A DNA stretch of 64,000 nucleotides from Acidimicrobiia bacterium. GTDB lineage: Bacteria > Actinomycetota > Acidimicrobiia > Spongiisociales > UBA11373. The translations under genes were made by a program, and so were the position numbers. This document shows, piece after piece, positions 1 to 64,000 of the stretch. The notes beneath the pieces were generated by a model that saw only the letters and a list, made by a program, of their open reading frames with translations, searched no databases and was not told the origin of the DNA. Location: contig CP129495.1 in NCBI GenBank assembly GCA_030584185.1, positions 124,001-188,000 of the forward strand, given 5' to 3'. Within the stretch, counting starts at the first letter, position 1, and the number at the start of each line of letters is the position of its first letter.

Positions 1-291
<291 letters not shown>

Positions 292-356
292 CAGGGGCTA
301 CTCTTCGAACTCCCCGGGGCGATCCTCCCGGGGTGGTTCGCGACTCCGGAGGACCG

Positions 357-665
357 ATGATCCAAATCCTCGCCCAGACCGCCGAGGACGCCGCCGCCGA
401 AGGTTCGGCGTGGCAGGTGCTGATCCTCTACGCCGTGATCATCGGCGGGCTGTTCTACTTCCTGATGATCCGCCCTCAGCGGACGCGGATGCGCCGTCAC
501 CAGGAGCTCGTGTCGTCGATGGCGGTCGGTGACGAGGTCACGACCATCGGCGGGATCTTCGGCAGGATCGAGTTCCTCGACGACGAGAGTGCCGTGCTGC
601 TGGTGGAGGGTGGCGGGCGACTGCGTGTGCTGCGCCGCGCCCTTGCCGGAAAGGTGACCCGGTAA
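357..665 (+). CDS. yajC: Preprotein translocase subunit YajC
   Basis: A 102-residue single-pass membrane protein that joins SecDF as an accessory subunit of the Sec translocase. A short polar N-terminus leads into a hydrophobic span around residues 19-37, followed at once by the family signature FLMIRPQRTRMRRHQE. After it comes the conserved soluble motif VGDEVTTIGGIFGRI. The ATG at 357 is preceded by GGAGGA and gives a normal-sized YajC; longer in-frame openings upstream run through tgt in another frame and are not credible. secD starts 4 bases after the stop, so the genes are probably co-transcribed. Confidence 0.95.
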   Translation: MIQILAQTAEDAAAEGSAWQVLILYAVIIGGLFYFLMIRPQRTRMRRHQELVSSMAVGDEVTTIGGIFGRIEFLDDESAVLLVEGGGRLRVLRRALAGKVTR

Positions 666-669
666 GCGG

Positions 670-2358
670 ATGACGCGTCGGTCGGCCCTGATCACCCTGG
701 GGATGACGCTTGCCGTCGTCTATGGGGGCATGGCGCTCACCCAGTTGGGTGGCGTCAGGCCCCTGCTCGGCCTCGATCTCCAGGGCGGGTTCTCGGTGGT
801 GCTCGAGGCCGAGGAAGGAACCGATCCCGAGGTCCTCGATCAGGCAGTCGAGATCATGCGCCGGCGCATCGAGGCCCTGGGCGGCGTGCAGGAGCCGGAG
901 ATCGCCGTGGTCGGCGACTCCACCGTCGAGGTGCAGCTGCCCGGCGTCACCGACCGGGATCGGGCACTCGAGGCCGTGGGAACCACGGGATCGCTCGAGT
1001 TCAGGCCGGTGCGTCAGGTGAGCCCCATCCCTGGGGTGAGCCCGGTGTTCTTCGGAGCCACCCCGACCCCAGAGCCGGAACCCGACACCACCACGACCAC
1101 GGTTCCCTCGGTGGGCGGCACAACCTCGACCACGGCCGGCGAGGGCACGGCCTCGACCACCACCACGACCACCGTGCCGGAGGGGTCCACGACCACGGAG
1201 CCATCGACCACCACCACGACGCTCGATCCGACCGAGGGCATCGTGCTGCCCGCCGGGGTCACCTGGTGCGACGAGGTCGAACAGGCCGGATGCGTCGATC
1301 GGGAGTCGGGCCTGACCGTCGACCCCGATCCCACCCTGGACGCCTTCCTCACCACGGGCCCCGCCGGTGGGGACATCATCTATCACACCGCTCCCGCCCG
1401 GATCCTCGGCTCCGACCTCGAGGGTGCCCAGGCGCAGTTCTCCGGAGGCACATCAGGGAGCGGCAACGTCGTCGGCTCCTGGGTCGTGGTGCTCGACTTC
1501 ACGGCCGAGGGCGGCGACAAGTTCGCCGAGGTGACCAGGGAGCTGGCCAACTACGCCATCGGCGATCCCAGGCGCCAGTTCGCCATCGTCCTCGACGGAG
1601 AGGTGCAGTCGGCGCCCCAGGTGTCACCCGAGGTGGATCCCAACACCGGGATCACCGGAGGCAGCGCCATCATCACCCTCGGCTCCTCGGCCGATCAGGA
1701 GGAGGAGGCGCGCAGCCTCTCCGTCGTCCTCCGCTACGGAGCGCTGCCAGCGGCCTTCGAGATCTCCACGGTTCAATCGGTCTCGGCGACGCTGGGGTCG
1801 GATTCGCTGCGCGCCGGCCTGATCGCCGGATTCGGCGGCCTGGCGCTCGTCGCCATGGCCATGATCCTGTACTACCGGGCTCTCGGGCTGGTGAACGTCA
1901 TCGGCCTCACCGTGTTCGGCAGCCTGATGTTGATGGTCTTCTCCCTGCTCGGGGAGTGGCAGGGGGTCACCCTCACCCTTGCCGGAGTGGCCGGCGTGAT
2001 CGTCGCCGTCGGCATCACATCCGACTCCTACGTCGTCTACTTCGAGCGGATTAAGGAGGAGGTCCACCGCGGTCGCTCGCTGCGATCCGCCATCGATCAC
2101 GCCTTCTCGCGGTCGATTCGGACCATCCTCACCGCCGACACAGTGTCGTTCACCGGCGCCGTGCTGCTGTTCTTCCTGGCGGTCGGATCGGTGAAGGGCT
2201 TCGCCCTGGCCCTGCTGATCGCGACCGTATGCGACGTCCTGGTGGCGGTGTTCTTCACCCGTCCCGCAGTTGCGCTGGTGGCGATGTCGCGCCTCGGCGA
2301 CGGCGGTCGCTTCTCCGTCCGCGGCGCAACCGGTCTGCCCCCGGAGGGCACCTCATGA
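670..2358 (+). CDS. secD: Protein translocase subunit SecD with Thr-rich insertion
   Basis: A 562-residue membrane protein that uses the proton motive force to help pull proteins across the membrane after SecA. TM1 spans residues 8-27 and is followed by the SecD motif LGLDLQGG. The rest of the P1 domain and five C-terminal TM segments (roughly residues 380-540) are recognisable, including the region ending SDSYVVYFERIKEE. Unusually, the extracytoplasmic domain is interrupted at about residues 131-190 by a Thr/Ser/Pro linker with several runs of 4-6 threonines, followed by a short segment with a cysteine pair (WCDEVEQAGC). The stop overlaps the secF start (ATGA). Confidence 0.95.
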   Translation: MTRRSALITLGMTLAVVYGGMALTQLGGVRPLLGLDLQGGFSVVLEAEEGTDPEVLDQAVEIMRRRIEALGGVQEPEIAVVGDSTVEVQLPGVTDRDRALEAVGTTGSLEFRPVRQVSPIPGVSPVFFGATPTPEPEPDTTTTTVPSVGGTTSTTAGEGTASTTTTTTVPEGSTTTEPSTTTTTLDPTEGIVLPAGVTWCDEVEQAGCVDRESGLTVDPDPTLDAFLTTGPAGGDIIYHTAPARILGSDLEGAQAQFSGGTSGSGNVVGSWVVVLDFTAEGGDKFAEVTRELANYAIGDPRRQFAIVLDGEVQSAPQVSPEVDPNTGITGGSAIITLGSSADQEEEARSLSVVLRYGALPAAFEISTVQSVSATLGSDSLRAGLIAGFGGLALVAMAMILYYRALGLVNVIGLTVFGSLMLMVFSLLGEWQGVTLTLAGVAGVIVAVGITSDSYVVYFERIKEEVHRGRSLRSAIDHAFSRSIRTILTADTVSFTGAVLLFFLAVGSVKGFALALLIATVCDVLVAVFFTRPAVALVAMSRLGDGGRFSVRGATGLPPEGTS

Positions 2359-3416
2359 GCGTCTGGCGCGACCTCTATCGCGGCGACACCCGGTTCGACT
2401 TCTTCGGCAACCGGAGGCGTTGGTTCACGATCTCCGGCGTGATCGTGGCGGTTTCCCTGTTCGCCCTGGTCTTCCTCCGCCTCGACCTCGGGGTCGACTT
2501 CGAGGGAGGGACGCTGGTCGAGTTCGAGAACCCCAATGCCGTTTCGGTGACTGCGGTTCGGTCGATCGTGGACGGTCTCGACATCGGGGGCGGGCGGGTC
2601 CAGGAGGTCGGTGGACAGGGGATTCGGGTGCAGACCGCCCAGCTCGACCCAGCCGACGAGGACCGGCTGGTCGACGCCCTCGCCGCACTCCTCGGCGAGG
2701 CTCCCGAGGATGCCAGTCGGTTGTCGGTTGGCCCCACCTTCGGATCGCAGGTCGCAGAGTCGGCCCTGCGGGCGCTGATCGTCTTCTTGATCGTGGTGGC
2801 GCTGTTCATGGCGTGGCGGCTCGAATGGAAGATGGCCGGGGCCGCCTTGATCGCCCTCGCCCATGACCTGATCTTCACCGCCGGGATCTACGCCCTGGTC
2901 GGTTTCGAGGTGTCGCCGGCGACGGTCATCGCCATCCTCACCATCCTCGGGTACTCGCTGTACGACACCGTGGTTGTGTTCGACAAGATCCAGGAGAACG
3001 TGCGGGAGAGGGGGGACCGCCACGCCTTCGGCTCGATCGTCAACCTCTCCATGAACCAGGTCCTGATGCGCTCCATCAACACCTCGCTGACCACGCTCAT
3101 CCCCATCAGCAGCCTGCTGTTCGTGGGATCGTTCCTGCTGGGAGCCACCACGCTGCGCGAGTTCGCACTGGCGCTGTTCGTCGGGGTGGCCACCGGCACC
3201 TACTCGTCGATCTTCCTGGCGGCTCCGATCCTCGGCGTCTGGAAAGAGGGCGAGGAGCACTGGATCAAGGTTCGCCGGCGGGTGGAGCGCAAGGGAGCCG
3301 AAGACGACTTCGCTCCCACCCACGGCGCCACGGTGCCGGCGGCTTCGATGGTTGGCGCCACGGGCTCCGGGGCCGTGCCCAGGCCTCCGCGCAAGCGGCG
3401 CAAGCACCGCCGGTGA
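2355..3416 (+). CDS. secF: Protein translocase subunit SecF
   Basis: A 353-residue partner of SecD. TM1 lies near residues 25-43 and is followed by the SecF motif LGVDFEGG. TM2-TM6 contain the conserved LTILGYSLYDTVVVFDKIQEN and the NQVLMRSINTSLTT region. The cytoplasmic tail is basic (ends RKRRKHRR). The ATG at 2355 overlaps the secD stop by 4 bases, which favours this start over longer in-frame extensions inside secD and implies coupled translation. The next gene, apt, begins 47 bases later behind its own -10 box. Confidence 0.96.
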   Translation: MSVWRDLYRGDTRFDFFGNRRRWFTISGVIVAVSLFALVFLRLDLGVDFEGGTLVEFENPNAVSVTAVRSIVDGLDIGGGRVQEVGGQGIRVQTAQLDPADEDRLVDALAALLGEAPEDASRLSVGPTFGSQVAESALRALIVFLIVVALFMAWRLEWKMAGAALIALAHDLIFTAGIYALVGFEVSPATVIAILTILGYSLYDTVVVFDKIQENVRERGDRHAFGSIVNLSMNQVLMRSINTSLTTLIPISSLLFVGSFLLGATTLREFALALFVGVATGTYSSIFLAAPILGVWKEGEEHWIKVRRRVERKGAEDDFAPTHGATVPAASMVGATGSGAVPRPPRKRRKHRR

Positions 3417-3451
3417 GTCCCGTCGGCCGATCTTGAGCCGAGCCGCCTCCC

Positions 3452-3457
3452 TACAAT
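3452..3457 (+). promoter_or_regulatory. -10 box TACAAT of apt (leaderless)
   Basis: TACAAT is a near-perfect sigma-70 -10 box. It ends 6 bases before the apt ATG, so transcription would begin at or next to the start codon. No Shine-Dalgarno sequence is present. No convincing -35 box is seen at normal spacing. Confidence 0.6.
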
Positions 3458-3463
3458 CCCTGG

Positions 3464-3979
3464 ATGGATGGCCTGCGCGCCCTGATTCGTGACGTCCCCG
3501 ACTTTCCCGTACCCGGGATCGTCTTCAAGGACATCACACCGCTGCTGGCGGATCCCAAGGCCTTCGCCGAGACGGTCGACCTCATGGCCGAGCCGTGGTC
3601 GGGCGATGGGATAACACACGTCGTCGGGATCGAGGCCCGGGGTTTCATCCTGGGAAGCCCGCTGGCGCTGCGGCTCGGCGCCGGGTTCGTGCCGATTCGC
3701 AAACCGGGTCGCCTCCCGGCAGCGACGCTGCGGCGCGAGTATCTCCTGGAGTACGGAACCGACGCCCTTGAGGTGCATGCCGACGCCTTCACCACCGCAG
3801 ACCGGGTGCTGGTCGTGGACGACGTCCTGGCCACCGGTGGGACCGGCTCGGCGGCGGTGACCCTGGTGTCGATGCTCGGCGCCGAGGTGATCGGATTCGG
3901 GGTTCTGGTCGAGTTGGGGCTCCTCGAGGGTCGGGAGCGGATTCCGGTCGTCACCGAGGCGGTGATCCGATATGGCTGA
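3464..3979 (+). CDS. apt: Adenine phosphoribosyltransferase
   Basis: A 171-residue purine salvage enzyme that makes AMP from adenine and PRPP. The N-terminus (IRDVPDFPVPGIVFKDITPLL) is typical of APRT, and the PRPP-binding motif VLVVDDVLATGGT is intact at about residues 115-127. VGIEARGF and PIRKPG are also APRT signatures. The ATG lies 6 bases after a TACAAT box, suggesting a leaderless message. Its end overlaps the relA start by 8 bases. apt next to relA is a conserved actinobacterial pairing. Confidence 0.95.
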   Translation: MDGLRALIRDVPDFPVPGIVFKDITPLLADPKAFAETVDLMAEPWSGDGITHVVGIEARGFILGSPLALRLGAGFVPIRKPGRLPAATLRREYLLEYGTDALEVHADAFTTADRVLVVDDVLATGGTGSAAVTLVSMLGAEVIGFGVLVELGLLEGRERIPVVTEAVIRYG

Positions 3980-6155
3980 CCGGCCCCAGGACGCCGTCAT
4001 GGCAGAGCTGGCCCCGGTGCTCGACGGATTCAGGACCCACTTCCCTCACGCCTCGGACAGCGTCATCCACCGCGCCTACGAGAGGGCGGCAGCCGCCCAT
4101 GCCGGGCAGCTCCGCAAGTCGGGCGAGCCCTACATCACGCACCCCCTCGCCGTGACCCAGATCCTCGCCGGGTACGGCCTCGACGCCGAGACCCTGGCGG
4201 CCTCGCTGTTGCACGACACCGTCGAGGACACCGGGCTCACCCTCGACGAGATCCGTACCGAGTTCGGCGACACCGTCGCCGGCCTCATCGACGGCGTCAC
4301 CAAGCTCGACCGGCTCCGTTACTCGTCGACCGAGGAACAGCACGCCGCAACCATCCGCAAGATGGTCATCGCCATGGCGCGCGACGTGCGCGTGCTGCTC
4401 ATCAAGCTGGCCGATCGCCTTCACAACGTGAGGACGATCAGCCCCCTCTCCAGCGAGAAGCAGCAGCGCATCGCCACCGAGACCCTCGAGGTGTACGCAC
4501 CCCTGGCACACCGTCTGGGCGTGCAGGAGATCAAGCACGAGATGGAGGACCGGTGTTTCGCCATCCTCCAGCCTCGTCGCCACGCCGAGGTGCTGGAGCT
4601 CTTGCGGGCGCGCGCACCCGAGCGCGACGCCTATCTGACGGCGGTGATCGACGAGGTACAGGCCATGCTCGGCGAGGCGGGGATCGCCGCCGAGGTGACG
4701 GGTCGACCGAAGCACGTCTACTCGATCTATCGCAAGATGGTCGATGGCGGTCGGACGTTCGACGAGATCCACGACCTGATCGGGATCCGGATCGTGGCCA
4801 AGGAGGTCGCCGACTGTTACGCCGCCCTCGGGATCGCCCACACCCGCTGGCCGCCGGTGCATGGACGGTTCAAGGATTACATCGCCATGCCCAAGTTCAA
4901 CCTCTATCAGAGCCTGCACACGACCGTGCTCGGGCCCGGCGGCCGGCCACTCGAGGTCCAGATCCGGACCCGGGAGATGCACGACCGGGCCGAGCAGGGG
5001 ATCGCCGCCCACTGGCGCTACAAGGAGGGCGGGGCCACCGAAGAGGACCTGAAGATCACCGGTGACCTTGCCGAGACCGCCGACGACTACGACAGTCCCA
5101 GTGAGTTCCTCGCCGGCCTCAAGCTGGACCTCTACCAGGACGAGGTCTTCGTGCTCACCCCGGGAGGTGCCGTGAAGACCCTCCCGCGCGGGGCCACGCC
5201 GGTAGACTTCGCCTACTCGGTGCACACCGAGGTCGGGCACCGGTGCACCGGAGCGCGGGTCAACGGTCGCCTGGTCCCGCTGAGCACCCGTCTCGAGTCG
5301 GGTGACATCGTCGAGGTGATCACTTCGAAGTCGGACTCACCCAGCCGCGACTGGCTGGGGTTCGTCCGGACCTCACGGGCGGCGGCGAAGATCCGTCAGT
5401 GGTTCAGCAGGGAGCGGCGGGAGCAGACCCTCATCGAGGGTCGGGAGCAGGTGACCCGGCTGCTGCGGCGAGAAGGTCTCGGCCTCAAGGCGGCGGAGAG
5501 GGACCGCAACCTGGCGGATGTGGCCGAGTCGCTCGGATTCAGGGACATGGATTCGATGTTCGTCGCCGTGGGCGCCGGGAACGTCCAGCCGGGCACGGTG
5601 ATCAGCCGCCTGGTGCGGCTGGTTCGTCCCGACCTGGCGACGGAGGACGACGAAGACGAGGCCGGCCTCCTTCCGGCGGCGCCGCACCGCGTGACGACGG
5701 GCGGTGTCGTGGTCGAGGGCATGGACGACATGCTGGTCAGGGTGGCCAACTGTTGCACCCCGATGCCGGGTGACGCCATCGTCGGCTTCGTGACCGTGGG
5801 CCGCGGTGTGTCGATCCATAGGGCCGACTGCACCAACGTCGGCGCCCTGGGGGATCGATCGGAGCGGATGATCGAGGTCGGCTGGTCGGCCGAGGAGTCG
5901 GGGACCTATCGCGCCGCGGTGCAGGTCGAGGCCCTCGACCGCCCGCGCCTGCTGCGAGACGTGACCACGACCCTCTCGGACCTGGGAGCGAACATCGTCT
6001 CCTCGTTCAGCGGCACCAATCGCGATCGGGTGGCCATCCTTCGGTTCGAGATCGAGCTCTCCGACGTGACCACCCTCGATCGCGCCCTGACCGAGATGAA
6101 GTCGGTCGACGGCGTCTACGACGCCTACCGGCTGCTGCCGGGGAGGACTGACTAG
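3972..6155 (+). CDS. relA: RelA/SpoT-family (p)ppGpp synthetase/hydrolase
   Basis: A 727-residue bifunctional Rsh protein that makes and degrades the stringent-response alarmone. The N-terminal HD hydrolase domain shows YITHPLAV, LLHDTVEDT and ADRLHNVRT. The synthetase domain contains RPKHVYSIYRKM and RFKDYIAMPKFNLYQSLHT. A TGS domain (DEVFVLTPGGAVKTLPRGATP) and a C-terminal ACT domain ending DAYRLLPGRTD follow. Both catalytic halves look intact, so it should hydrolyse as well as synthesise. It overlaps apt by 8 bases. The last codons run into the palindrome CTGACTAGTCAG, part of which recurs upstream of pilA. Confidence 0.96.
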   Translation: MADRPQDAVMAELAPVLDGFRTHFPHASDSVIHRAYERAAAAHAGQLRKSGEPYITHPLAVTQILAGYGLDAETLAASLLHDTVEDTGLTLDEIRTEFGDTVAGLIDGVTKLDRLRYSSTEEQHAATIRKMVIAMARDVRVLLIKLADRLHNVRTISPLSSEKQQRIATETLEVYAPLAHRLGVQEIKHEMEDRCFAILQPRRHAEVLELLRARAPERDAYLTAVIDEVQAMLGEAGIAAEVTGRPKHVYSIYRKMVDGGRTFDEIHDLIGIRIVAKEVADCYAALGIAHTRWPPVHGRFKDYIAMPKFNLYQSLHTTVLGPGGRPLEVQIRTREMHDRAEQGIAAHWRYKEGGATEEDLKITGDLAETADDYDSPSEFLAGLKLDLYQDEVFVLTPGGAVKTLPRGATPVDFAYSVHTEVGHRCTGARVNGRLVPLSTRLESGDIVEVITSKSDSPSRDWLGFVRTSRAAAKIRQWFSRERREQTLIEGREQVTRLLRREGLGLKAAERDRNLADVAESLGFRDMDSMFVAVGAGNVQPGTVISRLVRLVRPDLATEDDEDEAGLLPAAPHRVTTGGVVVEGMDDMLVRVANCCTPMPGDAIVGFVTVGRGVSIHRADCTNVGALGDRSERMIEVGWSAEESGTYRAAVQVEALDRPRLLRDVTTTLSDLGANIVSSFSGTNRDRVAILRFEIELSDVTTLDRALTEMKSVDGVYDAYRLLPGRTD

Positions 6156-6228
6156 TCAGCCAGGTTGCTCGGGAATGACGCTCAAGGCAGGGCGATCACC
6201 TCAAGCCGCCACCTCGAGTGGTCGATGA
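6150..6228 (+). promoter_or_regulatory. Minor-pilin promoter region with FliA-like core and upstream palindrome
   Basis: The core is TCAAG (6201-6205), 15 bases, then GTCGATGA (6221-6228). This resembles sigma-28/FliA/WhiG promoters (TAAAG plus GCCGATAA; family knowledge). The box ends 7 bases before a GTG at 6236, the spacing seen at leaderless genes in this window. Upstream, GACTAGTCA (6150-6158) and ATGAC (6175-6179) form an inverted GTCA/TGAC pair. The same four blocks occur before pilA, with 73 bases from the start of GACTAGTCA to the start of CGATGA in both places. The function is inferred. Confidence 0.5.
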
Positions 6229-6235
6229 CCACCAT

Positions 6236-7891
6236 GTGAGCACATCAAGCGGCTCCGCGGCGCGTCGCGCCGAAGACGGGTTCACCATCGTCGAGGCGAT
6301 GGTGGCCGTGACCGTGCTCGCCCTCGGGATCGTTCTCACCATGCAGCCCCTTCTCGGTGCCATGCATCGCGTCAACGATGCTCGCGTGGTCCTGGTGGCC
6401 GAGAACCTGGCCCAGGCCGAGGTGGAGGCGATCCGCGCCCTCGACTACGGCGACGTCGGGCTTCCCGGTCGAACCCCTTCCGGAGTCCTCACCGAGGACC
6501 GCACCATCACCGTCGAGGGCCGTGACTATCAGATCGAGGTCGATATCCGGTACGCCGGGTCGTTCACCGGGCTCACCGTCGTCCCCCAGGGCGGTGATGG
6601 CGTGCAGGGAAGCTGGGATCCGGGCGTGGACTACAAGATGGTCGTCGTCACGGTCACCGCCGAGGGGCGAGACACCGACCCCGTGGTGATGGAGACCATC
6701 GTCGCCCCCCGCCAGATCGGCGCCCACGAGGGGATCGCCAACGCCCGGGTGTATGTGGTGGCGTACGAACCGTTCGCCACGGGAGGGATGGCACTGCCGA
6801 TCCTCTCCATCCAGAATGGTGTCGGGTCGACCATCTCGTCGGCCATGTCGGCCACGGAGCAGGTGTTCCCGGCGATACCGACCGGGGCCTACACGGTGAT
6901 CCTCGGGCAGGCCAACGGATGGGTGATCCACCCCGACGACGTCGTCGCCGGGCTCACCGAGATCACGGCGGCCTCGGGGACCCTGGTGGAGACCACTCTG
7001 CGGGTGTACCGCCCGGCGACCTTGATCGCAGAGGTCGTCGATGCTTCCACGGGGTCGGCCATCGCCGACGCCCGGATCACCCTCAACCACCTGGAGAGCG
7101 GACGGATCACCTCGCTCGACGCCGGGGTCTACACCGCCGAGGGCCTGCTTCCCGGCGCCTACGACATCTCGGTGACCGCCGACGGCCACCTGCCCTGGTC
7201 GGCATCCTCGCTCAACGTGCCGGCCGGGTATCCGGATCCGGTGCATCTGCTGACCGTCGCCATGGAACCGATCGTGGTCACCACCACCACGAGCACGACG
7301 ACGACCACGGTGGCAGGCAGCACGACCACAACCACCGTGGGGGGCACCAGCACCACCACCAGCACGAGCACGACGACCACCGTGGCCGTCCCCACCGCCA
7401 CCGTGCTGGTGACGGTCCGCGACAACACCAACCGTGTGGTGAACGGCGCAACGGTCACGGCCAGCCACCCTTCGGGCGGCGAGACCGGCGGCTACACGGA
7501 CTCCCGCGGCGAGGTGCTGCTCACCCTCGAGGCCGGCGTGAGCTACACGGTCACCGCATCGACCGACTGGGGTCACGGCCCCAAGTCCGGATCGGTGACC
7601 CCTGGGTCCCAGGCGAACCTCGATCTCAAGCTCACACGCCCCTCGGGCAAGGGGACGATGGTGCTCAAGGGTGGAACCCAGGCCGAGTTCCTCTTCCGCG
7701 AGGTGGGGATCAGCACCTGGAAGGTGATGCCCAGCAGCTACCTCGGCGAGGCTTCGTTCGTGGGCTACGCCGGGACCTACGACGTGGCCAAGCGATGCCT
7801 GGCCAACGGGGCGGTCCTCGGTCAGCGGACCGCCAGCGTCGCCGCCGACCGCAACCGATCGGTCACGATCAGGGGCGGAACCTGCCCGTGA
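6236..7891 (+). CDS. PilV-like minor pilin/pseudopilin with large C-terminal region
   Basis: A protein of about 551 residues beginning with a type IV prepilin leader: a short basic segment ending EDG, cleavage before FTIVEAMVAV, Glu at +5 and a hydrophobic helix. The N-terminal part resembles PilV/GspI-class pseudopilins. It is followed by carboxypeptidase-regulatory-like beta segments (RPATLIAEVVDASTGSAIADARI and a second copy near the end) split by a Thr/Ser linker at about residues 348-384. The GTG at 6236 is preferred because a -10-like box ends 7 bases upstream; GTG 6218 lies within the promoter-like element. It overlaps the next gene by GTGA. It probably sits at the pilus tip or primes assembly. 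Confidence 0.75.
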   Translation: MSTSSGSAARRAEDGFTIVEAMVAVTVLALGIVLTMQPLLGAMHRVNDARVVLVAENLAQAEVEAIRALDYGDVGLPGRTPSGVLTEDRTITVEGRDYQIEVDIRYAGSFTGLTVVPQGGDGVQGSWDPGVDYKMVVVTVTAEGRDTDPVVMETIVAPRQIGAHEGIANARVYVVAYEPFATGGMALPILSIQNGVGSTISSAMSATEQVFPAIPTGAYTVILGQANGWVIHPDDVVAGLTEITAASGTLVETTLRVYRPATLIAEVVDASTGSAIADARITLNHLESGRITSLDAGVYTAEGLLPGAYDISVTADGHLPWSASSLNVPAGYPDPVHLLTVAMEPIVVTTTTSTTTTTVAGSTTTTTVGGTSTTTSTSTTTTVAVPTATVLVTVRDNTNRVVNGATVTASHPSGGETGGYTDSRGEVLLTLEAGVSYTVTASTDWGHGPKSGSVTPGSQANLDLKLTRPSGKGTMVLKGGTQAEFLFREVGISTWKVMPSSYLGEASFVGYAGTYDVAKRCLANGAVLGQRTASVAADRNRSVTIRGGTCP

Positions 7892-8526
7892 GGCGGCGTC
7901 TCTCCTCCGATGACGGTTTCAGCCTGGTCGAGCTGGGGGTGGCCCTGGCGCTGTCGGGAATGGTGGTCGGCACCCTCGTCAGCGTGTTCCTCTCGTTCAG
8001 CCAGAACGTCGGCGACTCGGAGCGGCGCGCCGAGCACCAGGCGCTGTCTCGCGAACTGATCGCCGAGATCGTCGTCGAGCTGCGCCAGGCGGTGAGGGCG
8101 AACCCCAACGGCGACCCGGTGGAGAGCGTCGACTCGGATCAGCTGGTGTTCTACACGACCCAGGTGGGAAGCAGCGAGCCGGTGCGCACCGTGTACGCGC
8201 GGACCGATTGCAGCGCCGGCATCTGTGAGCTCTGGGTCACCCGCTACGCCGTGGACACCTTCGCCTCCGGGGTGTACACCTTCCTCACCACGCCCAGGGA
8301 GGAGAGCTTCCTGCTCGGGGGCGTCCTCGAGGACCAGCCGCTGTTCTACGGGATCGATTGGGTGGGGGATCCCAAGGTTCAGGTGCACATCGCCTCCTGC
8401 GGCGCCCCGGTCGCCTGCGACTTCCCGCTGGTCGGGATCACGCTGCGCTCCTATCCCCTCAACACCTCGGACGGCGCCCGGCAGGTCCTCGAGATCCAGG
8501 AAGAGGTGAGGATCCGCAATGGCTAG
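7888..8526 (+). CDS. PilW/GspJ-like prepilin-type protein
   Basis: A 212-residue protein with a ten-residue basic leader ending DDG and the prepilin motif FSLVELGVALALSG, including Glu at +5. The rest is a globular pseudopilin domain with two cysteine pairs (DCSAGIC; SCGAPVAC). The GTG start overlaps the preceding stop by 4 bases and its own end overlaps the following gene by 8, so the three pseudopilin genes form a translationally coupled set. Position and motif suggest the PilW/GspJ class, but the assignment rests on the N-terminal helix and gene order only. Confidence 0.75.
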   Translation: MRRRLSSDDGFSLVELGVALALSGMVVGTLVSVFLSFSQNVGDSERRAEHQALSRELIAEIVVELRQAVRANPNGDPVESVDSDQLVFYTTQVGSSEPVRTVYARTDCSAGICELWVTRYAVDTFASGVYTFLTTPREESFLLGGVLEDQPLFYGIDWVGDPKVQVHIASCGAPVACDFPLVGITLRSYPLNTSDGARQVLEIQEEVRIRNG

Positions 8527-10114
8527 GCGCGACGAGGGATTCGCCATGATGACCGTGGTGATGGGGCTGGGGGCGATAGTTGTGCTCGCCACCGTCGTCT
8601 TCCAGGGTGCCCTGCGTGAGTACGACGGGGCCCAGTACCAGCGCCGCGACGACACGCTGATCGCCGGTGCCGAGGCCATGCTGGAGCGCTACGCCACCAA
8701 GCTCACCATCGACCCCCTCTACTACCTCTCCTGGGTGGACGAGGCCGAGCTTCCGAGGCGCTGCACCCAGAACGGCTCCTCGGGCAACGGCGACGTCGTC
8801 CAGCCCGGCAACGCCTGGTTCGACGACTGCTTCACCTGGACCTACGAGCCGCTCACCGACTACTTCTTCCACCCGCTCGTCCTGGGAGTCGCCGACAACC
8901 CGGCCGACGACGTCGGCGTGCGTATGACCGTGACGCCGCCCGAGTCGAGCGAGATCGGGGTGGGTGTGACCCTGGTGGCCACGCACGGCGAGTTCGGGCA
9001 GTCGCGCGCGGTGCAGGCTTCGGTACGCGCCGAGGCGATCAGCGAGTTCGCCTTCCTGGTCGAGGACGACCTTCGCTTCGGATCCGGGGCGAACATCCAC
9101 GGCAAGGTCTACACCGGCGGCAACCTCGACTTCGTCCAGACGCCGGACCAGGGCAGGGTTCATCGCAACGCCTACGCCGAGGGGCTCATCGGCCGGACCG
9201 CCGGATACGGCCCGCCCGAGTTCGTCTCCGGAGCGGTTGGTTACGACTCCGGCGGGACATACCAGGACATCCGAACCCAGTACCCGGACCCGCTCGACTT
9301 CACCAACTTCTGGGACGACCTGGAGATCATCCGCAACGTCGCCTGCTACCGGGACGGACTGTGCCTCTCGGCGACCAACCCTGCCCTCAACCTCGTCCAG
9401 ACGCCCACCGCCTGGCTGCTGCGCCCCACCACCAGCGGGTCCAATGCGCGGATCGAGGTCTCGGTGGCCTACTCGAACACGACCACCGGGTGCCTCACCG
9501 CCGAGGAGTGGTGGTGGTTGAACTCGCAGAACGCCGCGTGGACCCTCCTGGGGACCTACGACGTGCCACCGAGCGGCGTGGTCTGGGTGGAGGGGCACGC
9601 CGTGATCGGACAGCCCGGGGACACCTCCCGGATCGGGAGCTCGATGACGATCTACGCCGGGTCGCTGGGTGCGCCGCGCAACGTGATCCTCGCCAGCGAC
9701 ATCATCTATCAGTCGGGCACTTCGGGTACGACCGTCCTCGGCCTGATCGCCTCCGACGAGATCTGGATAAACCCATACGCCGTGGGAGGGGACGACGAGA
9801 TGACCTTCTCGGCGGCGCTGCTGGGACAGGGCGGATCACTGAACGTGGCCCGCGACTGCGGCAGCAGCGGCAGCGTGATCCTTCCCTACTCGGGCGGGGT
9901 GCCGGTGTCCACCCTCCACACCAACGGGGCCATGGCCCTGAGGGACACCGGCGACGTCGCCGCCCATTTCGGCACCCGCAACTATCAGTTCGACCAGCGC
10001 CTGGAGACCATGCGCCCACCGTTCTTCCCGTTGATGCGCGAGACCTGGACCTATCAGGAGTGGTTCGAGGTCAACCTGCCCTGCTGGGCGACGGCGGCGG
10101 GGTGCGGATCCTGA
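8519..10114 (+). CDS. PilX/GspK-like large minor pilin
   Basis: A 531-residue protein with a short leader ending DEG followed by FAMMTVVMGLG. Position +5 is Thr rather than Glu, a feature of GspK/PilX tip pseudopilins. A long extracytoplasmic part contains the phrase RFGSGANIHGKVYTGGNLDF, typical of DUF4900/PilX-type pilus proteins, several cysteines, and a Trp-rich end (TWTYQEWFEVNLPCW). It is the last gene of the minor-pilin block. Size and missing Glu5 suggest a tip or adhesin-like subunit; the specific binding role is unknown. Confidence 0.7.
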   Translation: MARRDEGFAMMTVVMGLGAIVVLATVVFQGALREYDGAQYQRRDDTLIAGAEAMLERYATKLTIDPLYYLSWVDEAELPRRCTQNGSSGNGDVVQPGNAWFDDCFTWTYEPLTDYFFHPLVLGVADNPADDVGVRMTVTPPESSEIGVGVTLVATHGEFGQSRAVQASVRAEAISEFAFLVEDDLRFGSGANIHGKVYTGGNLDFVQTPDQGRVHRNAYAEGLIGRTAGYGPPEFVSGAVGYDSGGTYQDIRTQYPDPLDFTNFWDDLEIIRNVACYRDGLCLSATNPALNLVQTPTAWLLRPTTSGSNARIEVSVAYSNTTTGCLTAEEWWWLNSQNAAWTLLGTYDVPPSGVVWVEGHAVIGQPGDTSRIGSSMTIYAGSLGAPRNVILASDIIYQSGTSGTTVLGLIASDEIWINPYAVGGDDEMTFSAALLGQGGSLNVARDCGSSGSVILPYSGGVPVSTLHTNGAMALRDTGDVAAHFGTRNYQFDQRLETMRPPFFPLMRETWTYQEWFEVNLPCWATAAGCGS

Positions 10115-10159
10115 TCCGGTAGCGACGGGCTCTCCGGCGGTACCCGATCGACCCCGCCC

Positions 10160-10165
10160 TATCGT
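10160..10165 (+). promoter_or_regulatory. -10 box TATCGT of the metallo-hydrolase/hisS unit
   Basis: TATCGT lies 7 bases upstream of ATG 10173, matching the leaderless arrangement seen elsewhere in the window. It argues against the GTG at 10164, which overlaps the box. Confidence 0.5.
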
Positions 10166-10172
10166 GGGGCCC

Positions 10173-10823
10173 ATGCTGATCGATGGCGCCTCCCTGTGGC
10201 TGGCCGAGACGAACTCGTGGGTGTTCGCCGCCGAGAGGGGGGGCCTGGCGGTTGTGATCGACGCTCCCCCCGATCCCGATGGCGTCGGAGCCCTGCTCGC
10301 CCGTCACGAGCTGACCCCGGTGGCGTTGCTGGCCACCCACGGGCACGCCGACCACATCGGCGGGGCCGGCGATGTCGTCTCGCGGTTCGCCATGAGTGCC
10401 TACCTGCATCCCGACGACGGGTGGCTGGCAACCGACCCCAGAGAGCAGCTGAAGGCCCTCTGGGGGATGCTGCCGCCGGGCGAGTTCTCCTCACCCCAGC
10501 GTTGGGAGTCACTGTCCGACGGCGCCGTCCTCGCCCTCGCCGGGTTCGAGGTCGAGGTGATCCACACTCCGGGCCACACTCCGGGCCACTGCTGCTTCCA
10601 CGTTCCGGCAGAGGGTGCCCTGTTCAGCGGCGACCAACTGTTCGCAGGATCGATCGGTCGCACCGACCTCCCGGGCGGCGACCATGGGGCGCTGATGCGA
10701 AGCATGGGCGAGCGAATCGTCACCCTTCCCGAGGAGACGGTGGTCCTGCCCGGACATGGGCCCACCACTACCCTGGCGCAGGAGCTCGCCACCAATCCCT
10801 TCCTCGAGCGTTTCCGCAAGTGA
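10173..10823 (+). CDS. MBL-fold metallo-hydrolase (glyoxalase II-like)
   Basis: A 216-residue metallo-beta-lactamase-fold hydrolase. The metal motif THGHADHIGG (HxHxDH) is at about residues 53-62. Later ligands lie in HTPGHTPGHCCF, the SGDQLFAGSIGR aspartate region and LPGHGP. This is the short hydroxyacylglutathione-hydrolase-like subfamily commonly found upstream of hisS in actinobacteria. The substrate cannot be told from sequence. The start is set by a -10 box 7 bases upstream. Its stop overlaps the hisS GTG start (GTGA), indicating an operon with hisS-aspS-rarA. Confidence 0.88.
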   Translation: MLIDGASLWLAETNSWVFAAERGGLAVVIDAPPDPDGVGALLARHELTPVALLATHGHADHIGGAGDVVSRFAMSAYLHPDDGWLATDPREQLKALWGMLPPGEFSSPQRWESLSDGAVLALAGFEVEVIHTPGHTPGHCCFHVPAEGALFSGDQLFAGSIGRTDLPGGDHGALMRSMGERIVTLPEETVVLPGHGPTTTLAQELATNPFLERFRK

Positions 10824-12040
10824 TTCCCCGGCTCAAAGGCACCGACGACATCCTTCCCCCCGACTCCGAGCGGTGGCGGCGGCTGCTGCGCGCCTTCGAC
10901 GAGCTCGCCGAGCGCTACGGATACGACCTGGCGGTGATGCCGGCCATCGAGAGCACCGAGCTGTTCGCCCGGGGCGTCGGCGAGTCCACCGAGGTGGTGG
11001 AGAAGCAGATGTACACGTTCACCGACCGTGGCGGCCGCTCGGTGACGCTGCGTCCCGAGTTCACCGCGGGGATAGTGCGCGCATATGTCGATTCGGGTGC
11101 CTCCGGCGTGTTGAAGCTGGCGGCATCCGGGCCCCAGTTCCGCTACGAGCGCCCGCAGCGCGGTCGCCGGCGCCAGTTCTTCCAGGTCGACCTGGAGTAT
11201 CTCGGCGAACCCGGGCCGAACGCCGATGTGGAGGTGATCGAGTTCTCCCACCGCCTGCTCACCATGCTCGAGGTGCCGGAACCGCAGGTGCTGCTCAACT
11301 CGATCGGAGATCCAGCCGATCGAGCCGCCTACCGGGTGGTGCTCCTCGACTTCCTGGCGGGTGTCGAGGGGGAGCTGTCGCCCGACGCCAGACGCCGACT
11401 CGCCGACAATCCGCTTCGGGTGCTCGATTCCAAGGCCGACGCCGAGGTGGTTGCGGACGCCCCGGTGCCGCTCGATCATCTCGGCGGGGAAGCCGCATCT
11501 CACTTCGCCAAGGTGCGGGCCGGGCTGGAGTCGCTGGGGGTTCCCTACGCGCTGGCTCCGAGGCTGGTGCGCGGCCTCGACTACTACAACCGCACCGTAT
11601 TCGAACTGGTGTCGCCGGGCTTCGAGGCGGCACAGGCATCCCTCGGGGGAGGAGGTCGCTACGACCCTCTCGCCGAGATGATCGGGGCCGACCGGCCGGT
11701 TCCCGCCGTGGGCGTCGCCCTCGGCTGTGACCGGATCGTGGCCGCCATGCCCGGTCCCGCCTCGGGGCGTCTCGACCTCTTCGTGGCGCTCGCCGATCCG
11801 GAGCAGTACGGAGAGGCCGAGCGGTGGGTCAGCGACCTGCGGGCCCGCGGCCTGCGGGTCGACTGGTCTCCCGGCGGATCATTGAAAGCCCAGTTCCGGG
11901 CCGCCGACCGTTGCGGTGCGGCGGTGGCAGCCGTCGTCGGCGGTGAGTGGAACGCCGGTGAGGTCACGGTCAAGGACCTGACAACCGGTGAACAGTCGGT
12001 GGTGGAGATCGAGGAGGTGCTCGCTTGGCTACAGAGGTGA
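10820..12040 (+). CDS. hisS: Histidyl-tRNA synthetase
   Basis: A 406-residue class II aminoacyl-tRNA synthetase. The N-terminus (IPRLKGTDDILPPDS) is typical. Motif 2 is in PQFRYERPQRGRRRQFFQ, the histidine-specific HisA motif is LVRGLDYYNRTVFE, and the HisB glycine-rich motif is ASLGGGGRYDPL. The anticodon-binding domain forms the last ~95 residues. The GTG at 10820 overlaps the hydrolase stop by 4 bases and places the N-terminus exactly where the family begins. The 3' end overlaps aspS by 16 bases. Confidence 0.96.
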   Translation: MIPRLKGTDDILPPDSERWRRLLRAFDELAERYGYDLAVMPAIESTELFARGVGESTEVVEKQMYTFTDRGGRSVTLRPEFTAGIVRAYVDSGASGVLKLAASGPQFRYERPQRGRRRQFFQVDLEYLGEPGPNADVEVIEFSHRLLTMLEVPEPQVLLNSIGDPADRAAYRVVLLDFLAGVEGELSPDARRRLADNPLRVLDSKADAEVVADAPVPLDHLGGEAASHFAKVRAGLESLGVPYALAPRLVRGLDYYNRTVFELVSPGFEAAQASLGGGGRYDPLAEMIGADRPVPAVGVALGCDRIVAAMPGPASGRLDLFVALADPEQYGEAERWVSDLRARGLRVDWSPGGSLKAQFRAADRCGAAVAAVVGGEWNAGEVTVKDLTTGEQSVVEIEEVLAWLQR

Positions 12041-13815
12041 TGAGGACGGCGCGCGCCGGCGAGCTGCGTTCCCCGGACAGCGGCCGACAGGTGCGGCTGG
12101 CCGGCTGGGTGGCTGCTCGCCGTGATCACGGTGGCATCCGCTTCTTCGATCTGCGAGACGGCAGCGGCCTGGTCCAGGTGGTGATCGATCCGATGCTCGA
12201 TGCCGCCCTCGCCGACCGGGCGCAGGCCCTGCGCGACGAGTTCTGCGTGCGGGTCGAGGGAACGGTGCGCATCAGGCCCGAGGGCACGGCCAACCCCGAG
12301 CTCGGCTCGGGGGAGGTGGAGGTGGCGGCCACCGGGCTGGAGGTGCTGTCGACCTCGGACCCGTTGCCCTTCCAGATCGACGACCGCGCCGAGATCGACG
12401 AGATGCGTCGGCTCGAGTTCAGGTACCTGGACCTCCGCCGGCCAAGAGTGGCCCGCAACCTGATCGCCCGGTCGCGTGCGATGGGGGCGATTCGAACTTC
12501 GATGCTGGAGCAGGGGTTCCTCGAGGTGGAGACACCGACCCTCGTGAAGTCGACGCCAGAAGGGGCCCGTGACGTACTGGTGCCCAGCCGGCATCGTCCC
12601 GGCAGCTTCTACGCCCTGCCCCAGTCGCCGCAGCTGTTCAAGCAATTGCTCATGGTCGGGGGGGTGGAGCGGTACTACCAGCTTGCCCGCTGCTATCGGG
12701 ACGAGGACTTCCGTTCCGACCGTCAGATCGAGTTCACCCAGCTCGACCTCGAGGGGGCGTTCTGGGACCGGGAGGGGGTGTTCGCCGCGGTGGAGCCGGT
12801 CATCGGGGCGACCGTCGCCGCCCTGCGTGGGGAGTCCGTTTCGGCACCGTTTCCCCGGCTCACCTGGGACGAGGCCATGGCCCGCTACGGATCGGACAAG
12901 CCCGACCTCCGTTTCGGCATGGAGATCGTCGACCTCGGCGAGGTGTTCGCCGGCAGCGGTTTTCAGGCGTTCGCCTCGGCTCTCGCCGAAGGGGGGATGG
13001 TCGCCGGGATCGACGCCGGGAGGCAGGATCTGTCGCGCTCCGGCCTCGACTCCCTGGTGGAGAGCGCCAAGACCCTCGGTGCCCGCGGCCTGGTGTGGAT
13101 GGTGGTGGAGGAGGGCGGGGTGTTGCGATCCCCGATCACCAAGTTCCTGAGCCCCGATGAGCAGGCGAAGGTGATCGGTGCCTTCGGGGCGGCACCGGGT
13201 GATCTGCTCCTGATCGTCGCCGACGACCGCCGGAAGGTGCTTCCGGTCCTGGGTGCGCTGCGTCTCGACATGGGCCGGCCCGACGGCCACTCCGAGCTCA
13301 GGTTCGTCTGGGTGGTCGACTTCCCGGTGTTCGCAGTGGACGACGAGGGGGGGCTCAGCCCGGAGCATCATCCATTCACGGCCCCGCACTCGGTCGAGGA
13401 GATGCGCTCCAGTCCCCAGACCGCCCTGGCGCGCGCCTACGACCTGGTGGTGAACGGCGTCGAGCTGGGCTCGGGCAGCGAGCGGATCCACGACCCCGCC
13501 ACCCAGAAGGAGGTGTTCGACATCCTGGGGATCTCCGACGAGGAGGCCGAGAACCGGTTCGGGTGGTTCCTGAGGGCGCTGCGTTACGGCACCCCTCCGC
13601 ACGCCGGGTTCGCCTTCGGCCTCGACCGGCTGGTCATGGTGCTCCAGGATGAGCCCAACATCCGCGAGGTGATGCCGTTTCCCAAGACGCAGAGCGGATT
13701 CGATCCGATGACGGCTAGCCCGGGGCCGGTGGACGACACCCAGCTGGTGGAGCTGGGGATCGACCTCCGCCCGGAAGTGAGGGTCGCCCTCACCGGGGAG
13801 GTGCCGGCCGGTTGA
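12025..13815 (+). CDS. aspS: Aspartyl-tRNA synthetase
   Basis: A 596-residue bacterial-type class II synthetase: OB-fold anticodon domain (VRLAGWVAARRDHGGIRFFDLRD), catalytic core with RCYRDEDFRSDRQIEFTQLD (motif 2), an inserted GAD domain, and motif 3 GFAFGLDRLVMVL. The TTG at 12025 is chosen because GAGGAGGTG ends about 5 bases upstream; GTG 12037 and ATG 12040 are alternatives with poorer spacing. Whether it also charges tRNA-Asn cannot be read from sequence alone. It overlaps hisS at the 5' end and shares one base with rarA. Confidence 0.95.
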   Translation: MATEVMRTARAGELRSPDSGRQVRLAGWVAARRDHGGIRFFDLRDGSGLVQVVIDPMLDAALADRAQALRDEFCVRVEGTVRIRPEGTANPELGSGEVEVAATGLEVLSTSDPLPFQIDDRAEIDEMRRLEFRYLDLRRPRVARNLIARSRAMGAIRTSMLEQGFLEVETPTLVKSTPEGARDVLVPSRHRPGSFYALPQSPQLFKQLLMVGGVERYYQLARCYRDEDFRSDRQIEFTQLDLEGAFWDREGVFAAVEPVIGATVAALRGESVSAPFPRLTWDEAMARYGSDKPDLRFGMEIVDLGEVFAGSGFQAFASALAEGGMVAGIDAGRQDLSRSGLDSLVESAKTLGARGLVWMVVEEGGVLRSPITKFLSPDEQAKVIGAFGAAPGDLLLIVADDRRKVLPVLGALRLDMGRPDGHSELRFVWVVDFPVFAVDDEGGLSPEHHPFTAPHSVEEMRSSPQTALARAYDLVVNGVELGSGSERIHDPATQKEVFDILGISDEEAENRFGWFLRALRYGTPPHAGFAFGLDRLVMVLQDEPNIREVMPFPKTQSGFDPMTASPGPVDDTQLVELGIDLRPEVRVALTGEVPAG

Positions 13816-15146
13816 TGGACGACCTCTTCGCCGCCGACCGCGAGGCCCGGCGGCGCGGCGCCGAGCCGCTGGCGGCGCGGATGCGCCCCCGAACCCTGAA
13901 CGAGGTCGTCGGGCAGTCCCATCTGCTTGCGCCAGGGGCGGCCTTCGGGGAGATGGTGCGTGCCGGCCGCCCGGTGTCGATGATCCTCTGGGGCCCGCCC
14001 GGAACCGGAAAGACGACGCTCGCCCTTCTCGTGGCCGAGGCGTCGGCGGCGGCGTTCGAGCCGCTGTCGGCGACGTCGGCCGGGGTCAAGGACGTGCGCG
14101 AGGTGCTCGCCGCCGCCCGCCACCGGCTCGAGGAGTCGGGACGGCGAACCGTCCTCTTCCTCGACGAGATCCACAGGTTCACCAAGGCCCAGCAGGATGC
14201 CCTGCTTCCCGGAGTGGAGGCGGGAACGGTGATCCTGGTCGGAGCGACCACCGAGAACCCGTTCTTCGAGGTGAACTCGCCGCTGATCTCACGCAGCACG
14301 CTGTTTCGCCTGGAGCCGCTGACCACAGCCGAGGTCGAGGGCTTGATCGATCGAGCGTTCCGCGATCCGAGGGGAGTGACGGATCCGCCCTCCATCACCC
14401 CGGAGGGACGCGCCCTGCTGGCGGGACGATGCGGAGGCGACGCCCGGCTGGCACTCACCGCCCTCGAGGTGGCCGCCCTGGTGGCCGCCGGACGCGGCGA
14501 CGAAGCGGTGGGGGAGGCGGCGGTGGCAGAGGCCCTGCAGCGTCGGATCATCCCCTACGACCGCGCCGGTGACCGGCACTTCGACGTGATCTCTGCCTTC
14601 ATCAAGAGCATGCGCGGCTCCGACCCGGACGCCGCCGCCTACTGGTTGCAGACCATGATCGCTGCGGGCGAGGATCCCGAGTTCATCGCTCGACGCATGG
14701 TGGTCCTGGCGTCGGAGGACATCGGCCCGGCCGACTCCAGGGCGCTCCTGGTGGCCGTGGCCGCCGCCCAGGCGGTGCAGTTCGTGGGGCTTCCCGAGGC
14801 GGCATACGCCCTCCACCATGCCGCCCTCTACCTTTCGGCGGCGCCCAAGTCGAACTCGGTGGCCGGCCTGTTGGCAGCAGCAGGGGAGGCGGTGGAGTCC
14901 TCGGCCGGTGCCGACGTGCCGCCCCACCTCCGCTCCACCGGATATCGGGGGGCCAAGGTGCTCGGCCACGGGGAGGGGTACCTGTATCCACACGATCACC
15001 CGGAGGGTCTGGTCGCCCAGCAGTACCTCCCCGACGGGATGGAGGACCTGGTCCTCTATCACCCGAAGGATGCCGGGGCCGAGCCCTCCATGGCCGAGCG
15101 GGTAGCCGCCGCCGACCGGGTCGGCCGCAGGCGCCGCCGCCGCTGA
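13815..15146 (+). CDS. rarA: Replication-associated recombination protein A (RarA/MgsA)
   Basis: A 443-residue AAA+ ATPase of the RarA/MgsA/WRNIP1 family that acts at stalled replication forks. It has RMRPRTLNEVVGQ, Walker A GPPGTGKTT at about residues 57-65, Walker B FLDEIHRF, sensor GATTENPFFEVNSPLLSR-like region, and the family C-terminal domain (DVISAFIKSMRGSDPDAA, ASEDIG, LPEAAYAL). It ends with a poly-Arg tail. The ATG at 13815 shares its first base with the aspS stop (TGATG); an in-frame TTG sits just upstream at 13812. Confidence 0.95.
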   Translation: MDDLFAADREARRRGAEPLAARMRPRTLNEVVGQSHLLAPGAAFGEMVRAGRPVSMILWGPPGTGKTTLALLVAEASAAAFEPLSATSAGVKDVREVLAAARHRLEESGRRTVLFLDEIHRFTKAQQDALLPGVEAGTVILVGATTENPFFEVNSPLISRSTLFRLEPLTTAEVEGLIDRAFRDPRGVTDPPSITPEGRALLAGRCGGDARLALTALEVAALVAAGRGDEAVGEAAVAEALQRRIIPYDRAGDRHFDVISAFIKSMRGSDPDAAAYWLQTMIAAGEDPEFIARRMVVLASEDIGPADSRALLVAVAAAQAVQFVGLPEAAYALHHAALYLSAAPKSNSVAGLLAAAGEAVESSAGADVPPHLRSTGYRGAKVLGHGEGYLYPHDHPEGLVAQQYLPDGMEDLVLYHPKDAGAEPSMAERVAAADRVGRRRRRR

Positions 15147-15175
15147 CGCCGCAAGGCTCGACTTCGGGACTCCGG

Positions 15176-15181
15176 TACTCT
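15176..15181 (+). promoter_or_regulatory. -10 box TACTCT of alaS
   Basis: TACTCT ends 9 bases before the alaS ATG. There is no Shine-Dalgarno sequence in between, so the message is probably leaderless or has only one or two untranslated bases. Confidence 0.5.
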
Positions 15182-15190
15182 CAGGGCTCC

Positions 15191-17824
15191 ATGGCGACGC
15201 CTCCTCTCACCGGTGCCGAGATCCGCTCCGCATACCTGGAGTTCTTCCGGGAGCGCGGGCACACCGTCGTGCCATCTGCATCCCTCATTCCGACGGATCC
15301 ATCGTTGCTTCTCACCGTCGCCGGGATGGTCCCCTTCAAGCCTTACCTGCTCGGTGACGAACCGGCCCCCTACCGCCGGGCCGTCACCTCACAGAAGTGC
15401 ATCCGGACTGTCGACATCGACATCGTCGGCACCACCGCCCGGCACATGTCGTTCTTCGAGATGTTGGGGAACTTCTCGTTCGGGGACTACTTCAAGGAGA
15501 AGGCCATCCCCTGGTCGTATGAGTTCTCCACAGAGGTCCTCGGGCTGGATCCGGATCGGCTCTGGTTCACGGTCCACGAGAGCGACGACGAGGCGGCCGA
15601 GATCTGGATCGACGGTGTCGGAGTTCCTGCAGAGCGCGTGCAGCGCCGCGATCGCGACAACTTCTGGCAGATGGGGGTGGCCGGACCTGCCGGGCCCTCA
15701 TCGGAGCTGTTCTACGACCGCGGGACCCAGTTCGGTCCCGATGGCGGGCCGATCGTCGACGAGGAACGCTTCATGGAGTACTGGAACCTGGTGTTCATGC
15801 AGTACGTCCAGGACGAGCCGTATCGGGTGGTCGGCGACCTGCCTGCCCGGAGCATCGACACCGGGTCTGGCCTGGAGCGGGTGGCGGTGATCGTCCAGGA
15901 CGCCCCCAATGCTTTCGCCACCGATCTGGTGAGACCGGTCCTGGCGGCCGGAGAAGCAGCCACCGGCAGGCGGTACGGCGACGATCCGTCGGCCGACGTC
16001 GGGCTGCGCATCCTCGCCGACCACGGGCGAGCCATCACCTTCCTCATCGGCGACGGAGTGGTGCCTGCCAACGAGGGTCGCGGCTACGTGCTGCGGCGCC
16101 TGTTGCGACGCGCCGTGCGCCACGCCTGGCAGCTGGGTGCCGAGGAGGCGGTGACGCCGCGCCTGGTGGATGCCACCGTGGATGTGATGGGCGACGCCTA
16201 CCCGACCCTGAGGCAGGGCCGTGACGGCATCGTCGAGACCGCAGAACGCGAGGAGCAGCGGTTCCGGAGGACCCTCGAGTCCGGCCACACCCTGTTGTCC
16301 GCGGAGCTGGGAGTCCTCGGCGAGGGTGCGGTTCTTCCGGGGACGACCGCCTTCAAGCTCCACGACACCTACGGGTTCCCGGTGGAGCTCACCGAGGAGA
16401 TCGCTGCCGAGCTCGGGTTGACGGTCGATCGGACAGGCTTCGATGCCGAGATGGAGCAGCAGCGGACCAGGGGGCGAGCCGCCCGGGCAAAGGGCTCCGC
16501 AGGGGAGTCAACGGGTGCGTACAAGGACCTGCTCGACGCCCACGGCCCGACCGGGTTTCGTGGATATGAGCTGCTGGAGACCGAAGCCTCCCTGCTCGCC
16601 ATCCTGCGCGACGGCGAGCCGGTCGACTCCGCTCCCGAGGGCGCCGACGTCGAGGTGTTCTTCGATGCCACCCCCTTCTACGGGGAGTCTGGTGGGCAGG
16701 TGGGGGACACCGGGACCGCCACCACGGCGACGGGCAGGCTCCGGGTGACCGACACCAGGCTTCCACTGCCCGGCCTGCACGGTCATCGCGCTCGGGTGGA
16801 GCGGGGGAGTGTCGAGGTGGGCCAACAGGCGCTCCTCTCGGTCGATGCGGGGCGCAGGGAGCGCATTCGCAAGAGCCACACCGGCACCCACATCCTGCAC
16901 TGGGCGTTGCGCGAGATCGTGGGTCCCCATGTGCATCAGGCGGGATCCCTCGTGGAGCCGGGGCGCCTGCGCTTCGACTTCTCCCACTTCGCCGCACTCG
17001 ACGAGGAAGAGGTGCTCGCCGTCGAGCGCATCGCCAACGAACGGGTCATAGAGAACGGGGCCGTGAAGTCCTATCAGGTGTCCCGGGCCGAGGCCGAGGA
17101 GCTGGGGGCCCTGGCATTCTTCGGCGACAAGTACGGGGACCAGGTGCGCGTGGTGGAGGCGGGTTCGTACTCGCGCGAGCTGTGCGGCGGGACCCATGTT
17201 CCCACCACGGGCCAGATCGGGCCTCTGGTGGTGCGCGCCGAGTCCTCGATCGGTTCCAACCTTCGCAGGATCGAGGCCCTCGCCGGGTCGGCCGCCTACG
17301 AGTACATGACCGGCCTGCGTCGTCAACTCGATGAGGCGGCGTCGCACCTACGGGTTCGGCCAGATGAGGTGGCGGGTGCGGCCGCGGCAGTCGTGGCCCG
17401 CTCCAAGGCGCAGGAGGATCGCATCGAGGAGTTCGAACAGGAGAGCCGGTCCCGCATCGCCGCCGAGATCGCTGCCGGAGCGGTCGACCGGGCCGGGCGG
17501 AGCCTGGTCGTGGTCGAGACTGGGAGTCTCGATCCCGAGGCGCTACGTCTGCTGGCACTTCAGGTGCGCGATCGGATGGGCACCGGGGTGGCGGTTCTCG
17601 GATCGAGGCGCGACGGCAAGGCCGGCCTGGTTGCGATCGTGTCGCCCGATCTGGTGAAGTCCGGAATCTCCGCCGCCGAGATCCTGCTGCCGGCGGCTCG
17701 GGCGGTCGGTGGCGGCGGGAGTCGCGATCCGGAGCTGGCACAGGCCGGCGGTCCGCACGGTGATCGGTTGGGAGACGCCTTGGAAGAGGCGCGCCGTGGC
17801 GCCGTCGCCGCGTTGGAGGCGTGA
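15191..17824 (+). CDS. alaS: Alanyl-tRNA synthetase
   Basis: An 877-residue class II synthetase with the editing domain. N-terminal catalytic motifs include HTVVPSASLIPTDPSLLLTVAGMVPFK, QKCIRTVDIDIVG and GNFSFGDYFKE. The editing site has HTGTHILH and the zinc Cys-His pair in CGGTH. The C-terminal oligomerisation domain (C-Ala) ends with GGGGSRDPELAQAGG. The sequence is full length. alaS-ruvX-mltG-aroE is a conserved actinobacterial run; the alaS stop overlaps the ruvX GTG by 4 bases. Confidence 0.97.
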   Translation: MATPPLTGAEIRSAYLEFFRERGHTVVPSASLIPTDPSLLLTVAGMVPFKPYLLGDEPAPYRRAVTSQKCIRTVDIDIVGTTARHMSFFEMLGNFSFGDYFKEKAIPWSYEFSTEVLGLDPDRLWFTVHESDDEAAEIWIDGVGVPAERVQRRDRDNFWQMGVAGPAGPSSELFYDRGTQFGPDGGPIVDEERFMEYWNLVFMQYVQDEPYRVVGDLPARSIDTGSGLERVAVIVQDAPNAFATDLVRPVLAAGEAATGRRYGDDPSADVGLRILADHGRAITFLIGDGVVPANEGRGYVLRRLLRRAVRHAWQLGAEEAVTPRLVDATVDVMGDAYPTLRQGRDGIVETAEREEQRFRRTLESGHTLLSAELGVLGEGAVLPGTTAFKLHDTYGFPVELTEEIAAELGLTVDRTGFDAEMEQQRTRGRAARAKGSAGESTGAYKDLLDAHGPTGFRGYELLETEASLLAILRDGEPVDSAPEGADVEVFFDATPFYGESGGQVGDTGTATTATGRLRVTDTRLPLPGLHGHRARVERGSVEVGQQALLSVDAGRRERIRKSHTGTHILHWALREIVGPHVHQAGSLVEPGRLRFDFSHFAALDEEEVLAVERIANERVIENGAVKSYQVSRAEAEELGALAFFGDKYGDQVRVVEAGSYSRELCGGTHVPTTGQIGPLVVRAESSIGSNLRRIEALAGSAAYEYMTGLRRQLDEAASHLRVRPDEVAGAAAAVVARSKAQEDRIEEFEQESRSRIAAEIAAGAVDRAGRSLVVVETGSLDPEALRLLALQVRDRMGTGVAVLGSRRDGKAGLVAIVSPDLVKSGISAAEILLPAARAVGGGGSRDPELAQAGGPHGDRLGDALEEARRGAVAALEA

Positions 17825-18237
17825 CGGTGGGCCGGGTGCTGGCACTCGATCCCGGCGAACGGCGGGTCGGTGTGGCGGTGAGCGACCCCTTGCACATGAT
17901 CGCCCAGCCGGTGGGAACGATCGACCCCAAGAAGGACCTGGAGGGTTCGGTTCAGAACCTGATCACCCAGTGGGAGGTGGAGAGGGTGATCGTCGGGCTT
18001 CCCGTGAGGCTCGATGGTGGAGAGGGCGCTGCCGCCGAGGGCGCCCGGCGGTTCGCCGATGTCGTCGCCGCCGCCTGCTCGATCCCGGTCGAGATGTACG
18101 ACGAGCGCTTCAGCACGGTGGTGGCCGAGCGGGTGATGATCGAGGGTGGTGCCCGGCGCCGAGTCCGTCGGGAGCGGCGCGACTCCGTGGCCGCCGCCGT
18201 GTTCCTGCAGGGGTGGCTCGATCGGGATCGGCGATGA
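17821..18237 (+). CDS. ruvX: Holliday junction resolvase-like RuvX/YqgF
   Basis: A 138-residue RNase H-fold protein. LALDPGERRVGVAVSD carries the first conserved Asp, IVGLPVRLDGGEG the second block, and ERFSTVVAE plus RRDSVAAAVFLQ the C-terminal acidic site. YqgF proteins are implicated in processing of the pre-16S rRNA 5' end and possibly recombination (family knowledge). GTG overlaps the alaS stop and its own end overlaps the mltG ATG by 4 bases, so it is embedded in an operon. Confidence 0.93.
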   Translation: MTVGRVLALDPGERRVGVAVSDPLHMIAQPVGTIDPKKDLEGSVQNLITQWEVERVIVGLPVRLDGGEGAAAEGARRFADVVAAACSIPVEMYDERFSTVVAERVMIEGGARRRVRRERRDSVAAAVFLQGWLDRDRR

Positions 18238-19328
18238 GCCTCGAACTCGAGAGGTATCGACCGCCTCCTCGTCCCGGCCGGTCACGAGCGATCAGGGCGC
18301 TGACTGCCATGGCGATCACAGCCGTCTCGTTGCTCGCCGCCTACGCCGGGGTGAAGTGGCTGGCGGCGGAGGTGAGTGATCTGATCGCCGGACCTTCGGT
18401 TTCCACCGTGGCTCCGGGAATCCCCGTCGAGTTCGAGGTGGAGCCCGGCGCCAGTGCATCGCAGATAGCGCGCGACCTGGCGGCTGCTGGTGTCGTCGAG
18501 TCGGCCTCGGCGTTCGATCGCGTGGTGCGGGAGCAGCGGGCCGCCGATCGCCTTCAGGCGGGCGTCTATCAGTTGGAGACGGGGATGGCGCCGACGGCCG
18601 TCCTGGCCCTCCTCATGGAAGGACCTCCTCGGTCCTTCTACCTGCTCACCGTGGTCGAGGGGCTCACCACGGCGCAGATGCTCGAATCGGTTTCCCGCCA
18701 GACGGACATCCCCTTCGAAGACCTCACCCGGGTGTTGCTCGACGGGACCGTGACCAGCAGCCTGATGCCGGGAGACGCGACCGCGTTGCAGGACTGGGAA
18801 GGTCTCCTCTTCCCCGACACCTACGAGTTCGCTGCGGATGCGACCGCCGCCGACATCCTCGACCGGATGGCGCGCACCGCCGAGCAGAGGGTCGCATCGA
18901 TCGATTGGAGTGCGCTGGAGGCAGCCGGCTACACCCCTTATGAGGGGTTGATCATCGCCTCCGTGATCGAGCGCGAGGCGGTTCTCGACGACGATCGGCC
19001 GCTGGTGGCAGGCGTCATCATGAATCGCCTCGAGGCGGGCATGAAGCTGCAGATGGACGCCACCGTCGTCTATGCACTGGGCGGGCTGCCGCCCGGCGGC
19101 TTGACCCTGGCCGACCTCGAGGTCGACTCGCCGTACAACACCTATCGGATCTCCGGCTTGCCTCCGACTCCCATCGCCGGGGTGGGGCCGGCTTCGCTGG
19201 CCGCTGCGGCCTCGCCGGCGGAGACCGACCATCTCTACTTCCTGGTGGCCGACGACACCGGAGCGCTGCGCTTCACCGCCGACTTCGACGAGTTCATTCG
19301 CTGGCAGCAGGAAGGCGTCGGCGGGTGA
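18234..19328 (+). CDS. mltG: Endolytic transglycosylase MltG (YceG-like)
   Basis: A 364-residue membrane-anchored lytic transglycosylase thought to set glycan chain length during peptidoglycan synthesis. One TM segment lies near residues 22-43. A LysM-like region (GASASQIARDLAAAGVVESASAF) and the YceG domain follow, with LFPDTYEF, ASVIEREA (catalytic Glu), QMDATVVYALG and SPYNTYRISGLPPTPI. The ATG at 18234 overlaps the ruvX stop; a longer in-frame opening upstream is only a shadow of ruvX. It overlaps aroE by GTGA. Confidence 0.95.
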   Translation: MSLELERYRPPPRPGRSRAIRALTAMAITAVSLLAAYAGVKWLAAEVSDLIAGPSVSTVAPGIPVEFEVEPGASASQIARDLAAAGVVESASAFDRVVREQRAADRLQAGVYQLETGMAPTAVLALLMEGPPRSFYLLTVVEGLTTAQMLESVSRQTDIPFEDLTRVLLDGTVTSSLMPGDATALQDWEGLLFPDTYEFAADATAADILDRMARTAEQRVASIDWSALEAAGYTPYEGLIIASVIEREAVLDDDRPLVAGVIMNRLEAGMKLQMDATVVYALGGLPPGGLTLADLEVDSPYNTYRISGLPPTPIAGVGPASLAAAASPAETDHLYFLVADDTGALRFTADFDEFIRWQQEGVGG

Positions 19329-20131
19329 CCTCGGGAACGAGGGTGGTCGGGGGTCCGGCCGGCATCCGCCTGGCGCTCCTCGGCGATCCGGTGGGCCACT
19401 CGCGCTCTCCTGCCATTCACTCCGCGGCGCTCGCCGCTCGCGGCGTCGCCGGGCGGTACGAGGCCAGGCGTGTCGACGAGGCCGGCCTGCTGGCGGCGTT
19501 CGAGGAGATCCGATCCGGCGAACTCGATGGGGCAAATGTGACCACCCCTCACAAGGCTCGAGCAGCAACCGCCTGCGATCATCTCTCCCCCGAGGCTCGG
19601 GCGGCCGGTGCGGTCAACACGGTTGCAGCCACCGGCGAAGTGTTGTTCGGCTGGAACACGGACGCCGTCGCCGCCGGGGAGATGGTGGCGACCCTTCCCG
19701 AAGCGCCGATCCTGGTCCTGGGCGCAGGACCGGCCGCCGCCGCAGTCCTCGTCGGAGTCGACGACCACCAGCGGATCGTGTCGGCGCGCCGACGCTCTGC
19801 CGCCCAGGCGCTCGCCGATCGCCTGCCAGGGCCCATCGCCGTGGTCGAGTGGGGAGCTCCGCCACTCGAACCGGTGGTCCTGGTCAACGCCACCAGGATC
19901 GGGATGGTGCCCGGAGAAGGCGCCTCGCTGCCCCTCGATGGTGTTCGTGGGGTGATCGACCTGCCGTACGGCGACACGCCCACCGATCTGGTGAAGGCGG
20001 CAGGCGCCGCCGGGATCCCTTTCAGGGACGGGGTCGATTTCCTGGTGGCCCAGGCGGCGGCGGCGTTCGAGATCTGGACCGGTGTGGTCGCTCCGCGCGC
20101 CGTCATGCATGCCGCCGCCACTGGCACCTGA
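19325..20131 (+). CDS. aroE: Shikimate dehydrogenase
   Basis: A 268-residue shikimate pathway enzyme reducing 3-dehydroshikimate with NADPH. Substrate-binding GDPVGHSRSPAIHS, catalytic NVTTPHK (Lys), GAVNTV and GWNTDA are present. The dinucleotide motif VLGAGPAAAAV is GxGxxA-like. The Arg usual after the NADP loop may be supplied by VSARRRS. It is translationally coupled to mltG. The rest of the pathway (aroC, aroK, aroB) lies 9 kb downstream, with the type IV pilus locus in between. Confidence 0.93.
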   Translation: MTSGTRVVGGPAGIRLALLGDPVGHSRSPAIHSAALAARGVAGRYEARRVDEAGLLAAFEEIRSGELDGANVTTPHKARAATACDHLSPEARAAGAVNTVAATGEVLFGWNTDAVAAGEMVATLPEAPILVLGAGPAAAAVLVGVDDHQRIVSARRRSAAQALADRLPGPIAVVEWGAPPLEPVVLVNATRIGMVPGEGASLPLDGVRGVIDLPYGDTPTDLVKAAGAAGIPFRDGVDFLVAQAAAAFEIWTGVVAPRAVMHAAATGT

Positions 20132-20135
20132 TCGC

Positions 20136-20163
20136 TCAAGCCCGCTGACATTGCTGCCGAAAT
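20136..20163 (+). promoter_or_regulatory. FliA-like promoter of pilB
   Basis: TCAAG (20136-20140), 15 bases, then GCCGAAAT (20156-20163). The pattern and spacing match those before the minor pilin operon and pilA and resemble FliA/WhiG-type promoters. The predicted start near 20170 leaves a leader of about 30 bases with GGAGGA before the pilB GTG. The GACTAGTCA element found at the other two promoters is absent here. Confidence 0.5.
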
Positions 20164-20199
20164 CCACCGTGATGGGCTGATCGCGGCCCCGGAGGAATC

Positions 20200-21867
20200 G
20201 TGGCAGAGAGCCGTCCACTCGGATCGGTGCTGGTCGACTCGGGCATGGTGTCCGACGAGGACATGGACCGCGCCCGCGGGATTCAGGCCGAGTCCGGCGA
20301 GGCGCTGACCGAGGTCCTCGTCGATGAGGGCATCGTCGAGGAGATCGAGCTGGTACGCGCCCTGGCGCGCCACATCGGCGTCGAGTTCATCAACCTTGCC
20401 GAGAGCAACATCGATCCGGCGGCCGCCGCCCTGATCCCCGACACGCTGGCGCGTCGCTACGCGGTGATCCCGGTCGCATTCGAGGGCGAATCCCTGGTGG
20501 TCGCCATGGTCGATCCGGGCAACGTGCTCGTGCTCGACGACGTAAGGGCGATCACCGGGCGCCGGATCATCCCCAGGATCGCCACCCGCGCCGACATCGT
20601 CGATGCCATCCGGCGCCTCAGCAGGTACGACGAGTCGGTGGCCGATCTTGCCGAGCAGGTCGGCGACGATCTCACCGAGGAGGACATCGGCACCATTCAG
20701 GCGGCGGTCGACGAGGCCCCGATCGTGAAGCTGGTGAACACCCTGATCACTCGCGCGGTGAACGAACGCGCCTCCGACCTCCACATCGAACCCGGTGAGC
20801 GCGACCTGCGGGTGCGCTTCCGCATCGACGGCGTGCTCCACGAGGTGATGACCACCCCGCGGTCGGTATCCGGCGCCGTGGTGAGCAGGCTGAAGATCAT
20901 GGCCGATCTCGACATCGCCGAACGCCGCGTCCCTCAGGACGGCAGGGTGAGCCTTCGCGTCGGCGGCCGTCCCATCGACCTGCGGGTGGCCACGCTGCCT
21001 TCGATCTATGGAGAGAAGGTGGTGCTGCGAATCCTGGACAAGGACGACGCCATCCTCGGCCTCCCCGAGCTCGGGTTCCTGCCCCGCTCCCTGGAGCGGT
21101 TCTCCAAGTCGTACACCCGTCCCTACGGGGCGATCCTGGTCACCGGCCCCACCGGTTCGGGAAAGACGACGACGCTCTACGCCACGCTCGACATCCTCAA
21201 CCGCCCCGAGGTGAACATCATCACGGTCGAGGACCCGATCGAGTATCGGCTCCCCGGGATCACGCAGGTCCAGGTCCATCGCAAGGCGGGCCTGCAGTTC
21301 GCCACGGTTCTCAGGGCGATCCTGCGAAGCGACCCCGACATCGTGCTCGTGGGCGAGGTCCGGGACACCGAGACCGCCAAGATCGCCGTCGAAGCAGCCC
21401 TCACCGGGCACCTCGTGCTCTCCACCCTGCACACCAACGATGCGGCGTCGTCGATCGGTCGGCTGATCGAGATGGGCGTCGAGCCGTACCTGGTCGCCTC
21501 GGCCATCGACTCCATCCTCGCCCAGCGGCTCGCCCGGCGACTCTGCGACCGCTGCAAGGAGCCGCGGCAGGCTTCGGCCGAGATGATCGGTGAGATGGGC
21601 CTCGACCCCGCCGACGGACCGGTGACCATCCACTTTGCCACCGGTTGCAAGATGTGCGCCGACACCGGATACCGCGGCCGGGTGGCGATCAACGAGGTGC
21701 TGCTGGTTACCGAGGAGATCGAGCGCATGGCAGTGGAACGCCGCCCATCCAACGAGGTGAAGATGGTCGCCGTGGAGCAGGGGATGTCGACTCTGCGAGC
21801 CGACGGGATGGAGAAGGTCCGCCTCGGGATGACCACCCTCGAAGAGGTCCTGAGGGTGGTGGTGTGA
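20200..21867 (+). CDS. pilB: Type IV pilus assembly ATPase PilB
   Basis: A 555-residue hexameric ATPase that powers pilin polymerisation at the inner face of the membrane. Residues 5-75 form an MshEN-type domain with paired LGxxLxxxG-like halves (PLGSVLVDSGMVSDEDM; LTEVLVDEGIVEEIEL), a known c-di-GMP-binding fold. Walker A GPTGSGKTTT is near residue 316, the Asp box and Walker B (DPDIVLVGEVRD) follow, and the tetracysteine zinc motif is CDRC...CKMC. GTG start with GGAGGA 7-8 bases upstream. It is the first gene of pilB-pilT-pilC and is preceded by a FliA-like promoter. Confidence 0.95.
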   Translation: MAESRPLGSVLVDSGMVSDEDMDRARGIQAESGEALTEVLVDEGIVEEIELVRALARHIGVEFINLAESNIDPAAAALIPDTLARRYAVIPVAFEGESLVVAMVDPGNVLVLDDVRAITGRRIIPRIATRADIVDAIRRLSRYDESVADLAEQVGDDLTEEDIGTIQAAVDEAPIVKLVNTLITRAVNERASDLHIEPGERDLRVRFRIDGVLHEVMTTPRSVSGAVVSRLKIMADLDIAERRVPQDGRVSLRVGGRPIDLRVATLPSIYGEKVVLRILDKDDAILGLPELGFLPRSLERFSKSYTRPYGAILVTGPTGSGKTTTLYATLDILNRPEVNIITVEDPIEYRLPGITQVQVHRKAGLQFATVLRAILRSDPDIVLVGEVRDTETAKIAVEAALTGHLVLSTLHTNDAASSIGRLIEMGVEPYLVASAIDSILAQRLARRLCDRCKEPRQASAEMIGEMGLDPADGPVTIHFATGCKMCADTGYRGRVAINEVLLVTEEIERMAVERRPSNEVKMVAVEQGMSTLRADGMEKVRLGMTTLEEVLRVVV

Positions 21868-23444
21868 TGGAGGCTCCGGTGACCGTCCGTCAGCTCGGCC
21901 AGGCCCTGGTCGATAGGTCGGTGCTCACTCCCGAAGAGTTCGAGGCCGCCCTGCTCGCTGCACAGACCGCCGGCGTGCCCGCCGCGGTGCATCTGATCGA
22001 GTCGGGGCGGGTGAGCCGTCCGGAGGCTCTGGCCGCGGTCGCCTCCCGCCTGGGGATAGAGTTCGTCGACCTCGACGACGCCGTTCCCGAACAGATGGCA
22101 CTGCAGCGACTGTCACGCGAGGCGGCCCGTGCCGAGATGGCCCTGCCGCTTCGGATCGACGCCGGATCCCTGGTCATCGCCACCGACGATCCCCTCGACC
22201 TCGGCCGAAGGGAGCGCCTCACGCGGGCGGCGCGCAGCGACGTCACCCTGGCGCTCGCCTCGCGTTCGACACTGGTGAGGGCGATCGAGGCCGCATACGA
22301 GCCAGGCAGGCAGCCGGTCATTGCCGCCGCTCCGCCCGGACCCGCCCCCGAGAGCGCCACGCGGGTCGAATCCGGGTATCACGTGAACGACCTGCTGGCG
22401 GAACTGATCGACCAGGGCGGCTCCGACCTTCACCTTGCTGCCGGTTCGCCGCCCCAGATTCGGATCAATGGGGACCTGCAGCCGGTCGGTGACTACGAGA
22501 GGCTGCTCCCGGCGCAGATCCGTTCGCTCACCTACGCCATCCTCTCGGGGAAGCAGCGCGAGACTTTCGAGGAGAACCTGGAGCTCGACTTCTCACATCC
22601 GGTCCCCGGGAAGGGACGCTTCCGGGTCAACCTGTTCCATCAGAGGGGCTCCGTCGGAGCGGTGATGCGAGCCATTCCCAGCAGCATCCCCACGATCGAG
22701 GATCTGGGGCTGCCTCCGGTGGTGCGAGATCTGTCCGACATGCGCCGGGGCCTGGTGCTGGTGACCGGAATCACCGGATCCGGGAAGTCGACGACGCTCG
22801 CCGCCATGCTCGACGCCATCAACTCGTCCCGAGCGGCGCACATCATGACCGTCGAGGACCCGATCGAGTTCATGCACCACCACAAGATGTCGCTGGTCAA
22901 CCAGCGCGAGCTCGGCGGCGACACCCGAACCTTCGCCGAGGCCCTGCGCCGCGCACTCCGGCAGGACCCGGATGTGATCCTGGTCGGTGAGATGCGCGAC
23001 TTGGAGACCATGGCGACCGCCCTCACCGCCGCCGAGACCGGCCACCTTGTCCTGGCAACGCTGCACACCAAGGACGCCCCCGGTTCGGTGGAGCGGATCG
23101 TCGACGTGTTCCCGCCCCACCAGCAGCAGCAGATCAGGGTGCAGCTGGCGGAGAGCCTTCAGGGTGTGATCAGCCAGCAGCTGCTCCCGACGGCCGATGC
23201 CAAGGGACGGGTGGCGGCGGTCGAGATCCTGGTCGGCATCCCGGCGGTGCGGAACCTGATCCGGGAGGGCAAGGGCCATCAACTGCGCAGCGTGATGCAG
23301 ACCGGTGGCAAGCACGGCATGCAGACCATGGACGCCGATCTGGCGCGGCTGGTCCGCTCCGGAAAGGTCGATCCGACCGTCGCCACGAACCGGGCCTACA
23401 ACCCGGATGAGTTCACCAACCTCCTGGGAGGCAAGACGCGATGA
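21867..23444 (+). CDS. pilT: Pilus retraction ATPase PilT with N-terminal MshEN-like domain
   Basis: A 525-residue protein. The C-terminal ~360 residues are PilT: LIDQGGSDLHLAAGSPPQIRI, Walker A GITGSGKSTT near residue 301, Walker B DPDVILVGEMRD, HTKDAPGSVERIVDVFP and the retraction signature AVRNLIREGKGHQ. Ordinary PilT is about 345 residues. The extra ~170 residues at the N-terminus (QLGQALVDRSVLTPEEFEAAL ... ESGRVSRPEALAAVASRLGIEFVDL) look like an MshEN domain, as in PilB. The ATG shares one base with the pilB stop. Residue-level c-di-GMP binding has not been verified. Confidence 0.93.
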   Translation: MEAPVTVRQLGQALVDRSVLTPEEFEAALLAAQTAGVPAAVHLIESGRVSRPEALAAVASRLGIEFVDLDDAVPEQMALQRLSREAARAEMALPLRIDAGSLVIATDDPLDLGRRERLTRAARSDVTLALASRSTLVRAIEAAYEPGRQPVIAAAPPGPAPESATRVESGYHVNDLLAELIDQGGSDLHLAAGSPPQIRINGDLQPVGDYERLLPAQIRSLTYAILSGKQRETFEENLELDFSHPVPGKGRFRVNLFHQRGSVGAVMRAIPSSIPTIEDLGLPPVVRDLSDMRRGLVLVTGITGSGKSTTLAAMLDAINSSRAAHIMTVEDPIEFMHHHKMSLVNQRELGGDTRTFAEALRRALRQDPDVILVGEMRDLETMATALTAAETGHLVLATLHTKDAPGSVERIVDVFPPHQQQQIRVQLAESLQGVISQQLLPTADAKGRVAAVEILVGIPAVRNLIREGKGHQLRSVMQTGGKHGMQTMDADLARLVRSGKVDPTVATNRAYNPDEFTNLLGGKTR

Positions 23445-24667
23445 CCACCACCACGTTCGAGTACCGCGCCCGCGATCGCCGCGGCACCGTCCACTCCGGA
23501 GCGGTCGAGGGATCGTCCTCGGCGGCGGTCGCCAGCAGCCTGCGCGAGAAGGGTCTGGTTCCCCTCAAGATCGCCGAACGGCGCGACTCGGCTCTCCAGA
23601 AGGAGATCTCGATCCCCGGGTTCCGCAAGAAGGTGAAGCCGAAGGAAGTGGCCATCTTCAGCCGACAGCTGGCGACGATGGTCAACTCCGGGCTCACCCT
23701 GATCCGGGCCCTCTCCATCCTCGAGGAGCAGACCGACAGCCAGTTGCTCGCCGGCATCATCGGCGATGTCCGCGGCCAGGTGGAGCGGGGAAGCTCGCTG
23801 TCCGTGGCGTTGGAATCTCATCCCCAGGTCTTCAACCACCTCTACGTCTCCATGATCCGCGCCGGCGAGGTCGGTGGTGCCCTCGACGAGACCCTGGTGC
23901 GAATCGCCGACACCCTCGAGGCTGCGGTGCGCCTGCGCTCCAAGGTGAAGTCGGCGATGGCCTACCCCGTGGTGGTGCTGGTGCTGATCGTGCTGATCGT
24001 CGCCGGGATGATGCTGTTCGTGGTGCCCATCTTCGAGAACATGTACGCCGATCTGGGCGGCTCGCTGCCACTGCCCACCCAGGTGCTGATCGGGATCTCG
24101 GGGATACTCACCACCTTCTGGTGGGTGTTCGTGGCCCTGACCGCGGGTGCCGTGTTCCTGTTCCGGCGGTGGAAGGCGACCCCCGAGGGGCGCTATGCAT
24201 GGGACAAGCTGAAGCTGAGGCTTCCCATCTTCGGGAAGGTGGTGCAGAAGATCGCCATCAGCCGCTTCGCCCGGACCTTCTCCGTGCTCAGCCGCACGGG
24301 AGTGCCCGTGCTCCAGGCACTGGACATCGTGTCGGTCACCTCGGGCAACGCCCTCGTGGGTCGCGCCATCGACGAGGTCAAGCTCTCGGTGAAGCGAGGC
24401 GAGTCGCTGGCCGGCCCACTGCAGCGCCATGACGTCTTCTCGCCGATGGTGGTCCACATGATGGCGGTGGGCGAGGAGACCGGGGCAATCGACACCATGC
24501 TCTCCAAGGTCGCCGACTTCTACGACCAGGAGGTCGACGACACGGTGAGCGCCCTGACCTCGCTCATCGAGCCGCTGCTCATCGTCGTGATGGGTGTGGT
24601 CGTGGGCGGGATCCTCATCTCCCTCTACCTCCCGATGTTCAACATCGCCAACCTGATCCAGAGCTGA
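23441..24667 (+). CDS. pilC: Type IV pilus inner-membrane platform protein PilC
   Basis: A 408-residue GspF/PilC-family membrane protein that couples the PilB and PilT motors to pilin insertion. Two homologous T2SSF domains are visible: EVAIFSRQLATMVNSGLTLIRAL with VYVSMIRAGEVGGALDE-like sequence, and ISRFARTFSVLSRTGVPVLQALDIV with MVVHMMAVGEETGAID. TM segments lie at about residues 168-190, 208-232 and 375-398. The N-terminal FEYRARDRRG is typical. ATGA overlap with pilT shows coupling. A hairpin follows 29 bases after the stop. Confidence 0.95.
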   Translation: MTTTTFEYRARDRRGTVHSGAVEGSSSAAVASSLREKGLVPLKIAERRDSALQKEISIPGFRKKVKPKEVAIFSRQLATMVNSGLTLIRALSILEEQTDSQLLAGIIGDVRGQVERGSSLSVALESHPQVFNHLYVSMIRAGEVGGALDETLVRIADTLEAAVRLRSKVKSAMAYPVVVLVLIVLIVAGMMLFVVPIFENMYADLGGSLPLPTQVLIGISGILTTFWWVFVALTAGAVFLFRRWKATPEGRYAWDKLKLRLPIFGKVVQKIAISRFARTFSVLSRTGVPVLQALDIVSVTSGNALVGRAIDEVKLSVKRGESLAGPLQRHDVFSPMVVHMMAVGEETGAIDTMLSKVADFYDQEVDDTVSALTSLIEPLLIVVMGVVVGGILISLYLPMFNIANLIQS

Positions 24668-24696
24668 TCCGGGTTCGCCGATCGCCGTCGGAGCTG

Positions 24697-24721
24697 GGGT
24701 TCGGGCGCGCCTGCGGAACCC
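24697..24721 (+). terminator. GC-rich hairpin after pilC
   Basis: GGGTTC (24697-24702) pairs with GAACCC (24716-24721) around a 13-base loop. There is no U-run, so termination is uncertain. The position between pilC and the pilA promoter fits a weak terminator or a boundary element. Confidence 0.35.
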
Positions 24722-24728
24722 TGTCGAG

Positions 24729-24807
24729 GACTAGTCACCTCGTTCCACGAGATGACACCCGCTTCCGTCAGAAGTGCCTCAAGTGGCGGCCACGGTCGCG
24801 CCGATGA
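24729..24807 (+). promoter_or_regulatory. pilA promoter region: GACTAGTCA element plus FliA-like core
   Basis: The core is TCAAG (24779-24783), 16 bases, then GCCGATGA (24800-24807). Upstream are GACTAGTCA (24729-24737) and ATGAC (24752-24756). GTCA (24734-24737) and TGAC (24753-24756) are the outer arms of an imperfect inverted repeat whose inner arms are CTCG/CGAG. The same blocks at the same overall distance precede the minor pilin operon. The predicted start is near 24814, giving a leader of about 47 bases. Confidence 0.5.
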
Positions 24808-24817
24808 ATGGGGGAGT

Positions 24818-24833
24818 CCAGCCAACCGGCTGG
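24818..24833 (+). promoter_or_regulatory. Hairpin in the pilA 5' leader
   Basis: CCAGCC-AACC-GGCTGG is a perfect 6-bp stem with a 4-base loop. It would sit at the very 5' end of the pilA mRNA if transcription starts near 24814. 5'-terminal hairpins often stabilise abundant mRNAs; here that is inference. Confidence 0.4.
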
Positions 24834-24860
24834 CGAACCGAGATCCAGGAGGTTCTCACA

Positions 24861-25325
24861 ATGCTGAAGACCATTCGTCGGGCCATGCGCCGCGACGAGG
24901 GGTTCACGCTCATCGAGCTCATGGTCGTGGTGATGATCATTGCAGTCCTCATCGCCATCGCCATTCCGTCGTTCCTCGGGTTCCGTAGCTCGGCCCAGGA
25001 TCGTTCGGCACAGAGCGAAGTGCGCAACGTGCTCCTCGCCGAGAAGGCCTACTGGCTGGACAACGGCGACTACACCGAGACGGCGGCCAACATCACCGCG
25101 TTCGAGCCGAACGCAGTGATCAACGCCAGCCCGGCTCTCGGCGTGTACCTCGACCTAAACGCGGCGAGCGCAGACGTCGTCTGCATCACCCGCCAGTCCG
25201 ACTCGGGGAACTTCTTCTCCGTGTGGGAGAGCGCCACGGCCGGCACGTTCTACGGGGCGACCGACCTCAGCGCCGCAGCCTGCCCGGCTGCTGCACCTGA
25301 CGCTTACGCCCAGGGCGGCTGGTAA
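24861..25325 (+). CDS. pilA: Major type IV pilin PilA
   Basis: A 154-residue prepilin. The leader MLKTIRRAMRRDEG is cleaved before FTLIELMVVVMIIAVLIAIAIPSFLG, with Glu at +5 and the Pro kink typical of type IVa pilins. The globular domain has a YWLDNGDYT region and two cysteines, VVCITR and AACPAA, that could form the C-terminal D-loop disulfide. ATG 24861 has a strong Shine-Dalgarno (AGGAGG, 24847-24852). It is probably transcribed alone: its own promoter lies upstream and a perfect 13-bp hairpin follows. Confidence 0.95.
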   Translation: MLKTIRRAMRRDEGFTLIELMVVVMIIAVLIAIAIPSFLGFRSSAQDRSAQSEVRNVLLAEKAYWLDNGDYTETAANITAFEPNAVINASPALGVYLDLNAASADVVCITRQSDSGNFFSVWESATAGTFYGATDLSAAACPAAAPDAYAQGGW

Positions 25326-25387
25326 GACCCCTGCGGGCGCCTGATCGGCGTCCCAGGTCCCACGGTCGGTCACATGATCGGTCGTAT

Positions 25388-25415
25388 CCAGGGGGCGGGA
25401 AATCCCGCCCCCTGG
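25388..25415 (+). terminator. Strong hairpin terminator after pilA
   Basis: A perfect 13-bp GC-rich stem (CCAGGGGGCGGGA pairing with TCCCGCCCCCTGG) closes on a 2-base AA loop. No U-tract follows, as is common in GC-rich actinobacteria. It isolates the highly expressed pilA transcript from pilD. Confidence 0.75.
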
Positions 25416-25432
25416 TCGCGTCCTGACCCGGT

Positions 25433-25438
25433 TAGCCT
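25433..25438 (+). promoter_or_regulatory. -10 box TAGCCT of pilD
   Basis: TAGCCT lies 27 bases upstream of the pilD ATG, and a GAGGAGG ribosome site lies between. It is the same hexamer used at several other genes in the window. No clear -35 is seen. Confidence 0.4.
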
Positions 25439-25465
25439 CCGACGGCGGTTCACCCGAGGAGGGTC

Positions 25466-26230
25466 ATGATCATTTGGGGAGCGGCCTTCGCCGGGCTCCT
25501 GATCGGCAGCTACGTGAACGTGGTCGCCCACCGCGTTCCGCTCGGCAAGGGCGTGGTGCGGTCGCGCTCCGAGTGTCCGGAGTGCGGCCACGAGATCGCT
25601 GCCGGCGACAACATCCCTCTGGTCTCGTTCCTACTGCTCCGGGGCCGCTGCCGGCACTGCGGGAAGCCGATATCGCTGCGGTACCCGGCCGTCGAGGCAG
25701 GCACCGCGATCGCGTTCGGCCTCGTCGCCTGGCTCATTGGGCCGTCGTGGGTGCTTCCCGCCTATCTGTGGGCAACCGCAGTCGTCGTCGCCCTGGTGGT
25801 CACCGACCTGACCCACCGTCGCATCCCCAACCGGATCCTGTACCCCGGCGTGGCAGTGGGCACGGCTCTACTCGCCGCCGGCGCCGCGCTGGAGGGGGAG
25901 ATCGGCGCCCTGGGCCGGGCGTTGATCGGTGGCGGCGCCTACTTCGGAGGTCTGCTGCTACTGGCGATAGCGGCACGAGGAGGCTTCGGGTTCGGCGATG
26001 TCAAGCTGGCGTTCCTCCTCGGCGAGTTCACGGCCTATCGGTCTTGGGGCGCGCTGCTCACTGCGGTCATGGGCGGGTTCGCGGTCGGAGGGCTGATCGG
26101 AATCCTGCTGCTCCTGGCGCGACGCGTGGGCAGGAAGGACGTGATCGCCTTCGGCCCGGCGATGACCCTGGGCGCCGCCATCGGGCTCGGGTTCGGTGAG
26201 GCTATCTCCTCCTGGTATCTGGGCCTGTGA
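25466..26230 (+). CDS. pilD: Prepilin peptidase/N-methyltransferase PilD
   Basis: A 254-residue polytopic aspartic protease that cuts prepilin leaders after Gly and N-methylates the new N-terminus. The N-terminal part has GSYVNVVAHRVP and the zinc-like CPEC...CRHC pairs. The protease aspartates lie in VVTDLTHRRIPN and GFGDVKLA (GxGDxK). About seven hydrophobic segments are present. The start has a good Shine-Dalgarno (GAGGAGG). It should process PilA and the three minor pilins in the window. A PilD homologue between aroE and aroC is also found in mycobacteria (recalled knowledge). Confidence 0.95.
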   Translation: MIIWGAAFAGLLIGSYVNVVAHRVPLGKGVVRSRSECPECGHEIAAGDNIPLVSFLLLRGRCRHCGKPISLRYPAVEAGTAIAFGLVAWLIGPSWVLPAYLWATAVVVALVVTDLTHRRIPNRILYPGVAVGTALLAAGAALEGEIGALGRALIGGGAYFGGLLLLAIAARGGFGFGDVKLAFLLGEFTAYRSWGALLTAVMGGFAVGGLIGILLLLARRVGRKDVIAFGPAMTLGAAIGLGFGEAISSWYLGL

Positions 26231-26305
26231 GCCCTTGGTTTGTGGGTGGCGGCCAGAGCATGGCGCGCAGCGCGCAAGAGTGATTCGCCTTCTGCGCAGC
26301 GGTGC

Positions 26306-26343
26306 TTGGTGATGGGGTGGCAGCCCGTTAGCCTGTGATCACA
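26306..26343 (+). promoter_or_regulatory. Sigma-70-type pilM promoter with TGTGATCACA palindrome
   Basis: TTGGTG (26306-26311), a 17-base spacer and TAGCCT (26329-26334) form a reasonable promoter. The palindrome TGTGATCACA (26334-26343) overlaps the end of the -10 and the expected start site, a position suited to repression. It resembles CRP/FNR-type half sites without the usual spacer. The leader that follows contains a 7-bp hairpin. Confidence 0.45.
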
Positions 26344-26382
26344 TGGGCGTAACTACACGCCTGTGAGACAGCGAGGAGCCGT

Positions 26383-26404
26383 GATGGTTCCCATCGAAAC
26401 CATC
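26383..26404 (+). promoter_or_regulatory. Leader hairpin before pilM
   Basis: GATGGTT pairs with AACCATC around an 8-base loop. It ends one base before the TGGAGAG ribosome site of pilM, so it could influence ribosome access. The rest of the pilD-pilM gap (26231-26305) shows only a small GCGCG/CGCGC hairpin at 26263-26275. Confidence 0.35.
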
Positions 26405-26418
26405 TGGAGAGCTGCCCC

Positions 26419-27522
26419 ATGTCGGTGACGGTCGGGCTCGACATCGGGTCGGAGGCGGTGCGCGCCGCAGTGGTGGAGACCGCCAAGTCGGGCGCAGTGC
26501 TGAGGCGCTTCGCCGAGATGCCGTTGCCCCCGGGCGCCGTTCGGGCAGGAGACATCGCCGACGAGGACGCCGTGACCGAGGTCGTGGCCGCACTCTGGAA
26601 GCGAAACCGGTTGCCGCGCAAGCGCGTGGTCGTCGGCATCGGCAACCAGCGCGTGATCGTCCGCCAGGTGGAGGTCACCCACCTGGAGGAGGACGAGATG
26701 GCGGATGCCCTTCCCTTCCAGGTTCAGGACGCCATTCCCATTCCCGTAGAGGACGCCGTCCTGGACTTCGTGCCCCTCGAGGAGTACACCACTCCCGAGG
26801 GCGACCTGATGATGTCCATCCTCGTAGTGGCCGCCCAGCGGGACATGGTCGAAGGCCTGGTGCGAGTGGCCACCGGTGCCGGTCTCGGCGTGCTGGCCAT
26901 CGATCTCCAGGCGTTCGGCTTGGTCCGAGCCGCATTCGGCACCGACCTGCTCGAAGGCGGCGACGGACCACAGGCGCTGCTCGACATCGGGGCGTCGATG
27001 TCCCAGGTGGCGATAGTGCGCGGTGGGATCACCCGTTTCGTGCGGATCCTTCCGACCGGCGGGGAGCACTTCACCGAGACCTTGATGACCGGCATGTCAC
27101 TCAGTCGCGAGGACGCAGAGGCGATGAAGCGGCGTGTCGGAGTCGTCCCGGAAGGTGCGGTTGCAGGGGATGACGAAGAGTCGCTGGCCCGGCGCATCCT
27201 CACCCGGACGGCGGACGCCCTGATCGACGAGATCCAGGGTTCCATCAACTACTACCTGACGCAGGCGGGGGAGCACGCCCTGGAGCGTCTGGTGATCTCG
27301 GGAAACGGCGCACGCCTTCCGCACCTGGCCAACCGTCTGGGACGCACACTGGCCACGCGGGTGGAGCCGGTGCGGGTACTGGACCAGGTGGCCGTGGGCA
27401 GGCTGCAGATGACCGAGGCCGACCTGCTCGCCCTGCAGCCCGTCCTTCCCGCCGCCGTCGGGCTCGCCCTGTGGGGCTCCTTCGTGGTGCCGCCTACGAA
27501 CCGATTCGCCCATGTCGCCTAG
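26419..27522 (+). CDS. pilM: Type IV pilus assembly protein PilM
   Basis: A 367-residue actin-like ATPase that links the cytoplasmic motor to PilN/PilO. The N-terminal phosphate-1 motif is VTVGLDIGSEAVRAAVVE, followed by VVVGIGNQRVIVRQVEV, the phosphate-2 region LLDIGASMSQVAIVRGG and the adenosine motif LVISGNGARLPHL. ATG at 26419 with GGAGAG upstream. pilM-pilN-pilO-pilP is the standard alignment-complex order. Ten bases separate it from pilN. Confidence 0.93.
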   Translation: MSVTVGLDIGSEAVRAAVVETAKSGAVLRRFAEMPLPPGAVRAGDIADEDAVTEVVAALWKRNRLPRKRVVVGIGNQRVIVRQVEVTHLEEDEMADALPFQVQDAIPIPVEDAVLDFVPLEEYTTPEGDLMMSILVVAAQRDMVEGLVRVATGAGLGVLAIDLQAFGLVRAAFGTDLLEGGDGPQALLDIGASMSQVAIVRGGITRFVRILPTGGEHFTETLMTGMSLSREDAEAMKRRVGVVPEGAVAGDDEESLARRILTRTADALIDEIQGSINYYLTQAGEHALERLVISGNGARLPHLANRLGRTLATRVEPVRVLDQVAVGRLQMTEADLLALQPVLPAAVGLALWGSFVVPPTNRFAHVA

Positions 27523-27531
27523 GAGCATGCC

Positions 27532-28146
27532 GTGAGGCCGATCAACCTGCTGCCGCCCGAGGTCGCAAGGGAGAGGTCCCGTCGCCGCAAGGTGGCCCTC
27601 GGCGTGGTGGCGTTCTTGGCCTATCTGGTGCTGCTCGGCGTGGGCGTCTTCTACTGGAGCGGAAAGGTGTCGACTGCCGCCGAGGAGCGCGACGCCCAAC
27701 TGGTGATCAATCGAGACCTGGAGCGGCGTGTCGCCGCTCTCGGCGAGAGTGCTCAGATCCAACAGGACTTCGAGGCCCGGGCCACGTTGGTCCGCACCGC
27801 CCTGGAGGTGGACGTCGACTGGGGGATCCTGCTCAACGACCTTGCCCGTCTGATCCCGCCGAGGGTGTGGGTGGAGACCTTCAACGGTCGTGTGGAGGCT
27901 TCGACCATCCCGGGACTGCTCGGCCAGGTGTCGTTCAGCGGCGTCGGCTTTTCGTTCCCGGACGTGTCCGAGTGGCTGCGATCGCTGGACTCGACCGAGT
28001 TCGCCGGCCTCACCGCAGGATGGGTGAGCACGGTGTCGCAGGGCGTCATCGGTGAGGAGGAGGTCGTCACCTTCTCATCGACGGCGGTGCTGACCGATCG
28101 GGCGGCCTCGGACCGAGCCGATAGCCTGATCCCGGAGGTGCCGTGA
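27532..28146 (+). CDS. pilN: Type IV pilus assembly protein PilN
   Basis: A 204-residue bitopic membrane protein. The cytoplasmic N-terminus RPINLLPPEV is the PilN motif that binds the PilM groove. A single TM segment (about residues 21-42) is followed by a coiled-coil stretch and a ferredoxin-like periplasmic-type domain. GTG start. The last base of the stop is shared with the pilO ATG. Confidence 0.92.
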   Translation: MRPINLLPPEVARERSRRRKVALGVVAFLAYLVLLGVGVFYWSGKVSTAAEERDAQLVINRDLERRVAALGESAQIQQDFEARATLVRTALEVDVDWGILLNDLARLIPPRVWVETFNGRVEASTIPGLLGQVSFSGVGFSFPDVSEWLRSLDSTEFAGLTAGWVSTVSQGVIGEEEVVTFSSTAVLTDRAASDRADSLIPEVP

Positions 28147-28760
28147 TGAAGCGCAACCTCCTGCTCGCCGTGCTCGGCGTACTCCTCATCACGGTGCTGT
28201 GGTGGATGTTCCTCATCAGCCCCCGCAACGGCGAGATCGCCGATCTGGAGCGCGAGACGTTCGCGGCGGTGGACACCGAACAGAGGCTGCGGGTGCAGAT
28301 CGTGCAGTTGGAGGAGATCAGCGAGAGCGAGGACGAGTACGTCGAGGCGCTCGACTCGCTAGCCGCATTGATTCCCACCGAGCCGGAACTGGACGAGTTC
28401 ATCGAGGACATCGATGCCCTCGCCCAGGCGACCAGCGTCGACCTGCTGACCCTGGCGCCGTCAACCCCTGCGGCACCGGTGTCCGAGACCAGCACCCTTC
28501 GCGACATCCTGGTGTCCTGCGAGATCGAGGGGGAGTTCTTCGAGATCCTCGGGTTCCTCTTCGGGCTCACCGACATGGAGCGCCTGGTGCGCGTCGATGC
28601 GGTGTCGCTGTCTTCGAGTGAGTCCGAGACGGGTGCGATCATCATCTCGGCGGGTCTCGAGCTTCGCCTCTTCACGCTCAGCGGCTTGATCCCCGCCGAA
28701 GGTGCGGAGGGGGCTGCCTCCGCCCCCGAGCCCGATGACGGGGGAGGCGACACACCATGA
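28146..28760 (+). CDS. pilO: Type IV pilus assembly protein PilO
   Basis: A 204-residue protein with one N-terminal TM segment (about residues 4-24), a coiled coil rich in Glu (DLERETFAAVDTEQRLRVQIVQLEE) and a globular domain ending in an acidic Gly-rich tail. Topology, size and position after PilN identify PilO, which forms heterodimers with PilN. An in-frame GTG three bases earlier is an alternative start; the TGATG overlap favours ATG 28146. It overlaps the next gene by ATGA. Confidence 0.85.
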   Translation: MKRNLLLAVLGVLLITVLWWMFLISPRNGEIADLERETFAAVDTEQRLRVQIVQLEEISESEDEYVEALDSLAALIPTEPELDEFIEDIDALAQATSVDLLTLAPSTPAAPVSETSTLRDILVSCEIEGEFFEILGFLFGLTDMERLVRVDAVSLSSSESETGAIIISAGLELRLFTLSGLIPAEGAEGAASAPEPDDGGGDTP

Positions 28761-29344
28761 CCGGGGCGAAGCGGACTGCGGTCTCGATCGTCGTCGCCAC
28801 GGCACTGGTCGCCACCGCACTGGCATCGATGTGGCTGATGGCCTCGGCCGGTGTCTTCTCCAGTGGCCAATCGCAACTGCCCAGTTCACCGGCGGGGGCT
28901 GGCCCCCTGGTGACCTCGGCGCTCGGTGGATTCCAAGTGGACGACGACTACCCGGTGGGACAGCCACGGGACCCGTTCCAGCCCCTGATCACTACCCCAC
29001 CACCCGATGAGACCTCGACGACCTCGGCCGGTGGCACGACGACGACCTCGGCGGGAGGCACGACGACGACCTCGGCCGGTGGCACGACGACGACTTCGGC
29101 GGGAGGCACGACCACCACCACCGGGGACCAGCCCTCGGGAGTGAGGGTGACGCTCTGGGAGATCAGGAGCGAACAATCGGGACTGGTCGCCGTGGTCGAG
29201 GTGGACGGTGTCAGCCACACGGTCGAGGTCGGGGACACCTTCGCCACCGATTTCAAGGTGGTGAGTCTCACCAGCAACGCCGGGGTCTTCACCTACAAGG
29301 GCAACGCCTTCACCCTGGCCGTGGGGCAGAGCATCCTCAAGTAG
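28757..29344 (+). CDS. pilP: PilP-like protein with tandem SAGGTTTT linker
   Basis: A 195-residue protein with an N-terminal hydrophobic segment (residues 7-30), a segment VGQPRDPFQPLI that matches the RDPF motif of PilP proteins, a low-complexity Thr linker (residues ~85-122) and a compact beta domain (VRVTLWEIRSEQSGLVAVVEVDGVSHTVEVGD). PilP normally links PilN/PilO to the PilQ secretin. No secretin gene is visible and monoderms lack an outer membrane, so the linker may instead span the cell wall. The assignment is by motif and order. Confidence 0.75.
   Translation: MTGAKRTAVSIVVATALVATALASMWLMASAGVFSSGQSQLPSSPAGAGPLVTSALGGFQVDDDYPVGQPRDPFQPLITTPPPDETSTTSAGGTTTTSAGGTTTTSAGGTTTTSAGGTTTTTGDQPSGVRVTLWEIRSEQSGLVAVVEVDGVSHTVEVGDTFATDFKVVSLTSNAGVFTYKGNAFTLAVGQSILK
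29021..29116 (+). repeat. Four 24-bp tandem repeats in pilP-like gene
   Basis: Four direct copies at 29021, 29045, 29069 and 29093, each encoding TSAGGTTT. Copies 1 and 3 are identical; copies 2 and 4 share GGCGGGAGGC in place of GGCCGGTGGC. This alternation suggests a 48-bp unit was duplicated. Copy number could vary by slippage without breaking the frame. Confidence 0.9.
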
Positions 29345-29360
29345 CGTCCCTCGGCATCGG

Positions 29361-29366
29361 TACCAT
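29361..29366 (+). promoter_or_regulatory. -10 box TACCAT of aroC
   Basis: TACCAT ends 8 bases before the aroC ATG, with no Shine-Dalgarno sequence, so a leaderless or near-leaderless mRNA is likely. Confidence 0.5.
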
Positions 29367-29374
29367 CGGCGCCG

Positions 29375-30523
29375 ATGCTGAGGTTCCTGACTGCAGGCGA
29401 ATCGCACGGCCCGGGGCTGGTGGCCATCGTGGAGGGCCTTCCCTCCGGCCTGACCGTCACCGCCGAGATGCTGTCGGCCGAGCTCGAACGGCGGCGGCAG
29501 GGACACGGCCGCTCACGGCGCATGGCCCTGGAGCGGGACGATCTCGAGATCCTGGGCGGCGTTCGCTTCGGGCGTACCACCGGCGCACCGGTTGCGGTGT
29601 CGGTGCGAAACACCGAATGGCCACGCTGGCAGGAAGAGATGAGCCCTGCGCCCGGCGAGACTTCGCGGCCGTTGACCGCACCTCGGCCGGGTCATGCCGA
29701 CCTTGCGGGAATGCTCAAGTACGCAACCCACGACGCCCGCGACGTCCTGGAGCGGGCGTCGGCTCGAGAGACTGCGGCTCGCACAGTCGTCGGGAGGCTG
29801 GCCAAGGAGTTGCTGGCGACCGTGGGCGTCGTGGTCATCAGCCATGTGGTCGCCATCGGAGACGCCACCTCGGGGGGGAATCGCCCGGGTCCCGAAGACG
29901 GGGAGGCGGTCGATGCCTCACCGGTCCGCTGCCTCGACCCGGCCGGGACCGAGGCCATGGTGGCCGCCATCGACCGGGCGCGGGAGGCACGCGACACCGT
30001 CGGCGGTGTGTTCGAGGTGATGGCCTACGGCGTGCCGGCCGGACTGGGCAGCCATGTCCACTGGGACCGGAGGCTGGATGCGACCCTTGCCGGGGCGGTG
30101 ATGTCGATCCCCGGCGTGAAGGCGGTGGAGATCGGCGACGGGTTCACGCAGGCCACACTGTCGGGTTCGGCGGCACATGACGAGATCGAGTTCGGTCCCG
30201 GCGGGTGGGACCGCAGCAGTGACCGGGCTGGAGGCATCGAGGGCGGCATCTCGACCGGCCAGCCGCTCCGGCTGCGAGCCGCCATGAAACCGCTGGCGAC
30301 CCTGATGAAACCGCTGCGCACGGTGGATGTGGTGTCCAAGGAACCTGCCGAGGCGATCCGGGAGCGGTCCGACGTGTGTTCGGTACCCGCTGCAGCCGTG
30401 GTCGCCGAACAGATGGTGGCCTGGGTGCTGGCATCGGAGGCGCTGCGGGTGTTCGGCGGCGACACCGTGACCGCCTTCGTCTACGGAGCCGAGGCGCACA
30501 CCGTACGGCTGGCCGGATTCTGA
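29375..30523 (+). CDS. aroC: Chorismate synthase
   Basis: A 382-residue FMN-dependent enzyme making chorismate from EPSP. Signatures include FLTAGESHGPGL near the N-terminus, RRQGHGRSRRM, the FGRTTGAPV block, HADLAGMLKY, DARDVLERASARETA, and near the C-terminus GGIEGGISTGQPL and RERSDVCSVPAA. The conserved histidines (ESHG; HDARD) are present. The start is set by a -10 box 8 bases upstream. aroK follows without a gap. Confidence 0.96.
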   Translation: MLRFLTAGESHGPGLVAIVEGLPSGLTVTAEMLSAELERRRQGHGRSRRMALERDDLEILGGVRFGRTTGAPVAVSVRNTEWPRWQEEMSPAPGETSRPLTAPRPGHADLAGMLKYATHDARDVLERASARETAARTVVGRLAKELLATVGVVVISHVVAIGDATSGGNRPGPEDGEAVDASPVRCLDPAGTEAMVAAIDRAREARDTVGGVFEVMAYGVPAGLGSHVHWDRRLDATLAGAVMSIPGVKAVEIGDGFTQATLSGSAAHDEIEFGPGGWDRSSDRAGGIEGGISTGQPLRLRAAMKPLATLMKPLRTVDVVSKEPAEAIRERSDVCSVPAAAVVAEQMVAWVLASEALRVFGGDTVTAFVYGAEAHTVRLAGF

Positions 30524-31024
30524 GTGGCCACGCTCTGGCTGGTCGGGATGATGGGTGTGGGCAAGAGCACGGTGGGCCCGATCGTCGCCGAAACTCTTGG
30601 GAGGGAGTTCGTCGACACCGACGAAGAGGTCGAGCATCGATCCGGGATGTCGGTGGCCGAGTGGGTACGGCACGACCTGGCCGGTTTCAGGTCCCTCGAA
30701 GACGAGGTCGTCGAGGAGCTGGCCGGCGGGCCGCTGGCGGTGGCGTGCGGCGGCGGTGTCATCCTGTCCGGGAAGTCGCGGCGGCTCATGAGGAGGAGCG
30801 GCATGGTGGTCTGGCTGGTGGCGCCACTCGATGTGCTGGTGGCCCGGCTCGGGAGCGCCGAGGACCGACCACTGCTCACCGACGACCCAGCCGTCCGACT
30901 GAGACGGATTCTCGGCGAGCGCCGACGGCTGTATCGGCGGGCGGCGCACGCCGAGGTCGATGCGACCGGCACCGCGGAGGTCGTGGCAGGGGAGGTGGTG
31001 GCGGCATGGAACGCCTTCCGGTAG
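30524..31024 (+). CDS. aroK: Shikimate kinase
   Basis: A 166-residue P-loop kinase phosphorylating shikimate. Walker A GMMGVGKSTVG at residues 8-18, shikimate-binding DTDEEVEHRSGMSV, the GGGVI motif (ACGGGVIL) and the lid RPLL are present. GTG start directly abuts the aroC stop. The 3' end overlaps aroB by 19 bases. Confidence 0.94.
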   Translation: MATLWLVGMMGVGKSTVGPIVAETLGREFVDTDEEVEHRSGMSVAEWVRHDLAGFRSLEDEVVEELAGGPLAVACGGGVILSGKSRRLMRRSGMVVWLVAPLDVLVARLGSAEDRPLLTDDPAVRLRRILGERRRLYRRAAHAEVDATGTAEVVAGEVVAAWNAFR

Positions 31025-32046
31025 TCGGCGGCAAGGTCCTCTTCGGGCGTCGTCCGGATGCCGGCGAGCTGTTCGGCGACCTCATCCCGCGAAGGGTCGC
31101 CTTCCTCACCCAGCCGGGCCCACCGGCGGCCCATGCAGCCCGGCTCGCCGAAGCGGCCAGGGTTCTGGGGGCGGAGTCTCTTGTGCTGCCGGTGCCCGAC
31201 GGCGAGGCGGCGAAGAGCCTGGAAGTCGCCGCCAGGGTGATAGATCGATTCGAAGAGGCGGGGTTCGAGCGCGCCGACATGGTGGTGGCGGTAGGGGGAG
31301 GAGCGGTCACGGACTTCGGGGGCTTCGTCGCCGGCATCTATCTGCGTGGCGTTCGATGTGGGCTGGTTCCGACGACGCTGCTGGGGGCGATCGATGCCGC
31401 CATCGGGGGCAAGGTGGCGGTGAACGCCCGCGGCAAGAACCGTATAGGACTGTTCCGGCAACCCGAGGTCGTGATCGTCGATCTGGACGTCCTCGACCAG
31501 TTGCCGGTCCACTTGGTGCGCCACGGGCTGGCAGAGGCCCTGAAGGTGGGCCTGGTGGCCGATCCGGGCCTGGTCGACATGGTCGGGGCGGCGCTTCCGG
31601 GTGGCTCCCTCGAGGGCATCGTGAGGGCTGCCATCACCGCCAAGACTGCGATCGTGGAGAGCGATCCGCTGGAGGGGGGCCGGCGCGAGATCCTCAACTT
31701 CGGGCACACGATCGGCCACGCCGTCGAGACGGTGAGCGGACTGCCCCATGGCGAGGCCGTTGCTCTGGGAATGGTCGCCGAGGCGTACGCCTCGGCGGCG
31801 GTCGCCGGCTTCTCCGATGCCGAGGCGGTGCGGGGGATGGTCGCAGCTCTCGGCCTGCCGGTGGAGGCTCCGGACATTGCCCCCTCTGCCCTCGATGACG
31901 CCCTCGGACTCGACAAGAAGCGGCGAGGTGCCGAGACACGAATGGTGCTCCTCGAGGCGATCGGGCGACCGCGGGTCGGCGTGGTGGGCGACGCTACCGT
32001 ACGGGCCGCCCTGGCCGCCATCGGAATCGGAGGACGAAGCCCGTGA
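31006..32046 (+). CDS. aroB: 3-dehydroquinate synthase
   Basis: A 346-residue NAD- and metal-dependent enzyme, the second step of the shikimate pathway. The NAD site MVVAVGGGAVTDFGGFVAG, PTTLLGAIDAAIGGKVAVN and GKNRIGLFRQP, and the metal ligands in EALKVG, FGHTIGHAVE and HGEAVALGM are all seen. ATG 31006 has GGGGAGGTG about 8 bases upstream, so it is preferred over longer upstream in-frame openings that are shadows of aroK. It overlaps pepP by GTGA. Confidence 0.95.
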   Translation: MERLPVVGGKVLFGRRPDAGELFGDLIPRRVAFLTQPGPPAAHAARLAEAARVLGAESLVLPVPDGEAAKSLEVAARVIDRFEEAGFERADMVVAVGGGAVTDFGGFVAGIYLRGVRCGLVPTTLLGAIDAAIGGKVAVNARGKNRIGLFRQPEVVIVDLDVLDQLPVHLVRHGLAEALKVGLVADPGLVDMVGAALPGGSLEGIVRAAITAKTAIVESDPLEGGRREILNFGHTIGHAVETVSGLPHGEAVALGMVAEAYASAAVAGFSDAEAVRGMVAALGLPVEAPDIAPSALDDALGLDKKRRGAETRMVLLEAIGRPRVGVVGDATVRAALAAIGIGGRSP

Positions 32047-33104
32047 ACCACGGATCGCGTATCGAGGCGCTGCGCACGACCCTCGACTCCCCACTCCTGG
32101 TGTCCCGGCTGCCCAACCTCAGGTACCTGACCGGCTTCACCGGGAGCAACGGTTATCTGCTGCTCGACCCGGCCGGATCCGACACCTTCGTCACCGACGG
32201 GCGCTATGGCGAGATGGCAGAAGGCCTGGTCGCCGCCCTCCCCGGCGTTGAGCTGGTCGTGTACACGTCGGGCATGTGGGATGTCCTGCGCCGTCTGGCG
32301 ACCGCGGCGGGATCGGTTGCACTGGAGGAGGGTGGGGTCACCTGGGAGTTCGCCGACCAGTTCGCCTCCGAAACCGGTGTCCAACCCGGCAGGGCGGGCG
32401 GCGCGGTGGAGGAGTTGCGGCGCACCAAGTCGGCCGAGGAGATCGCGGCCCTTGGTGAGGCTGCGGCCGCCGGTGACTCCGCCTTCGCCATCATCGGCAG
32501 GCTGGCCGCCGGGGCCGATTCAGAGGTGGCACTGGGATGGGCGTTGATCGACGAGATGCGTGCCCGGGGAGCGGATGCAGCCGGGTGGGAGGCGATCGTC
32601 GCCGCAGGCGCGGGCGCTTCGATCCCGCACTACCGCTCGGGACGAGCCTCTGTGGGCCGAGGCCTGCTGCTTCTCGACTACGGGTGTGTGGTCGATGGCT
32701 ACCACTCCGACATGTCGCGAACCGTCTGGTTGGAGGGCGAGCCCGACCATCAGATCGTCCAGATCCACGGAGCCGTGCTGGAGGCCCAGGAGGCGGGGCT
32801 GGCCGCCATCGCCGCCGGTGTCTCCTGTGGCGATGTCGACGAAGCGGCGCGCGCCGTGCTGCGGGCGCATGGATACGAGGAGCACTTTCTGCACAGCACC
32901 GGACACGGGGTGGGGCTCGAGATCCACGAGGCGCCGTGGGTACGGCGCGGCAACGACGATCTCCTGCGCGAGGGCGACGTCGTCACGGTCGAGCCCGGCG
33001 TGTACCTTCCAGGTGTGGGAGGTGTTCGGATCGAGGACATGGCCGTGGTCACCGCCGGTGGCTGCGAGGTCCTCACCCGATCCCCGAAGGGCCTGACCCT
33101 CTGA
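32043..33104 (+). CDS. pepP: Xaa-Pro aminopeptidase/dipeptidase (M24 family)
   Basis: A 353-residue pita-bread metallopeptidase. The N-terminal creatinase domain starts with SRLPNLRYLTGFTGSNGYLLL. Five metal ligands are visible in order: LLDYG (Asp), HSDMSRT (Asp), HSTGHGVGLEIHE (His), VEPGVY (Glu) and GVRIEDM (Glu). This gene conventionally sits between aroB and efp in actinobacteria and may be named pepP or pepQ. The stop shares a base with the efp ATG. Confidence 0.9.
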   Translation: MNHGSRIEALRTTLDSPLLVSRLPNLRYLTGFTGSNGYLLLDPAGSDTFVTDGRYGEMAEGLVAALPGVELVVYTSGMWDVLRRLATAAGSVALEEGGVTWEFADQFASETGVQPGRAGGAVEELRRTKSAEEIAALGEAAAAGDSAFAIIGRLAAGADSEVALGWALIDEMRARGADAAGWEAIVAAGAGASIPHYRSGRASVGRGLLLLDYGCVVDGYHSDMSRTVWLEGEPDHQIVQIHGAVLEAQEAGLAAIAAGVSCGDVDEAARAVLRAHGYEEHFLHSTGHGVGLEIHEAPWVRRGNDDLLREGDVVTVEPGVYLPGVGGVRIEDMAVVTAGGCEVLTRSPKGLTL

Positions 33105-33664
33105 TGGTCTCCACCAACGATGTGCGCCCGGGCATGACGCTCGACCTGGACGACGGCATCTTCCAGATCGTTCAGTACGAGCACGTCAAGCCGGGCAAGG
33201 GCAAGGCCTTCGTGCGCATGCGCCTCAAGAACCTGATCACCGGGGCGGTGGTCGATCGGACATTTCGAGCCGACGAGTCGGTGCAGCAGGCGATCGTCGA
33301 ACGACGGGCTCATCAGTTCCTCTTCCGCGACGACACCGGATTCCACTTCATGGACGGCGAGGAGTTCACGCAGCTCACCATGTCGGAGAGCGACGTGGGC
33401 GATGCGGCCTGGTATCTGATCGAGGGCGAGACGGTCCACCTCGCCCTGTACGGTGGGGGGCCGATCGGAATCGACCTCCCCGTGTCGGTCGAACTCGCCG
33501 TCGTGGAGGCGGAGCCCGGGGTCAAGGGGGATCGATCCTCGGCCGGGACCAAGCCGGCGACCGTGGAGACCGGGCTGGTGGTGCAGGTACCCCTGTTCGT
33601 GGAGAAGGGCGATCGCATCAAGGTGGACACCCGGTCCGGGTCGTACATGACTCGGGTCTCATGA
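33104..33664 (+). CDS. efp: Elongation factor P
   Basis: A 186-residue three-domain tRNA-mimic that relieves ribosome stalling at polyproline. Domain I contains the loop HVKPGKGKAFVRMRLKNL, with the lysine at the usual tip position. Domains II and III follow (FRADESVQQAIVERR; VVEAEPGVKGDRSSAGTKPA; RIKVDTRSGSYMTRV). An unmodified lysine would be consistent with the actinobacterial norm, but no modification gene is seen here. ATG 33104 overlaps the pepP stop by one base. Confidence 0.96.
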   Translation: MVSTNDVRPGMTLDLDDGIFQIVQYEHVKPGKGKAFVRMRLKNLITGAVVDRTFRADESVQQAIVERRAHQFLFRDDTGFHFMDGEEFTQLTMSESDVGDAAWYLIEGETVHLALYGGGPIGIDLPVSVELAVVEAEPGVKGDRSSAGTKPATVETGLVVQVPLFVEKGDRIKVDTRSGSYMTRVS

Positions 33665-34029
33665 AACCGGGGGAGGCCCGGGATGACGCCCTCGCCGCCC
33701 TCTACGAAGCCGACCAGCGCCACACCGACCCCGACCTGGGCACCTTGAGCCGGAGGGCAAGCGAGATGGTCGCCGGGGTGTGGGAGTGCCGCGATGCCCT
33801 CGACGCCGAGATCGCCGAGGTCGCCGCCGGATGGCGCGTCGAGCGGATGCCTCCGATCGACCGCAACATCCTTCGCCTCGGCCTCTGGGAGCTCCGCAAT
33901 CGGCCGCACACGCCGGTGCCGGTCGTGATCTCAGAGGCGGTCCGGCTCGCCCGCCGCTTCTCGACCGGCCGCTCCGCCGGCTTCGTCAACGGAGTGCTGT
34001 CCCGACTCGCCTCGACCGAGGAGGAGTAG
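33661..34029 (+). CDS. nusB: Transcription antitermination factor NusB
   Basis: A 122-residue all-helical protein that binds boxA RNA with NusE/S10 during rRNA transcription. Conserved segments are ARDDALAALYEADQRH at the N-terminus, PPIDRNILRLGLWEL, VPVVISEAVRLARRFS and the terminal GFVNGVLSRLA. efp-nusB is the usual order and the genes overlap by ATGA. An rRNA operon, its likely target, is also in this window. Confidence 0.93.
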   Translation: MKPGEARDDALAALYEADQRHTDPDLGTLSRRASEMVAGVWECRDALDAEIAEVAAGWRVERMPPIDRNILRLGLWELRNRPHTPVPVVISEAVRLARRFSTGRSAGFVNGVLSRLASTEEE

Positions 34030-34623
34030 GTGGAGACGTTCGTGAGGGTTCCGGGCCGTAGCGCCGAGGACGCCCTGCGCTACGCATCCGGGCTCGGAGG
34101 CGAGTTCGGGCTGGCGGTGCCTGTCGGTCTCATCATGGGGGTGGGGCCGCTCGTGGTGCGTGCCCTGGCGGAACACGGCCCGGTCCTGGTCGAGGTGCCG
34201 ATTTCCGGGCCCGGGCCCGAAGTCTCCGAGGCCGTGCGCAGACTGGGTCGTCTCGGTGCCGCCTGGGTCGTCGTCGACGCGTCGTCGGGAGTCGAGGCGG
34301 TCAGTTCCGGAGTCGCCGCCGCCGCCGGTGTCGGGGTGCGGGTGGCTGCGGCCACACTGCAACCTTCGATCGACGACGCGGCATCACTGAGGCTCTTTGG
34401 GGGATCGCGTGGAAGCGTGGTATCCCGGTTGTCTCGGGCCGCAGTGGGGGTTGGAGCCGTTGGCGTGATGTGCACCCTCTCCGATCTCGGCGTGGTGGCG
34501 GGCCTCGAGGCATTCCGTTTCGCCTTCGTGGGCTCGCGCGACGAGTTGGAGGAGGCCGGGCGACGGGGCGCCGATGCGGCCCTGGTGACCGACCCAGGAA
34601 TCGCGGCGGGATTGATAGAGTGA
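34030..34623 (+). CDS. PyrF-like (OMP decarboxylase fold) protein lacking catalytic residues
   Basis: A 197-residue protein starting at GTG directly after nusB. It aligns by eye with orotidine-5'-phosphate decarboxylase along its length: FVRVPGRSAEDALRYASGL against the ALDVP strand, GLIMGVGPLVVRALAEHG against the KVGL helix, then VEVPISGPGPEV where DLKxxDIPNT should be, and GADAALVTDPGI where GADYLVVGRPI should be. The first Asp, the Lys of strand 2, the D-K-D triad and the phosphate-binding Arg are all absent. In many actinobacteria pyrF is the gene before mihF. It is probably a pseudoenzyme or a repurposed barrel; the function is unknown. Confidence 0.6.
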   Translation: METFVRVPGRSAEDALRYASGLGGEFGLAVPVGLIMGVGPLVVRALAEHGPVLVEVPISGPGPEVSEAVRRLGRLGAAWVVVDASSGVEAVSSGVAAAAGVGVRVAAATLQPSIDDAASLRLFGGSRGSVVSRLSRAAVGVGAVGVMCTLSDLGVVAGLEAFRFAFVGSRDELEEAGRRGADAALVTDPGIAAGLIE

Positions 34624-34645
34624 CCGGACCCACTGGAGGAGTGGA

Positions 34646-34957
34646 GTGACAGACCCGCCGGCACTATCGCCCGAGCAACGAGCCGTCGCACTGGAGCGTG
34701 CCGCCGAGGCCAGGCGGGTACGTGCCGAGGTCCGACGGGCGCTGGGCAGCGGTGAGACCGGTCTTGCGGAGGTCCTCGAGCAGGCACACGACGACCTCAT
34801 CGGGGGGATCAAGGTGAAGGCACTCCTCACGGCCCTGCCCGGTCTGGGAAAGGTGAAGTCGCGCCGACTGATGGAGCAGCTGGGAATATCCGAGAATCGC
34901 CGGCTGCGTGGACTCGGGATCAGGCAGAAGCGGGCTCTGCTCGACGCCCTGGGCTGA
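34646..34957 (+). CDS. mihF: Actinobacterial integration host factor (mIHF)
   Basis: A 103-residue basic nucleoid protein found only in actinobacteria. Recognisable segments are LSPEQRAVALERAAEARRVRAEV, the helix-two-turn-helix region KVKALLTALPGLGKVKSRRLMEQLGI and the end RRLRGLGIRQKRALLDALG. GTG start, with GGAGGAG about 7 bases upstream. mihF is normally followed by gmk and rpoZ; here an oppositely oriented kinase gene ends immediately next to it (adjacent stops TGA/TCA), and rpoZ follows farther on. Confidence 0.95.
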   Translation: MTDPPALSPEQRAVALERAAEARRVRAEVRRALGSGETGLAEVLEQAHDDLIGGIKVKALLTALPGLGKVKSRRLMEQLGISENRRLRGLGIRQKRALLDALG

Positions 34958-35836
34958 TCAGCCTTCCTCTTCGGGTCGAGCCCAGGCCGGCAGCGTGTCG
35001 AACGAGAACCCGTTGGCCGCTTCCCACGCCCGGACCTTGGCCGGCGTGACGCCTGACCGCGACGGCGGACGCCCATAGGCGGCGAGCCGGCACTCGACGA
35101 GGGACCTGCCTCCCTCGATCGCTGCCATCACCGTCCCGTGGCCGGCGACGATGACCGGGAAGCCGTCGCACACCGCGACCGAGATGTCCGAGGTCGGCCC
35201 GACGGCGAAGTCGGTGCCCCGGGCACGCGAGGGAAGCAGGCGGCGCGGCGAGAGCATGCAGCGCGGCTGGATCGGTGGCGGCGAGGCCACGGTTGACAAG
35301 ACCGCATCGGCGACTGCTTCCGCCGGCGCATGGGTGGAGTCGACGATGAGGTCGTAGTTGCGCCAGTCGTCGCGCACCACCCCGTAGAGCGCCAGGTAGC
35401 GGCGAGCCTCGACCCGCTCCCGTGTCTTTCCCTTCTCCCGAGCGGCGTCGATCGAGTCGTGGTGCTCGTCGTGGCGTCCGGCCCCGTAGACGCGGCGGGC
35501 ACCCTCGGCGGCATCGACCACGATGAAGACCTTGAAGGAATCGGGCACGAAGAACCATGCCATGCGCGAGTCGATGACCAGTGGACGCGGGTCGTCGGCC
35601 AGGCGGCGCAGGTGGCCGTCCACCTCGTCGTCGACCTCGGGGTGACCGCGGGCGTACTCGTTTAGTTCGAGGACGGTCATCCCCAACCGGTCGGCCAGGC
35701 GGCGGAACACGCCACCCGTCGAGAAGAGGTCCATGCCGGTGCGGTCGGCGATGATGCGCGCCACCGTGGACTTGCCGCTTCCGACGTGCCCGGCGATGGA
35801 GATCATCCGTTGCTGCGGCGTGGAGGGGGCGGTCAC
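34958..35836 (-). CDS. Cytidylate-kinase-like protein with extra C-terminal domain
   Basis: A 292-residue protein. Residues ~12-195 form a P-loop kinase: ISIAGHVGSGKSTVARIIADRTG, STGGVFRRLADRLGM, VIDSRMAWFFVPDSFKVFIVVDA, then RVEARRYLALYGVVRDDWRNYDLIVDST, which is the archaeal-type CMP-kinase pattern. The last ~95 residues contain ISVAVCDGFPVIVAGHGTVMAAIEGG, which looks like a ParB/sulfiredoxin-type fold (tentative). GTG 35836 has AGAGGT upstream; ATG 35806 is an alternative. It occupies the place of gmk on the opposite strand. The nucleotide specificity is not established. Confidence 0.65.
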   Translation of the reverse strand: MTAPSTPQQRMISIAGHVGSGKSTVARIIADRTGMDLFSTGGVFRRLADRLGMTVLELNEYARGHPEVDDEVDGHLRRLADDPRPLVIDSRMAWFFVPDSFKVFIVVDAAEGARRVYGAGRHDEHHDSIDAAREKGKTRERVEARRYLALYGVVRDDWRNYDLIVDSTHAPAEAVADAVLSTVASPPPIQPRCMLSPRRLLPSRARGTDFAVGPTSDISVAVCDGFPVIVAGHGTVMAAIEGGRSLVECRLAAYGRPPSRSGVTPAKVRAWEAANGFSFDTLPAWARPEEEG

Positions 35837-35861
35837 GGGACCTCTGTCGGCTGGGCGAGCC

Positions 35862-35867
35862 AGGCTA
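35862..35867 (-). promoter_or_regulatory. -10 box TAGCCT for the minus-strand kinase gene
   Basis: Read on the minus strand this is TAGCCT, 25 bases before GTG 35836. It lies in the divergent gap shared with rpoZ. Confidence 0.4.
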
Positions 35868-35915
35868 CCAGCGTCCCCTGCGCATCCCGGTGGCAGAAGC
35901 GGGACCAGGCGCCGG

Positions 35916-35921
35916 TATACT
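35916..35921 (+). promoter_or_regulatory. -10 box TATACT of rpoZ
   Basis: TATACT is a strong -10 box located 29 bases before the rpoZ ATG. No clear -35 is present at 17 bases. It probably drives rpoZ-coaBC-priA. Confidence 0.55.
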
Positions 35922-35950
35922 CGTCCCGTCCCCGACCCGGGTTTCCAATC

Positions 35951-36181
35951 ATGATGATCGAGCCTCCGATCGAGACCGTCCTGCAGCGCACCGGCCATCG
36001 GTTCACCCTGGTGGTGCTGGCGGCTCGCCGTGCTCGACAGATCCAGGCCTACTTCAACCAGCTCGGCGATGGCATCGGCGCCTACGTGCCGCCTCAGGTG
36101 CACTCGCTGTCGCGCAAGCCACTGTCGATCGCCTTCGAGGAGATCGCCGCCGACAAGGTCGTCGTCGACGCCGGCGAATAA
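35951..36181 (+). CDS. rpoZ: RNA polymerase omega subunit
   Basis: A 76-residue protein that assists beta' folding. The core omega motif is FTLVVLAARRARQIQAYFNQLGDG, and the end KPLSIAFEEIAADKVV is typical of actinobacterial omega. Two ATG codons lie in tandem (35951, 35954); either gives a normal N-terminus. coaBC follows after 2 bases, as in mycobacteria. Confidence 0.93.
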   Translation: MMIEPPIETVLQRTGHRFTLVVLAARRARQIQAYFNQLGDGIGAYVPPQVHSLSRKPLSIAFEEIAADKVVVDAGE

Positions 36182-36183
36182 CC

Positions 36184-37365
36184 ATGCTCGCCGGTAGGCG
36201 GATCGTCCTCGGCGTCACCGGGGGGGTGGCCGCATTCAAGGCCGCCTACCTGGCTCGACGCCTCGTGGAGGCCGGCGCCGAGGTGCGCGTCGTGATGACG
36301 CCATCGGCCACCGAGTTCCTCGGTCCGCAGACGATGGCCGCCATCACCGGCAGCCCGCCGCTCACCGGGCTGTTCGGACAGGACTCCGTTTCGCCCCACA
36401 CCGAGCTGGCATCCTGGGCGGATCTGATCGTGGTGGCACCGGCCACTGCCGCCACCCTCGCCCGTCTCGCCACCGGCGAGAGCGAGGACCTCCTCACCGC
36501 CACGATCCTCGCCTTCGCTGGGCCCGTGGTGATGGCCCCCGCCATGCACACCGAGATGTGGGAGCACCCGGCGACGCGTCGCAACGTTCAGACTCTCGCC
36601 GGCGACGGTGTCACCCTGGTCGGGCCTGCCACCGGCGCCCTCGCCGGTGGCGACGAAGGCCCAGGTCGGATGGTCGAGCCCGAAGAGATCGTGTCCGCCG
36701 TGGAGGGAGCCCTCTCCGGTGGCGACCTCTCAGGGTGGAGGGTGCTGGTCAGCGCAGGCGGCACGCGGGAACCGCTTGATCCGGTTCGCTACCTGGGCAA
36801 CCGCTCCTCGGGGAAGATGGGAAACGCCATCGCCGAGGCGGCCTGGCGTCGTGGAGCCGATGTGGTGCTGGTGACGGCGGGCGAGCCGCCCTCGCGAGGG
36901 TCGTTCGAGGTGGTTCGGGTGGAGACGGCCGAGGAGATGGCCGAGGCGGTCTGGGCGAGAGCCGTCGACTCCGATGTGGTCGTCCTCGCCGCTGCCGTCG
37001 CCGACTTCCGACCCGCCCACTCGGCCGAGCAGAAGCTGCGCCGTGCCTCGGGGCCGCCCGAGGTGGTGTTGGAGGCCACGCCGGACATCCTCGCCGGGGT
37101 GGCGGCCCTCGATCCCCGTCCCTTCCTCGTGGGCTTCGCCGCCGAGGCCGGTCCCACCGAGGCTGCGGCCCCGAAGGCGGTGGAGAAGGGGGTCGACATG
37201 TTGGTCGCCAACGACGTGACCGCCCCCGGGGCCGGGTTCGGAACCGACACCAACGTGGTGTCGGTGTTCTTCCCGGACGGCCGGCGTCAGGACTGGCCCC
37301 TCCAGACCAAGTCGGCGGTGGCGGAGCGGCTGTGGGACCTGGTGACTCAGGAACGCCCTCGCTGA
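36184..37365 (+). CDS. coaBC: Bifunctional CoaBC (phosphopantothenoylcysteine synthetase/decarboxylase)
   Basis: A 393-residue coenzyme A biosynthesis enzyme. The N-terminal FMN decarboxylase (CoaC) has GVTGGVAAFKAAYLARRL, VMTPSATEFLGP, the active His in PHTELASWAD and PAMHTEMWEHPAT. The C-terminal synthetase (CoaB) starts at about residue 185 with VLVSAGGTREPLDPVRYLGNRSSGKMG and continues with AAVADFRP and LVANDV. Both halves look complete. The end overlaps the likely priA start. Confidence 0.95.
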   Translation: MLAGRRIVLGVTGGVAAFKAAYLARRLVEAGAEVRVVMTPSATEFLGPQTMAAITGSPPLTGLFGQDSVSPHTELASWADLIVVAPATAATLARLATGESEDLLTATILAFAGPVVMAPAMHTEMWEHPATRRNVQTLAGDGVTLVGPATGALAGGDEGPGRMVEPEEIVSAVEGALSGGDLSGWRVLVSAGGTREPLDPVRYLGNRSSGKMGNAIAEAAWRRGADVVLVTAGEPPSRGSFEVVRVETAEEMAEAVWARAVDSDVVVLAAAVADFRPAHSAEQKLRRASGPPEVVLEATPDILAGVAALDPRPFLVGFAAEAGPTEAAAPKAVEKGVDMLVANDVTAPGAGFGTDTNVVSVFFPDGRRQDWPLQTKSAVAERLWDLVTQERPR

Positions 37366-39068
37366 GCGGTGCCGTCCGGGTCGTGCCGGATGTGCCTTCG
37401 TTTGCCGTCGATGATGGTTTTGCATACGCCGTACCCGACGGGATGACTCTCGCCGTGGGTAGCGTCGTCCGGGTGCCCCTCGGCGGCCGCCGGGTGCGCG
37501 GCTGGGTGGTGGGTGGAGAGCGAGAACGGCCCGGTCTGCGGTCGGTTCTATCCACCTCGGGCAACCTGCCGGTGTTCGGCGTCGACACCCTCGAGGTGTT
37601 GCGGTGGGCGGCCGCCCACTACGTGGCACCCCTGGCGGCGGTGCTGAGCAAGACGAGCCCTCCCAACGTCGCCAGAGGTGTCGGCACCATCCCGCAGGTA
37701 CGGCGAGGGGACGCGTCGTCTCGTCGCCTGGTGGTGGCGCCACTTCCCTGGACTGAGGTCATCGCCGCCGAGGCCGAGGGGTTCCTCCTCTCCGGTCGGT
37801 CCGTCATGGTCGTGTGCGCCACGGTCGTCGAGGCAGAAGCCCTTGCGACCTCCCTGGGGGCGGCTCTCGGCATGCCGATCACTGCGGTCTCCTCGGGTAC
37901 CCCGGCGGCAGAGATCACGAGGAGATGGGTTGAGGCCGCCACCCGGCCGGGCACACTCCTGATCGGCACCCGCGAGGTGGTGTTCTGGCCGGTGGCCGCT
38001 CTCGGGCTCGTGGTGCTCGCCGATGAGGGGCGGCGCGGGATGAAGGATCGCGCCACGCCGACCGTTCATGCTCGCGATCTGGTCCTGAAGAGGGCGGAGG
38101 CCGAAGGCTTCGCCACCACGATGCTGGCATTGGTTCCCTCGGCAGAGGCGGTGCTGCGGGCGACCGATGTGGTCGAGACGGCACGGCCGTGGGGGCTGGT
38201 GGAGGTCGTCGACCGCAGTGTCGAGGCTCCGGGCAAGAGCCTGTTCTCCGAGATGGCGGCCGCCGCACTGCGCGCCTCCGGCGACAGGCGGGTTCTGGTG
38301 TTCACACACCGTCGCACCGTGGCGCAGCGATGCGTGCGGTGCCGCCTGCTGCGAGCCTGTCCTGCGTGCGGCGCGGCGCCCGGGGAGTCGGAGGTCTGTC
38401 CCCGGTGCTCGACACCGGTCCCTTCGTGCACCGGCTGTGGAGGGCGGCGTTTCGAGTCGCTGGGCGCTGGGCTTCCTCGCGTGCTGTCGGAGACGGCCCG
38501 GATCGTGCCTCGCGACGAGGTCGGTCCCGTCGACTCGGGCAGGCGTGTCGTGGTGGGCAGCGAGCGCGATCTGCCTGGACTCGAGGTCGACCTGACCATC
38601 GTGGTCGACGGCGACGGCCCGGTGATGGCACCCCACTATCGGGCCACCGAAGATGGCCTGCGCCTGCTGGGTCGCGCCGCGGCCGCCGCCGGCCGCGGCC
38701 CGGGCAGGAGGGCTCTCGTGCAGACCTCCAACCCTTCCCATTCGGTGATGCGGGCCCTGGTCGCCGGGGCTCCGGTGCCTGTGGTGAGAAGCGACGCCGG
38801 CGTTCGCTCCGCTCTGGGGTTTCCTCCAGCGGGTGAAGTCATCGCCCTCGAGGCGACCGGGCTGGAGGCAGCGATGGCCGGCGGGCTTGGGAGGCTCCTT
38901 GGAGGCCGGGCGAGCGTTCACGGTCCGGCACCTGCCGGAGAGGGCCTTCGCTGGCTGATCCAGGGGCCCGACCTGGCACAGGCCCGGGCCGTGCTCCGTC
39001 GGATCGTGGGGCAGTGGCGTGAGGCGGGAGTCAGGGTGCGGATCGATGCCGACCCGACCGATCTCTAG
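37332..39068 (+). CDS. priA: Degenerate actinobacterial PriA (primosomal protein N')
   Basis: A protein of up to 578 residues. The N-terminal DNA-binding domain reads VVPDVPSFAVDDGFAYAVPDGM, the zinc region has four CxxC pairs (CVRC, CPAC, CPRC, CTGC), and the C-terminal domain is preserved. The helicase motifs are lost: the Walker A position reads VVAPLPWTEVI, with no GKT, and the DEEH position is ADEGRRG. Actinobacterial PriA proteins are known to lack helicase motifs. The start is uncertain: GTG 37332 overlaps coaBC, and GTG 37383 would trim 17 residues. The order coaBC-priA-def-fmt is conserved. Confidence 0.85.
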   Translation: MGPGDSGTPSLSGAVRVVPDVPSFAVDDGFAYAVPDGMTLAVGSVVRVPLGGRRVRGWVVGGERERPGLRSVLSTSGNLPVFGVDTLEVLRWAAAHYVAPLAAVLSKTSPPNVARGVGTIPQVRRGDASSRRLVVAPLPWTEVIAAEAEGFLLSGRSVMVVCATVVEAEALATSLGAALGMPITAVSSGTPAAEITRRWVEAATRPGTLLIGTREVVFWPVAALGLVVLADEGRRGMKDRATPTVHARDLVLKRAEAEGFATTMLALVPSAEAVLRATDVVETARPWGLVEVVDRSVEAPGKSLFSEMAAAALRASGDRRVLVFTHRRTVAQRCVRCRLLRACPACGAAPGESEVCPRCSTPVPSCTGCGGRRFESLGAGLPRVLSETARIVPRDEVGPVDSGRRVVVGSERDLPGLEVDLTIVVDGDGPVMAPHYRATEDGLRLLGRAAAAAGRGPGRRALVQTSNPSHSVMRALVAGAPVPVVRSDAGVRSALGFPPAGEVIALEATGLEAAMAGGLGRLLGGRASVHGPAPAGEGLRWLIQGPDLAQARAVLRRIVGQWREAGVRVRIDADPTDL

Positions 39069-39075
39069 ACGGGGC

Positions 39076-39081
39076 TAGCCT
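39076..39081 (+). promoter_or_regulatory. -10 box TAGCCT of def
   Basis: TAGCCT lies 19 bases before the def ATG, with a GGAGAG ribosome site between. It would give a short leadered mRNA for def-fmt. Confidence 0.4.
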
Positions 39082-39100
39082 GCGCGCCTCCAGGAGAGCC

Positions 39101-39601
39101 ATGGCGATCTTCCCCATCCGAACCCATCCCGACCCCGTGCTCCGGCTGCGGGCGGCGGACGTGACCGAGTTCGGCGAGGCTCTGGCGAGGCTCGTGGACG
39201 ACATGACAGAGACCATGTACGCCGCTCCCGGAGTCGGTCTGGCGGCGCCACAGATCGGAGTCTCCCTACGCGTGGTGGTGTTCGACGCCGGCGATGGACC
39301 CCACCATCTGATCAATCCGACGCTGGAGCAGACCTCGGGGACGGCCGAGTACGAGGAGGGGTGCCTCTCGGTGCCCGGGCACTACTGGCCGATCACGCGT
39401 CCCTCGTACGCCCGGGCTCGAGGCACCGATCTGGCGGGCAGGGAGGTCGTGTACGAGGGGGAGGAGCTGATGGGGAGGGTCCTTCAGCACGAGCTGGACC
39501 ACATCGAGGGGATGCTCCTCCTGGAACGGCTCTCCCGGCGGGATCGCCGGGAGGCTCTGCGGGACCTGAGGCGGGAGGCCCTGGAGCGGGGCGTCGGCTG
39601 A
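39101..39601 (+). CDS. def: Peptide deformylase
   Basis: A 166-residue metallopeptidase that removes the formyl group from new proteins. All three motifs are present: GVGLAAPQIG (residues ~45-54), EEGCLSVPG with the metal Cys, and LQHELDHIEG (HExxH). ATG 39101 has GGAGAG five bases upstream. The stop shares one base with the fmt ATG, which couples addition and removal of formyl groups in one operon. Confidence 0.96.
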   Translation: MAIFPIRTHPDPVLRLRAADVTEFGEALARLVDDMTETMYAAPGVGLAAPQIGVSLRVVVFDAGDGPHHLINPTLEQTSGTAEYEEGCLSVPGHYWPITRPSYARARGTDLAGREVVYEGEELMGRVLQHELDHIEGMLLLERLSRRDRREALRDLRREALERGVG

Positions 39602-40533
39602 TGCGTACCGCCTTCTTCGGCACGCCGCAGGAGGCGGTGCCATCACTCGATGCGCTCAGGGAGGTGTCCGAGGTCGCCTTCGTGGTCACCCGGCCCGACC
39701 GGCCACGGGGCAGGTCGGGGCGCTCCGTTGCGCCTCCGGTGAAGTCGGCGGCCCTGGCTGCCGGACTCGGCGTGCTCCAGCCCGCCCACCCTGCGGATGT
39801 GGCAGGGGACCTGGAGGGTTGTTCCGTGGCCGTCGTCGTCGCCTACGGACGGATCCTCCCGGCCTCCCTGCTCTCGGTGCCGGACCACGGTTTCGTGAAC
39901 GTCCACTTCTCGCTGTTGCCCCGCTGGCGGGGGGCCAGTCCGGTGGTGCGAGCAATCCTGGCGGGCGACGAGCTGACCGGTGTCACCCTGATGAGGGTCG
40001 ACGAGGGGCTCGACACGGGGCCGATCCTGGCTTCGGCATCCACCGCCATCGGTGGCGAAGAGAGCGCCGGGGAGCTCACCGCTCGGCTGGCAGCCATGGG
40101 TGCCGACCTGATCAGGACCCACTTGCGGGCCATCGCCGACGGCGAGGCGACCGGGGTTCCCCAGGATCCGGACGGGGTCACCCACGCCGGACGGATCCAC
40201 TCCGATGAGGCGTTCATCGACCCCCGTCGCCACGGGACCGTGGCAACGGGACGGGCCGTCCGTGCCTTCAACCCTCGACCCGGGGCGTGGGGGCTCACCG
40301 AGGAGGGACGCATCAAGCTGTGGCGTGCCCGGCCGGCATCCGTGGAAGGTCCTCCGTCTGGAGTCGCCGAGAAGCGGGGGGGCAGGGTGCTGCTCGGGTG
40401 CCGCGACGGCTCCGTGGAGCTGCTGGAGGTGCAACCGCAGGGCCGCCCGGCGATGGCGGCGGCGGCATGGATGAACGGCCGCCGTGGTGCCCCGGCGGAG
40501 TTCCTGCCGGCTAGCGGACGACCAGGCCGCTGA
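39601..40533 (+). CDS. fmt: Methionyl-tRNA formyltransferase
   Basis: A 310-residue enzyme that formylates initiator Met-tRNA. The N-terminal Rossmann domain has FFGTPQEAVPSL, the catalytic NVHFSLLPRWRGASPVVRAI (Asn-x-His) and MRVDEGLDTGPIL (Asp). The C-terminal OB domain includes AFNPRPGAW and LLGCRDGSVELLEVQPQGR. Its last 23 bases overlap the convergent ppk2 gene. ATG 39601 overlaps def by one base. Confidence 0.95.
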   Translation: MRTAFFGTPQEAVPSLDALREVSEVAFVVTRPDRPRGRSGRSVAPPVKSAALAAGLGVLQPAHPADVAGDLEGCSVAVVVAYGRILPASLLSVPDHGFVNVHFSLLPRWRGASPVVRAILAGDELTGVTLMRVDEGLDTGPILASASTAIGGEESAGELTARLAAMGADLIRTHLRAIADGEATGVPQDPDGVTHAGRIHSDEAFIDPRRHGTVATGRAVRAFNPRPGAWGLTEEGRIKLWRARPASVEGPPSGVAEKRGGRVLLGCRDGSVELLEVQPQGRPAMAAAAWMNGRRGAPAEFLPASGRPGR

Positions 40534-41314
40534 GGTCCTCCTCAGGCGGCGGGTAGCGAGGGTCCAGGGCCTCGATGGTGTCCACGAGCACGCTGCCGAC
40601 GACGAAATTCCGGTACCACTTGCGGTCGGCAGGCACCACGTACCATGGCGCCCACTCGGTGGAGGTGGCGGTGATGGCGTCTTCGAACGCAGCCATGTAG
40701 TCGTCCCAGCGGGCCCGCTCCGCCAGGTCTCCCTTGGCGAACTTCCACTGCTTCGTCGGGTCGTCGATCCGTGCCTGCAGGCGGTCGGCTTGTTCCTGCG
40801 GCGAGATGTGCAGGAAGAACTTCACGATCGTGGTGCCCTCATCGGCCAGCATCCGTTCGAAATCGTTGATGTGCTGGTAGCGCCGGCCCCACACCTCAGC
40901 GGCCACCAGCGAATGGACCCGCACCACGAGCACATCCTCGTAATGAGACCTGTTGAAGATGACGATCTCGCCGTCGCCGGGCACATGGGGATGCACCCGC
41001 CACAGGTAGTCGTGTGCCAGATCCATCGGGGTCGGCCTCTTGAACGAGGCCACCTTGACGCCCTGAGGATTGACCCCGTCGAAGACGTGCCGGATGGTGC
41101 CGTCCTTGCCCCCGCTGTCCATGGCCTGCAGCACCACCAGCAGGCGGTGGCGACCGTCGGCGTAGAACACCTCCTGCAGCTGCTCGAGCCGGTCGTTGAG
41201 CGCCGCGGCCGCCGCCTTGCCCTCGGCCTTGCCTCCCGATGCCAGGGTGTGCTCGCCGGGGTCCCGAGCTGCCAGATCGGCGGCATGGCCCGGGAGAACT
41301 CGATATCGGTCCAT
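40511..41314 (-). CDS. ppk2: Polyphosphate kinase 2 family protein
   Basis: A 267-residue P-loop phosphotransferase using polyphosphate. Walker A is LQAMDSGGKDGTI, Walker B and lid are in FNRSHYEDVLVVRVH, and FFLHISPQEQADRLQARIDDPTKQWKF is typical of the family. It probably makes NDP from NMP or NTP from NDP; the subclass is not resolved. ATG 41314 is chosen because the TAGCCT box ends 6 bases upstream; the in-frame GTG at 41320 abuts that box and could not be transcribed properly. It is divergent from rpe and convergent with fmt. Confidence 0.9.
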   Translation of the reverse strand: MDRYRVLPGHAADLAARDPGEHTLASGGKAEGKAAAAALNDRLEQLQEVFYADGRHRLLVVLQAMDSGGKDGTIRHVFDGVNPQGVKVASFKRPTPMDLAHDYLWRVHPHVPGDGEIVIFNRSHYEDVLVVRVHSLVAAEVWGRRYQHINDFERMLADEGTTIVKFFLHISPQEQADRLQARIDDPTKQWKFAKGDLAERARWDDYMAAFEDAITATSTEWAPWYVVPADRKWYRNFVVGSVLVDTIEALDPRYPPPEEDLSGLVVR

Positions 41315-41320
41315 TCCCAC

Positions 41321-41326
41321 AGGCTA
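41321..41326 (-). promoter_or_regulatory. -10 box TAGCCT of ppk2 (leaderless)
   Basis: Read on the minus strand, TAGCCT is followed by 6 bases and the ppk2 ATG. It is divergent from the rpe -10 box 25 bases away. Confidence 0.55.
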
Positions 41327-41351
41327 GGCGTCGTCCACCGGCGGACGCCGG

Positions 41352-41357
41352 TAACCT
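41352..41357 (+). promoter_or_regulatory. -10 box TAACCT of rpe (leaderless)
   Basis: TAACCT is followed by exactly 7 bases and the rpe GTG, the classic leaderless spacing. Confidence 0.55.
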
Positions 41358-41364
41358 CGCCGTC

Positions 41365-42024
41365 GTGAAAGCCAAGCTGGCGCCATCCCTCCTCGCCGCC
41401 GACTTCGGCCGCCTGGGAGAGGAGATCGGTCGGGTGGAGGGTCTCGTCGACTACCTGCATCTCGATGTGATGGACGGTCACTTCGTTCCCAACCTGACCT
41501 TTGGAATGCCGGTGATCTCCGCCCTGCGCAGGCTGACCGGCCTCGAGTTCGACTGCCACCTGATGGTGACCAACCCGGTGGCACTGTTCGAGCCACTGCG
41601 CCGGGCCGGTGCCGACCTGGTGACCGTTCATGTGGAGGTCCATCCCGATCCGGTCCCGGCGGCGCGAGAGGCGCGCCGGGTCGGGCTTCGATTCGGGCTG
41701 GTCCTCAACCCGTCCACTCCTTTCGCCGCCGCCGAGCCTTTCTTGGAGACCCTGGATGTGTTGTTGGTGATGTCGGTGGAGCCCGGTTTCGGAGGCCAGT
41801 CGTTCATCGAGGAGGTTCTGCCCAAGGTGGAGGCCGCGAGAAAGTCGGTTGACTCGGGAGGTTCGCAGGCCGATATCCAGATCGACGGTGGAATCACCCC
41901 CGCCACGGCACGTTTGGCCCGGGATGCCGGCGCCGACTCGTTCGTGGCCGGTACGGCGATCTTCGGAGCGCCCGACCCGGCGGCGGCGATCGCCGAACTG
42001 AGAGACGCGATAGATGGGACGTGA
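41365..42024 (+). CDS. rpe: Ribulose-phosphate 3-epimerase
   Basis: A 219-residue TIM-barrel metalloenzyme of the pentose phosphate pathway. Conserved segments: LAPSLLAADFGRLGEEI, YLHLDVMDGHFVPNLTFG with the metal and catalytic Asp/His, DCHLMVTNP, MSVEPGFGGQSFIEEVLPKV and IQIDGGITPATA. GTG 41365 is set by a -10 box 7 bases upstream; upstream in-frame sequence is antisense to ppk2. The stop shares one base with the response regulator ATG, so the two are co-transcribed. Confidence 0.95.
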   Translation: MKAKLAPSLLAADFGRLGEEIGRVEGLVDYLHLDVMDGHFVPNLTFGMPVISALRRLTGLEFDCHLMVTNPVALFEPLRRAGADLVTVHVEVHPDPVPAAREARRVGLRFGLVLNPSTPFAAAEPFLETLDVLLVMSVEPGFGGQSFIEEVLPKVEAARKSVDSGGSQADIQIDGGITPATARLARDAGADSFVAGTAIFGAPDPAAAIAELRDAIDGT

Positions 42025-42947
42025 TGGGCGAGACGATCTTGGTGATCGACGACGACGCCGAACTGCTCGAGTTCGTGCGCGATCGTCTGGAGTCCGAGGG
42101 CTTCAAGGTGGAGGCCTCGGAGGACGCCATGTCCGGCTTGACCCGAGCGGCGATGACCCCTCCAGACCTGGTGCTTCTCGACGTCTCCGATCCCGCAGGA
42201 TTCGAGGTGCTGCGCTCGCTGAAGGGCGGGGCGTCCACCGCCAACGTTCCGGTGGTGCTGCTCACGGTCGCCGCCTCCGTCGAGGAGCTGGTCAAGGGTC
42301 TCGACGCCGGGGCTGACGACTACGTCACCAAGCCGTTCGCCGTCGAGGAACTGCTCGCTCGGGTGTCTTCGGTGCTGCGACGGGCAAAGACGATGCGGGA
42401 GCTGTCGCCGCTCACCGGTCTGCCGGGGAACTTCCGGATCGCCGAGGAACTGCAGCTGAGGGTGTCCTCCGGGCTCCCCCTCGCCGTCGTGTACGCCGAC
42501 CTCGACAACTTCAAGGCCTTCAACGACCACTACGGCTTCATGCGCGGCGACAAGGTGATCAAGTTCACTGCGAACACGCTGGTCGAGTCGGCGGTGGAGA
42601 TAGGCGACCCCGGAGCGTTCATCGGCCATGTCGGCGGGGACGACTTCATCCTGGTGATGAACCCCGAGGTGGTCGAGGAGTTCTGCAAGGCGGTCGTGGA
42701 GAGGTTCGATGACGGCATCCTCGACTTCTACGACCCCCAGGAGGCGATGCGCGGCTTCGTCGAGGTCATCGATCGACGAGGGGAGCGCCATGCCTTCCCG
42801 ATCTGTTCGATCTCCATGGGAGTCGCCACCAACTTGCGACGGTCATTCGCCAGTGAATGGGAGGCCTCGGCGGTCGCCTCCGAGATGAAGGAACACGCCA
42901 AGACCGAGGCCGGTTCCTCCTACAAGGTGGATCGCCGCACCACCTGA
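42024..42947 (+). CDS. Response regulator with GGDEF-type (GGDDF) output domain
   Basis: A 307-residue protein. The receiver domain (residues 1-120) has the acidic pocket IDDDAEL, phosphoacceptor Asp in VLLDVSD and Lys in VTKPF. The output domain resembles a diguanylate cyclase: [36 protein letters not shown], then [11 protein letters not shown]. The signature is GGDDF rather than GGDEF, so the catalytic Glu is replaced by Asp, and the region around the C-terminal part is longer than usual. It may be active, weak, or only a GTP/c-di-GMP sensor. An in-frame GTG lies 3 bases upstream. Confidence 0.8.
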
Positions 42948-42959
42948 GCTTGGGCCCCT

Positions 42960-42980
42960 CCGGGCGATACACTCGCCCGG
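42960..42980 (+). promoter_or_regulatory. Inverted repeat enclosing the ribD -10 box
   Basis: An 8-bp perfect inverted repeat (CCGGGCGA/TCGCCCGG) with a TACAC loop contains TACACT (42968-42973), a plausible -10 box 47 bases before the ribD GTG. This geometry suits a repressor operator or, if transcription starts upstream, a hairpin. No FMN riboswitch is present: the whole gap from the previous gene is 73 bases. Confidence 0.4.
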
Positions 42981-43020
42981 TCCGAGCCGCCTCCAATGCC
43001 GAACCGTCCGGGAGACACCC

Positions 43021-44676
43021 GTGGACAGACACCTTTTCGCGATGGCACGGGCAGTGGCGCTGGCCTCACCGCATCATCCCCATCCCAATCCTCGCGTCGG
43101 GGCGGTGGTGCTCGATTCCTCCGGGGCGGTGGTCGGGGGCGGGGCGCATCGGGCCGTCGGGGGGCAACATGCAGAGGTGGTGGCGCTGGCGGAGGCGGGG
43201 GAGGCGGCGCGTGGCGGCACCCTGGTGGTGACCCTCGAACCCTGTGTGCACCAGGGCCGCACCCCGCCCTGTGTGGAGGCGGTGATCGACGCCGGGATCG
43301 CCCGGGTGATCGTGGGCGTTCTCGACCCCGATCCCCGGGTCGACGGCAAAGGGGTCGAACACCTCCGCGCCCGGGGGATCGCAGTGACCGTCGGCACCGG
43401 GGCGGACCTCGTCGAGGCACTGGACCCCGGCTACCTGCACCATCGGCGCTCCGCACGACCGCGGGTGACGCTGAAGATGGCCGCAACCCTCGACGGTCAG
43501 GCGGCGGCGGCCGACGGCACTTCACAGTGGCTCACCGGGCCCGAGGCCCGGCGCGACGCCCACGAGCTGCGGGCCCGTTCCGACGCCATCATGGTCGGTG
43601 CCGGCACCGTGCTGGCCGACGACCCCAGGCTCACGGTGCGCCTGGGGGCCGGTTCTCCAGATCCGAGGCCGGTGATAATCGCCGGTGACCGAGATCTCCC
43701 GGCCGACGCTCGCCTCTTCGCCCGGCATCCCCTCGTCTACTCACCGCGCCCGCTCGACCTGCCGGCCGAGGTCGTGGTGCTCCCGGGCGCCACCGGGGTC
43801 GATCTGGTCGCCGTCATGGAGGATCTGGGAAGGCGCGGGATCGTCGATCTGCTGGTGGAAGGGGGCCCCACGCTGGCGGGGGCACTGAATGGGGCGGGTC
43901 TGGTGGACCGGTACGTCCTGTACTACGGAGCCGGCCTGGCTGGTGGGGTGGGACGGCCGGTCTTGGAGGGGAGGTTCACCACCGTGGCCGGTCTCGACGG
44001 CGTCGACGTGGTTTCGGTGCGTCTGCTCGAGGGGGATCTGCGGGTCGAGGCCGTGCCGGCAGGGAGGGTCGCCGGGCGGCCGGCTCCGGTCAGAACGGCC
44101 GAGGCCCGGCTCCCGATCGACCAGGCTGAGTTCCGGGTCATCGGATACCGGCAGGATGGCCAGGAACACGTTGCGCTGGTCCTGGGCGGGTTCGATCGCA
44201 AGGGCCCTGCGCCGTTGGTACGGGTTCACTCCGAGTGCCTCACCGGCGACGTCTTCGGGAGCAGGCGGTGCGACTGTCGCGACCAGTTGCACCGCGCCCT
44301 GCAGCGAATCGCCGCCGAGGGCTCGGGCGCTCTGGTGTACCTGCGCGGGCACGAGGGTCGTGGAATCGGGCTGAGCGCCAAGTTGCAGGCCTACGCCCTG
44401 CAGGACCTCGGCAGGGACACGGTGGAGGCCAACCTGGAGCTCGGCCTCCCTGCCGACGCCCGCGAGTACGGCATCGCCGGCGCCATCCTCCACGACCTCG
44501 GGATCGGGAGGATCCGGCTCCTCTCCAACAACCCGGCGAAGGCACTGGGTCTGGGAGCAGCAGGGGTCGTCGTCGAGGAGATGGTGGCGCTGGAGACCGC
44601 GGTCACGTCCGAGAACCGCGGGTACCTGAAGACCAAGGCGACCCGGATGGGCCATCTGCTCGAAGTGGAGCCATGA
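43021..44676 (+). CDS. RibD-RibA fusion: riboflavin deaminase/reductase plus GTP cyclohydrolase II
   Basis: A 551-residue protein. Residues 1-145 are the RibD deaminase with HAEV and the zinc motif [12 protein letters not shown]. Residues ~146-350 are the reductase ([47 protein letters not shown]). Residues ~375-551 are GTP cyclohydrolase [26 protein letters not shown] with the three zinc cysteines, [23 protein letters not shown] and RLLSNNPAK. RibA is usually fused to RibB, not RibD. The protein would catalyse the first and the next two enzymatic steps of riboflavin synthesis. It overlaps rnhB by ATGA. Confidence 0.9.
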
Positions 44677-45386
44677 GAGCACAGGGCCGGATCGCTCCGC
44701 TGAGGCCTTCACTGCGCCGAGATGCACCGGATCTGTCCGAGGAGAAGGCACTGTGGGGATGCGGTGCGGAGGTGGTCGTCGGCGTGGACGAGGTGGGGCG
44801 GGGGGCATGGGCCGGTCCGGTCTCGGTCGGCGCCGTTGTGCTGCCCGCCGACCGACGGGTCTACAAGGTGCGCGACTCGAAACTGCTCACCGAGCCGGAG
44901 AGGGAGGGCCTCTTCGATCGGGTCGCGTCTTGGTGCCGGTCATGGGCGGTGGGGCATGCCACCGCCGACGAGTGCGATCGTCTCGGGATGTCGGCGGCGC
45001 AGCGCCTGGCAGCGGAGCGCGCCATCGACCGCCTGGACCTCCAGCCCGACGCCGTCCTGGTCGACGGCTCCTGGGACTTCGTCGGCCACCCCTTCACCCG
45101 TACGCTGGTCGGTGGAGACGCCACCTGCCTCTCGGTCGCCGCAGCTTCGATACTGGCCAAGGTCACTCGGGATCGCCTGATGCGCTCCGAAGCCGAGCAC
45201 TACCCACATTGGGGTTTCGACGGGAACAAGGGTTATCCGGGGCCCCGGCACCGGGCGGCGTTGCAGTGGTACGGGCCTAGTGCCATCCACCGCCTCTCCT
45301 GGGTGTTCATGGATGCGACGCCTTGGAACGGCCTGAGACGAAGGGAGCGGGACACCTCGCAGGGCCGGATCTTCCCGTCGCATTGA
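44673..45386 (+). CDS. rnhB: Ribonuclease HII
   Basis: A 237-residue nuclease that removes RNA from RNA-DNA hybrids and single ribonucleotides from DNA. The first catalytic pair is [16 protein letters not shown] (Asp-Glu). VRDSKLL, a further Asp in [10 protein letters not shown], and [13 protein letters not shown] complete the site. The ATG overlaps the ribD-ribA stop. About 35 N-terminal residues precede the first motif, longer than E. coli RnhB, so a later start is possible but no better candidate is seen. The infC promoter begins inside its last codons. Confidence 0.93.
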
Positions 45387-45411
45387 TCCCGCTCGTCCAC
45401 TTCCGTATACT
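45383..45411 (+). promoter_or_regulatory. Promoter of infC-rpmI-rplT
   Basis: TTGATC (45383-45388), a 17-base spacer and TATACT (45406-45411) form the best sigma-70-type promoter in the window. It gives a long leader of about 190 bases before infC. Confidence 0.7.
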
Positions 45412-45506
45412 CCGCCCATAGAGAAGTGGAGGCGCTGCTTCCCACCCGGCCACCATCGGTGCGCCGAGGTCCGACGATTGGAGCCGGCCACTGCGCCGGG
45501 CCATTG

Positions 45507-45539
45507 ACGGCGGCAGCACCGAGCCGCCGTTCCTCTTTT
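45507..45539 (+). terminator. Intrinsic terminator/attenuator in the infC leader
   Basis: ACGGCGGC (45507-45514) pairs with GCCGCCGT (45523-45530) around an 8-base loop, followed by TCCTCTTTT. This is the only hairpin with a T-rich tail in the window. It lies between the promoter and infC. Flanking hairpins at 45484-45499 and 45552-45570 could take part in alternative folds. L20 or IF3 autoregulation by attenuation is known for this operon in other bacteria. Confidence 0.6.
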
Positions 45540-45606
45540 CCGGGAGTGTTTCCGGCGTCGGACACGCCGGCGGGTAGGTGACCGCCATGCAGGAGGTTTG
45601 GAGAAC

Positions 45607-46176
45607 ATCGCACAGGAACTGAGGATCAATGACAAGATCCGGGCCAAGGAGGTGCGCGTCGTTGCGCCCGACGGGAGCCAGATCGGTGTGTTGAAGATCG
45701 ACGAGGCCCTGTACCTGGCCGACCAACTCGGCTTGGATCTGGTCGAGGTCGCGGCCGATGCTCACCCACCGGTTTGCCGGATGATGGATTACGGGAAGTA
45801 CAAGTACGAGCAGTCGGTTCGCCAACGAGAGGCTCGCAAGAAGCAGACCCGGACCGTCATCAAGGAAGTGAAGTTCCGCCCCAAGACCGATGACCACGAC
45901 TACGAGTGGAAGAAGCGGCGGGTGTTGGAGTTCCTCGGCGACGGTGACAAGGTCAAGGTCACGATGATGTTCAGGGGTCGCGAGGTGACACATCCCGAGC
46001 TCGGGTCCCGCGTCCTGCAACGGCTCGTGGAAGAAGTGGGGGAGTGGGGGGCCGTGGAGCAGGCGCCCCGGCTCGAGGGCCGCAACATGACAATGCAGCT
46101 GGCCCCGGGGAAGAGGCGGCCGGCGGCGACGATCGACGGCGAACTTCCCGATGAGGGTGCCGGCGAGGAGGAGTGA
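45607..46176 (+). CDS. infC: Translation initiation factor IF-3 (predicted AUC start)
   Basis: A 189-residue IF-3. N-domain: LRINDKIRAKEVRVVAPDGSQIGV, VEVAADAHPPVCRMMDYGKYKYE; C-domain: VKEVKFRPKTDDHDYEWKKRRV, VTMMFRGRE and NMTMQLAP. TTG 45598 is only 1-2 bases after AGGAGG (45591-45596) and cannot be used with that site. ATC at 45607 has ideal spacing of about 10 bases, and starting there aligns without gaps with Firmicute IF-3 (N at residue 8, IRA at 11-13). Rare AUU/AUC starts in infC allow autoregulation by IF-3 (established knowledge). Confidence 0.9.
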   Translation: MAQELRINDKIRAKEVRVVAPDGSQIGVLKIDEALYLADQLGLDLVEVAADAHPPVCRMMDYGKYKYEQSVRQREARKKQTRTVIKEVKFRPKTDDHDYEWKKRRVLEFLGDGDKVKVTMMFRGREVTHPELGSRVLQRLVEEVGEWGAVEQAPRLEGRNMTMQLAPGKRRPAATIDGELPDEGAGEEE

Positions 46177-46178
46177 AC

Positions 46179-46376
46179 GTGCCGAAACAGAAGACGCGGC
46201 GAGGCGCCGCCAAGAGATTCAAGATCACCGGGTCGGGCAAGATCATGCGCCGGCAGGCTTGGCGTTCCCACCTGGTCATGGGCAAGAAGTCGGGACGGCG
46301 GCTGCGCCGACTCCAGGGTGAAGCCGAGGTGGCGCGCTCCGACGCTCCACGCGTCAAGCGGATGTTGGGGAGGTAG
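46179..46376 (+). CDS. rpmI: 50S ribosomal protein L35
   Basis: A 65-residue basic protein, [20 protein letters not shown] at the N-terminus and RMLGR at the end. GTG 46179 is chosen over an in-frame GTG at 46173 because L35 conventionally begins MPKxKT and GGAGGAG lies about 7 bases upstream. It follows infC by 2 bases and precedes rplT by 5. Confidence 0.95.
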
Positions 46377-46381
46377 CGGAA

Positions 46382-46741
46382 ATGGCACGCATCAAGCGCT
46401 CGGTACACGCCCAGAAGAAGCGTCGCAAGATCCTCGAACGCGCCTCGGGTTACAAGGGGGCGCGCAGCCGGAGGCTGAGAACGGCCAACGAACAGGTCAT
46501 GAACGCCATGCAGGACGCGTACCGCGACCGCAGGGCGCGCAAGGGTGAGTTCCGCAGGCTGTGGATCGCCCGCATCAACGCCGCGGCTCGGGCAAACGGG
46601 ACCACCTACTCGCGGCTCATGGCCGACCTCAAGGCCGCCGAGGTGGAGGTCGACCGCAAGATGCTCGCCGAGATGGCGGTGTCGGACCCCGAGGCCTTCG
46701 GGGACCTGGTGCGGACGACTTCGGGAGCCGCCCACGCCTGA
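46382..46741 (+). CDS. rplT: 50S ribosomal protein L20
   Basis: A 119-residue 23S-binding protein needed for early 50S assembly. [30 protein letters not shown] and [21 protein letters not shown] are L20 signatures. GGGGAGG lies 8 bases upstream of the ATG. L20 represses its own operon in several bacteria, and the leader attenuator at 45507-45539 is a candidate site. Confidence 0.97.
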
Positions 46742-46780
46742 GGCCCCGAGGCCGGCATCCCGGCTTCCGGGGCCAGCCTC

Positions 46781-46786
46781 TAACCT
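46781..46786 (+). promoter_or_regulatory. -10 box TAACCT of pheS
   Basis: TAACCT ends 9 bases before the pheS ATG, with no Shine-Dalgarno sequence between. pheS-pheT is therefore probably transcribed separately from rplT as a leaderless mRNA. Confidence 0.5.
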
Positions 46787-46795
46787 TCCGGCGCC

Positions 46796-47839
46796 ATGAC
46801 CTCAGCCGAATCCCTGCACGAGTTCGTAGCCGAGGTGCTGAGGCGCCTCGATCTATCGAACGATGCAGCAGCGGTTGCCGCACTCGAGACGGAGGCCTTA
46901 GGGGCCGAGTCGCCGATCGTCTCGGCCCGCAGATCTCTGAAGGACCTGCCGGAGGAGGCGCGCAGGGTCCTGGGCAAGGCGGTGCACGAGTCGGCCGAGA
47001 GGCTGCGCACCTCCCTCGGAGCACGTCGGGCCGAGTTCGAGGCGGCCGAACTCGATTCCCGCCTGGCTGCAGAGTGGCAGGATCTGACCCTGCCCGCACG
47101 AGAGCCGCCCCGCGGCGCCGCGCATCTGGTCCGCCAGGTGTGGGACGAGGTGGTGGACATCTTCGTCGGGCTGGGCTACACGGTGGCCAGCGGCCCCGAG
47201 GTCGACACCGACTACCACAACTTCCGGGCACTCAACTACCCGGATGCTCACCCGGCGCGCCTGGAGAGCGACACCCTGTACGTCGATCACGGCGATGATC
47301 CCGAGGGGGTGCTGCTGCGCACCCAGACCTCGACAATGCAGGTGCGCTGGATGGAGAGTCACGATCCTCCGGTGTACGTGGTGGCACCGGGGCGGGTCTA
47401 CCGCCGGGAGACCGCCGACGCCACCCACACCCCCGTGTTCCATCAGATAGAAGGCCTGGTCGTCGACGAGGGAATCACCTTCGCCCACCTGAAGGGAACC
47501 CTCCAGCACCTGGCCGACGAGATCTTCGGCTCCGGTCGGCGTCTGCGGTTCCTGCCCCACTTCTTCCCGTTCACCGAGCCGTCCGCCGAGCTCCATGTGT
47601 CCTGCTTCGCCTGTGACGGGTCTGGGTGTCGCATCTGCAGCGGATCGGGGTGGATAGAGCTGCTCGGTTGCGGCATGGTCGATCCGGCCGTCCTCAGCAA
47701 CGTCGGGTACGACCCGGCCCTGGTCACCGGCTTCGCCTTCGGCATGGGTCTCGACCGGCTGGCGATGATGCGCTACGGAGTGCCCGAGCTGCGCCACTTC
47801 TTCACCGCCGATCGACGGGTCCTGGAGCAGTACCGATGA
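46796..47839 (+). CDS. pheS: Phenylalanyl-tRNA synthetase alpha subunit
   Basis: A 347-residue catalytic subunit of the alpha2-beta2 enzyme. An N-terminal coiled coil is followed by the class II core: VDTDYHNFRALNYPDAHPAR, LLRTQTSTMQVR, VAPGRVYRRETADATHTPVFHQIEG (motif 2), and GFAFGMGLDRLAMMRYG (motif 3). A CFACDGSGCRICSGSGW cysteine cluster precedes the Phe-binding ELLGCGMV. It overlaps pheT by 4 bases (ATGA). Confidence 0.96.
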   Translation: MTSAESLHEFVAEVLRRLDLSNDAAAVAALETEALGAESPIVSARRSLKDLPEEARRVLGKAVHESAERLRTSLGARRAEFEAAELDSRLAAEWQDLTLPAREPPRGAAHLVRQVWDEVVDIFVGLGYTVASGPEVDTDYHNFRALNYPDAHPARLESDTLYVDHGDDPEGVLLRTQTSTMQVRWMESHDPPVYVVAPGRVYRRETADATHTPVFHQIEGLVVDEGITFAHLKGTLQHLADEIFGSGRRLRFLPHFFPFTEPSAELHVSCFACDGSGCRICSGSGWIELLGCGMVDPAVLSNVGYDPALVTGFAFGMGLDRLAMMRYGVPELRHFFTADRRVLEQYR

Positions 47840-50187
47840 AGGCCTCCCTTCGCTGGCTGCGCGAGTTCGTCGATCTGCCCGAGATGGAGCCGGCCCGGCT
47901 CTCCGACGCCATCTCCTCGCTGGGTCTGGAGGTCGAGAGCGTCGAGATCCTGGAGGCGCCGTTCACGGGCGTCCTGGTAGCTCGAGTCATCGCAGTGGAG
48001 CCTCATCCGTCGGCCGATCGGATTCGACTGGCGACGATCGACGCCGGTTCGGGACCGGTGCGCGTGGTGTGCGGTGCATGGAACTTCGGTCCTGGCGATC
48101 TGGTTGCCTATGCCGCCGTGGGGTCGGTGCTCGCCGGTGGACTCCAGGTGGGGGAGAAGGAGATCCGCGGCATCTCCTCACCGGGGATGATCGCCTCCGA
48201 GTCGGAGCTCGGTCTTGGCGACCCTGCGGAAGGCATCATGCACCTCGATGCCGGCGAGCCGGGCGACGATCTGGCTGCGACGCTTCCCTTCCCCGACGTG
48301 ATCTTCGACCTGGCGATCACCCCCAACCGGCCCGACGCCATGTCGATGCACGGTCTGGCACGGGATCTCGGCGCCTACTTCGATCTGCCGGTGGGCCTTC
48401 CCGACTTCTCAGTCGAGGAGTCGGGGTCGCCCACGGAGGTGACCGTGCAGATCGACGACCCGCATCGTTGCCCCCGCTTCACGGCGCGAGAGCTGCGGGG
48501 CGTGACGGTGGCACCATCGCCGCTGTGGATGCGTCTCCGGCTTCGAGCGGTGGGGTTGCGTCCCATCAACAACGTGGTCGATGTGAGCAACTACGTCATG
48601 ATGGAGTTGGGCCAGCCGCTGCATGCCTTCGACCTCGATCGGATCGAGGGTGATCGTGTCGTGGTCCGCGGGGCCCTCCCTGGAGAGACCATGCGGACCC
48701 TCGACGGCGTCGATCGCTCGCTGACGACTGAGGATCTGGTGGTGGCCGATGCCGGCGGCCCGATCGGCCTGGCCGGGGTGATGGGTGGCGAGGAAACCGA
48801 AGTGTCGGAGTCGACCTCGAGGGTGCTCCTCGAGGTCGCCCACTTCGAGCCGGCGGGCGTCCTGCTGACCGGGAAGCGGCACGGGCTCCGTTCGGAGGCG
48901 GTGGCCCGGTTCGAGCGAGGGGTCGACCCCACGCTGCCGCCGATCGCCTCGGGGCGGGCCACAGAACTGCTCACTCGGCTGGCTGGTGCGAATCCTGCTC
49001 CCGCTCTCATCGACGAGAACCCGCGCCCGTGGTCGGCGCCGGTCGTGGTCCTGCCCGCGGGCGAGCCCGAGCGCCTGCTCGGCGTGCCGGTGACGCCGGA
49101 ACAGAGTGCCGACTACCTGCGGCGCCTCGGATTCGGAGTCACCGGAGAGAAGGATCTCGAGGTGCAGGTGCCTGCGTTCCGTCCCGATGTCGGCCGTCCG
49201 GCCGATCTGGTCGAAGAGATCGCCCGTCTGCACGGCTTCGACAACATCCCCGCGCTGCTTCCTTTCGGCCGCGGCGGTGCGCTTCCGGCGGAGGAGCGTG
49301 CCGAACGCCTGGTGCGCCAGGTGATGGTCGGCGCCGGCTACTTCGAGGCATGGAGTTTCGACTTCATGGCGATCGAGGATCTCGATGCACTGGGGATCCC
49401 CGCCGACGACGAACGCCGGCGGGCAGTGGGGGTTCGCAACCCGCTCGCCGATGACCAGCGCCATTTGCGCACCACCCTGATTCCCGGGCTGGTTCGGGGC
49501 GTGGCGCTGAACCAGGCGAGGAGCCTCGGCGAGCCGCCCCTGTTCGAGATCGGTGCTGCCTTCCTGAAGCCGACGGGTGTCGCCGAGCTGCCGCACCAGC
49601 CACGCCGCCTCGGTTTCGTGGCAGCACCATCGGGTGGCGGCGAGGCGGCGGACGCCGTCGGCGTGGTGGCGGCACTGTTCAGGCAGATGCACCGCCGGTG
49701 GGACCTCGACCAACGCGCCGTCCCCGGCCTGCATCCGGGACGCAGCGGGAGGGTGGTCGTCGACGGCGACGAGGTCGGGATCGTCGGCGAGCTCCATCCG
49801 AGCGCTGCCGAGAGGTTCGGTGTGACGGGACGCCTTGCGGTGGGCGAGATCGACATGAGCGCTCTCACCCCCCTGACACCGACCTTCACCGCCCCGAGCT
49901 CCTTTCCGCCCGTGGTGTTCGACCTCGCCTTCGACCTCGAAGAGCGGGTCCCGGCGGGACGGCTGCTGGATGCGGTGAGAACTGCGGCCGGCCCGCTGCT
50001 GGAGGAACTGAGGGTGTTCGATGTCTTCTCCGGCTCACCGCTCGAGGCCGGAAGGCGGAGCATCGCCGTTCGACTCGTGTTTCGTCACCCGGATCGCACC
50101 CTGGTGGAGGAGGAGCTCTCCGAGGTGCGGGTGTCCATCGCCCAGCGAGTTGGATCGGATCTCGGCGGCCGACTGAGGGGGGCCTAG
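47836..50187 (+). CDS. pheT: Phenylalanyl-tRNA synthetase beta subunit
   Basis: A 783-residue subunit with the usual domain string: N-terminal SLRWLREFVDLP, an OB-type tRNA-binding domain (LVARVIAVEPHPSADRIRLATID), B3/B4 editing region (GLRPINNVVDVSNYVMMELGQPLHAFD), B5 (FRPDVGRPADLVEEIARLHGFDNIP), a catalytic-like core (VGVRNPLADDQRHLRTTLIPGL), and the C-terminal anticodon-binding fold. It is full length. argF starts one base after its stop. Confidence 0.96.
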   Translation: MKASLRWLREFVDLPEMEPARLSDAISSLGLEVESVEILEAPFTGVLVARVIAVEPHPSADRIRLATIDAGSGPVRVVCGAWNFGPGDLVAYAAVGSVLAGGLQVGEKEIRGISSPGMIASESELGLGDPAEGIMHLDAGEPGDDLAATLPFPDVIFDLAITPNRPDAMSMHGLARDLGAYFDLPVGLPDFSVEESGSPTEVTVQIDDPHRCPRFTARELRGVTVAPSPLWMRLRLRAVGLRPINNVVDVSNYVMMELGQPLHAFDLDRIEGDRVVVRGALPGETMRTLDGVDRSLTTEDLVVADAGGPIGLAGVMGGEETEVSESTSRVLLEVAHFEPAGVLLTGKRHGLRSEAVARFERGVDPTLPPIASGRATELLTRLAGANPAPALIDENPRPWSAPVVVLPAGEPERLLGVPVTPEQSADYLRRLGFGVTGEKDLEVQVPAFRPDVGRPADLVEEIARLHGFDNIPALLPFGRGGALPAEERAERLVRQVMVGAGYFEAWSFDFMAIEDLDALGIPADDERRRAVGVRNPLADDQRHLRTTLIPGLVRGVALNQARSLGEPPLFEIGAAFLKPTGVAELPHQPRRLGFVAAPSGGGEAADAVGVVAALFRQMHRRWDLDQRAVPGLHPGRSGRVVVDGDEVGIVGELHPSAAERFGVTGRLAVGEIDMSALTPLTPTFTAPSSFPPVVFDLAFDLEERVPAGRLLDAVRTAAGPLLEELRVFDVFSGSPLEAGRRSIAVRLVFRHPDRTLVEEELSEVRVSIAQRVGSDLGGRLRGA

Positions 50188-50188
50188 C

Positions 50189-51088
50189 GTGGATTTCCTG
50201 AAGGTCTCGGATCTCGGCCGGGATGGGCTCGCCGAGGTGATCGCCGAGGCGAGACGGCTCAAGGCGGACCCCGGTCGAGGCGCCGGGGCGCTGTCCGGGC
50301 GTCGGATCGGCCTGTTCTTCCAGAAGCCATCGATGCGTACCCGGGTCTCCTGCGAGGCGGCAGCCCTGGCGCTGGGGGCGTCACCGATCGTCCTGAAGCA
50401 GGACGAGGTCGGACTCGGCACCAGGGAGGCCGTGGCCGATGTGGCCCGTGTGCTCGACCGATACCTGGATGTGCTCGCCTTCCGGGTGTTCTCCCACTCC
50501 GACCTGGACGAGTTGGCGGCCCACTCCGAGGCTCCGATCGTCAACCTCCTCTCGGATCTGGAACATCCCTGTCAGGCGCTGGCCGACCTGCAGACGCTCG
50601 CCGAACATCGTCCGCCCCAAGGCGCGGTTGTCTCCTTCGTCGGGGACGGCAACAACGTGTGCAACTCCCTGATGGTCGCCGGCGCCATGATGGGCGCCAC
50701 AGTCAGGGTGGCGACCCCCCCCGGGTTCGAGCCACCCTCCCATGTGGTCGCCGAGGCGATGTCTCTTGCGGCCCCCGGTGGAGGAGTCGAGGTGGGCAAT
50801 GATCCGGAGGCGGCGGTCAGGGACGCCGATGCGGTCTACACCGACGTCTGGGCATCCATGGGACAGGAGGACGAGGCCGAGGCCCGCCGTCGAGCGTTCC
50901 GCTCGTTTCGCGTGGACGAGGCCCTGTTCGACCTTGCCGCTCCCGACGCCGTGTTCCTCCATTGCTTGCCCGCCCACCGGGGGGAAGAGGTCACCGATGG
51001 CGTGGTGGATCACGAGCGCAGCCGCGTGTTCGATCAGGCCGAGAACCGCATGCACTCCTTCAAGGCCTTGCTCCTCCACATGCGATGA
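50189..51088 (+). CDS. argF: Ornithine carbamoyltransferase
   Basis: A 299-residue enzyme making citrulline from ornithine and carbamoyl phosphate. The carbamoyl phosphate loop is KPSMRTRVS (usual SxRTR), with LEHPCQALADLQT, FVGDGNNVCNSL, the ornithine motif YTDVWASMGQE and the catalytic HCLPAHRGEEV. It lies directly after pheT. In mycobacteria the whole arg operon follows pheST; here only argF is present. Confidence 0.93.
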   Translation: MDFLKVSDLGRDGLAEVIAEARRLKADPGRGAGALSGRRIGLFFQKPSMRTRVSCEAAALALGASPIVLKQDEVGLGTREAVADVARVLDRYLDVLAFRVFSHSDLDELAAHSEAPIVNLLSDLEHPCQALADLQTLAEHRPPQGAVVSFVGDGNNVCNSLMVAGAMMGATVRVATPPGFEPPSHVVAEAMSLAAPGGGVEVGNDPEAAVRDADAVYTDVWASMGQEDEAEARRRAFRSFRVDEALFDLAAPDAVFLHCLPAHRGEEVTDGVVDHERSRVFDQAENRMHSFKALLLHMR

Positions 51089-51645
51089 CCGCCCTACGGC
51101 GACTGCTGGCGGGTCCGGCCGCCGAGGTCGCACCCCTCCTCCTGGGGAGACGGCTGAGGAGCACCATCGACGGGGAGTCGGTGGTGGCGGTCGTCATCGA
51201 AACCGAGGCCTACGAGGGTGCCGACGATCCCGCCAGCCACGCGTACCGGGGTCGGACCATGCGCAATGCCACCATGTTCGGCGAGCCCGGCAGCATCTAT
51301 GTCTACCGATCGTATGGGCTGCACTGGTGCATCAACCTGGTGTGCCGGGCGGTCGGTGTTCCCTCGGCGGTGTTGCTACGTGCCGGCCGAATCGTGGTGG
51401 GAGAAGACGTGGCGGCGCGCCGTCGTGGGCGTAACACCGAGTTGGCGTCGGGGCCGGGCAGGCTCGCCCAGTCGCTCGGCGTCACCGCTGCCATCGATGG
51501 GTCGTCGATCTGGTCGGGTCCTATTCGCCTGGAGGGGCCTCCATGGAGCGGCCCGGTGCTCCGCGGACCACGGGTGGGGGTCACCAGGGGGGCGGAGTTG
51601 CAGTGGCGGTTCTGGATGCCGGTCAGTCGTTCACCCAGATCGTGA
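51085..51645 (+). CDS. mpg: 3-methyladenine DNA glycosylase (AAG/MPG family)
   Basis: A 186-residue base-excision repair glycosylase for alkylated purines. The family signature is almost complete: LGRRLRSTIDG, VVIETEAYEGADDPASHAYRG (catalytic Glu), MRNATMFGEPGSIYVYRSYGLHWCINLV and ASGPGRLAQSLGV. It overlaps argF by ATGA and, at its 3' end, the convergent penicillin-binding protein gene by 23 bases. Confidence 0.93.
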   Translation: MTALRRLLAGPAAEVAPLLLGRRLRSTIDGESVVAVVIETEAYEGADDPASHAYRGRTMRNATMFGEPGSIYVYRSYGLHWCINLVCRAVGVPSAVLLRAGRIVVGEDVAARRRGRNTELASGPGRLAQSLGVTAAIDGSSIWSGPIRLEGPPWSGPVLRGPRVGVTRGAELQWRFWMPVSRSPRS

Positions 51646-54001
51646 CCGGGCCAGCGGCGGGCGTCCCTGGAGCGGGGTCCTGGGCGGTGACCCGATAGGA
51701 GGGTTCGGCACCGTCGATCGCAGGCATGGTGACAACCTGGACCTGGAGCCCGACGGCTGCGAGGCGGGCAATGGCTTCGGCACGATGGAGGCCGACCACT
51801 GTGGGAACGGTGGTGCCCGGCTCGGGCCCGGCGACCACGATCTCCACGCTCGAACCGCGATCGAGGGTGGAACCGGGAGCGGGGAACTGCCCGATGATCG
51901 TCCCCGGCAGGTACTGGGTCTCCGCACCCCACACCAGGCGGGTCGAGTAGCCGGAGGCTTCGAGCAGAACCAGGCCGTCGAGGATCTGGAGGAACTCCAC
52001 ATCGGGCACGGTGCCGTCTTCCATGGTGGCGACGCCCTGGGGATTGTGGATGGGACACACCAGGGTGGGAACCTGACGCGGGTCGACCTTCACGTCGGCG
52101 GTCGTGGCTCGCGGGCACAGTGGGCCGGCGAGGAATCCGGTGGAGAGGTCGATTCGAACCGTCACCGTCTCGCCCGGGGGTAGGTCCGGGGGTGGCGTGT
52201 AGGCGGTTCCGGAGAGGGCGGCGATGGCGAACCGGGACCAGATCTGGGCCGGCCAGGTGCCACCGGTGACGGTGTACGGGGTGGCGGGAGCGACCATCGC
52301 CTGGTTGCCCTCGGGGTAGCCCACCCACACCGCTGCGGAGAGTTCGGGGGTGTATCCGATGAACCAGGCATCGTGGTAACCCTCGGTGGTTCCGCTCTTG
52401 CCGGCCACGGGGCGCCCGATGCGGGCCTGCTGTCCGGTGCCCCTGCGAACGACCTCGGTGAGCGTGGCGGTGATCTGATCGGCAACCTGCTCGCTGAAGG
52501 CGCGGGTGAGCGTCGGCACGTGTTCGTAGAGGACGTCACCGTTCGGAGCCACGACCCGGGTGACCAGCACCGGGTCGACATGGATCCCCCTATTGGCGAA
52601 GGTGCCGTAGGCGGCGGCCATCTCCAGAGGGGTCACCTCTTCGACTCCGAGAGCAAGCGCCGGGACCGGCGCCAGTTCGCTCTCGATGCCCGCCGCCCGT
52701 GCGGTGGCGACGACCCGCTCGGGCCCGATCCAGTCGATGAGGTGGGCGTAGGGGACGTTCACCGAGAACACCGTGGCCTCACGCAGGCTGAGTGCCGGGA
52801 AGAATGCCTGCTCGTGGTTGGTGACCTCCCAGGCATCGGCTCCGGAACCGATGGTGGTACTCCGTCCGCCGGGCCAGAGGGAGTCGAGGTCGACGCCTTC
52901 CTGAAGGGCGGCGGCGAGGACGAACGGCTTGAAGGACGAGCCCGGTTGCCGGAGCCCTTGGGTGGCCAGGTTGAACTGCGCCGTTGGATTCTGCGGGTCG
53001 TAGTAGTCGATGCCCCCGACCAATGAGGTGACATGCCCGGTCCGGGGGTCGACGGCGACGAGGGCCGCCTGCGGCCCGTCCTCGGTCAGGACCGACGACA
53101 CGGCCGCCTCGGCGGCGATCTGTTGATCCGGTACCAGGGTCGTATGGATGGCCAGGCCACCACCCATGAGACGCTCCAGGCGTTCCTCCGGCGTCTTGCC
53201 GAGGGCGGGGTTCTCCAGGAGTGAGCGGCGGACCTCCTCGGTGAAGTGGGGGAAGCGCATCCGATCGGCGGCCCCGCGCGGGGCCAGGATCACCGGCTCT
53301 TCGGCGGCCCGGATGGCGTCGGACACGTCCACCCACCCGAGCTCGATCATGGCGTCGAGCACGATCTCCCGGCGGGCCACGGCGGCATCCAGGTCTTCGA
53401 AGGGGTTCAGGAGGGTGGGCGACGCGATCAAGCCTGCAAGCAGGGCCGACTCGCCGAGCGTGAGCTGTGACGGCGTCTTCCCGAAGTAGCGACGAGCGGC
53501 GGCACCGACGCCGTAGGCACCCTCTCCGAAGTAGACGACGTTGGCGTAGCGCTCGAAGATCTCGGTCTTGTCGAACGTCTCCTCGATGCGCAGCGCCAAG
53601 CCCGCCTCTTCGGCCTTGCGCTCGAGGGTGACTTCGTCGGAGAGCAGGACCTTCTTGACATACTGCTGGGTGATCGTGGAACCGCCCTGGATCACCTCAC
53701 CGGCTTCGAGGTTCTCGGTGGCTGCCCGGACGACCGCCCGAACGTCGACACCGTTGTGGACCCAGAATCGGCGGTCCTCGATGGCGACCACCGCATCGAC
53801 CAGGTGTCGCGGCAACTCGTCGTAGGTGACGAGGACGCGGTCCTGTTCGGCGTGCCATTCGGCAAGCACCGAACCGTCGGCGGCGTAAACCGTCGTGGTG
53901 AGGTCGCCCGTTCCAATCCCCGGATCCTCGATGGGCTCGACGGCACAGGCGGTGGCGATCAGCGCAATCACCACCCCCGCCGCGAGGCGAGGCTTGGGCA
54001 T
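51623..54001 (-). CDS. Class A penicillin-binding protein with C-terminal PASTA-like repeats
   Basis: A 792-residue bifunctional peptidoglycan synthase. The hydrophobic N-terminus (LAAGVVIALIATACA) is a signal anchor or poor lipobox. The glycosyltransferase domain has AIEDRRFWVHNGVD (EDxxFxxHxG), GGSTITQQYVK and ESALLAGL. The transpeptidase domain has the SxxK motif SSFKP, SVN and KSGTT. About 130 C-terminal residues contain two PASTA-like units (VPDVEFLQIL ...; VPTVVGLHRAEAIARL ...). It lies 51 bases downstream of tyrS and is probably in the same transcript. Confidence 0.94.
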   Translation of the reverse strand: MPKPRLAAGVVIALIATACAVEPIEDPGIGTGDLTTTVYAADGSVLAEWHAEQDRVLVTYDELPRHLVDAVVAIEDRRFWVHNGVDVRAVVRAATENLEAGEVIQGGSTITQQYVKKVLLSDEVTLERKAEEAGLALRIEETFDKTEIFERYANVVYFGEGAYGVGAAARRYFGKTPSQLTLGESALLAGLIASPTLLNPFEDLDAAVARREIVLDAMIELGWVDVSDAIRAAEEPVILAPRGAADRMRFPHFTEEVRRSLLENPALGKTPEERLERLMGGGLAIHTTLVPDQQIAAEAAVSSVLTEDGPQAALVAVDPRTGHVTSLVGGIDYYDPQNPTAQFNLATQGLRQPGSSFKPFVLAAALQEGVDLDSLWPGGRSTTIGSGADAWEVTNHEQAFFPALSLREATVFSVNVPYAHLIDWIGPERVVATARAAGIESELAPVPALALGVEEVTPLEMAAAYGTFANRGIHVDPVLVTRVVAPNGDVLYEHVPTLTRAFSEQVADQITATLTEVVRRGTGQQARIGRPVAGKSGTTEGYHDAWFIGYTPELSAAVWVGYPEGNQAMVAPATPYTVTGGTWPAQIWSRFAIAALSGTAYTPPPDLPPGETVTVRIDLSTGFLAGPLCPRATTADVKVDPRQVPTLVCPIHNPQGVATMEDGTVPDVEFLQILDGLVLLEASGYSTRLVWGAETQYLPGTIIGQFPAPGSTLDRGSSVEIVVAGPEPGTTVPTVVGLHRAEAIARLAAVGLQVQVVTMPAIDGAEPSYRVTAQDPAPGTPAAGPVTIWVND

Positions 54002-54052
54002 TTCTGCAGTGAATCGTAGGGTGGTTCGGGCCCGGGAAGGCGGATTGTCGGC

Positions 54053-55333
54053 TCAGCCGAATCGGGCGAGGAAGTAGCGCTTCTTGCCGACCCGCAACAC
54101 CACGGTGGACCCGGCAAGCAGATCGGCCCGCCCGATCTCGGCGGCGGGATCGGGGACCGGTAGGTTGTTGACCCGCACCCCACCCTGTTCGATGAGGCGT
54201 CGTGCCTCGCCGTTGCTCTCGGCGGCCCCCACGGCGACCATGAGCTCGATCACGGAGAGTGATCGAGCGAGGCGCGAGGCCGGGACCTCCGTGGACGGCG
54301 CCTCGCCGAATGCGTCCTTCAGCGTCTCGTCGTCGAGGAGGGCGAAGGGTTCGTCACCGAACAGGATCTCGGAGGCGCGTCGGGCGCGGGTGAGGCCTTC
54401 TTCGCCATGGAGGATCCGGGTCGCCTCCTCTGCCAGGCGCCGCTGGGCGGCACGGGCCGCGGGATCACGGCCGGTCTCGGCCTCGAGTTCCTCGATCTCG
54501 TCGAGATCGAGGAATGTGTAGAGCCTCAGGAAGCGCCCGGCGTCGGCGTCGGGGACGTTGTAGAACCACTGGTAGTAGGCGTAGGGGCTGGTCTCGTCGG
54601 CGGCGAGCCACACCGCCTCGCCCGTCGACTTGGCGAACTTGCGACCATCCGATCGTTCGACGAGCGGCCACACCAAACCGAAGGCCTGCCCTCCGTAAAG
54701 CCGTCGCACGAGATCGACGCCGGCGGTTATGTTGCCCCACTGATCGGAGCCGCCTATCTGGAGTCGGCAGCCGTGAGTCCGATAGAGGTGGGCGAAGTCG
54801 TAGGCCTGGAGGAGCTGATAGGAGAACTCGGTGAAGGTGATTCCCTGCTCCCTCTCCTCGAGGCGCCTGCGCACCGACTCCCGAGCGATCATCTGGTTGA
54901 CGGAGAAGTGCTTGCCCACCTCACGGAGGAAGTCGAGCAACGAGATGCGCGACAGCCAGTCGTTGTTGTCGACCACCATCCCGGTGTCGGGCGAGCTCAG
55001 GTCGACGATCCTGGAGAGCTGCTCGGCGATCCGGGCCAGGTTTCTCTGGATCTGGTCCTCGCCGAGGAGTTCCCGTTCGTCGTCCCGACCCGACGGGTCT
55101 CCGATTCGCCCGGTGCCGCCTCCGGCCACGGCGATCGGCCTGTGGCCGGCGCGTTGCAGCCACGCCATCGCCATGATCCCGATGAGGTTCCCGATGTGCA
55201 GAGAGGACGAGGTCGGATCGGCGCCGTAGTAGAAGGTGACGCCTCCGTCCCCGAGCAACGATGCCAGGCCGTCGCGGTCGGTCACGTCCTGAATGAAGCC
55301 CCGAGCGGCGAGGATGTCGAGAACGGCGGTCAT
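54053..55333 (-). CDS. tyrS: Tyrosyl-tRNA synthetase
   Basis: A 426-residue class I synthetase. The HIGH motif appears as SLHIGNLIG, the KMSKS loop as DGRKFAKSTG, and the tyrosine/AMP site as YQLLQAYDFAHLYRTHGCRLQIGGSDQWGNI. The C-terminal S4-like domain includes EARRLIEQGGVRVNN. ATG 55333 is preferred because a TAGCCT box lies exactly 7 bases upstream; a longer in-frame opening adds 47 residues without family similarity. Confidence 0.95.
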   Translation of the reverse strand: MTAVLDILAARGFIQDVTDRDGLASLLGDGGVTFYYGADPTSSSLHIGNLIGIMAMAWLQRAGHRPIAVAGGGTGRIGDPSGRDDERELLGEDQIQRNLARIAEQLSRIVDLSSPDTGMVVDNNDWLSRISLLDFLREVGKHFSVNQMIARESVRRRLEEREQGITFTEFSYQLLQAYDFAHLYRTHGCRLQIGGSDQWGNITAGVDLVRRLYGGQAFGLVWPLVERSDGRKFAKSTGEAVWLAADETSPYAYYQWFYNVPDADAGRFLRLYTFLDLDEIEELEAETGRDPAARAAQRRLAEEATRILHGEEGLTRARRASEILFGDEPFALLDDETLKDAFGEAPSTEVPASRLARSLSVIELMVAVGAAESNGEARRLIEQGGVRVNNLPVPDPAAEIGRADLLAGSTVVLRVGKKRYFLARFG

Positions 55334-55340
55334 GGCGGGG

Positions 55341-55346
55341 AGGCTA
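55341..55346 (-). promoter_or_regulatory. -10 box TAGCCT of tyrS (leaderless)
   Basis: On the minus strand TAGCCT is followed by 7 bases and the tyrS ATG, the canonical leaderless spacing. Confidence 0.55.
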
Positions 55347-55443
55347 GCCCGGCGGCGCCCGGCGGCAGCGGTCGGCGGAGGGCCAGGGGGGAGGTCAAGG
55401 CGACCCTGAGAGACGCCGATGAAGACGGTGGTCGATACCCGTC

Positions 55444-55471
55444 TTGACGGGGAGACACCGCCTGTTAGGAT
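55444..55471 (+). promoter_or_regulatory. rRNA operon promoter
   Basis: TTGACG (55444-55449), a 16-base spacer and TAGGAT (55466-55471) form a good promoter about 270 bases before 16S rRNA. The 415-base gap between tyrS and 16S holds this promoter, the 16S processing arm (55539-55553) and small hairpins; no other gene is seen. Confidence 0.6.
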
Positions 55472-55538
55472 CACGGTTCCGCCGAGGTGACGCGTCCTGC
55501 GCGTCCGTCGTCGGCGTCAGTATCCCGGCTCCTTGACA

Positions 55539-55553
55539 ACTGAACAGTGTGCC
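55539..55553 (+). other. 5' arm of the 16S processing stem
   Basis: These 15 bases (ACTGAACAGTGTGCC) are perfectly complementary to 57396-57410 in the spacer. The pairing would enclose the 16S gene and form an RNase III substrate. Confidence 0.8.
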
Positions 55554-55748
55554 AAAAGCCAGTTTTGCCTTTCGGGCAAGCCGATCTCGGCGCGTCCGGA
55601 AGGCCGTACTCGAGTGGGCACCGGAGCTTCGGCCCCGGTGCCGCATCAGTGGACGACGCTGATGCCAGAAGCGGATGGAGGGTTTGGCCAGCCATCCGCA
55701 TCAACAGACTCGACACTCTGAGGATTCGAGCCCTCGGGCTCGACTCTT

Positions 55749-57282
<1,534 letters not shown>

Positions 57283-57491
57283 CTAAGGAGCGAATGAGGC
57301 CTCAGGGCCTCGACAGCACCTAGTCAATGAGCTGGCTACTCACGTCGACCGAACCACCGGGTCACCTTGGTGACGCGGCCGGCAGGGTCTTCGTGGGCAC
57401 ACTGTTCAGTCGTGAGGGAGCCCGGGTTCTTCCGGGTTCACTCCGCACCTTGAGAACTGCATAGCGAGCACAAACGTCTTGGTATCAATAT
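57283..57491 (+). other. 16S-23S internal spacer without tRNA
   Basis: 209 bases. It contains the 3' arm of the 16S stem (57396-57410) and the 5' arm of the 23S stem (57460-57471, CATAGCGAGCAC), which pairs with 60603-60614 after 23S. No tRNA-Ile or tRNA-Ala gene is present. Confidence 0.85.
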
Positions 57492-60589
<3,098 letters not shown>

Positions 60590-60602
60590 TTCCAAGATGT
60601 GC

Positions 60603-60614
60603 GTGCTCGCTATG
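60603..60614 (+). other. 3' arm of the 23S processing stem
   Basis: GTGCTCGCTATG is perfectly complementary to CATAGCGAGCAC at 57460-57471 in the internal spacer, so the two can enclose 23S rRNA for RNase III cleavage. Confidence 0.75.
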
Positions 60615-60645
60615 GAGTGCTCGGGGTGACGAGCATTCACCGGTT

Positions 60646-60761
<116 letters not shown>

Positions 60762-60770
60762 GTTTTGGTG

Positions 60771-60800
60771 GAGAGGGCCGCTCGGATGGGCGGCCCTCTC
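60771..60800 (+). terminator. rRNA operon terminator
   Basis: A perfect 11-bp stem (GAGAGGGCCGC with GCGGCCCTCTC) closes an 8-base loop. The tail TCGCGTAGTT is only weakly T-rich. The position directly after 5S supports termination. Confidence 0.8.
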
Positions 60801-60809
60801 TCGCGTAGT

Positions 60810-60815
60810 TACGAT
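60810..60815 (+). promoter_or_regulatory. -10 box TACGAT of the TPR gene
   Basis: TACGAT lies 23 bases before ATG 60839, just after the rRNA terminator. A GAGAGG ribosome site lies in the short leader. Confidence 0.4.
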
Positions 60816-60838
60816 CTAGAGAGAACGAGAGGTTCACC

Positions 60839-61654
60839 ATGGGGCGGGAATCAGGGCGGGATCGGCCAGGGACGCGAGGCGGGGGACCGCAGTCGAGTGG
60901 CCGGCGGGGACTTTCAGGTGGGAGGGAAGTCGGGTCGGCCAAGAGGGACCACCGATCGGGGTCCAGCGACAAGCGAACCGAAGATCCGGCACCTGTGAAG
61001 CGGCGGGCATGGGTGGCGGACGGCGACCTTCCCCGGTGGATTCAGGACGAGGTGGCTCGGGTGACCGCCAAGGCCCGGATCCCGGCGACGCTCGAGCTGC
61101 TGCAGAGCGCCGCCCGTTCGTTCGTGGCAGGCCGCTATGGCAAAGCCCTGCGCGACGCCGAGCAGGCGAAGGAGCTGTCCCCAAGGGATGCGACCGTGCG
61201 CGAGCTGCTCGGGCTGTCGGCGTATCGGTTGGGTCGTTGGGAGACGGCGCTTCGCGAACTGCGCACCTTCCGGCGGTTGGCCGGCGACACCACGCACATG
61301 CCGGTCGAGATGGACGTCCTGCGCGCCCTGGATCGGCCGGCAGCCGTCGAGGATGCCTGGGTGACGTTTCGGCGCCTCGGTGGTGACCGCTCCACAGACC
61401 TGGAGGCGCGCGTCGTCTACGGATCCTTCCTCCTGGATCGGGACGACCCTCGCAAGGCCTGGCAGGTCACCGGCCCGAAGAAGATCGGGGACGATCCCTC
61501 GGAGTCCGACCTTCGGGTCTGGTACGTCGCCAGCAGGGCGGCGGCGAGGCTCGGGGACGCCAAGACCGCCAGACGGCTGTTCGAAGCCATCCAGACGAGC
61601 GACCCGGCGTTCCCGGGCCTGGACGAACTGGAGACGGCCGTCTCAAGTGCGTGA
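60839..61654 (+). CDS. TPR-repeat protein of unknown function
   Basis: A 271-residue soluble protein. The first ~60 residues are very rich in Gly, Arg and Ser and probably disordered and nucleic-acid-binding in character. From about residue 83 there are tetratricopeptide-like helices: LLQSAARSFVAGRYGKALRDAEQAKELSP, VRELLGLSAYRLGRWETALRELRTF, then further helical repeats to the end. No catalytic motif is seen. Its last 12 bases overlap the convergent hydrolase gene. ATG 60839 has GAGAGG 6 bases upstream. Confidence 0.65.
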   Translation: MGRESGRDRPGTRGGGPQSSGRRGLSGGREVGSAKRDHRSGSSDKRTEDPAPVKRRAWVADGDLPRWIQDEVARVTAKARIPATLELLQSAARSFVAGRYGKALRDAEQAKELSPRDATVRELLGLSAYRLGRWETALRELRTFRRLAGDTTHMPVEMDVLRALDRPAAVEDAWVTFRRLGGDRSTDLEARVVYGSFLLDRDDPRKAWQVTGPKKIGDDPSESDLRVWYVASRAAARLGDAKTARRLFEAIQTSDPAFPGLDELETAVSSA

Positions 61655-62560
61655 CGCCAGCCAGCGCTCGATGCCTGCTGCCTGCATCGGCCAGAACGTG
61701 TTGCGATCCAGCGTGTCGATGTCGACAGGATCGAATCCCTGTGCCCGGTAGTCGGCCAGGACCCAGGCGCGCATCGCCTCGGACAGGTCGCCGTCATCTG
61801 AGGCGGCGGCCTCGACCCAACCGACCCAGTCCCACATCCGCCGTTCGGCGGCCTCGAGAGTGTGCGCCACATCCGGGTCCGGGCCGTAGTGGGCGAAGCC
61901 GAGGAATGCAGGGCGTCTGCGGCCGATGCGTCGCAGACTGGCGGTCACCACCTCGGGATCGAAGTCCGGCGGAGGGGTCACCGGCTGCACGATGTGCCCA
62001 TGCGGAAAGGAGATCCCGACTGCGTCCCCGATGAGCGCTGCTCCCGTCTCCGCCTCGAAGAACACCACGTGGTGGCGAGCGTGCCCGGGTGTGTGCATCA
62101 CCTCGACATGTCTGCCGCCTCCCAGAGGGATACGATCTCCCTCGTCGAGGATCAGAAGTCGATCCTGCGGTATCGGCTCCATTGGACCCCAGAGTGTGTC
62201 CATTCCCTCCTCGCCGTAGATGCGGGTGGCCGAGTTCCACAGACGCGCCGGGGTGACCAGGTGGCGGGCTCCTTCGGAGTGGACTCCGATCTTGGCGCCG
62301 GGGAACCTCTGGGCGAGGTGACCTGCCCCTCCCGCATGATCCAGGTGGATGTGGGTGACCGCCATTACGGCTAGATCGTCGACGCCCACCGACTCGAGTG
62401 CGTCGTAGAGGTGGCCGATCGAGCGCGACGGCCCGCATTCGATGAGGACGCGGTTGGGGGTGTCGAACAGATAGCAGGCGAGGCGCTCCGCATCGTCGTG
62501 CATGAAGGCATCGATCAGGTACAGATCGTGCCCAAGAGATGTCACCGATACTTCGCTCAT
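61643..62560 (-). CDS. MBL-fold metallo-hydrolase
   Basis: A 305-residue metallo-beta-lactamase-fold enzyme. The metal motif is THIHLDHAGG (HxHxDH) at about residues 69-78, followed by VMHTPGHARHHVVFF, the bridging Asp in ALIGDAVG and FAHYGPD. A C-terminal helical extension of about 85 residues follows, as in the larger glyoxalase II-like hydrolases. The substrate is unknown. The ATG is supported by a TACCGT box 8 bases upstream. It is convergent with the TPR gene. Confidence 0.85.
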   Translation of the reverse strand: MSEVSVTSLGHDLYLIDAFMHDDAERLACYLFDTPNRVLIECGPSRSIGHLYDALESVGVDDLAVMAVTHIHLDHAGGAGHLAQRFPGAKIGVHSEGARHLVTPARLWNSATRIYGEEGMDTLWGPMEPIPQDRLLILDEGDRIPLGGGRHVEVMHTPGHARHHVVFFEAETGAALIGDAVGISFPHGHIVQPVTPPPDFDPEVVTASLRRIGRRRPAFLGFAHYGPDPDVAHTLEAAERRMWDWVGWVEAAASDDGDLSEAMRAWVLADYRAQGFDPVDIDTLDRNTFWPMQAAGIERWLASRT

Positions 62561-62568
62561 GACACGCG

Positions 62569-62574
62569 ACGGTA
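62569..62574 (-). promoter_or_regulatory. -10 box TACCGT of the minus-strand hydrolase
   Basis: On the minus strand TACCGT is followed by 8 bases and the ATG at 62560, indicating a leaderless mRNA. Confidence 0.45.
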
Positions 62575-62643
62575 GCGGAGCCTCTCAGCCGGTTCTCATC
62601 TCACGGTCACCCTTCCCCCATCTCGGGCGACGAGCCTTGCCGG

Positions 62644-64000
62644 ATGCCAGATGTCCTGACGCCTGCCGGAACAGGGCTCGAACGGGTCCGCCGGAGCCTG
62701 CAGACGATGTGGAGAGGGCGACCCGAAGATCCGGCGTGGGTTCGTCCGACCCTGATCGGCCTCTTGGCCCTGACAGCACTGGCCTACACATGGTCGCTCG
62801 ATTCCAGCGGATACGGAAACGAGTACTACGCCGCCGCGGCCTACAGCGGATCGCAGAGTTGGACGGCCTGGCTCTTCGGCTCGTTCGACTCCGCCTCGTT
62901 CATCTCGGTCGACAAGCCCCCGTCCTCGCTGTGGGTGACCGGCCTGTCGGTTCGCGCCTTCGGCTTGAGCTCGTGGAGCATTCTGCTCCCTCAGGCGGTC
63001 GCCGGCGTGGCCAGCGTGGGGATCGTCTACGGGACGGTTCGGCGATGGAAGGGTCCGGCGGCCGGGCTCCTGTCCGGGTTGGCCCTCGCCACCACGCCGA
63101 TCGCCGTCGTGATGTTTCGCTACAACAATCCCGACGCCCTCCTCACCCTCCTGCTGGTAGCTGCCGTCGCCGTGGCCTACGGCGCAGTCGAGAAGGGCAG
63201 CGGCATTCGTCTGTCCTTGTCGGGGGTCCTGATCGGGCTGGCATTCCTCACCAAGACGACCCAGGCCCTGTTGGTGCTCCCGGCGATCGGCATCGCCTAC
63301 CTGTTGTGTGCTCCGGTGTCTCTCGGCCGCCGCCTCGCCCATGGGGTGGGTGCCATGGGTGCAGCCGTTGTCTCGGCCGGATGGTGGATCCTGCTCGCCG
63401 AGACGTCTCCGGCGGCCCCCTTCTTCGGACAGACCAGGAGTGGCTCCTTCCTCGACTACATCCTTGGGCAGAACGGCTTGGACCGGATCTCCGGCGCCTC
63501 GCCTGGTCCAGGAGGCACCGACCCCTTCGGTGGCAGCGGTGGATGGGGGCGACTGTTCAACACGGAGGTCGGTGACCAGATCTCGTGGCTGATACCACTG
63601 GCCATCGCCGGGATGGTGGCCGCCGTGGTGATGGCACGGCGGGAGGACCGAAGCGGATGGATTCTCTGGAGCGGTGTGCTCATCACTCACCTCACCGTGT
63701 TCAGCCTGATGGCAGGGGTGTTCCACCCCTACTACTCGCTTTCCATGGCGCCTGCCATCGCCGCCCTCGCCGGGGCAGGGGCGGTCGACATGTGGCGGGC
63801 CAATCGCGAGGGAACCAGAGGGTGGTGGCTGTTGCCCCTCGCCGTGGCTTCCGCGGGAGCATGGGCCTGGGTTCTGCTCGATCGCGTCCCTGAGTTCATG
63901 CCCTTGTTGGGGCCTGCAGTCGGGGTGGCCGGCGCCATCGGTGCCGTGGCTCTCCTCTGGCCACGGCGTCCGTTTCCGGCACAGCCGGTTCTCGCCATCG
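62644..64000 (+). CDS. GT39/ArnT-like membrane glycosyltransferase (partial)
   Basis: An open frame runs from ATG 62644 to the right edge (452 codons, no stop). It is a polytopic membrane protein of the PMT/ArnT superfamily that uses polyprenyl-phosphate sugars. The first TM helix (LIGLLALTALAYTWSL) leads to the extracytoplasmic loop with SSGYGNEYYAAAA and SFISVDKPPSSLWV, containing the acidic residues and DKPP signature of the family. RYNNPDALLTLLLVAA and FHPYYSLSMAPA are also typical. Acceptor and sugar are unknown. Confidence 0.85.
   Translation, partial: MPDVLTPAGTGLERVRRSLQTMWRGRPEDPAWVRPTLIGLLALTALAYTWSLDSSGYGNEYYAAAAYSGSQSWTAWLFGSFDSASFISVDKPPSSLWVTGLSVRAFGLSSWSILLPQAVAGVASVGIVYGTVRRWKGPAAGLLSGLALATTPIAVVMFRYNNPDALLTLLLVAAVAVAYGAVEKGSGIRLSLSGVLIGLAFLTKTTQALLVLPAIGIAYLLCAPVSLGRRLAHGVGAMGAAVVSAGWWILLAETSPAAPFFGQTRSGSFLDYILGQNGLDRISGASPGPGGTDPFGGSGGWGRLFNTEVGDQISWLIPLAIAGMVAAVVMARREDRSGWILWSGVLITHLTVFSLMAGVFHPYYSLSMAPAIAALAGAGAVDMWRANREGTRGWWLLPLAVASAGAWAWVLLDRVPEFMPLLGPAVGVAGAIGAVALLWPRRPFPAQPVLAI

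Follow-up and report, generated by a model that had tools for sequence, protein, structure and literature searches.

Sigma factors of the FliA/WhiG family are best known from flagella and spores, and RsiG is the c-di-GMP-dependent anti-sigma factor of WhiG. Pili have entered this picture through Rubrobacter radiotolerans, in which mapped transcription starts show that the pilus cluster and DGC/PDE genes have WhiG promoters, and in which RsiG is a single-motif, homodimeric protein (PNAS 2021, PMC8325347). Twin-motif RsiG is listed there in Streptomyces and others, including Acidimicrobiales, and the passages of that paper on this form give no function for it in Acidimicrobiales; the paper also cites control of a FliA/WhiG-like kind over both type IV pili and flagella in Actinoplanes missouriensis (PMC8325347). 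The genome studied here has in common with Rubrobacter, including R. xylanophilus, predicted WhiG-type promoters at type IV pilus units and at c-di-GMP enzyme genes, as well as the presence of both RsiG and WhiG (PMC8325347). Unlike the Rubrobacter system as described there, with its experimentally mapped starts, it has a twin-motif RsiG and -35 boxes that are mostly TCAAG, its promoters are predicted from sequence, and its predicted regulon adds a Flp pilin and CWB2 proteins (PMC8325347). A. missouriensis has flagella and lacks RsiG, whereas here FlhA is absent and RsiG is present (PMC8325347). With the RsiG-WhiG sporulation switch of Streptomyces, this genome shares a WhiG orthologue and a full-length twin-motif RsiG, but WhiG is predicted to serve pili and surface proteins here instead of sporulation regulators. 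WhiG-type control of pili is known from Rubrobacter, and what we describe is predicted control of the same kind in another lineage, with a twin-motif RsiG.

The window, that is, the whole stretch of 64,000 bp that was analysed (C1:124001-188000 of a 2.21-Mb genome), contains a type IV pilus set that is confirmed by Pfam, with pilin, PilB ATPase, PilC, PilD and PilMNO, all encoded on the + strand. The pilB extension ATPase, which has an MshEN domain (20200-21867), is followed by a second type II/IV secretion ATPase with an MshEN domain (21864-23444), the platform protein pilC (23441-24667), the major type IV pilin pilA (24861-25325; N_methyl PF07963 in an overlapping ORF, with orthologues in relatives), the prepilin peptidase pilD (25466-26230) and pilM, pilN and pilO (26419-28760). 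A minor pilin operon, assigned by Pfam and with an N-methylation motif in its first gene, lies at 6236-10114 (+). The earlier note had placed TCAAG-N15/16-GYCGAWRA-like sites before pilA, pilB and this operon, and all three are indeed there. The putative WhiG/sigma-28-type promoter of pilA, TCAAG-N16-GCCGATGA at 24779-24807 (+), is read directly and kept in relatives; its last base lies 53 bp upstream of the ATG at 24861. That of the pilB unit, TCAAG-N15-GCCGAAAT at 20136-20163 (+), is also read directly and ends 36 bp upstream of the GTG at 20200. That of the minor pilin operon, TCAAG-N15-GTCGATGA at 6201-6228 (+), ends 7 bp upstream of an in-frame GTG at 6236; as this codon is 8 nt past the last -10 base, the transcript of the operon is probably leaderless. 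The sites combine a TAAA-like -35 box and a GCCGATAA-like -10 box at a spacing of about 15 bp; counted from TCAA, they read TCAA(G)-N16/17, so the spacer is about 1 bp longer than the TAAA-N15 of FliA/WhiG-dependent promoters.

The earlier note had not found the pattern at the housekeeping starts that it inspected. Two further matches do occur at housekeeping genes of the window, between the rRNA operon and a tyrosyl-tRNA-synthetase-like gene: one at 55395-55422 (+), 5' of the former, and one at 55508-55536 (-), 5' of the latter. The motif is thus tied to pili strongly, not exclusively. These two TCAAG-N15/16-GCCGA sites lie outside any pilus context and could be due to chance; an apparent sigma-70 promoter, TTGACG-N17-TAGGAT, is found directly 3' of the first.

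Chance is also a conceivable reading of the three pilus sites themselves: in a GC-rich genome, short boxes could have been picked out because pilus genes had been noticed beside them, and TCAAG-N14..17-GYCGA is in fact common within genes (89 matches; reversed control, 46). However, the motif stands out from the background when the -10 box is extended, with 25 matches to TCAAG-N11..20-GYCGATG in the whole genome against 3 for the reversed control. The spacer is N15 or N16 in 11 of these 25 and never N13, N14 or N18, a concentration that departs from an even spread (binomial P 0.006). With genes around the N15/N16 TCAAG-GYCGA sites modelled by a simple codon-usage caller, the 11 TCAAG-N15/16-GYCGATG sites all fall in intergenic DNA or at gene starts, with 89% of the sampled DNA being coding, whereas N15/N16 sites with other continuations are mostly intragenic and sites with other spacers are scattered. 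It is the right spacing and the following T together that give this observed placement, which includes pilins outside the window.

Two of the 11 sites are those of the window's pilin units, pilA and the minor pilin operon; the pilB site (GCCGAAAT) does not belong to this stricter set. The others precede a further type IV pilin (PF07963; C1:792919), a Flp/Fap pilin (PF04964; C1:932479), two CWB2-repeat proteins (C1:1173462 and 1179332), a probably secreted protein followed by a CWB2 protein (C1:457252), another apparently secreted protein (C1:891758) and a MoxR-type operon (C1:353096); one is more distant from its gene (C1:303304) and one lies 5' of the rRNA operon. In addition, a regular-expression scan of a sampled third of the genome found one GGDEF gene, confirmed by Pfam, with a sigma-28-type promoter, TAAA-N15-GCCGATTG, a few bases 5' of its ATG. 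The proposal of a type IV pilus regulon is supported for the pilus promoters but not in its restriction to type IV pili, since a Flp pilin, CWB2 proteins and a cyclase are predicted targets too. A WhiG regulon that is wider than type IV pili and reaches other surface proteins is a new prediction of this analysis.

The comparison of pilus promoters in related genomes, which the earlier note had suggested, shows that the sites are kept. TCAAG-N15-GCCGA is invariant 5' of pilB in each of the 12 family genomes whose upstream DNA is intact, boxes and spacer length alike, and the 15-bp spacers of these sites have an identity of only 37%. In the order as a whole, 29 of 33 genomes from six families (counted by eye) have a comparable site in front of the pil unit, one of them with GCCGT; in most genomes of family f8, TCAAG is replaced by TAAAG, which is the canonical -35 box of sigma-28-type promoters. 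No recognisable pil-unit site was seen in the other four of these 33, which belong to families f5 and f6. Of 23 genomes compared 5' of pilA, 19 have a similar site, many requiring a mismatch or TCAAC/TTAAG, with a perfect GCCGATAA being frequent, and no site is recognisable at the pilA genes of the remaining 4. Counterparts at the relatives' minor pilin operons are looser, with TCAAC or TCAAG combined with ACCGA, GTCGA or GCCGA. Conservation of this kind over several families refutes a chance origin, to which we give almost no credence; on these comparisons, the three window sites are not chance matches.

A sigma factor able to read such boxes had been postulated, and a search for it finds a FliA/WhiG gene at C1:2138950-2139621, which scores 275.2 bits with TIGR02479 against a cut-off of 189.6. 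Compared with solved structures, its product is closest to Streptomyces WhiG (6pfj, 1e-84), ahead of FliA (6pmi, 2.8e-45). The lack of a flagellar context noted for the window extends to the whole genome and its family, as FlhA (PF00771) has no match in this genome (G000) or in any family member. Relatives with flagella have an additional FliA-like gene that scores lower, in several of them near flhA; because of this separate gene, and because Streptomyces WhiG is nearest, the name WhiG is preferred over FliA. Across the 79 genomes compared, WhiG is present in all 43 that have PilB, and PilB is absent from all 14 that lack WhiG, an observed association in which the genomes share ancestry and do not each count as independent evidence, so that P values calculated for it exaggerate their independence. 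Motif density is 3.9/Mb in WhiG-positive genomes (control 0.42) and 1.3/Mb in WhiG-negative genomes (control 0.64), where most of the excess is gone.

It is improbable that the boxes are read by a different alternative sigma factor, such as a second FliA-like, SigB/F-type or ECF factor, with WhiG serving other genes. The genome does encode further sigma factors that match the model, and WhiG is retained in 22 genomes without PilB, so that pili cannot be its sole target. However, these further factors score below the cut-off, which leaves a single member above it, the motif excess drops in genomes without WhiG, and it is the FliA/WhiG family that recognises GCCGATAA combined with TAAAG/TCAAG. 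Control of the type IV pili by a FliA/WhiG-family sigma factor, as the earlier note had predicted, is thus supported by the presence of the gene and by a motif above background, and reading of the promoters by the WhiG holoenzyme is, at the level of sequence, strongly supported. In 17 genomes (G015, G028, G029, G034, G035, G041, G049, G054 and others), WhiG occurs with neither PilB nor FlhA matches; the motif is still above control in these.

A dyad is another way to read two short boxes with constant spacing: they could be the half-sites of a transcription factor, with transcription starting from nearby sigma-70 promoters. This is marginally less probable still than another sigma factor: the two boxes are not repeats of one another, the start codon of several targets lies at a leaderless distance past the -10 box, and presence of the motif tracks WhiG. 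What could speak for such a factor is that another regulator is probably active at the pilin promoters, albeit through a separate palindrome. This palindrome, GACTAGTC, is found at 6150-6157 (inside CTGACTAGTCAG), about 50 bp 5' of the minor pilin -35 box, and at 24729-24736, about 49 bp 5' of that of pilA. Of 10 genomes, 7 have it 5' of the minor pilin promoter, and in this genome it also precedes pilA. The sequence is rare: every one of its 8 occurrences in 803 kb of pilus and WhiG loci is upstream of a pilin promoter, and 752 kb of this genome contain three, the third of which overlaps the GGDEF gene at its start (L288:13957). The distances to the -35 box are 29-30, 39, 48-49 and 61 bp, and a rough test of periodicity, applied once these distances were known, gives P 0.0008, which rises to 0.03 when similar distances are collapsed. 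We regard GACTAGTC as a new element and a candidate regulator site.

The WhiG reading is completed by the anti-sigma factor. An ORF at C1:1622190-1622651 has two PF22802 matches over the cut-off (51.3 and 39.6 bits), corresponding to a twin-motif RsiG, and aligns over residues 19-177 to the solved Streptomyces RsiG (6pfj_T, 1.3e-11). A bare DNA pattern for the RsiG motif had given one other match, which was judged to be due to chance, as prolines fall within the supposed coiled coil; the Pfam candidate, at a different locus, is better. RsiG is present in 61 of 65 WhiG-positive genomes and in none of the 14 WhiG-negative ones. Relative to the c-di-GMP motif E(X)3S(X)2R(X)3Q(X)3D, the two repeats read D-x3-S-x2-R-x3-H-x3-D and E-x3-S-x2-R-x3-H-x3-D: the spacing of S, R and D is intact, and the glutamine is replaced by a histidine in both, which suggests that ligand binding may differ. 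Across the order, this residue is a histidine in repeat 1 of every RsiG copy read (L144:1459-2001; L146-L175) and either a glutamine or a histidine in repeat 2.

We consider it very probable that the motifs are WhiG promoters of pilus and surface genes, with RsiG and c-di-GMP likely to gate WhiG. Through WhiG, RNA polymerase would recognise the type IV pilus units by a -35 box of TCAAG, a variant of TAAAG, and a -10 box of GYCGATRA; the same sigma factor very likely also transcribes the other type IV pilin, the Flp pilin, several secreted cell-wall-binding (CWB2) proteins and the diguanylate cyclase. At high c-di-GMP, the twin-motif RsiG most likely binds WhiG and keeps it inactive; a drop in c-di-GMP would release it, so that pili and surface proteins would be made in the low-c-di-GMP state, and the cyclase could feed back on the switch. 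Recognition of the motif by WhiG is predicted from homology, as are RsiG-WhiG binding and control by c-di-GMP, and we hold the RsiG and c-di-GMP steps to be likely, by a fair distance.

A c-di-GMP-controlled sigma switch for pili would thereby reach beyond Rubrobacter and be a pattern shared across an order of another actinobacterial lineage, with the form of RsiG so far tied to Streptomyces sporulation and with a list of predicted targets (pilins, Flp pilin, CWB2 proteins and diguanylate cyclase). As the pilus switch comes with a Streptomyces-type RsiG, a pre-sporulation role of WhiG-RsiG becomes directly testable. We tentatively propose, with somewhat less than even confidence, that the early role of WhiG-RsiG was in type IV pili and other surface fibres and was retained, as in this order, after duplication had given the twin-motif RsiG, and that a second regulator, which binds GACTAGTC at approximately helical-turn intervals 5' of pilin promoters, adds a further input.

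The genes around whiG are arranged as xer-whiG-rpsB, both here and in every one of the 13 relatives for which the stretch taken includes the two neighbours, and whiG of Streptomyces is likewise near rpsB. CpaF/TadA-like and TadC-like genes lie immediately 5' of xer-whiG in this genome (L213:12-3441). A tad operon driven by WhiG and ending in whiG was considered and rejected: tadC is beside xer-whiG only in this genome and G007, and no strong motif site is present upstream of the tad/xer-whiG genes. Apart from the xer-whiG locus, a WhiG-type promoter is found at a solitary Flp pilin gene (L192:3040-3180).

Follow-up and report, generated by a model that had tools for sequence, protein, structure and literature searches.

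OMP decarboxylase (PyrF) is a textbook case of catalytic power. Its type-1 form (PF00215, TIGR01740) is represented by the solved structures 1EIX and 1DBT, and the substrate phosphate is held by gripper glutamine and arginine residues, as described in PMC12874384. According to the account in PMC12395307, helix 5 of the archaeal Mt-OMPDC partly contacts the other subunit in the dimer interface. A catalytically dead AdoMetDC paralogue of Trypanosoma brucei, the prozyme, is reported in PMC5201418 to activate its active paralogue by heterodimerisation, and PepA, as well as PyrH by genetic evidence, is described in PMC6245113 as acting with IHF on the carAB promoter of Escherichia coli. A search of open-licence papers revealed no inactive PyrF kept by selection.

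The gene described here shares descent, locus and predicted barrel with type-1 PyrF, but its product is without the catalytic and phosphate-binding residues and the C-terminal gripper loop, and it scores below the family cut-offs. Evolution has preserved it, like the prozyme of the cited account, as a catalytically dead relative of a metabolic decarboxylase; the prozyme, however, activates a paralogue by heterodimerisation, whereas the active type-2 PyrF accompanying the present protein is only a distant relative. It is fairly probable that the gene is an ancestral type-1 pyrF which was displaced by a type-2 enzyme and kept as a non-catalytic, partner-binding (docking) barrel. The window, i.e. 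the whole stretch of 64,000 nucleotides that was analysed, covers positions 124001-188000 of a genome assembled as a single contig of 2.21 Mb, and the features concerned are as follows (window coordinates).

33661 to 34029, forward strand: nusB, directly upstream of the degenerate pyrF (PF01029 and TIGR01951)
34030 to 34623, forward strand: degenerate type-1 PyrF (pseudo-OMP decarboxylase), 197 aa, GTG start (open reading frame, predicted fold, catalytic audit, selection on relatives)
34192 to 34209, forward strand: former D-x-K-x-x-D site, residues 55-60, now E-V-P-I-S-G (alignment)
34399 to 34503, forward strand: residues 124-158, which run from the end of the loop after strand 5 through helix 5 and strand 6 into the start of helix 6 and include Arg127 and Asp152; here the gain of constraint in the dead copies is largest (conservation scan)
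34646 to 34957, forward strand: mihF (actinobacterial integration host factor), directly downstream of the degenerate pyrF (NF041260, 117.2 bits)

The GTG start at 34030 follows the stop codon of nusB (34027-34029) without a gap and has an AGGAGG sequence 5 nt ahead of it, and the gene's own stop codon occupies 34621-34623; these coordinates agree with the preliminary description, which had noted an open frame beginning immediately after nusB. The three genes nusB, degenerate pyrF and mihF are tightly packed. The interval between nusB and mihF is the usual place of pyrF in the class, and the window gene sits there at the coordinates first assigned to it; homologues at the same locus are canonical PyrF proteins, as expected from the earlier claim of a PyrF-like gene at the conserved pyrF position. 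Among 80 mihF loci of a named collection, 48 have a type-1 PyrF match, which in 45 cases ends no more than 200 bp from mihF; a further 19 have type-2 PyrF only. The catalytic motif is present in 47 of the 48 type-1 proteins, the exception being the copy of genome G012. In all the degenerate loci examined (15/15), mihF lies 3' of the degenerate pyrF; on the other side, nusB precedes it in family f1, to which the window genome belongs, and in genus g37 of family f2, while in genus g35 of family f3 (G064) the dead gene still follows carA and carB. Family and genus labels (f1, f2, f3, g1, g3, g35, g37) are used as assigned by the genome search.

Alignment with 57 of the proteins matched in relatives plainly places the window gene as a homologue of type-1 PyrF. 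Profile searches alone gave little: NCBIfam returned weak OMP-decarboxylase matches (PRK13813, E = 0.0016; PRK00230, E = 0.017), Pfam gave no OMPdecase (PF00215) match for the protein, TIGR01740 at E 1e-5 found none at the window locus in its own genome, and a score of 18.0 bits against a cut-off of 208 leaves the protein outside the curated NCBIfam OMP-decarboxylase family. An identity-based search of genome contigs with the window protein returned no match. When the protein was searched over 99 relatives, a match at E ≤ 1 was obtained in 94 of them, and the strong matches that were aligned are PyrF proteins adjoining mihF.

The AlphaFold2 model of the window protein is a complete eight-stranded barrel (mean pLDDT 96.9, pTM 0.91), and the solved structures that match it best are OMP decarboxylases (Foldseek E 1.8e-12); E. 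coli PyrF is a top match (VIA-align Z 25.3, rmsd 1.8 Å over 196 residues). A degenerate copy from g35, modelled separately, gave the same barrel (91.5/0.88; Z 24.5) and is also closest to OMP decarboxylases. The alignments supplied to AlphaFold2 took in 43 active relatives, so that some of the confidence in the fold may be borrowed from active enzymes. The prediction bears out the earlier view that the outline of an OMP decarboxylase barrel is kept and, as far as prediction goes, rules out an unrelated fold; the matches listed by the fold searches included none from other enzyme families of the barrel superfamily.

Catalytic residues were audited at eight positions in 58 aligned proteins, 43 of which were classed as active. 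The eight canonical residues are complete in 41 of the 43 active relatives, the exceptions being G004 and G089, in the latter of which strand 1 is cut off by the start call. The window protein keeps none of the eight, each being replaced or deleted: Pro8 stands at the strand-1 Asp, Ala29 at the strand-2 Lys and E55/P57/G60 at the D-x-K-x-x-D motif, and the alignment is gapped at the strand-7 Arg, the D-Q pair and the strand-8 G-R. The C-terminal phosphate-gripping loop is deleted, and the protein contains no lysine at all. The loss of all catalytic motifs, as read initially from the strand-1 Asp, the strand-2 Lys, the D-K-x-x-D motif and the phosphate-binding Arg, is thus confirmed. As judged from its sequence, the protein is a pseudoenzyme by loss of the family's conserved catalytic residues. 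The last position of D-x-K-x-x-D is Gly in all nine degenerate proteins of f1; this Gly60, together with Arg127 and Asp152, is new and fixed in the nine copies, whereas the active enzymes have Asp, mostly Pro, and Glu, respectively, at these positions.

In G004 (L070:2725-3426), an otherwise canonical type-1 PyrF has Gln in place of the strand-2 Lys, and no type-2 PyrF was found in this 85% complete genome; the change is possibly an early stage of loss or a tolerated substitution.

The lost activity is supplied in the same genome by a fused protein of 453 aa, the first half of which is a type-2 PyrF (TIGR02127, 219.6 bits, cut-off 110.6) and the second half PyrE, with an intact DAKRGD motif. 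Type-2 PyrF belongs to the same superfamily as the window protein but differs from it in being a distinct subfamily, encoded at another locus, with the active-site residues present. The fused gene lies elsewhere in the genome in a pyrC-pyrB-pyrFE cluster, pyrB and pyrC being named from reading their translations. The preliminary description had held that pyrimidine synthesis would need explaining if no other pyrF existed; the search for a second pyrF removes that concern, since the type-2 PyrF-PyrE is intact, and a missing pyrF is ruled out.

Type-2 PyrF (TIGR02127) was detected in 13 of the 99 relatives (seven f1, four g35 and two g37 genomes), with D-x-K-x-x-D kept in all 13 proteins, and each of these genomes also has a degenerate type-1 gene. 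Type-1 (TIGR01740) scores above cut-off in 85 of the 99, including 83 of the 86 without type-2; in 11 of the 13 genomes with type-2 it falls short of the cut-off or is not detected at all. The 14 relatives below the type-1 cut-off are these eleven together with G003, G012 and G050, the last with a type-1 fragment of 67.6 bits in a genome that is 69% complete. The two g37 genomes (G069, G081) reach 99 and 107 bits for type-1, where unsplit active copies score about 137-182; their D-x-K-x-x-D is present, the strand-2 Lys is now Gln, and the strand-7 Arg and the D-Q pair are damaged. From these residues, the g37 copies look to be early in the process of loss.

A dead type-1 PyrF accompanied by neither type-2 PyrF nor PyrF-PyrE in the searches was observed in G003 (91% complete; L069, L142), and likewise no type-2 PyrF was found beside the dead copy of G012 (76% complete). 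As neither assembly is complete, these genomes could belong to pyrimidine auxotrophs, or the contigs with the gene could be missing.

At least two kinds of type-2 gene occur, a PyrF-PyrE fusion in f1 and g37 and an unfused form in g35. They lie on separate branches of the tree, and their products share 50-60% and 39-42% identity, respectively, with the type-2 protein of the window genome. Among the fused proteins, the PyrF-PyrE of the f1 genus g3 groups with that of the f2 genus g37 and not with the other f1 proteins (L087-L090; G010, G002, G081 and G069; support 0.855), and this grouping in the sequence tree suggests transfer between families.

Degenerate pyrF was recognised at the locus in 17 genomes of the order, 15 of which have type-2 PyrF, and every copy has an open, full-length frame; the 17 include two g35 genomes, in addition to the four already counted, that show the same pattern. 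The dead copies fall in three lineages, namely f1, g35 of f3 and g37 of f2, and in each of the three families other members carry an active type-1 copy at this place. In an rpoB tree holding the six of the nine f1 degenerate genomes with usable rpoB, these six group apart from the active f1 genomes (support 0.956). The presence of active relatives in each family and the grouping of the f1 degenerates in the rpoB tree indicate at least three losses.

Outside the order, the type-1 (A1) profile was searched over 64 type-2 genomes and gave six matches at E 0.01 or better. The matches of G131 and G271 fall on their own type-2 gene, and three others are weak (E 0.002-0.004). G386 (L122:1480-2613) has both types with the type-1 motif residues intact, from which it follows that acquisition of type-2 does not always kill type-1. 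The other 63 genomes showed no evident type-1 copy in this profile search. As type-2 genomes outside the order are mostly copyless, retention of the dead copy is a habit of the order that does not extend to the class as a general rule.

Selection on the dead copies was estimated by pairwise maximum-likelihood dN/dS and by clade codon models, in relatives and in the f1 clade that includes the window protein. In g35 pairs with unsaturated dS (0.39-0.71), ω is 0.20-0.25 (2ΔlnL 37-57 against ω = 1), as compared to 0.073 in an active pair at similar dS; the g37 pair gave an ω of 0.12 (dS 1.7). The pairwise estimates of f1 were used only to reject ω = 1, since dS is saturated there (up to 38). In the clade models, ω is 0.059 over the seven f1 copies included and 0.201 over the four from g35, and ω = 1, fitted with kappa fixed at 2, is worse by 2ΔlnL of 420 and 142, respectively. 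In the g35 pair L080/L082, ω is 0.199 for the dead gene, 0.060 for carB and 0.125 for mihF, the carB controls leaving out the pairs with L081 (dN above 4). Values below 1 and above those of the active copies and the neighbours indicate purifying selection relaxed two- to threefold.

These estimates bear on the possibility that the old gene is slowly drifting to extinction since the arrival of type-2, its frame staying open only because the GC content is high and the gene lies in an operon. Such decay would agree with a dead-copy ω two to three times that of the active copies and neighbours, and with the rarity of type-1 copies in type-2 lineages outside the order. A simulation also revealed that in GC-rich DNA, substitutions alone make stop codons slowly; an open frame alone is consequently weak evidence of function, and it is the dN/dS tests that carry the point. 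Slow decay is nevertheless considered improbable, as ω = 1 is rejected in every pair and clade tested, including pairs that diverged after the loss, all 17 frames are open, and one segment is conserved more, not less, than in the active enzymes. Pure neutrality of the dead copies is ruled out by the rejection of ω = 1. The earlier remark that the gene is not simply a decaying pseudogene therefore agrees with dN/dS across the relatives; of the two findings that had been set against it jointly, orthologues with intact catalytic residues do exist, and neutral decay of the dead copies is rejected.

The segment concerned comprises residues 124-158. Seven f1 degenerate proteins have a lower mean identity overall than the active ones (0.46 versus 0.58), but a higher identity in helix 5 (0.63 versus 0.46) and helix 6 (0.72 versus 0.45). 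In a scan of 35-residue windows against the 43 active proteins, residues 124-158 came top in f1 and, independently, in g35; when the five active f1 proteins alone were used, the top window was 120-154. The segment is better conserved than the rest of the protein in 29 of 29 degenerate pairs within groups (21/21 in f1, 1/1 in g3, 6/6 in g35 and 1/1 in g37), but in no more than 121 of the 903 pairs of active proteins. Such pairs do not count as independent observations, and since the segment was picked on the f1 and g35 data, its choice bears least on the single pairs from g3 and g37. The contrast was reached by none of 196 circular shifts in f1 and by 5 of 196 in g35. The conservation running from helix 5 to helix 6 in the aligned sequences favours a binding role. 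As helix 5 is part of the archaeal dimer interface, the segment could keep the homodimer, a new partner, or both; on this analogy, it may merely keep the homodimer.

A different use of the barrel would be another reaction gained at the old mouth through residues such as Arg10, Arg127 and Asp152. Fixation of Gly60, Arg127 and Asp152 in the nine f1 copies is in line with this, and in the model these residues follow strands 3, 5 and 6, on what would be the usual active-site side. However, Arg127 and Asp152 are not consistently present in the g35 and g37 copies, the phosphate-gripping loop is deleted, and loops 3, 4 and 7 are poorly conserved in the f1 copies, which leaves a new enzyme with little probability.

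The dead protein could also act in the manner of the prozyme, binding and tuning the active type-2 PyrF or PyrF-PyrE. The dead AdoMetDC paralogue is a precedent in the account given in PMC5201418, and dead type-1 and type-2 genes co-occur in 15 of the 17 genomes. Against this, the would-be partners differ, the fused and unfused proteins lying on separate branches at the identities given above, and the dead type-1 and type-2 genes are unlinked in the genome of the window; a prozyme-like subunit is accordingly regarded as quite unlikely. That the DNA or RNA alone is needed, the frame keeping translation coupled to mihF or carrying the mihF promoter, would suit the tight packing of nusB, the gene and mihF and their linkage across the class, but it is hardly credible in view of selection at the amino-acid level and of the conspicuous conservation of one protein segment.

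Of the readings considered, a retained non-catalytic role has the best support. In the proposed course of events, a type-2 PyrF fused to PyrE would have taken over UMP synthesis from the ancestral type-1 pyrF of the order in the lineage of the window, and the old protein would then have lost its active site and phosphate-gripping loop while staying a folded barrel under purifying selection. The retained job would probably be binding, given the loss of catalysis and of the gripper loop and the special conservation of one face of the barrel. From the pattern of residue conservation, the partner is most likely bound by the face on which helix 5, strand 6 and helix 6 lie, and this activity was possibly already present in the active enzyme.

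The mIHF protein is a candidate partner only, proposed on the grounds that mihF always adjoins the degenerate loci examined. The suggestion in the preliminary description of a regulator or a scaffold is compatible with the docking barrel, as the conservation from helix 5 to helix 6 favours binding. The IHF of E. coli is not known to be homologous to actinobacterial mIHF. PepA and PyrH, which belong to protein families other than that of the window protein, offer a precedent, by analogy only and so far as the source cited above describes it, for metabolic enzymes regulating genes alongside integration host factor in pyrimidine control. A more speculative extension, put forward tentatively and with considerable doubt, is that type-1 PyrF of these actinobacteria is a two-job protein whose docking face would be linked most plausibly to mIHF, so that takeover by type-2 erodes the chemistry and leaves the docking.

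The recurrent retention of dead copies hints at a hidden second role. If so, the three independent dead copies would be natural separation-of-function mutants, allowing a test of whether an ordinary metabolic enzyme has had a second job all along. In annotation, the name pyrF should be avoided for such genes, and it is the type-2 gene that belongs in metabolic models.

A further observation concerns guanylate kinase (PF00625), which is missing in 4 of the 14 genomes of the family, including that of the window, and present in the other ten. Beside mihF, on the minus strand at 34961-35839, lies an archaeal-type CMP-kinase-like gene (TIGR02173, 97.0 bits, cut-off 102.1), which occupies the same position on the strand opposite to mihF in G005 and G008, with products 46-47% identical to that of the window, and hence in three of the four genomes without guanylate kinase. 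The contig of the fourth, G013, ends near mihF, and comparison with 15 further regions showed the gene in none of them. From this pattern, a kinase of another family seems to have taken the place of guanylate kinase at the same locus.
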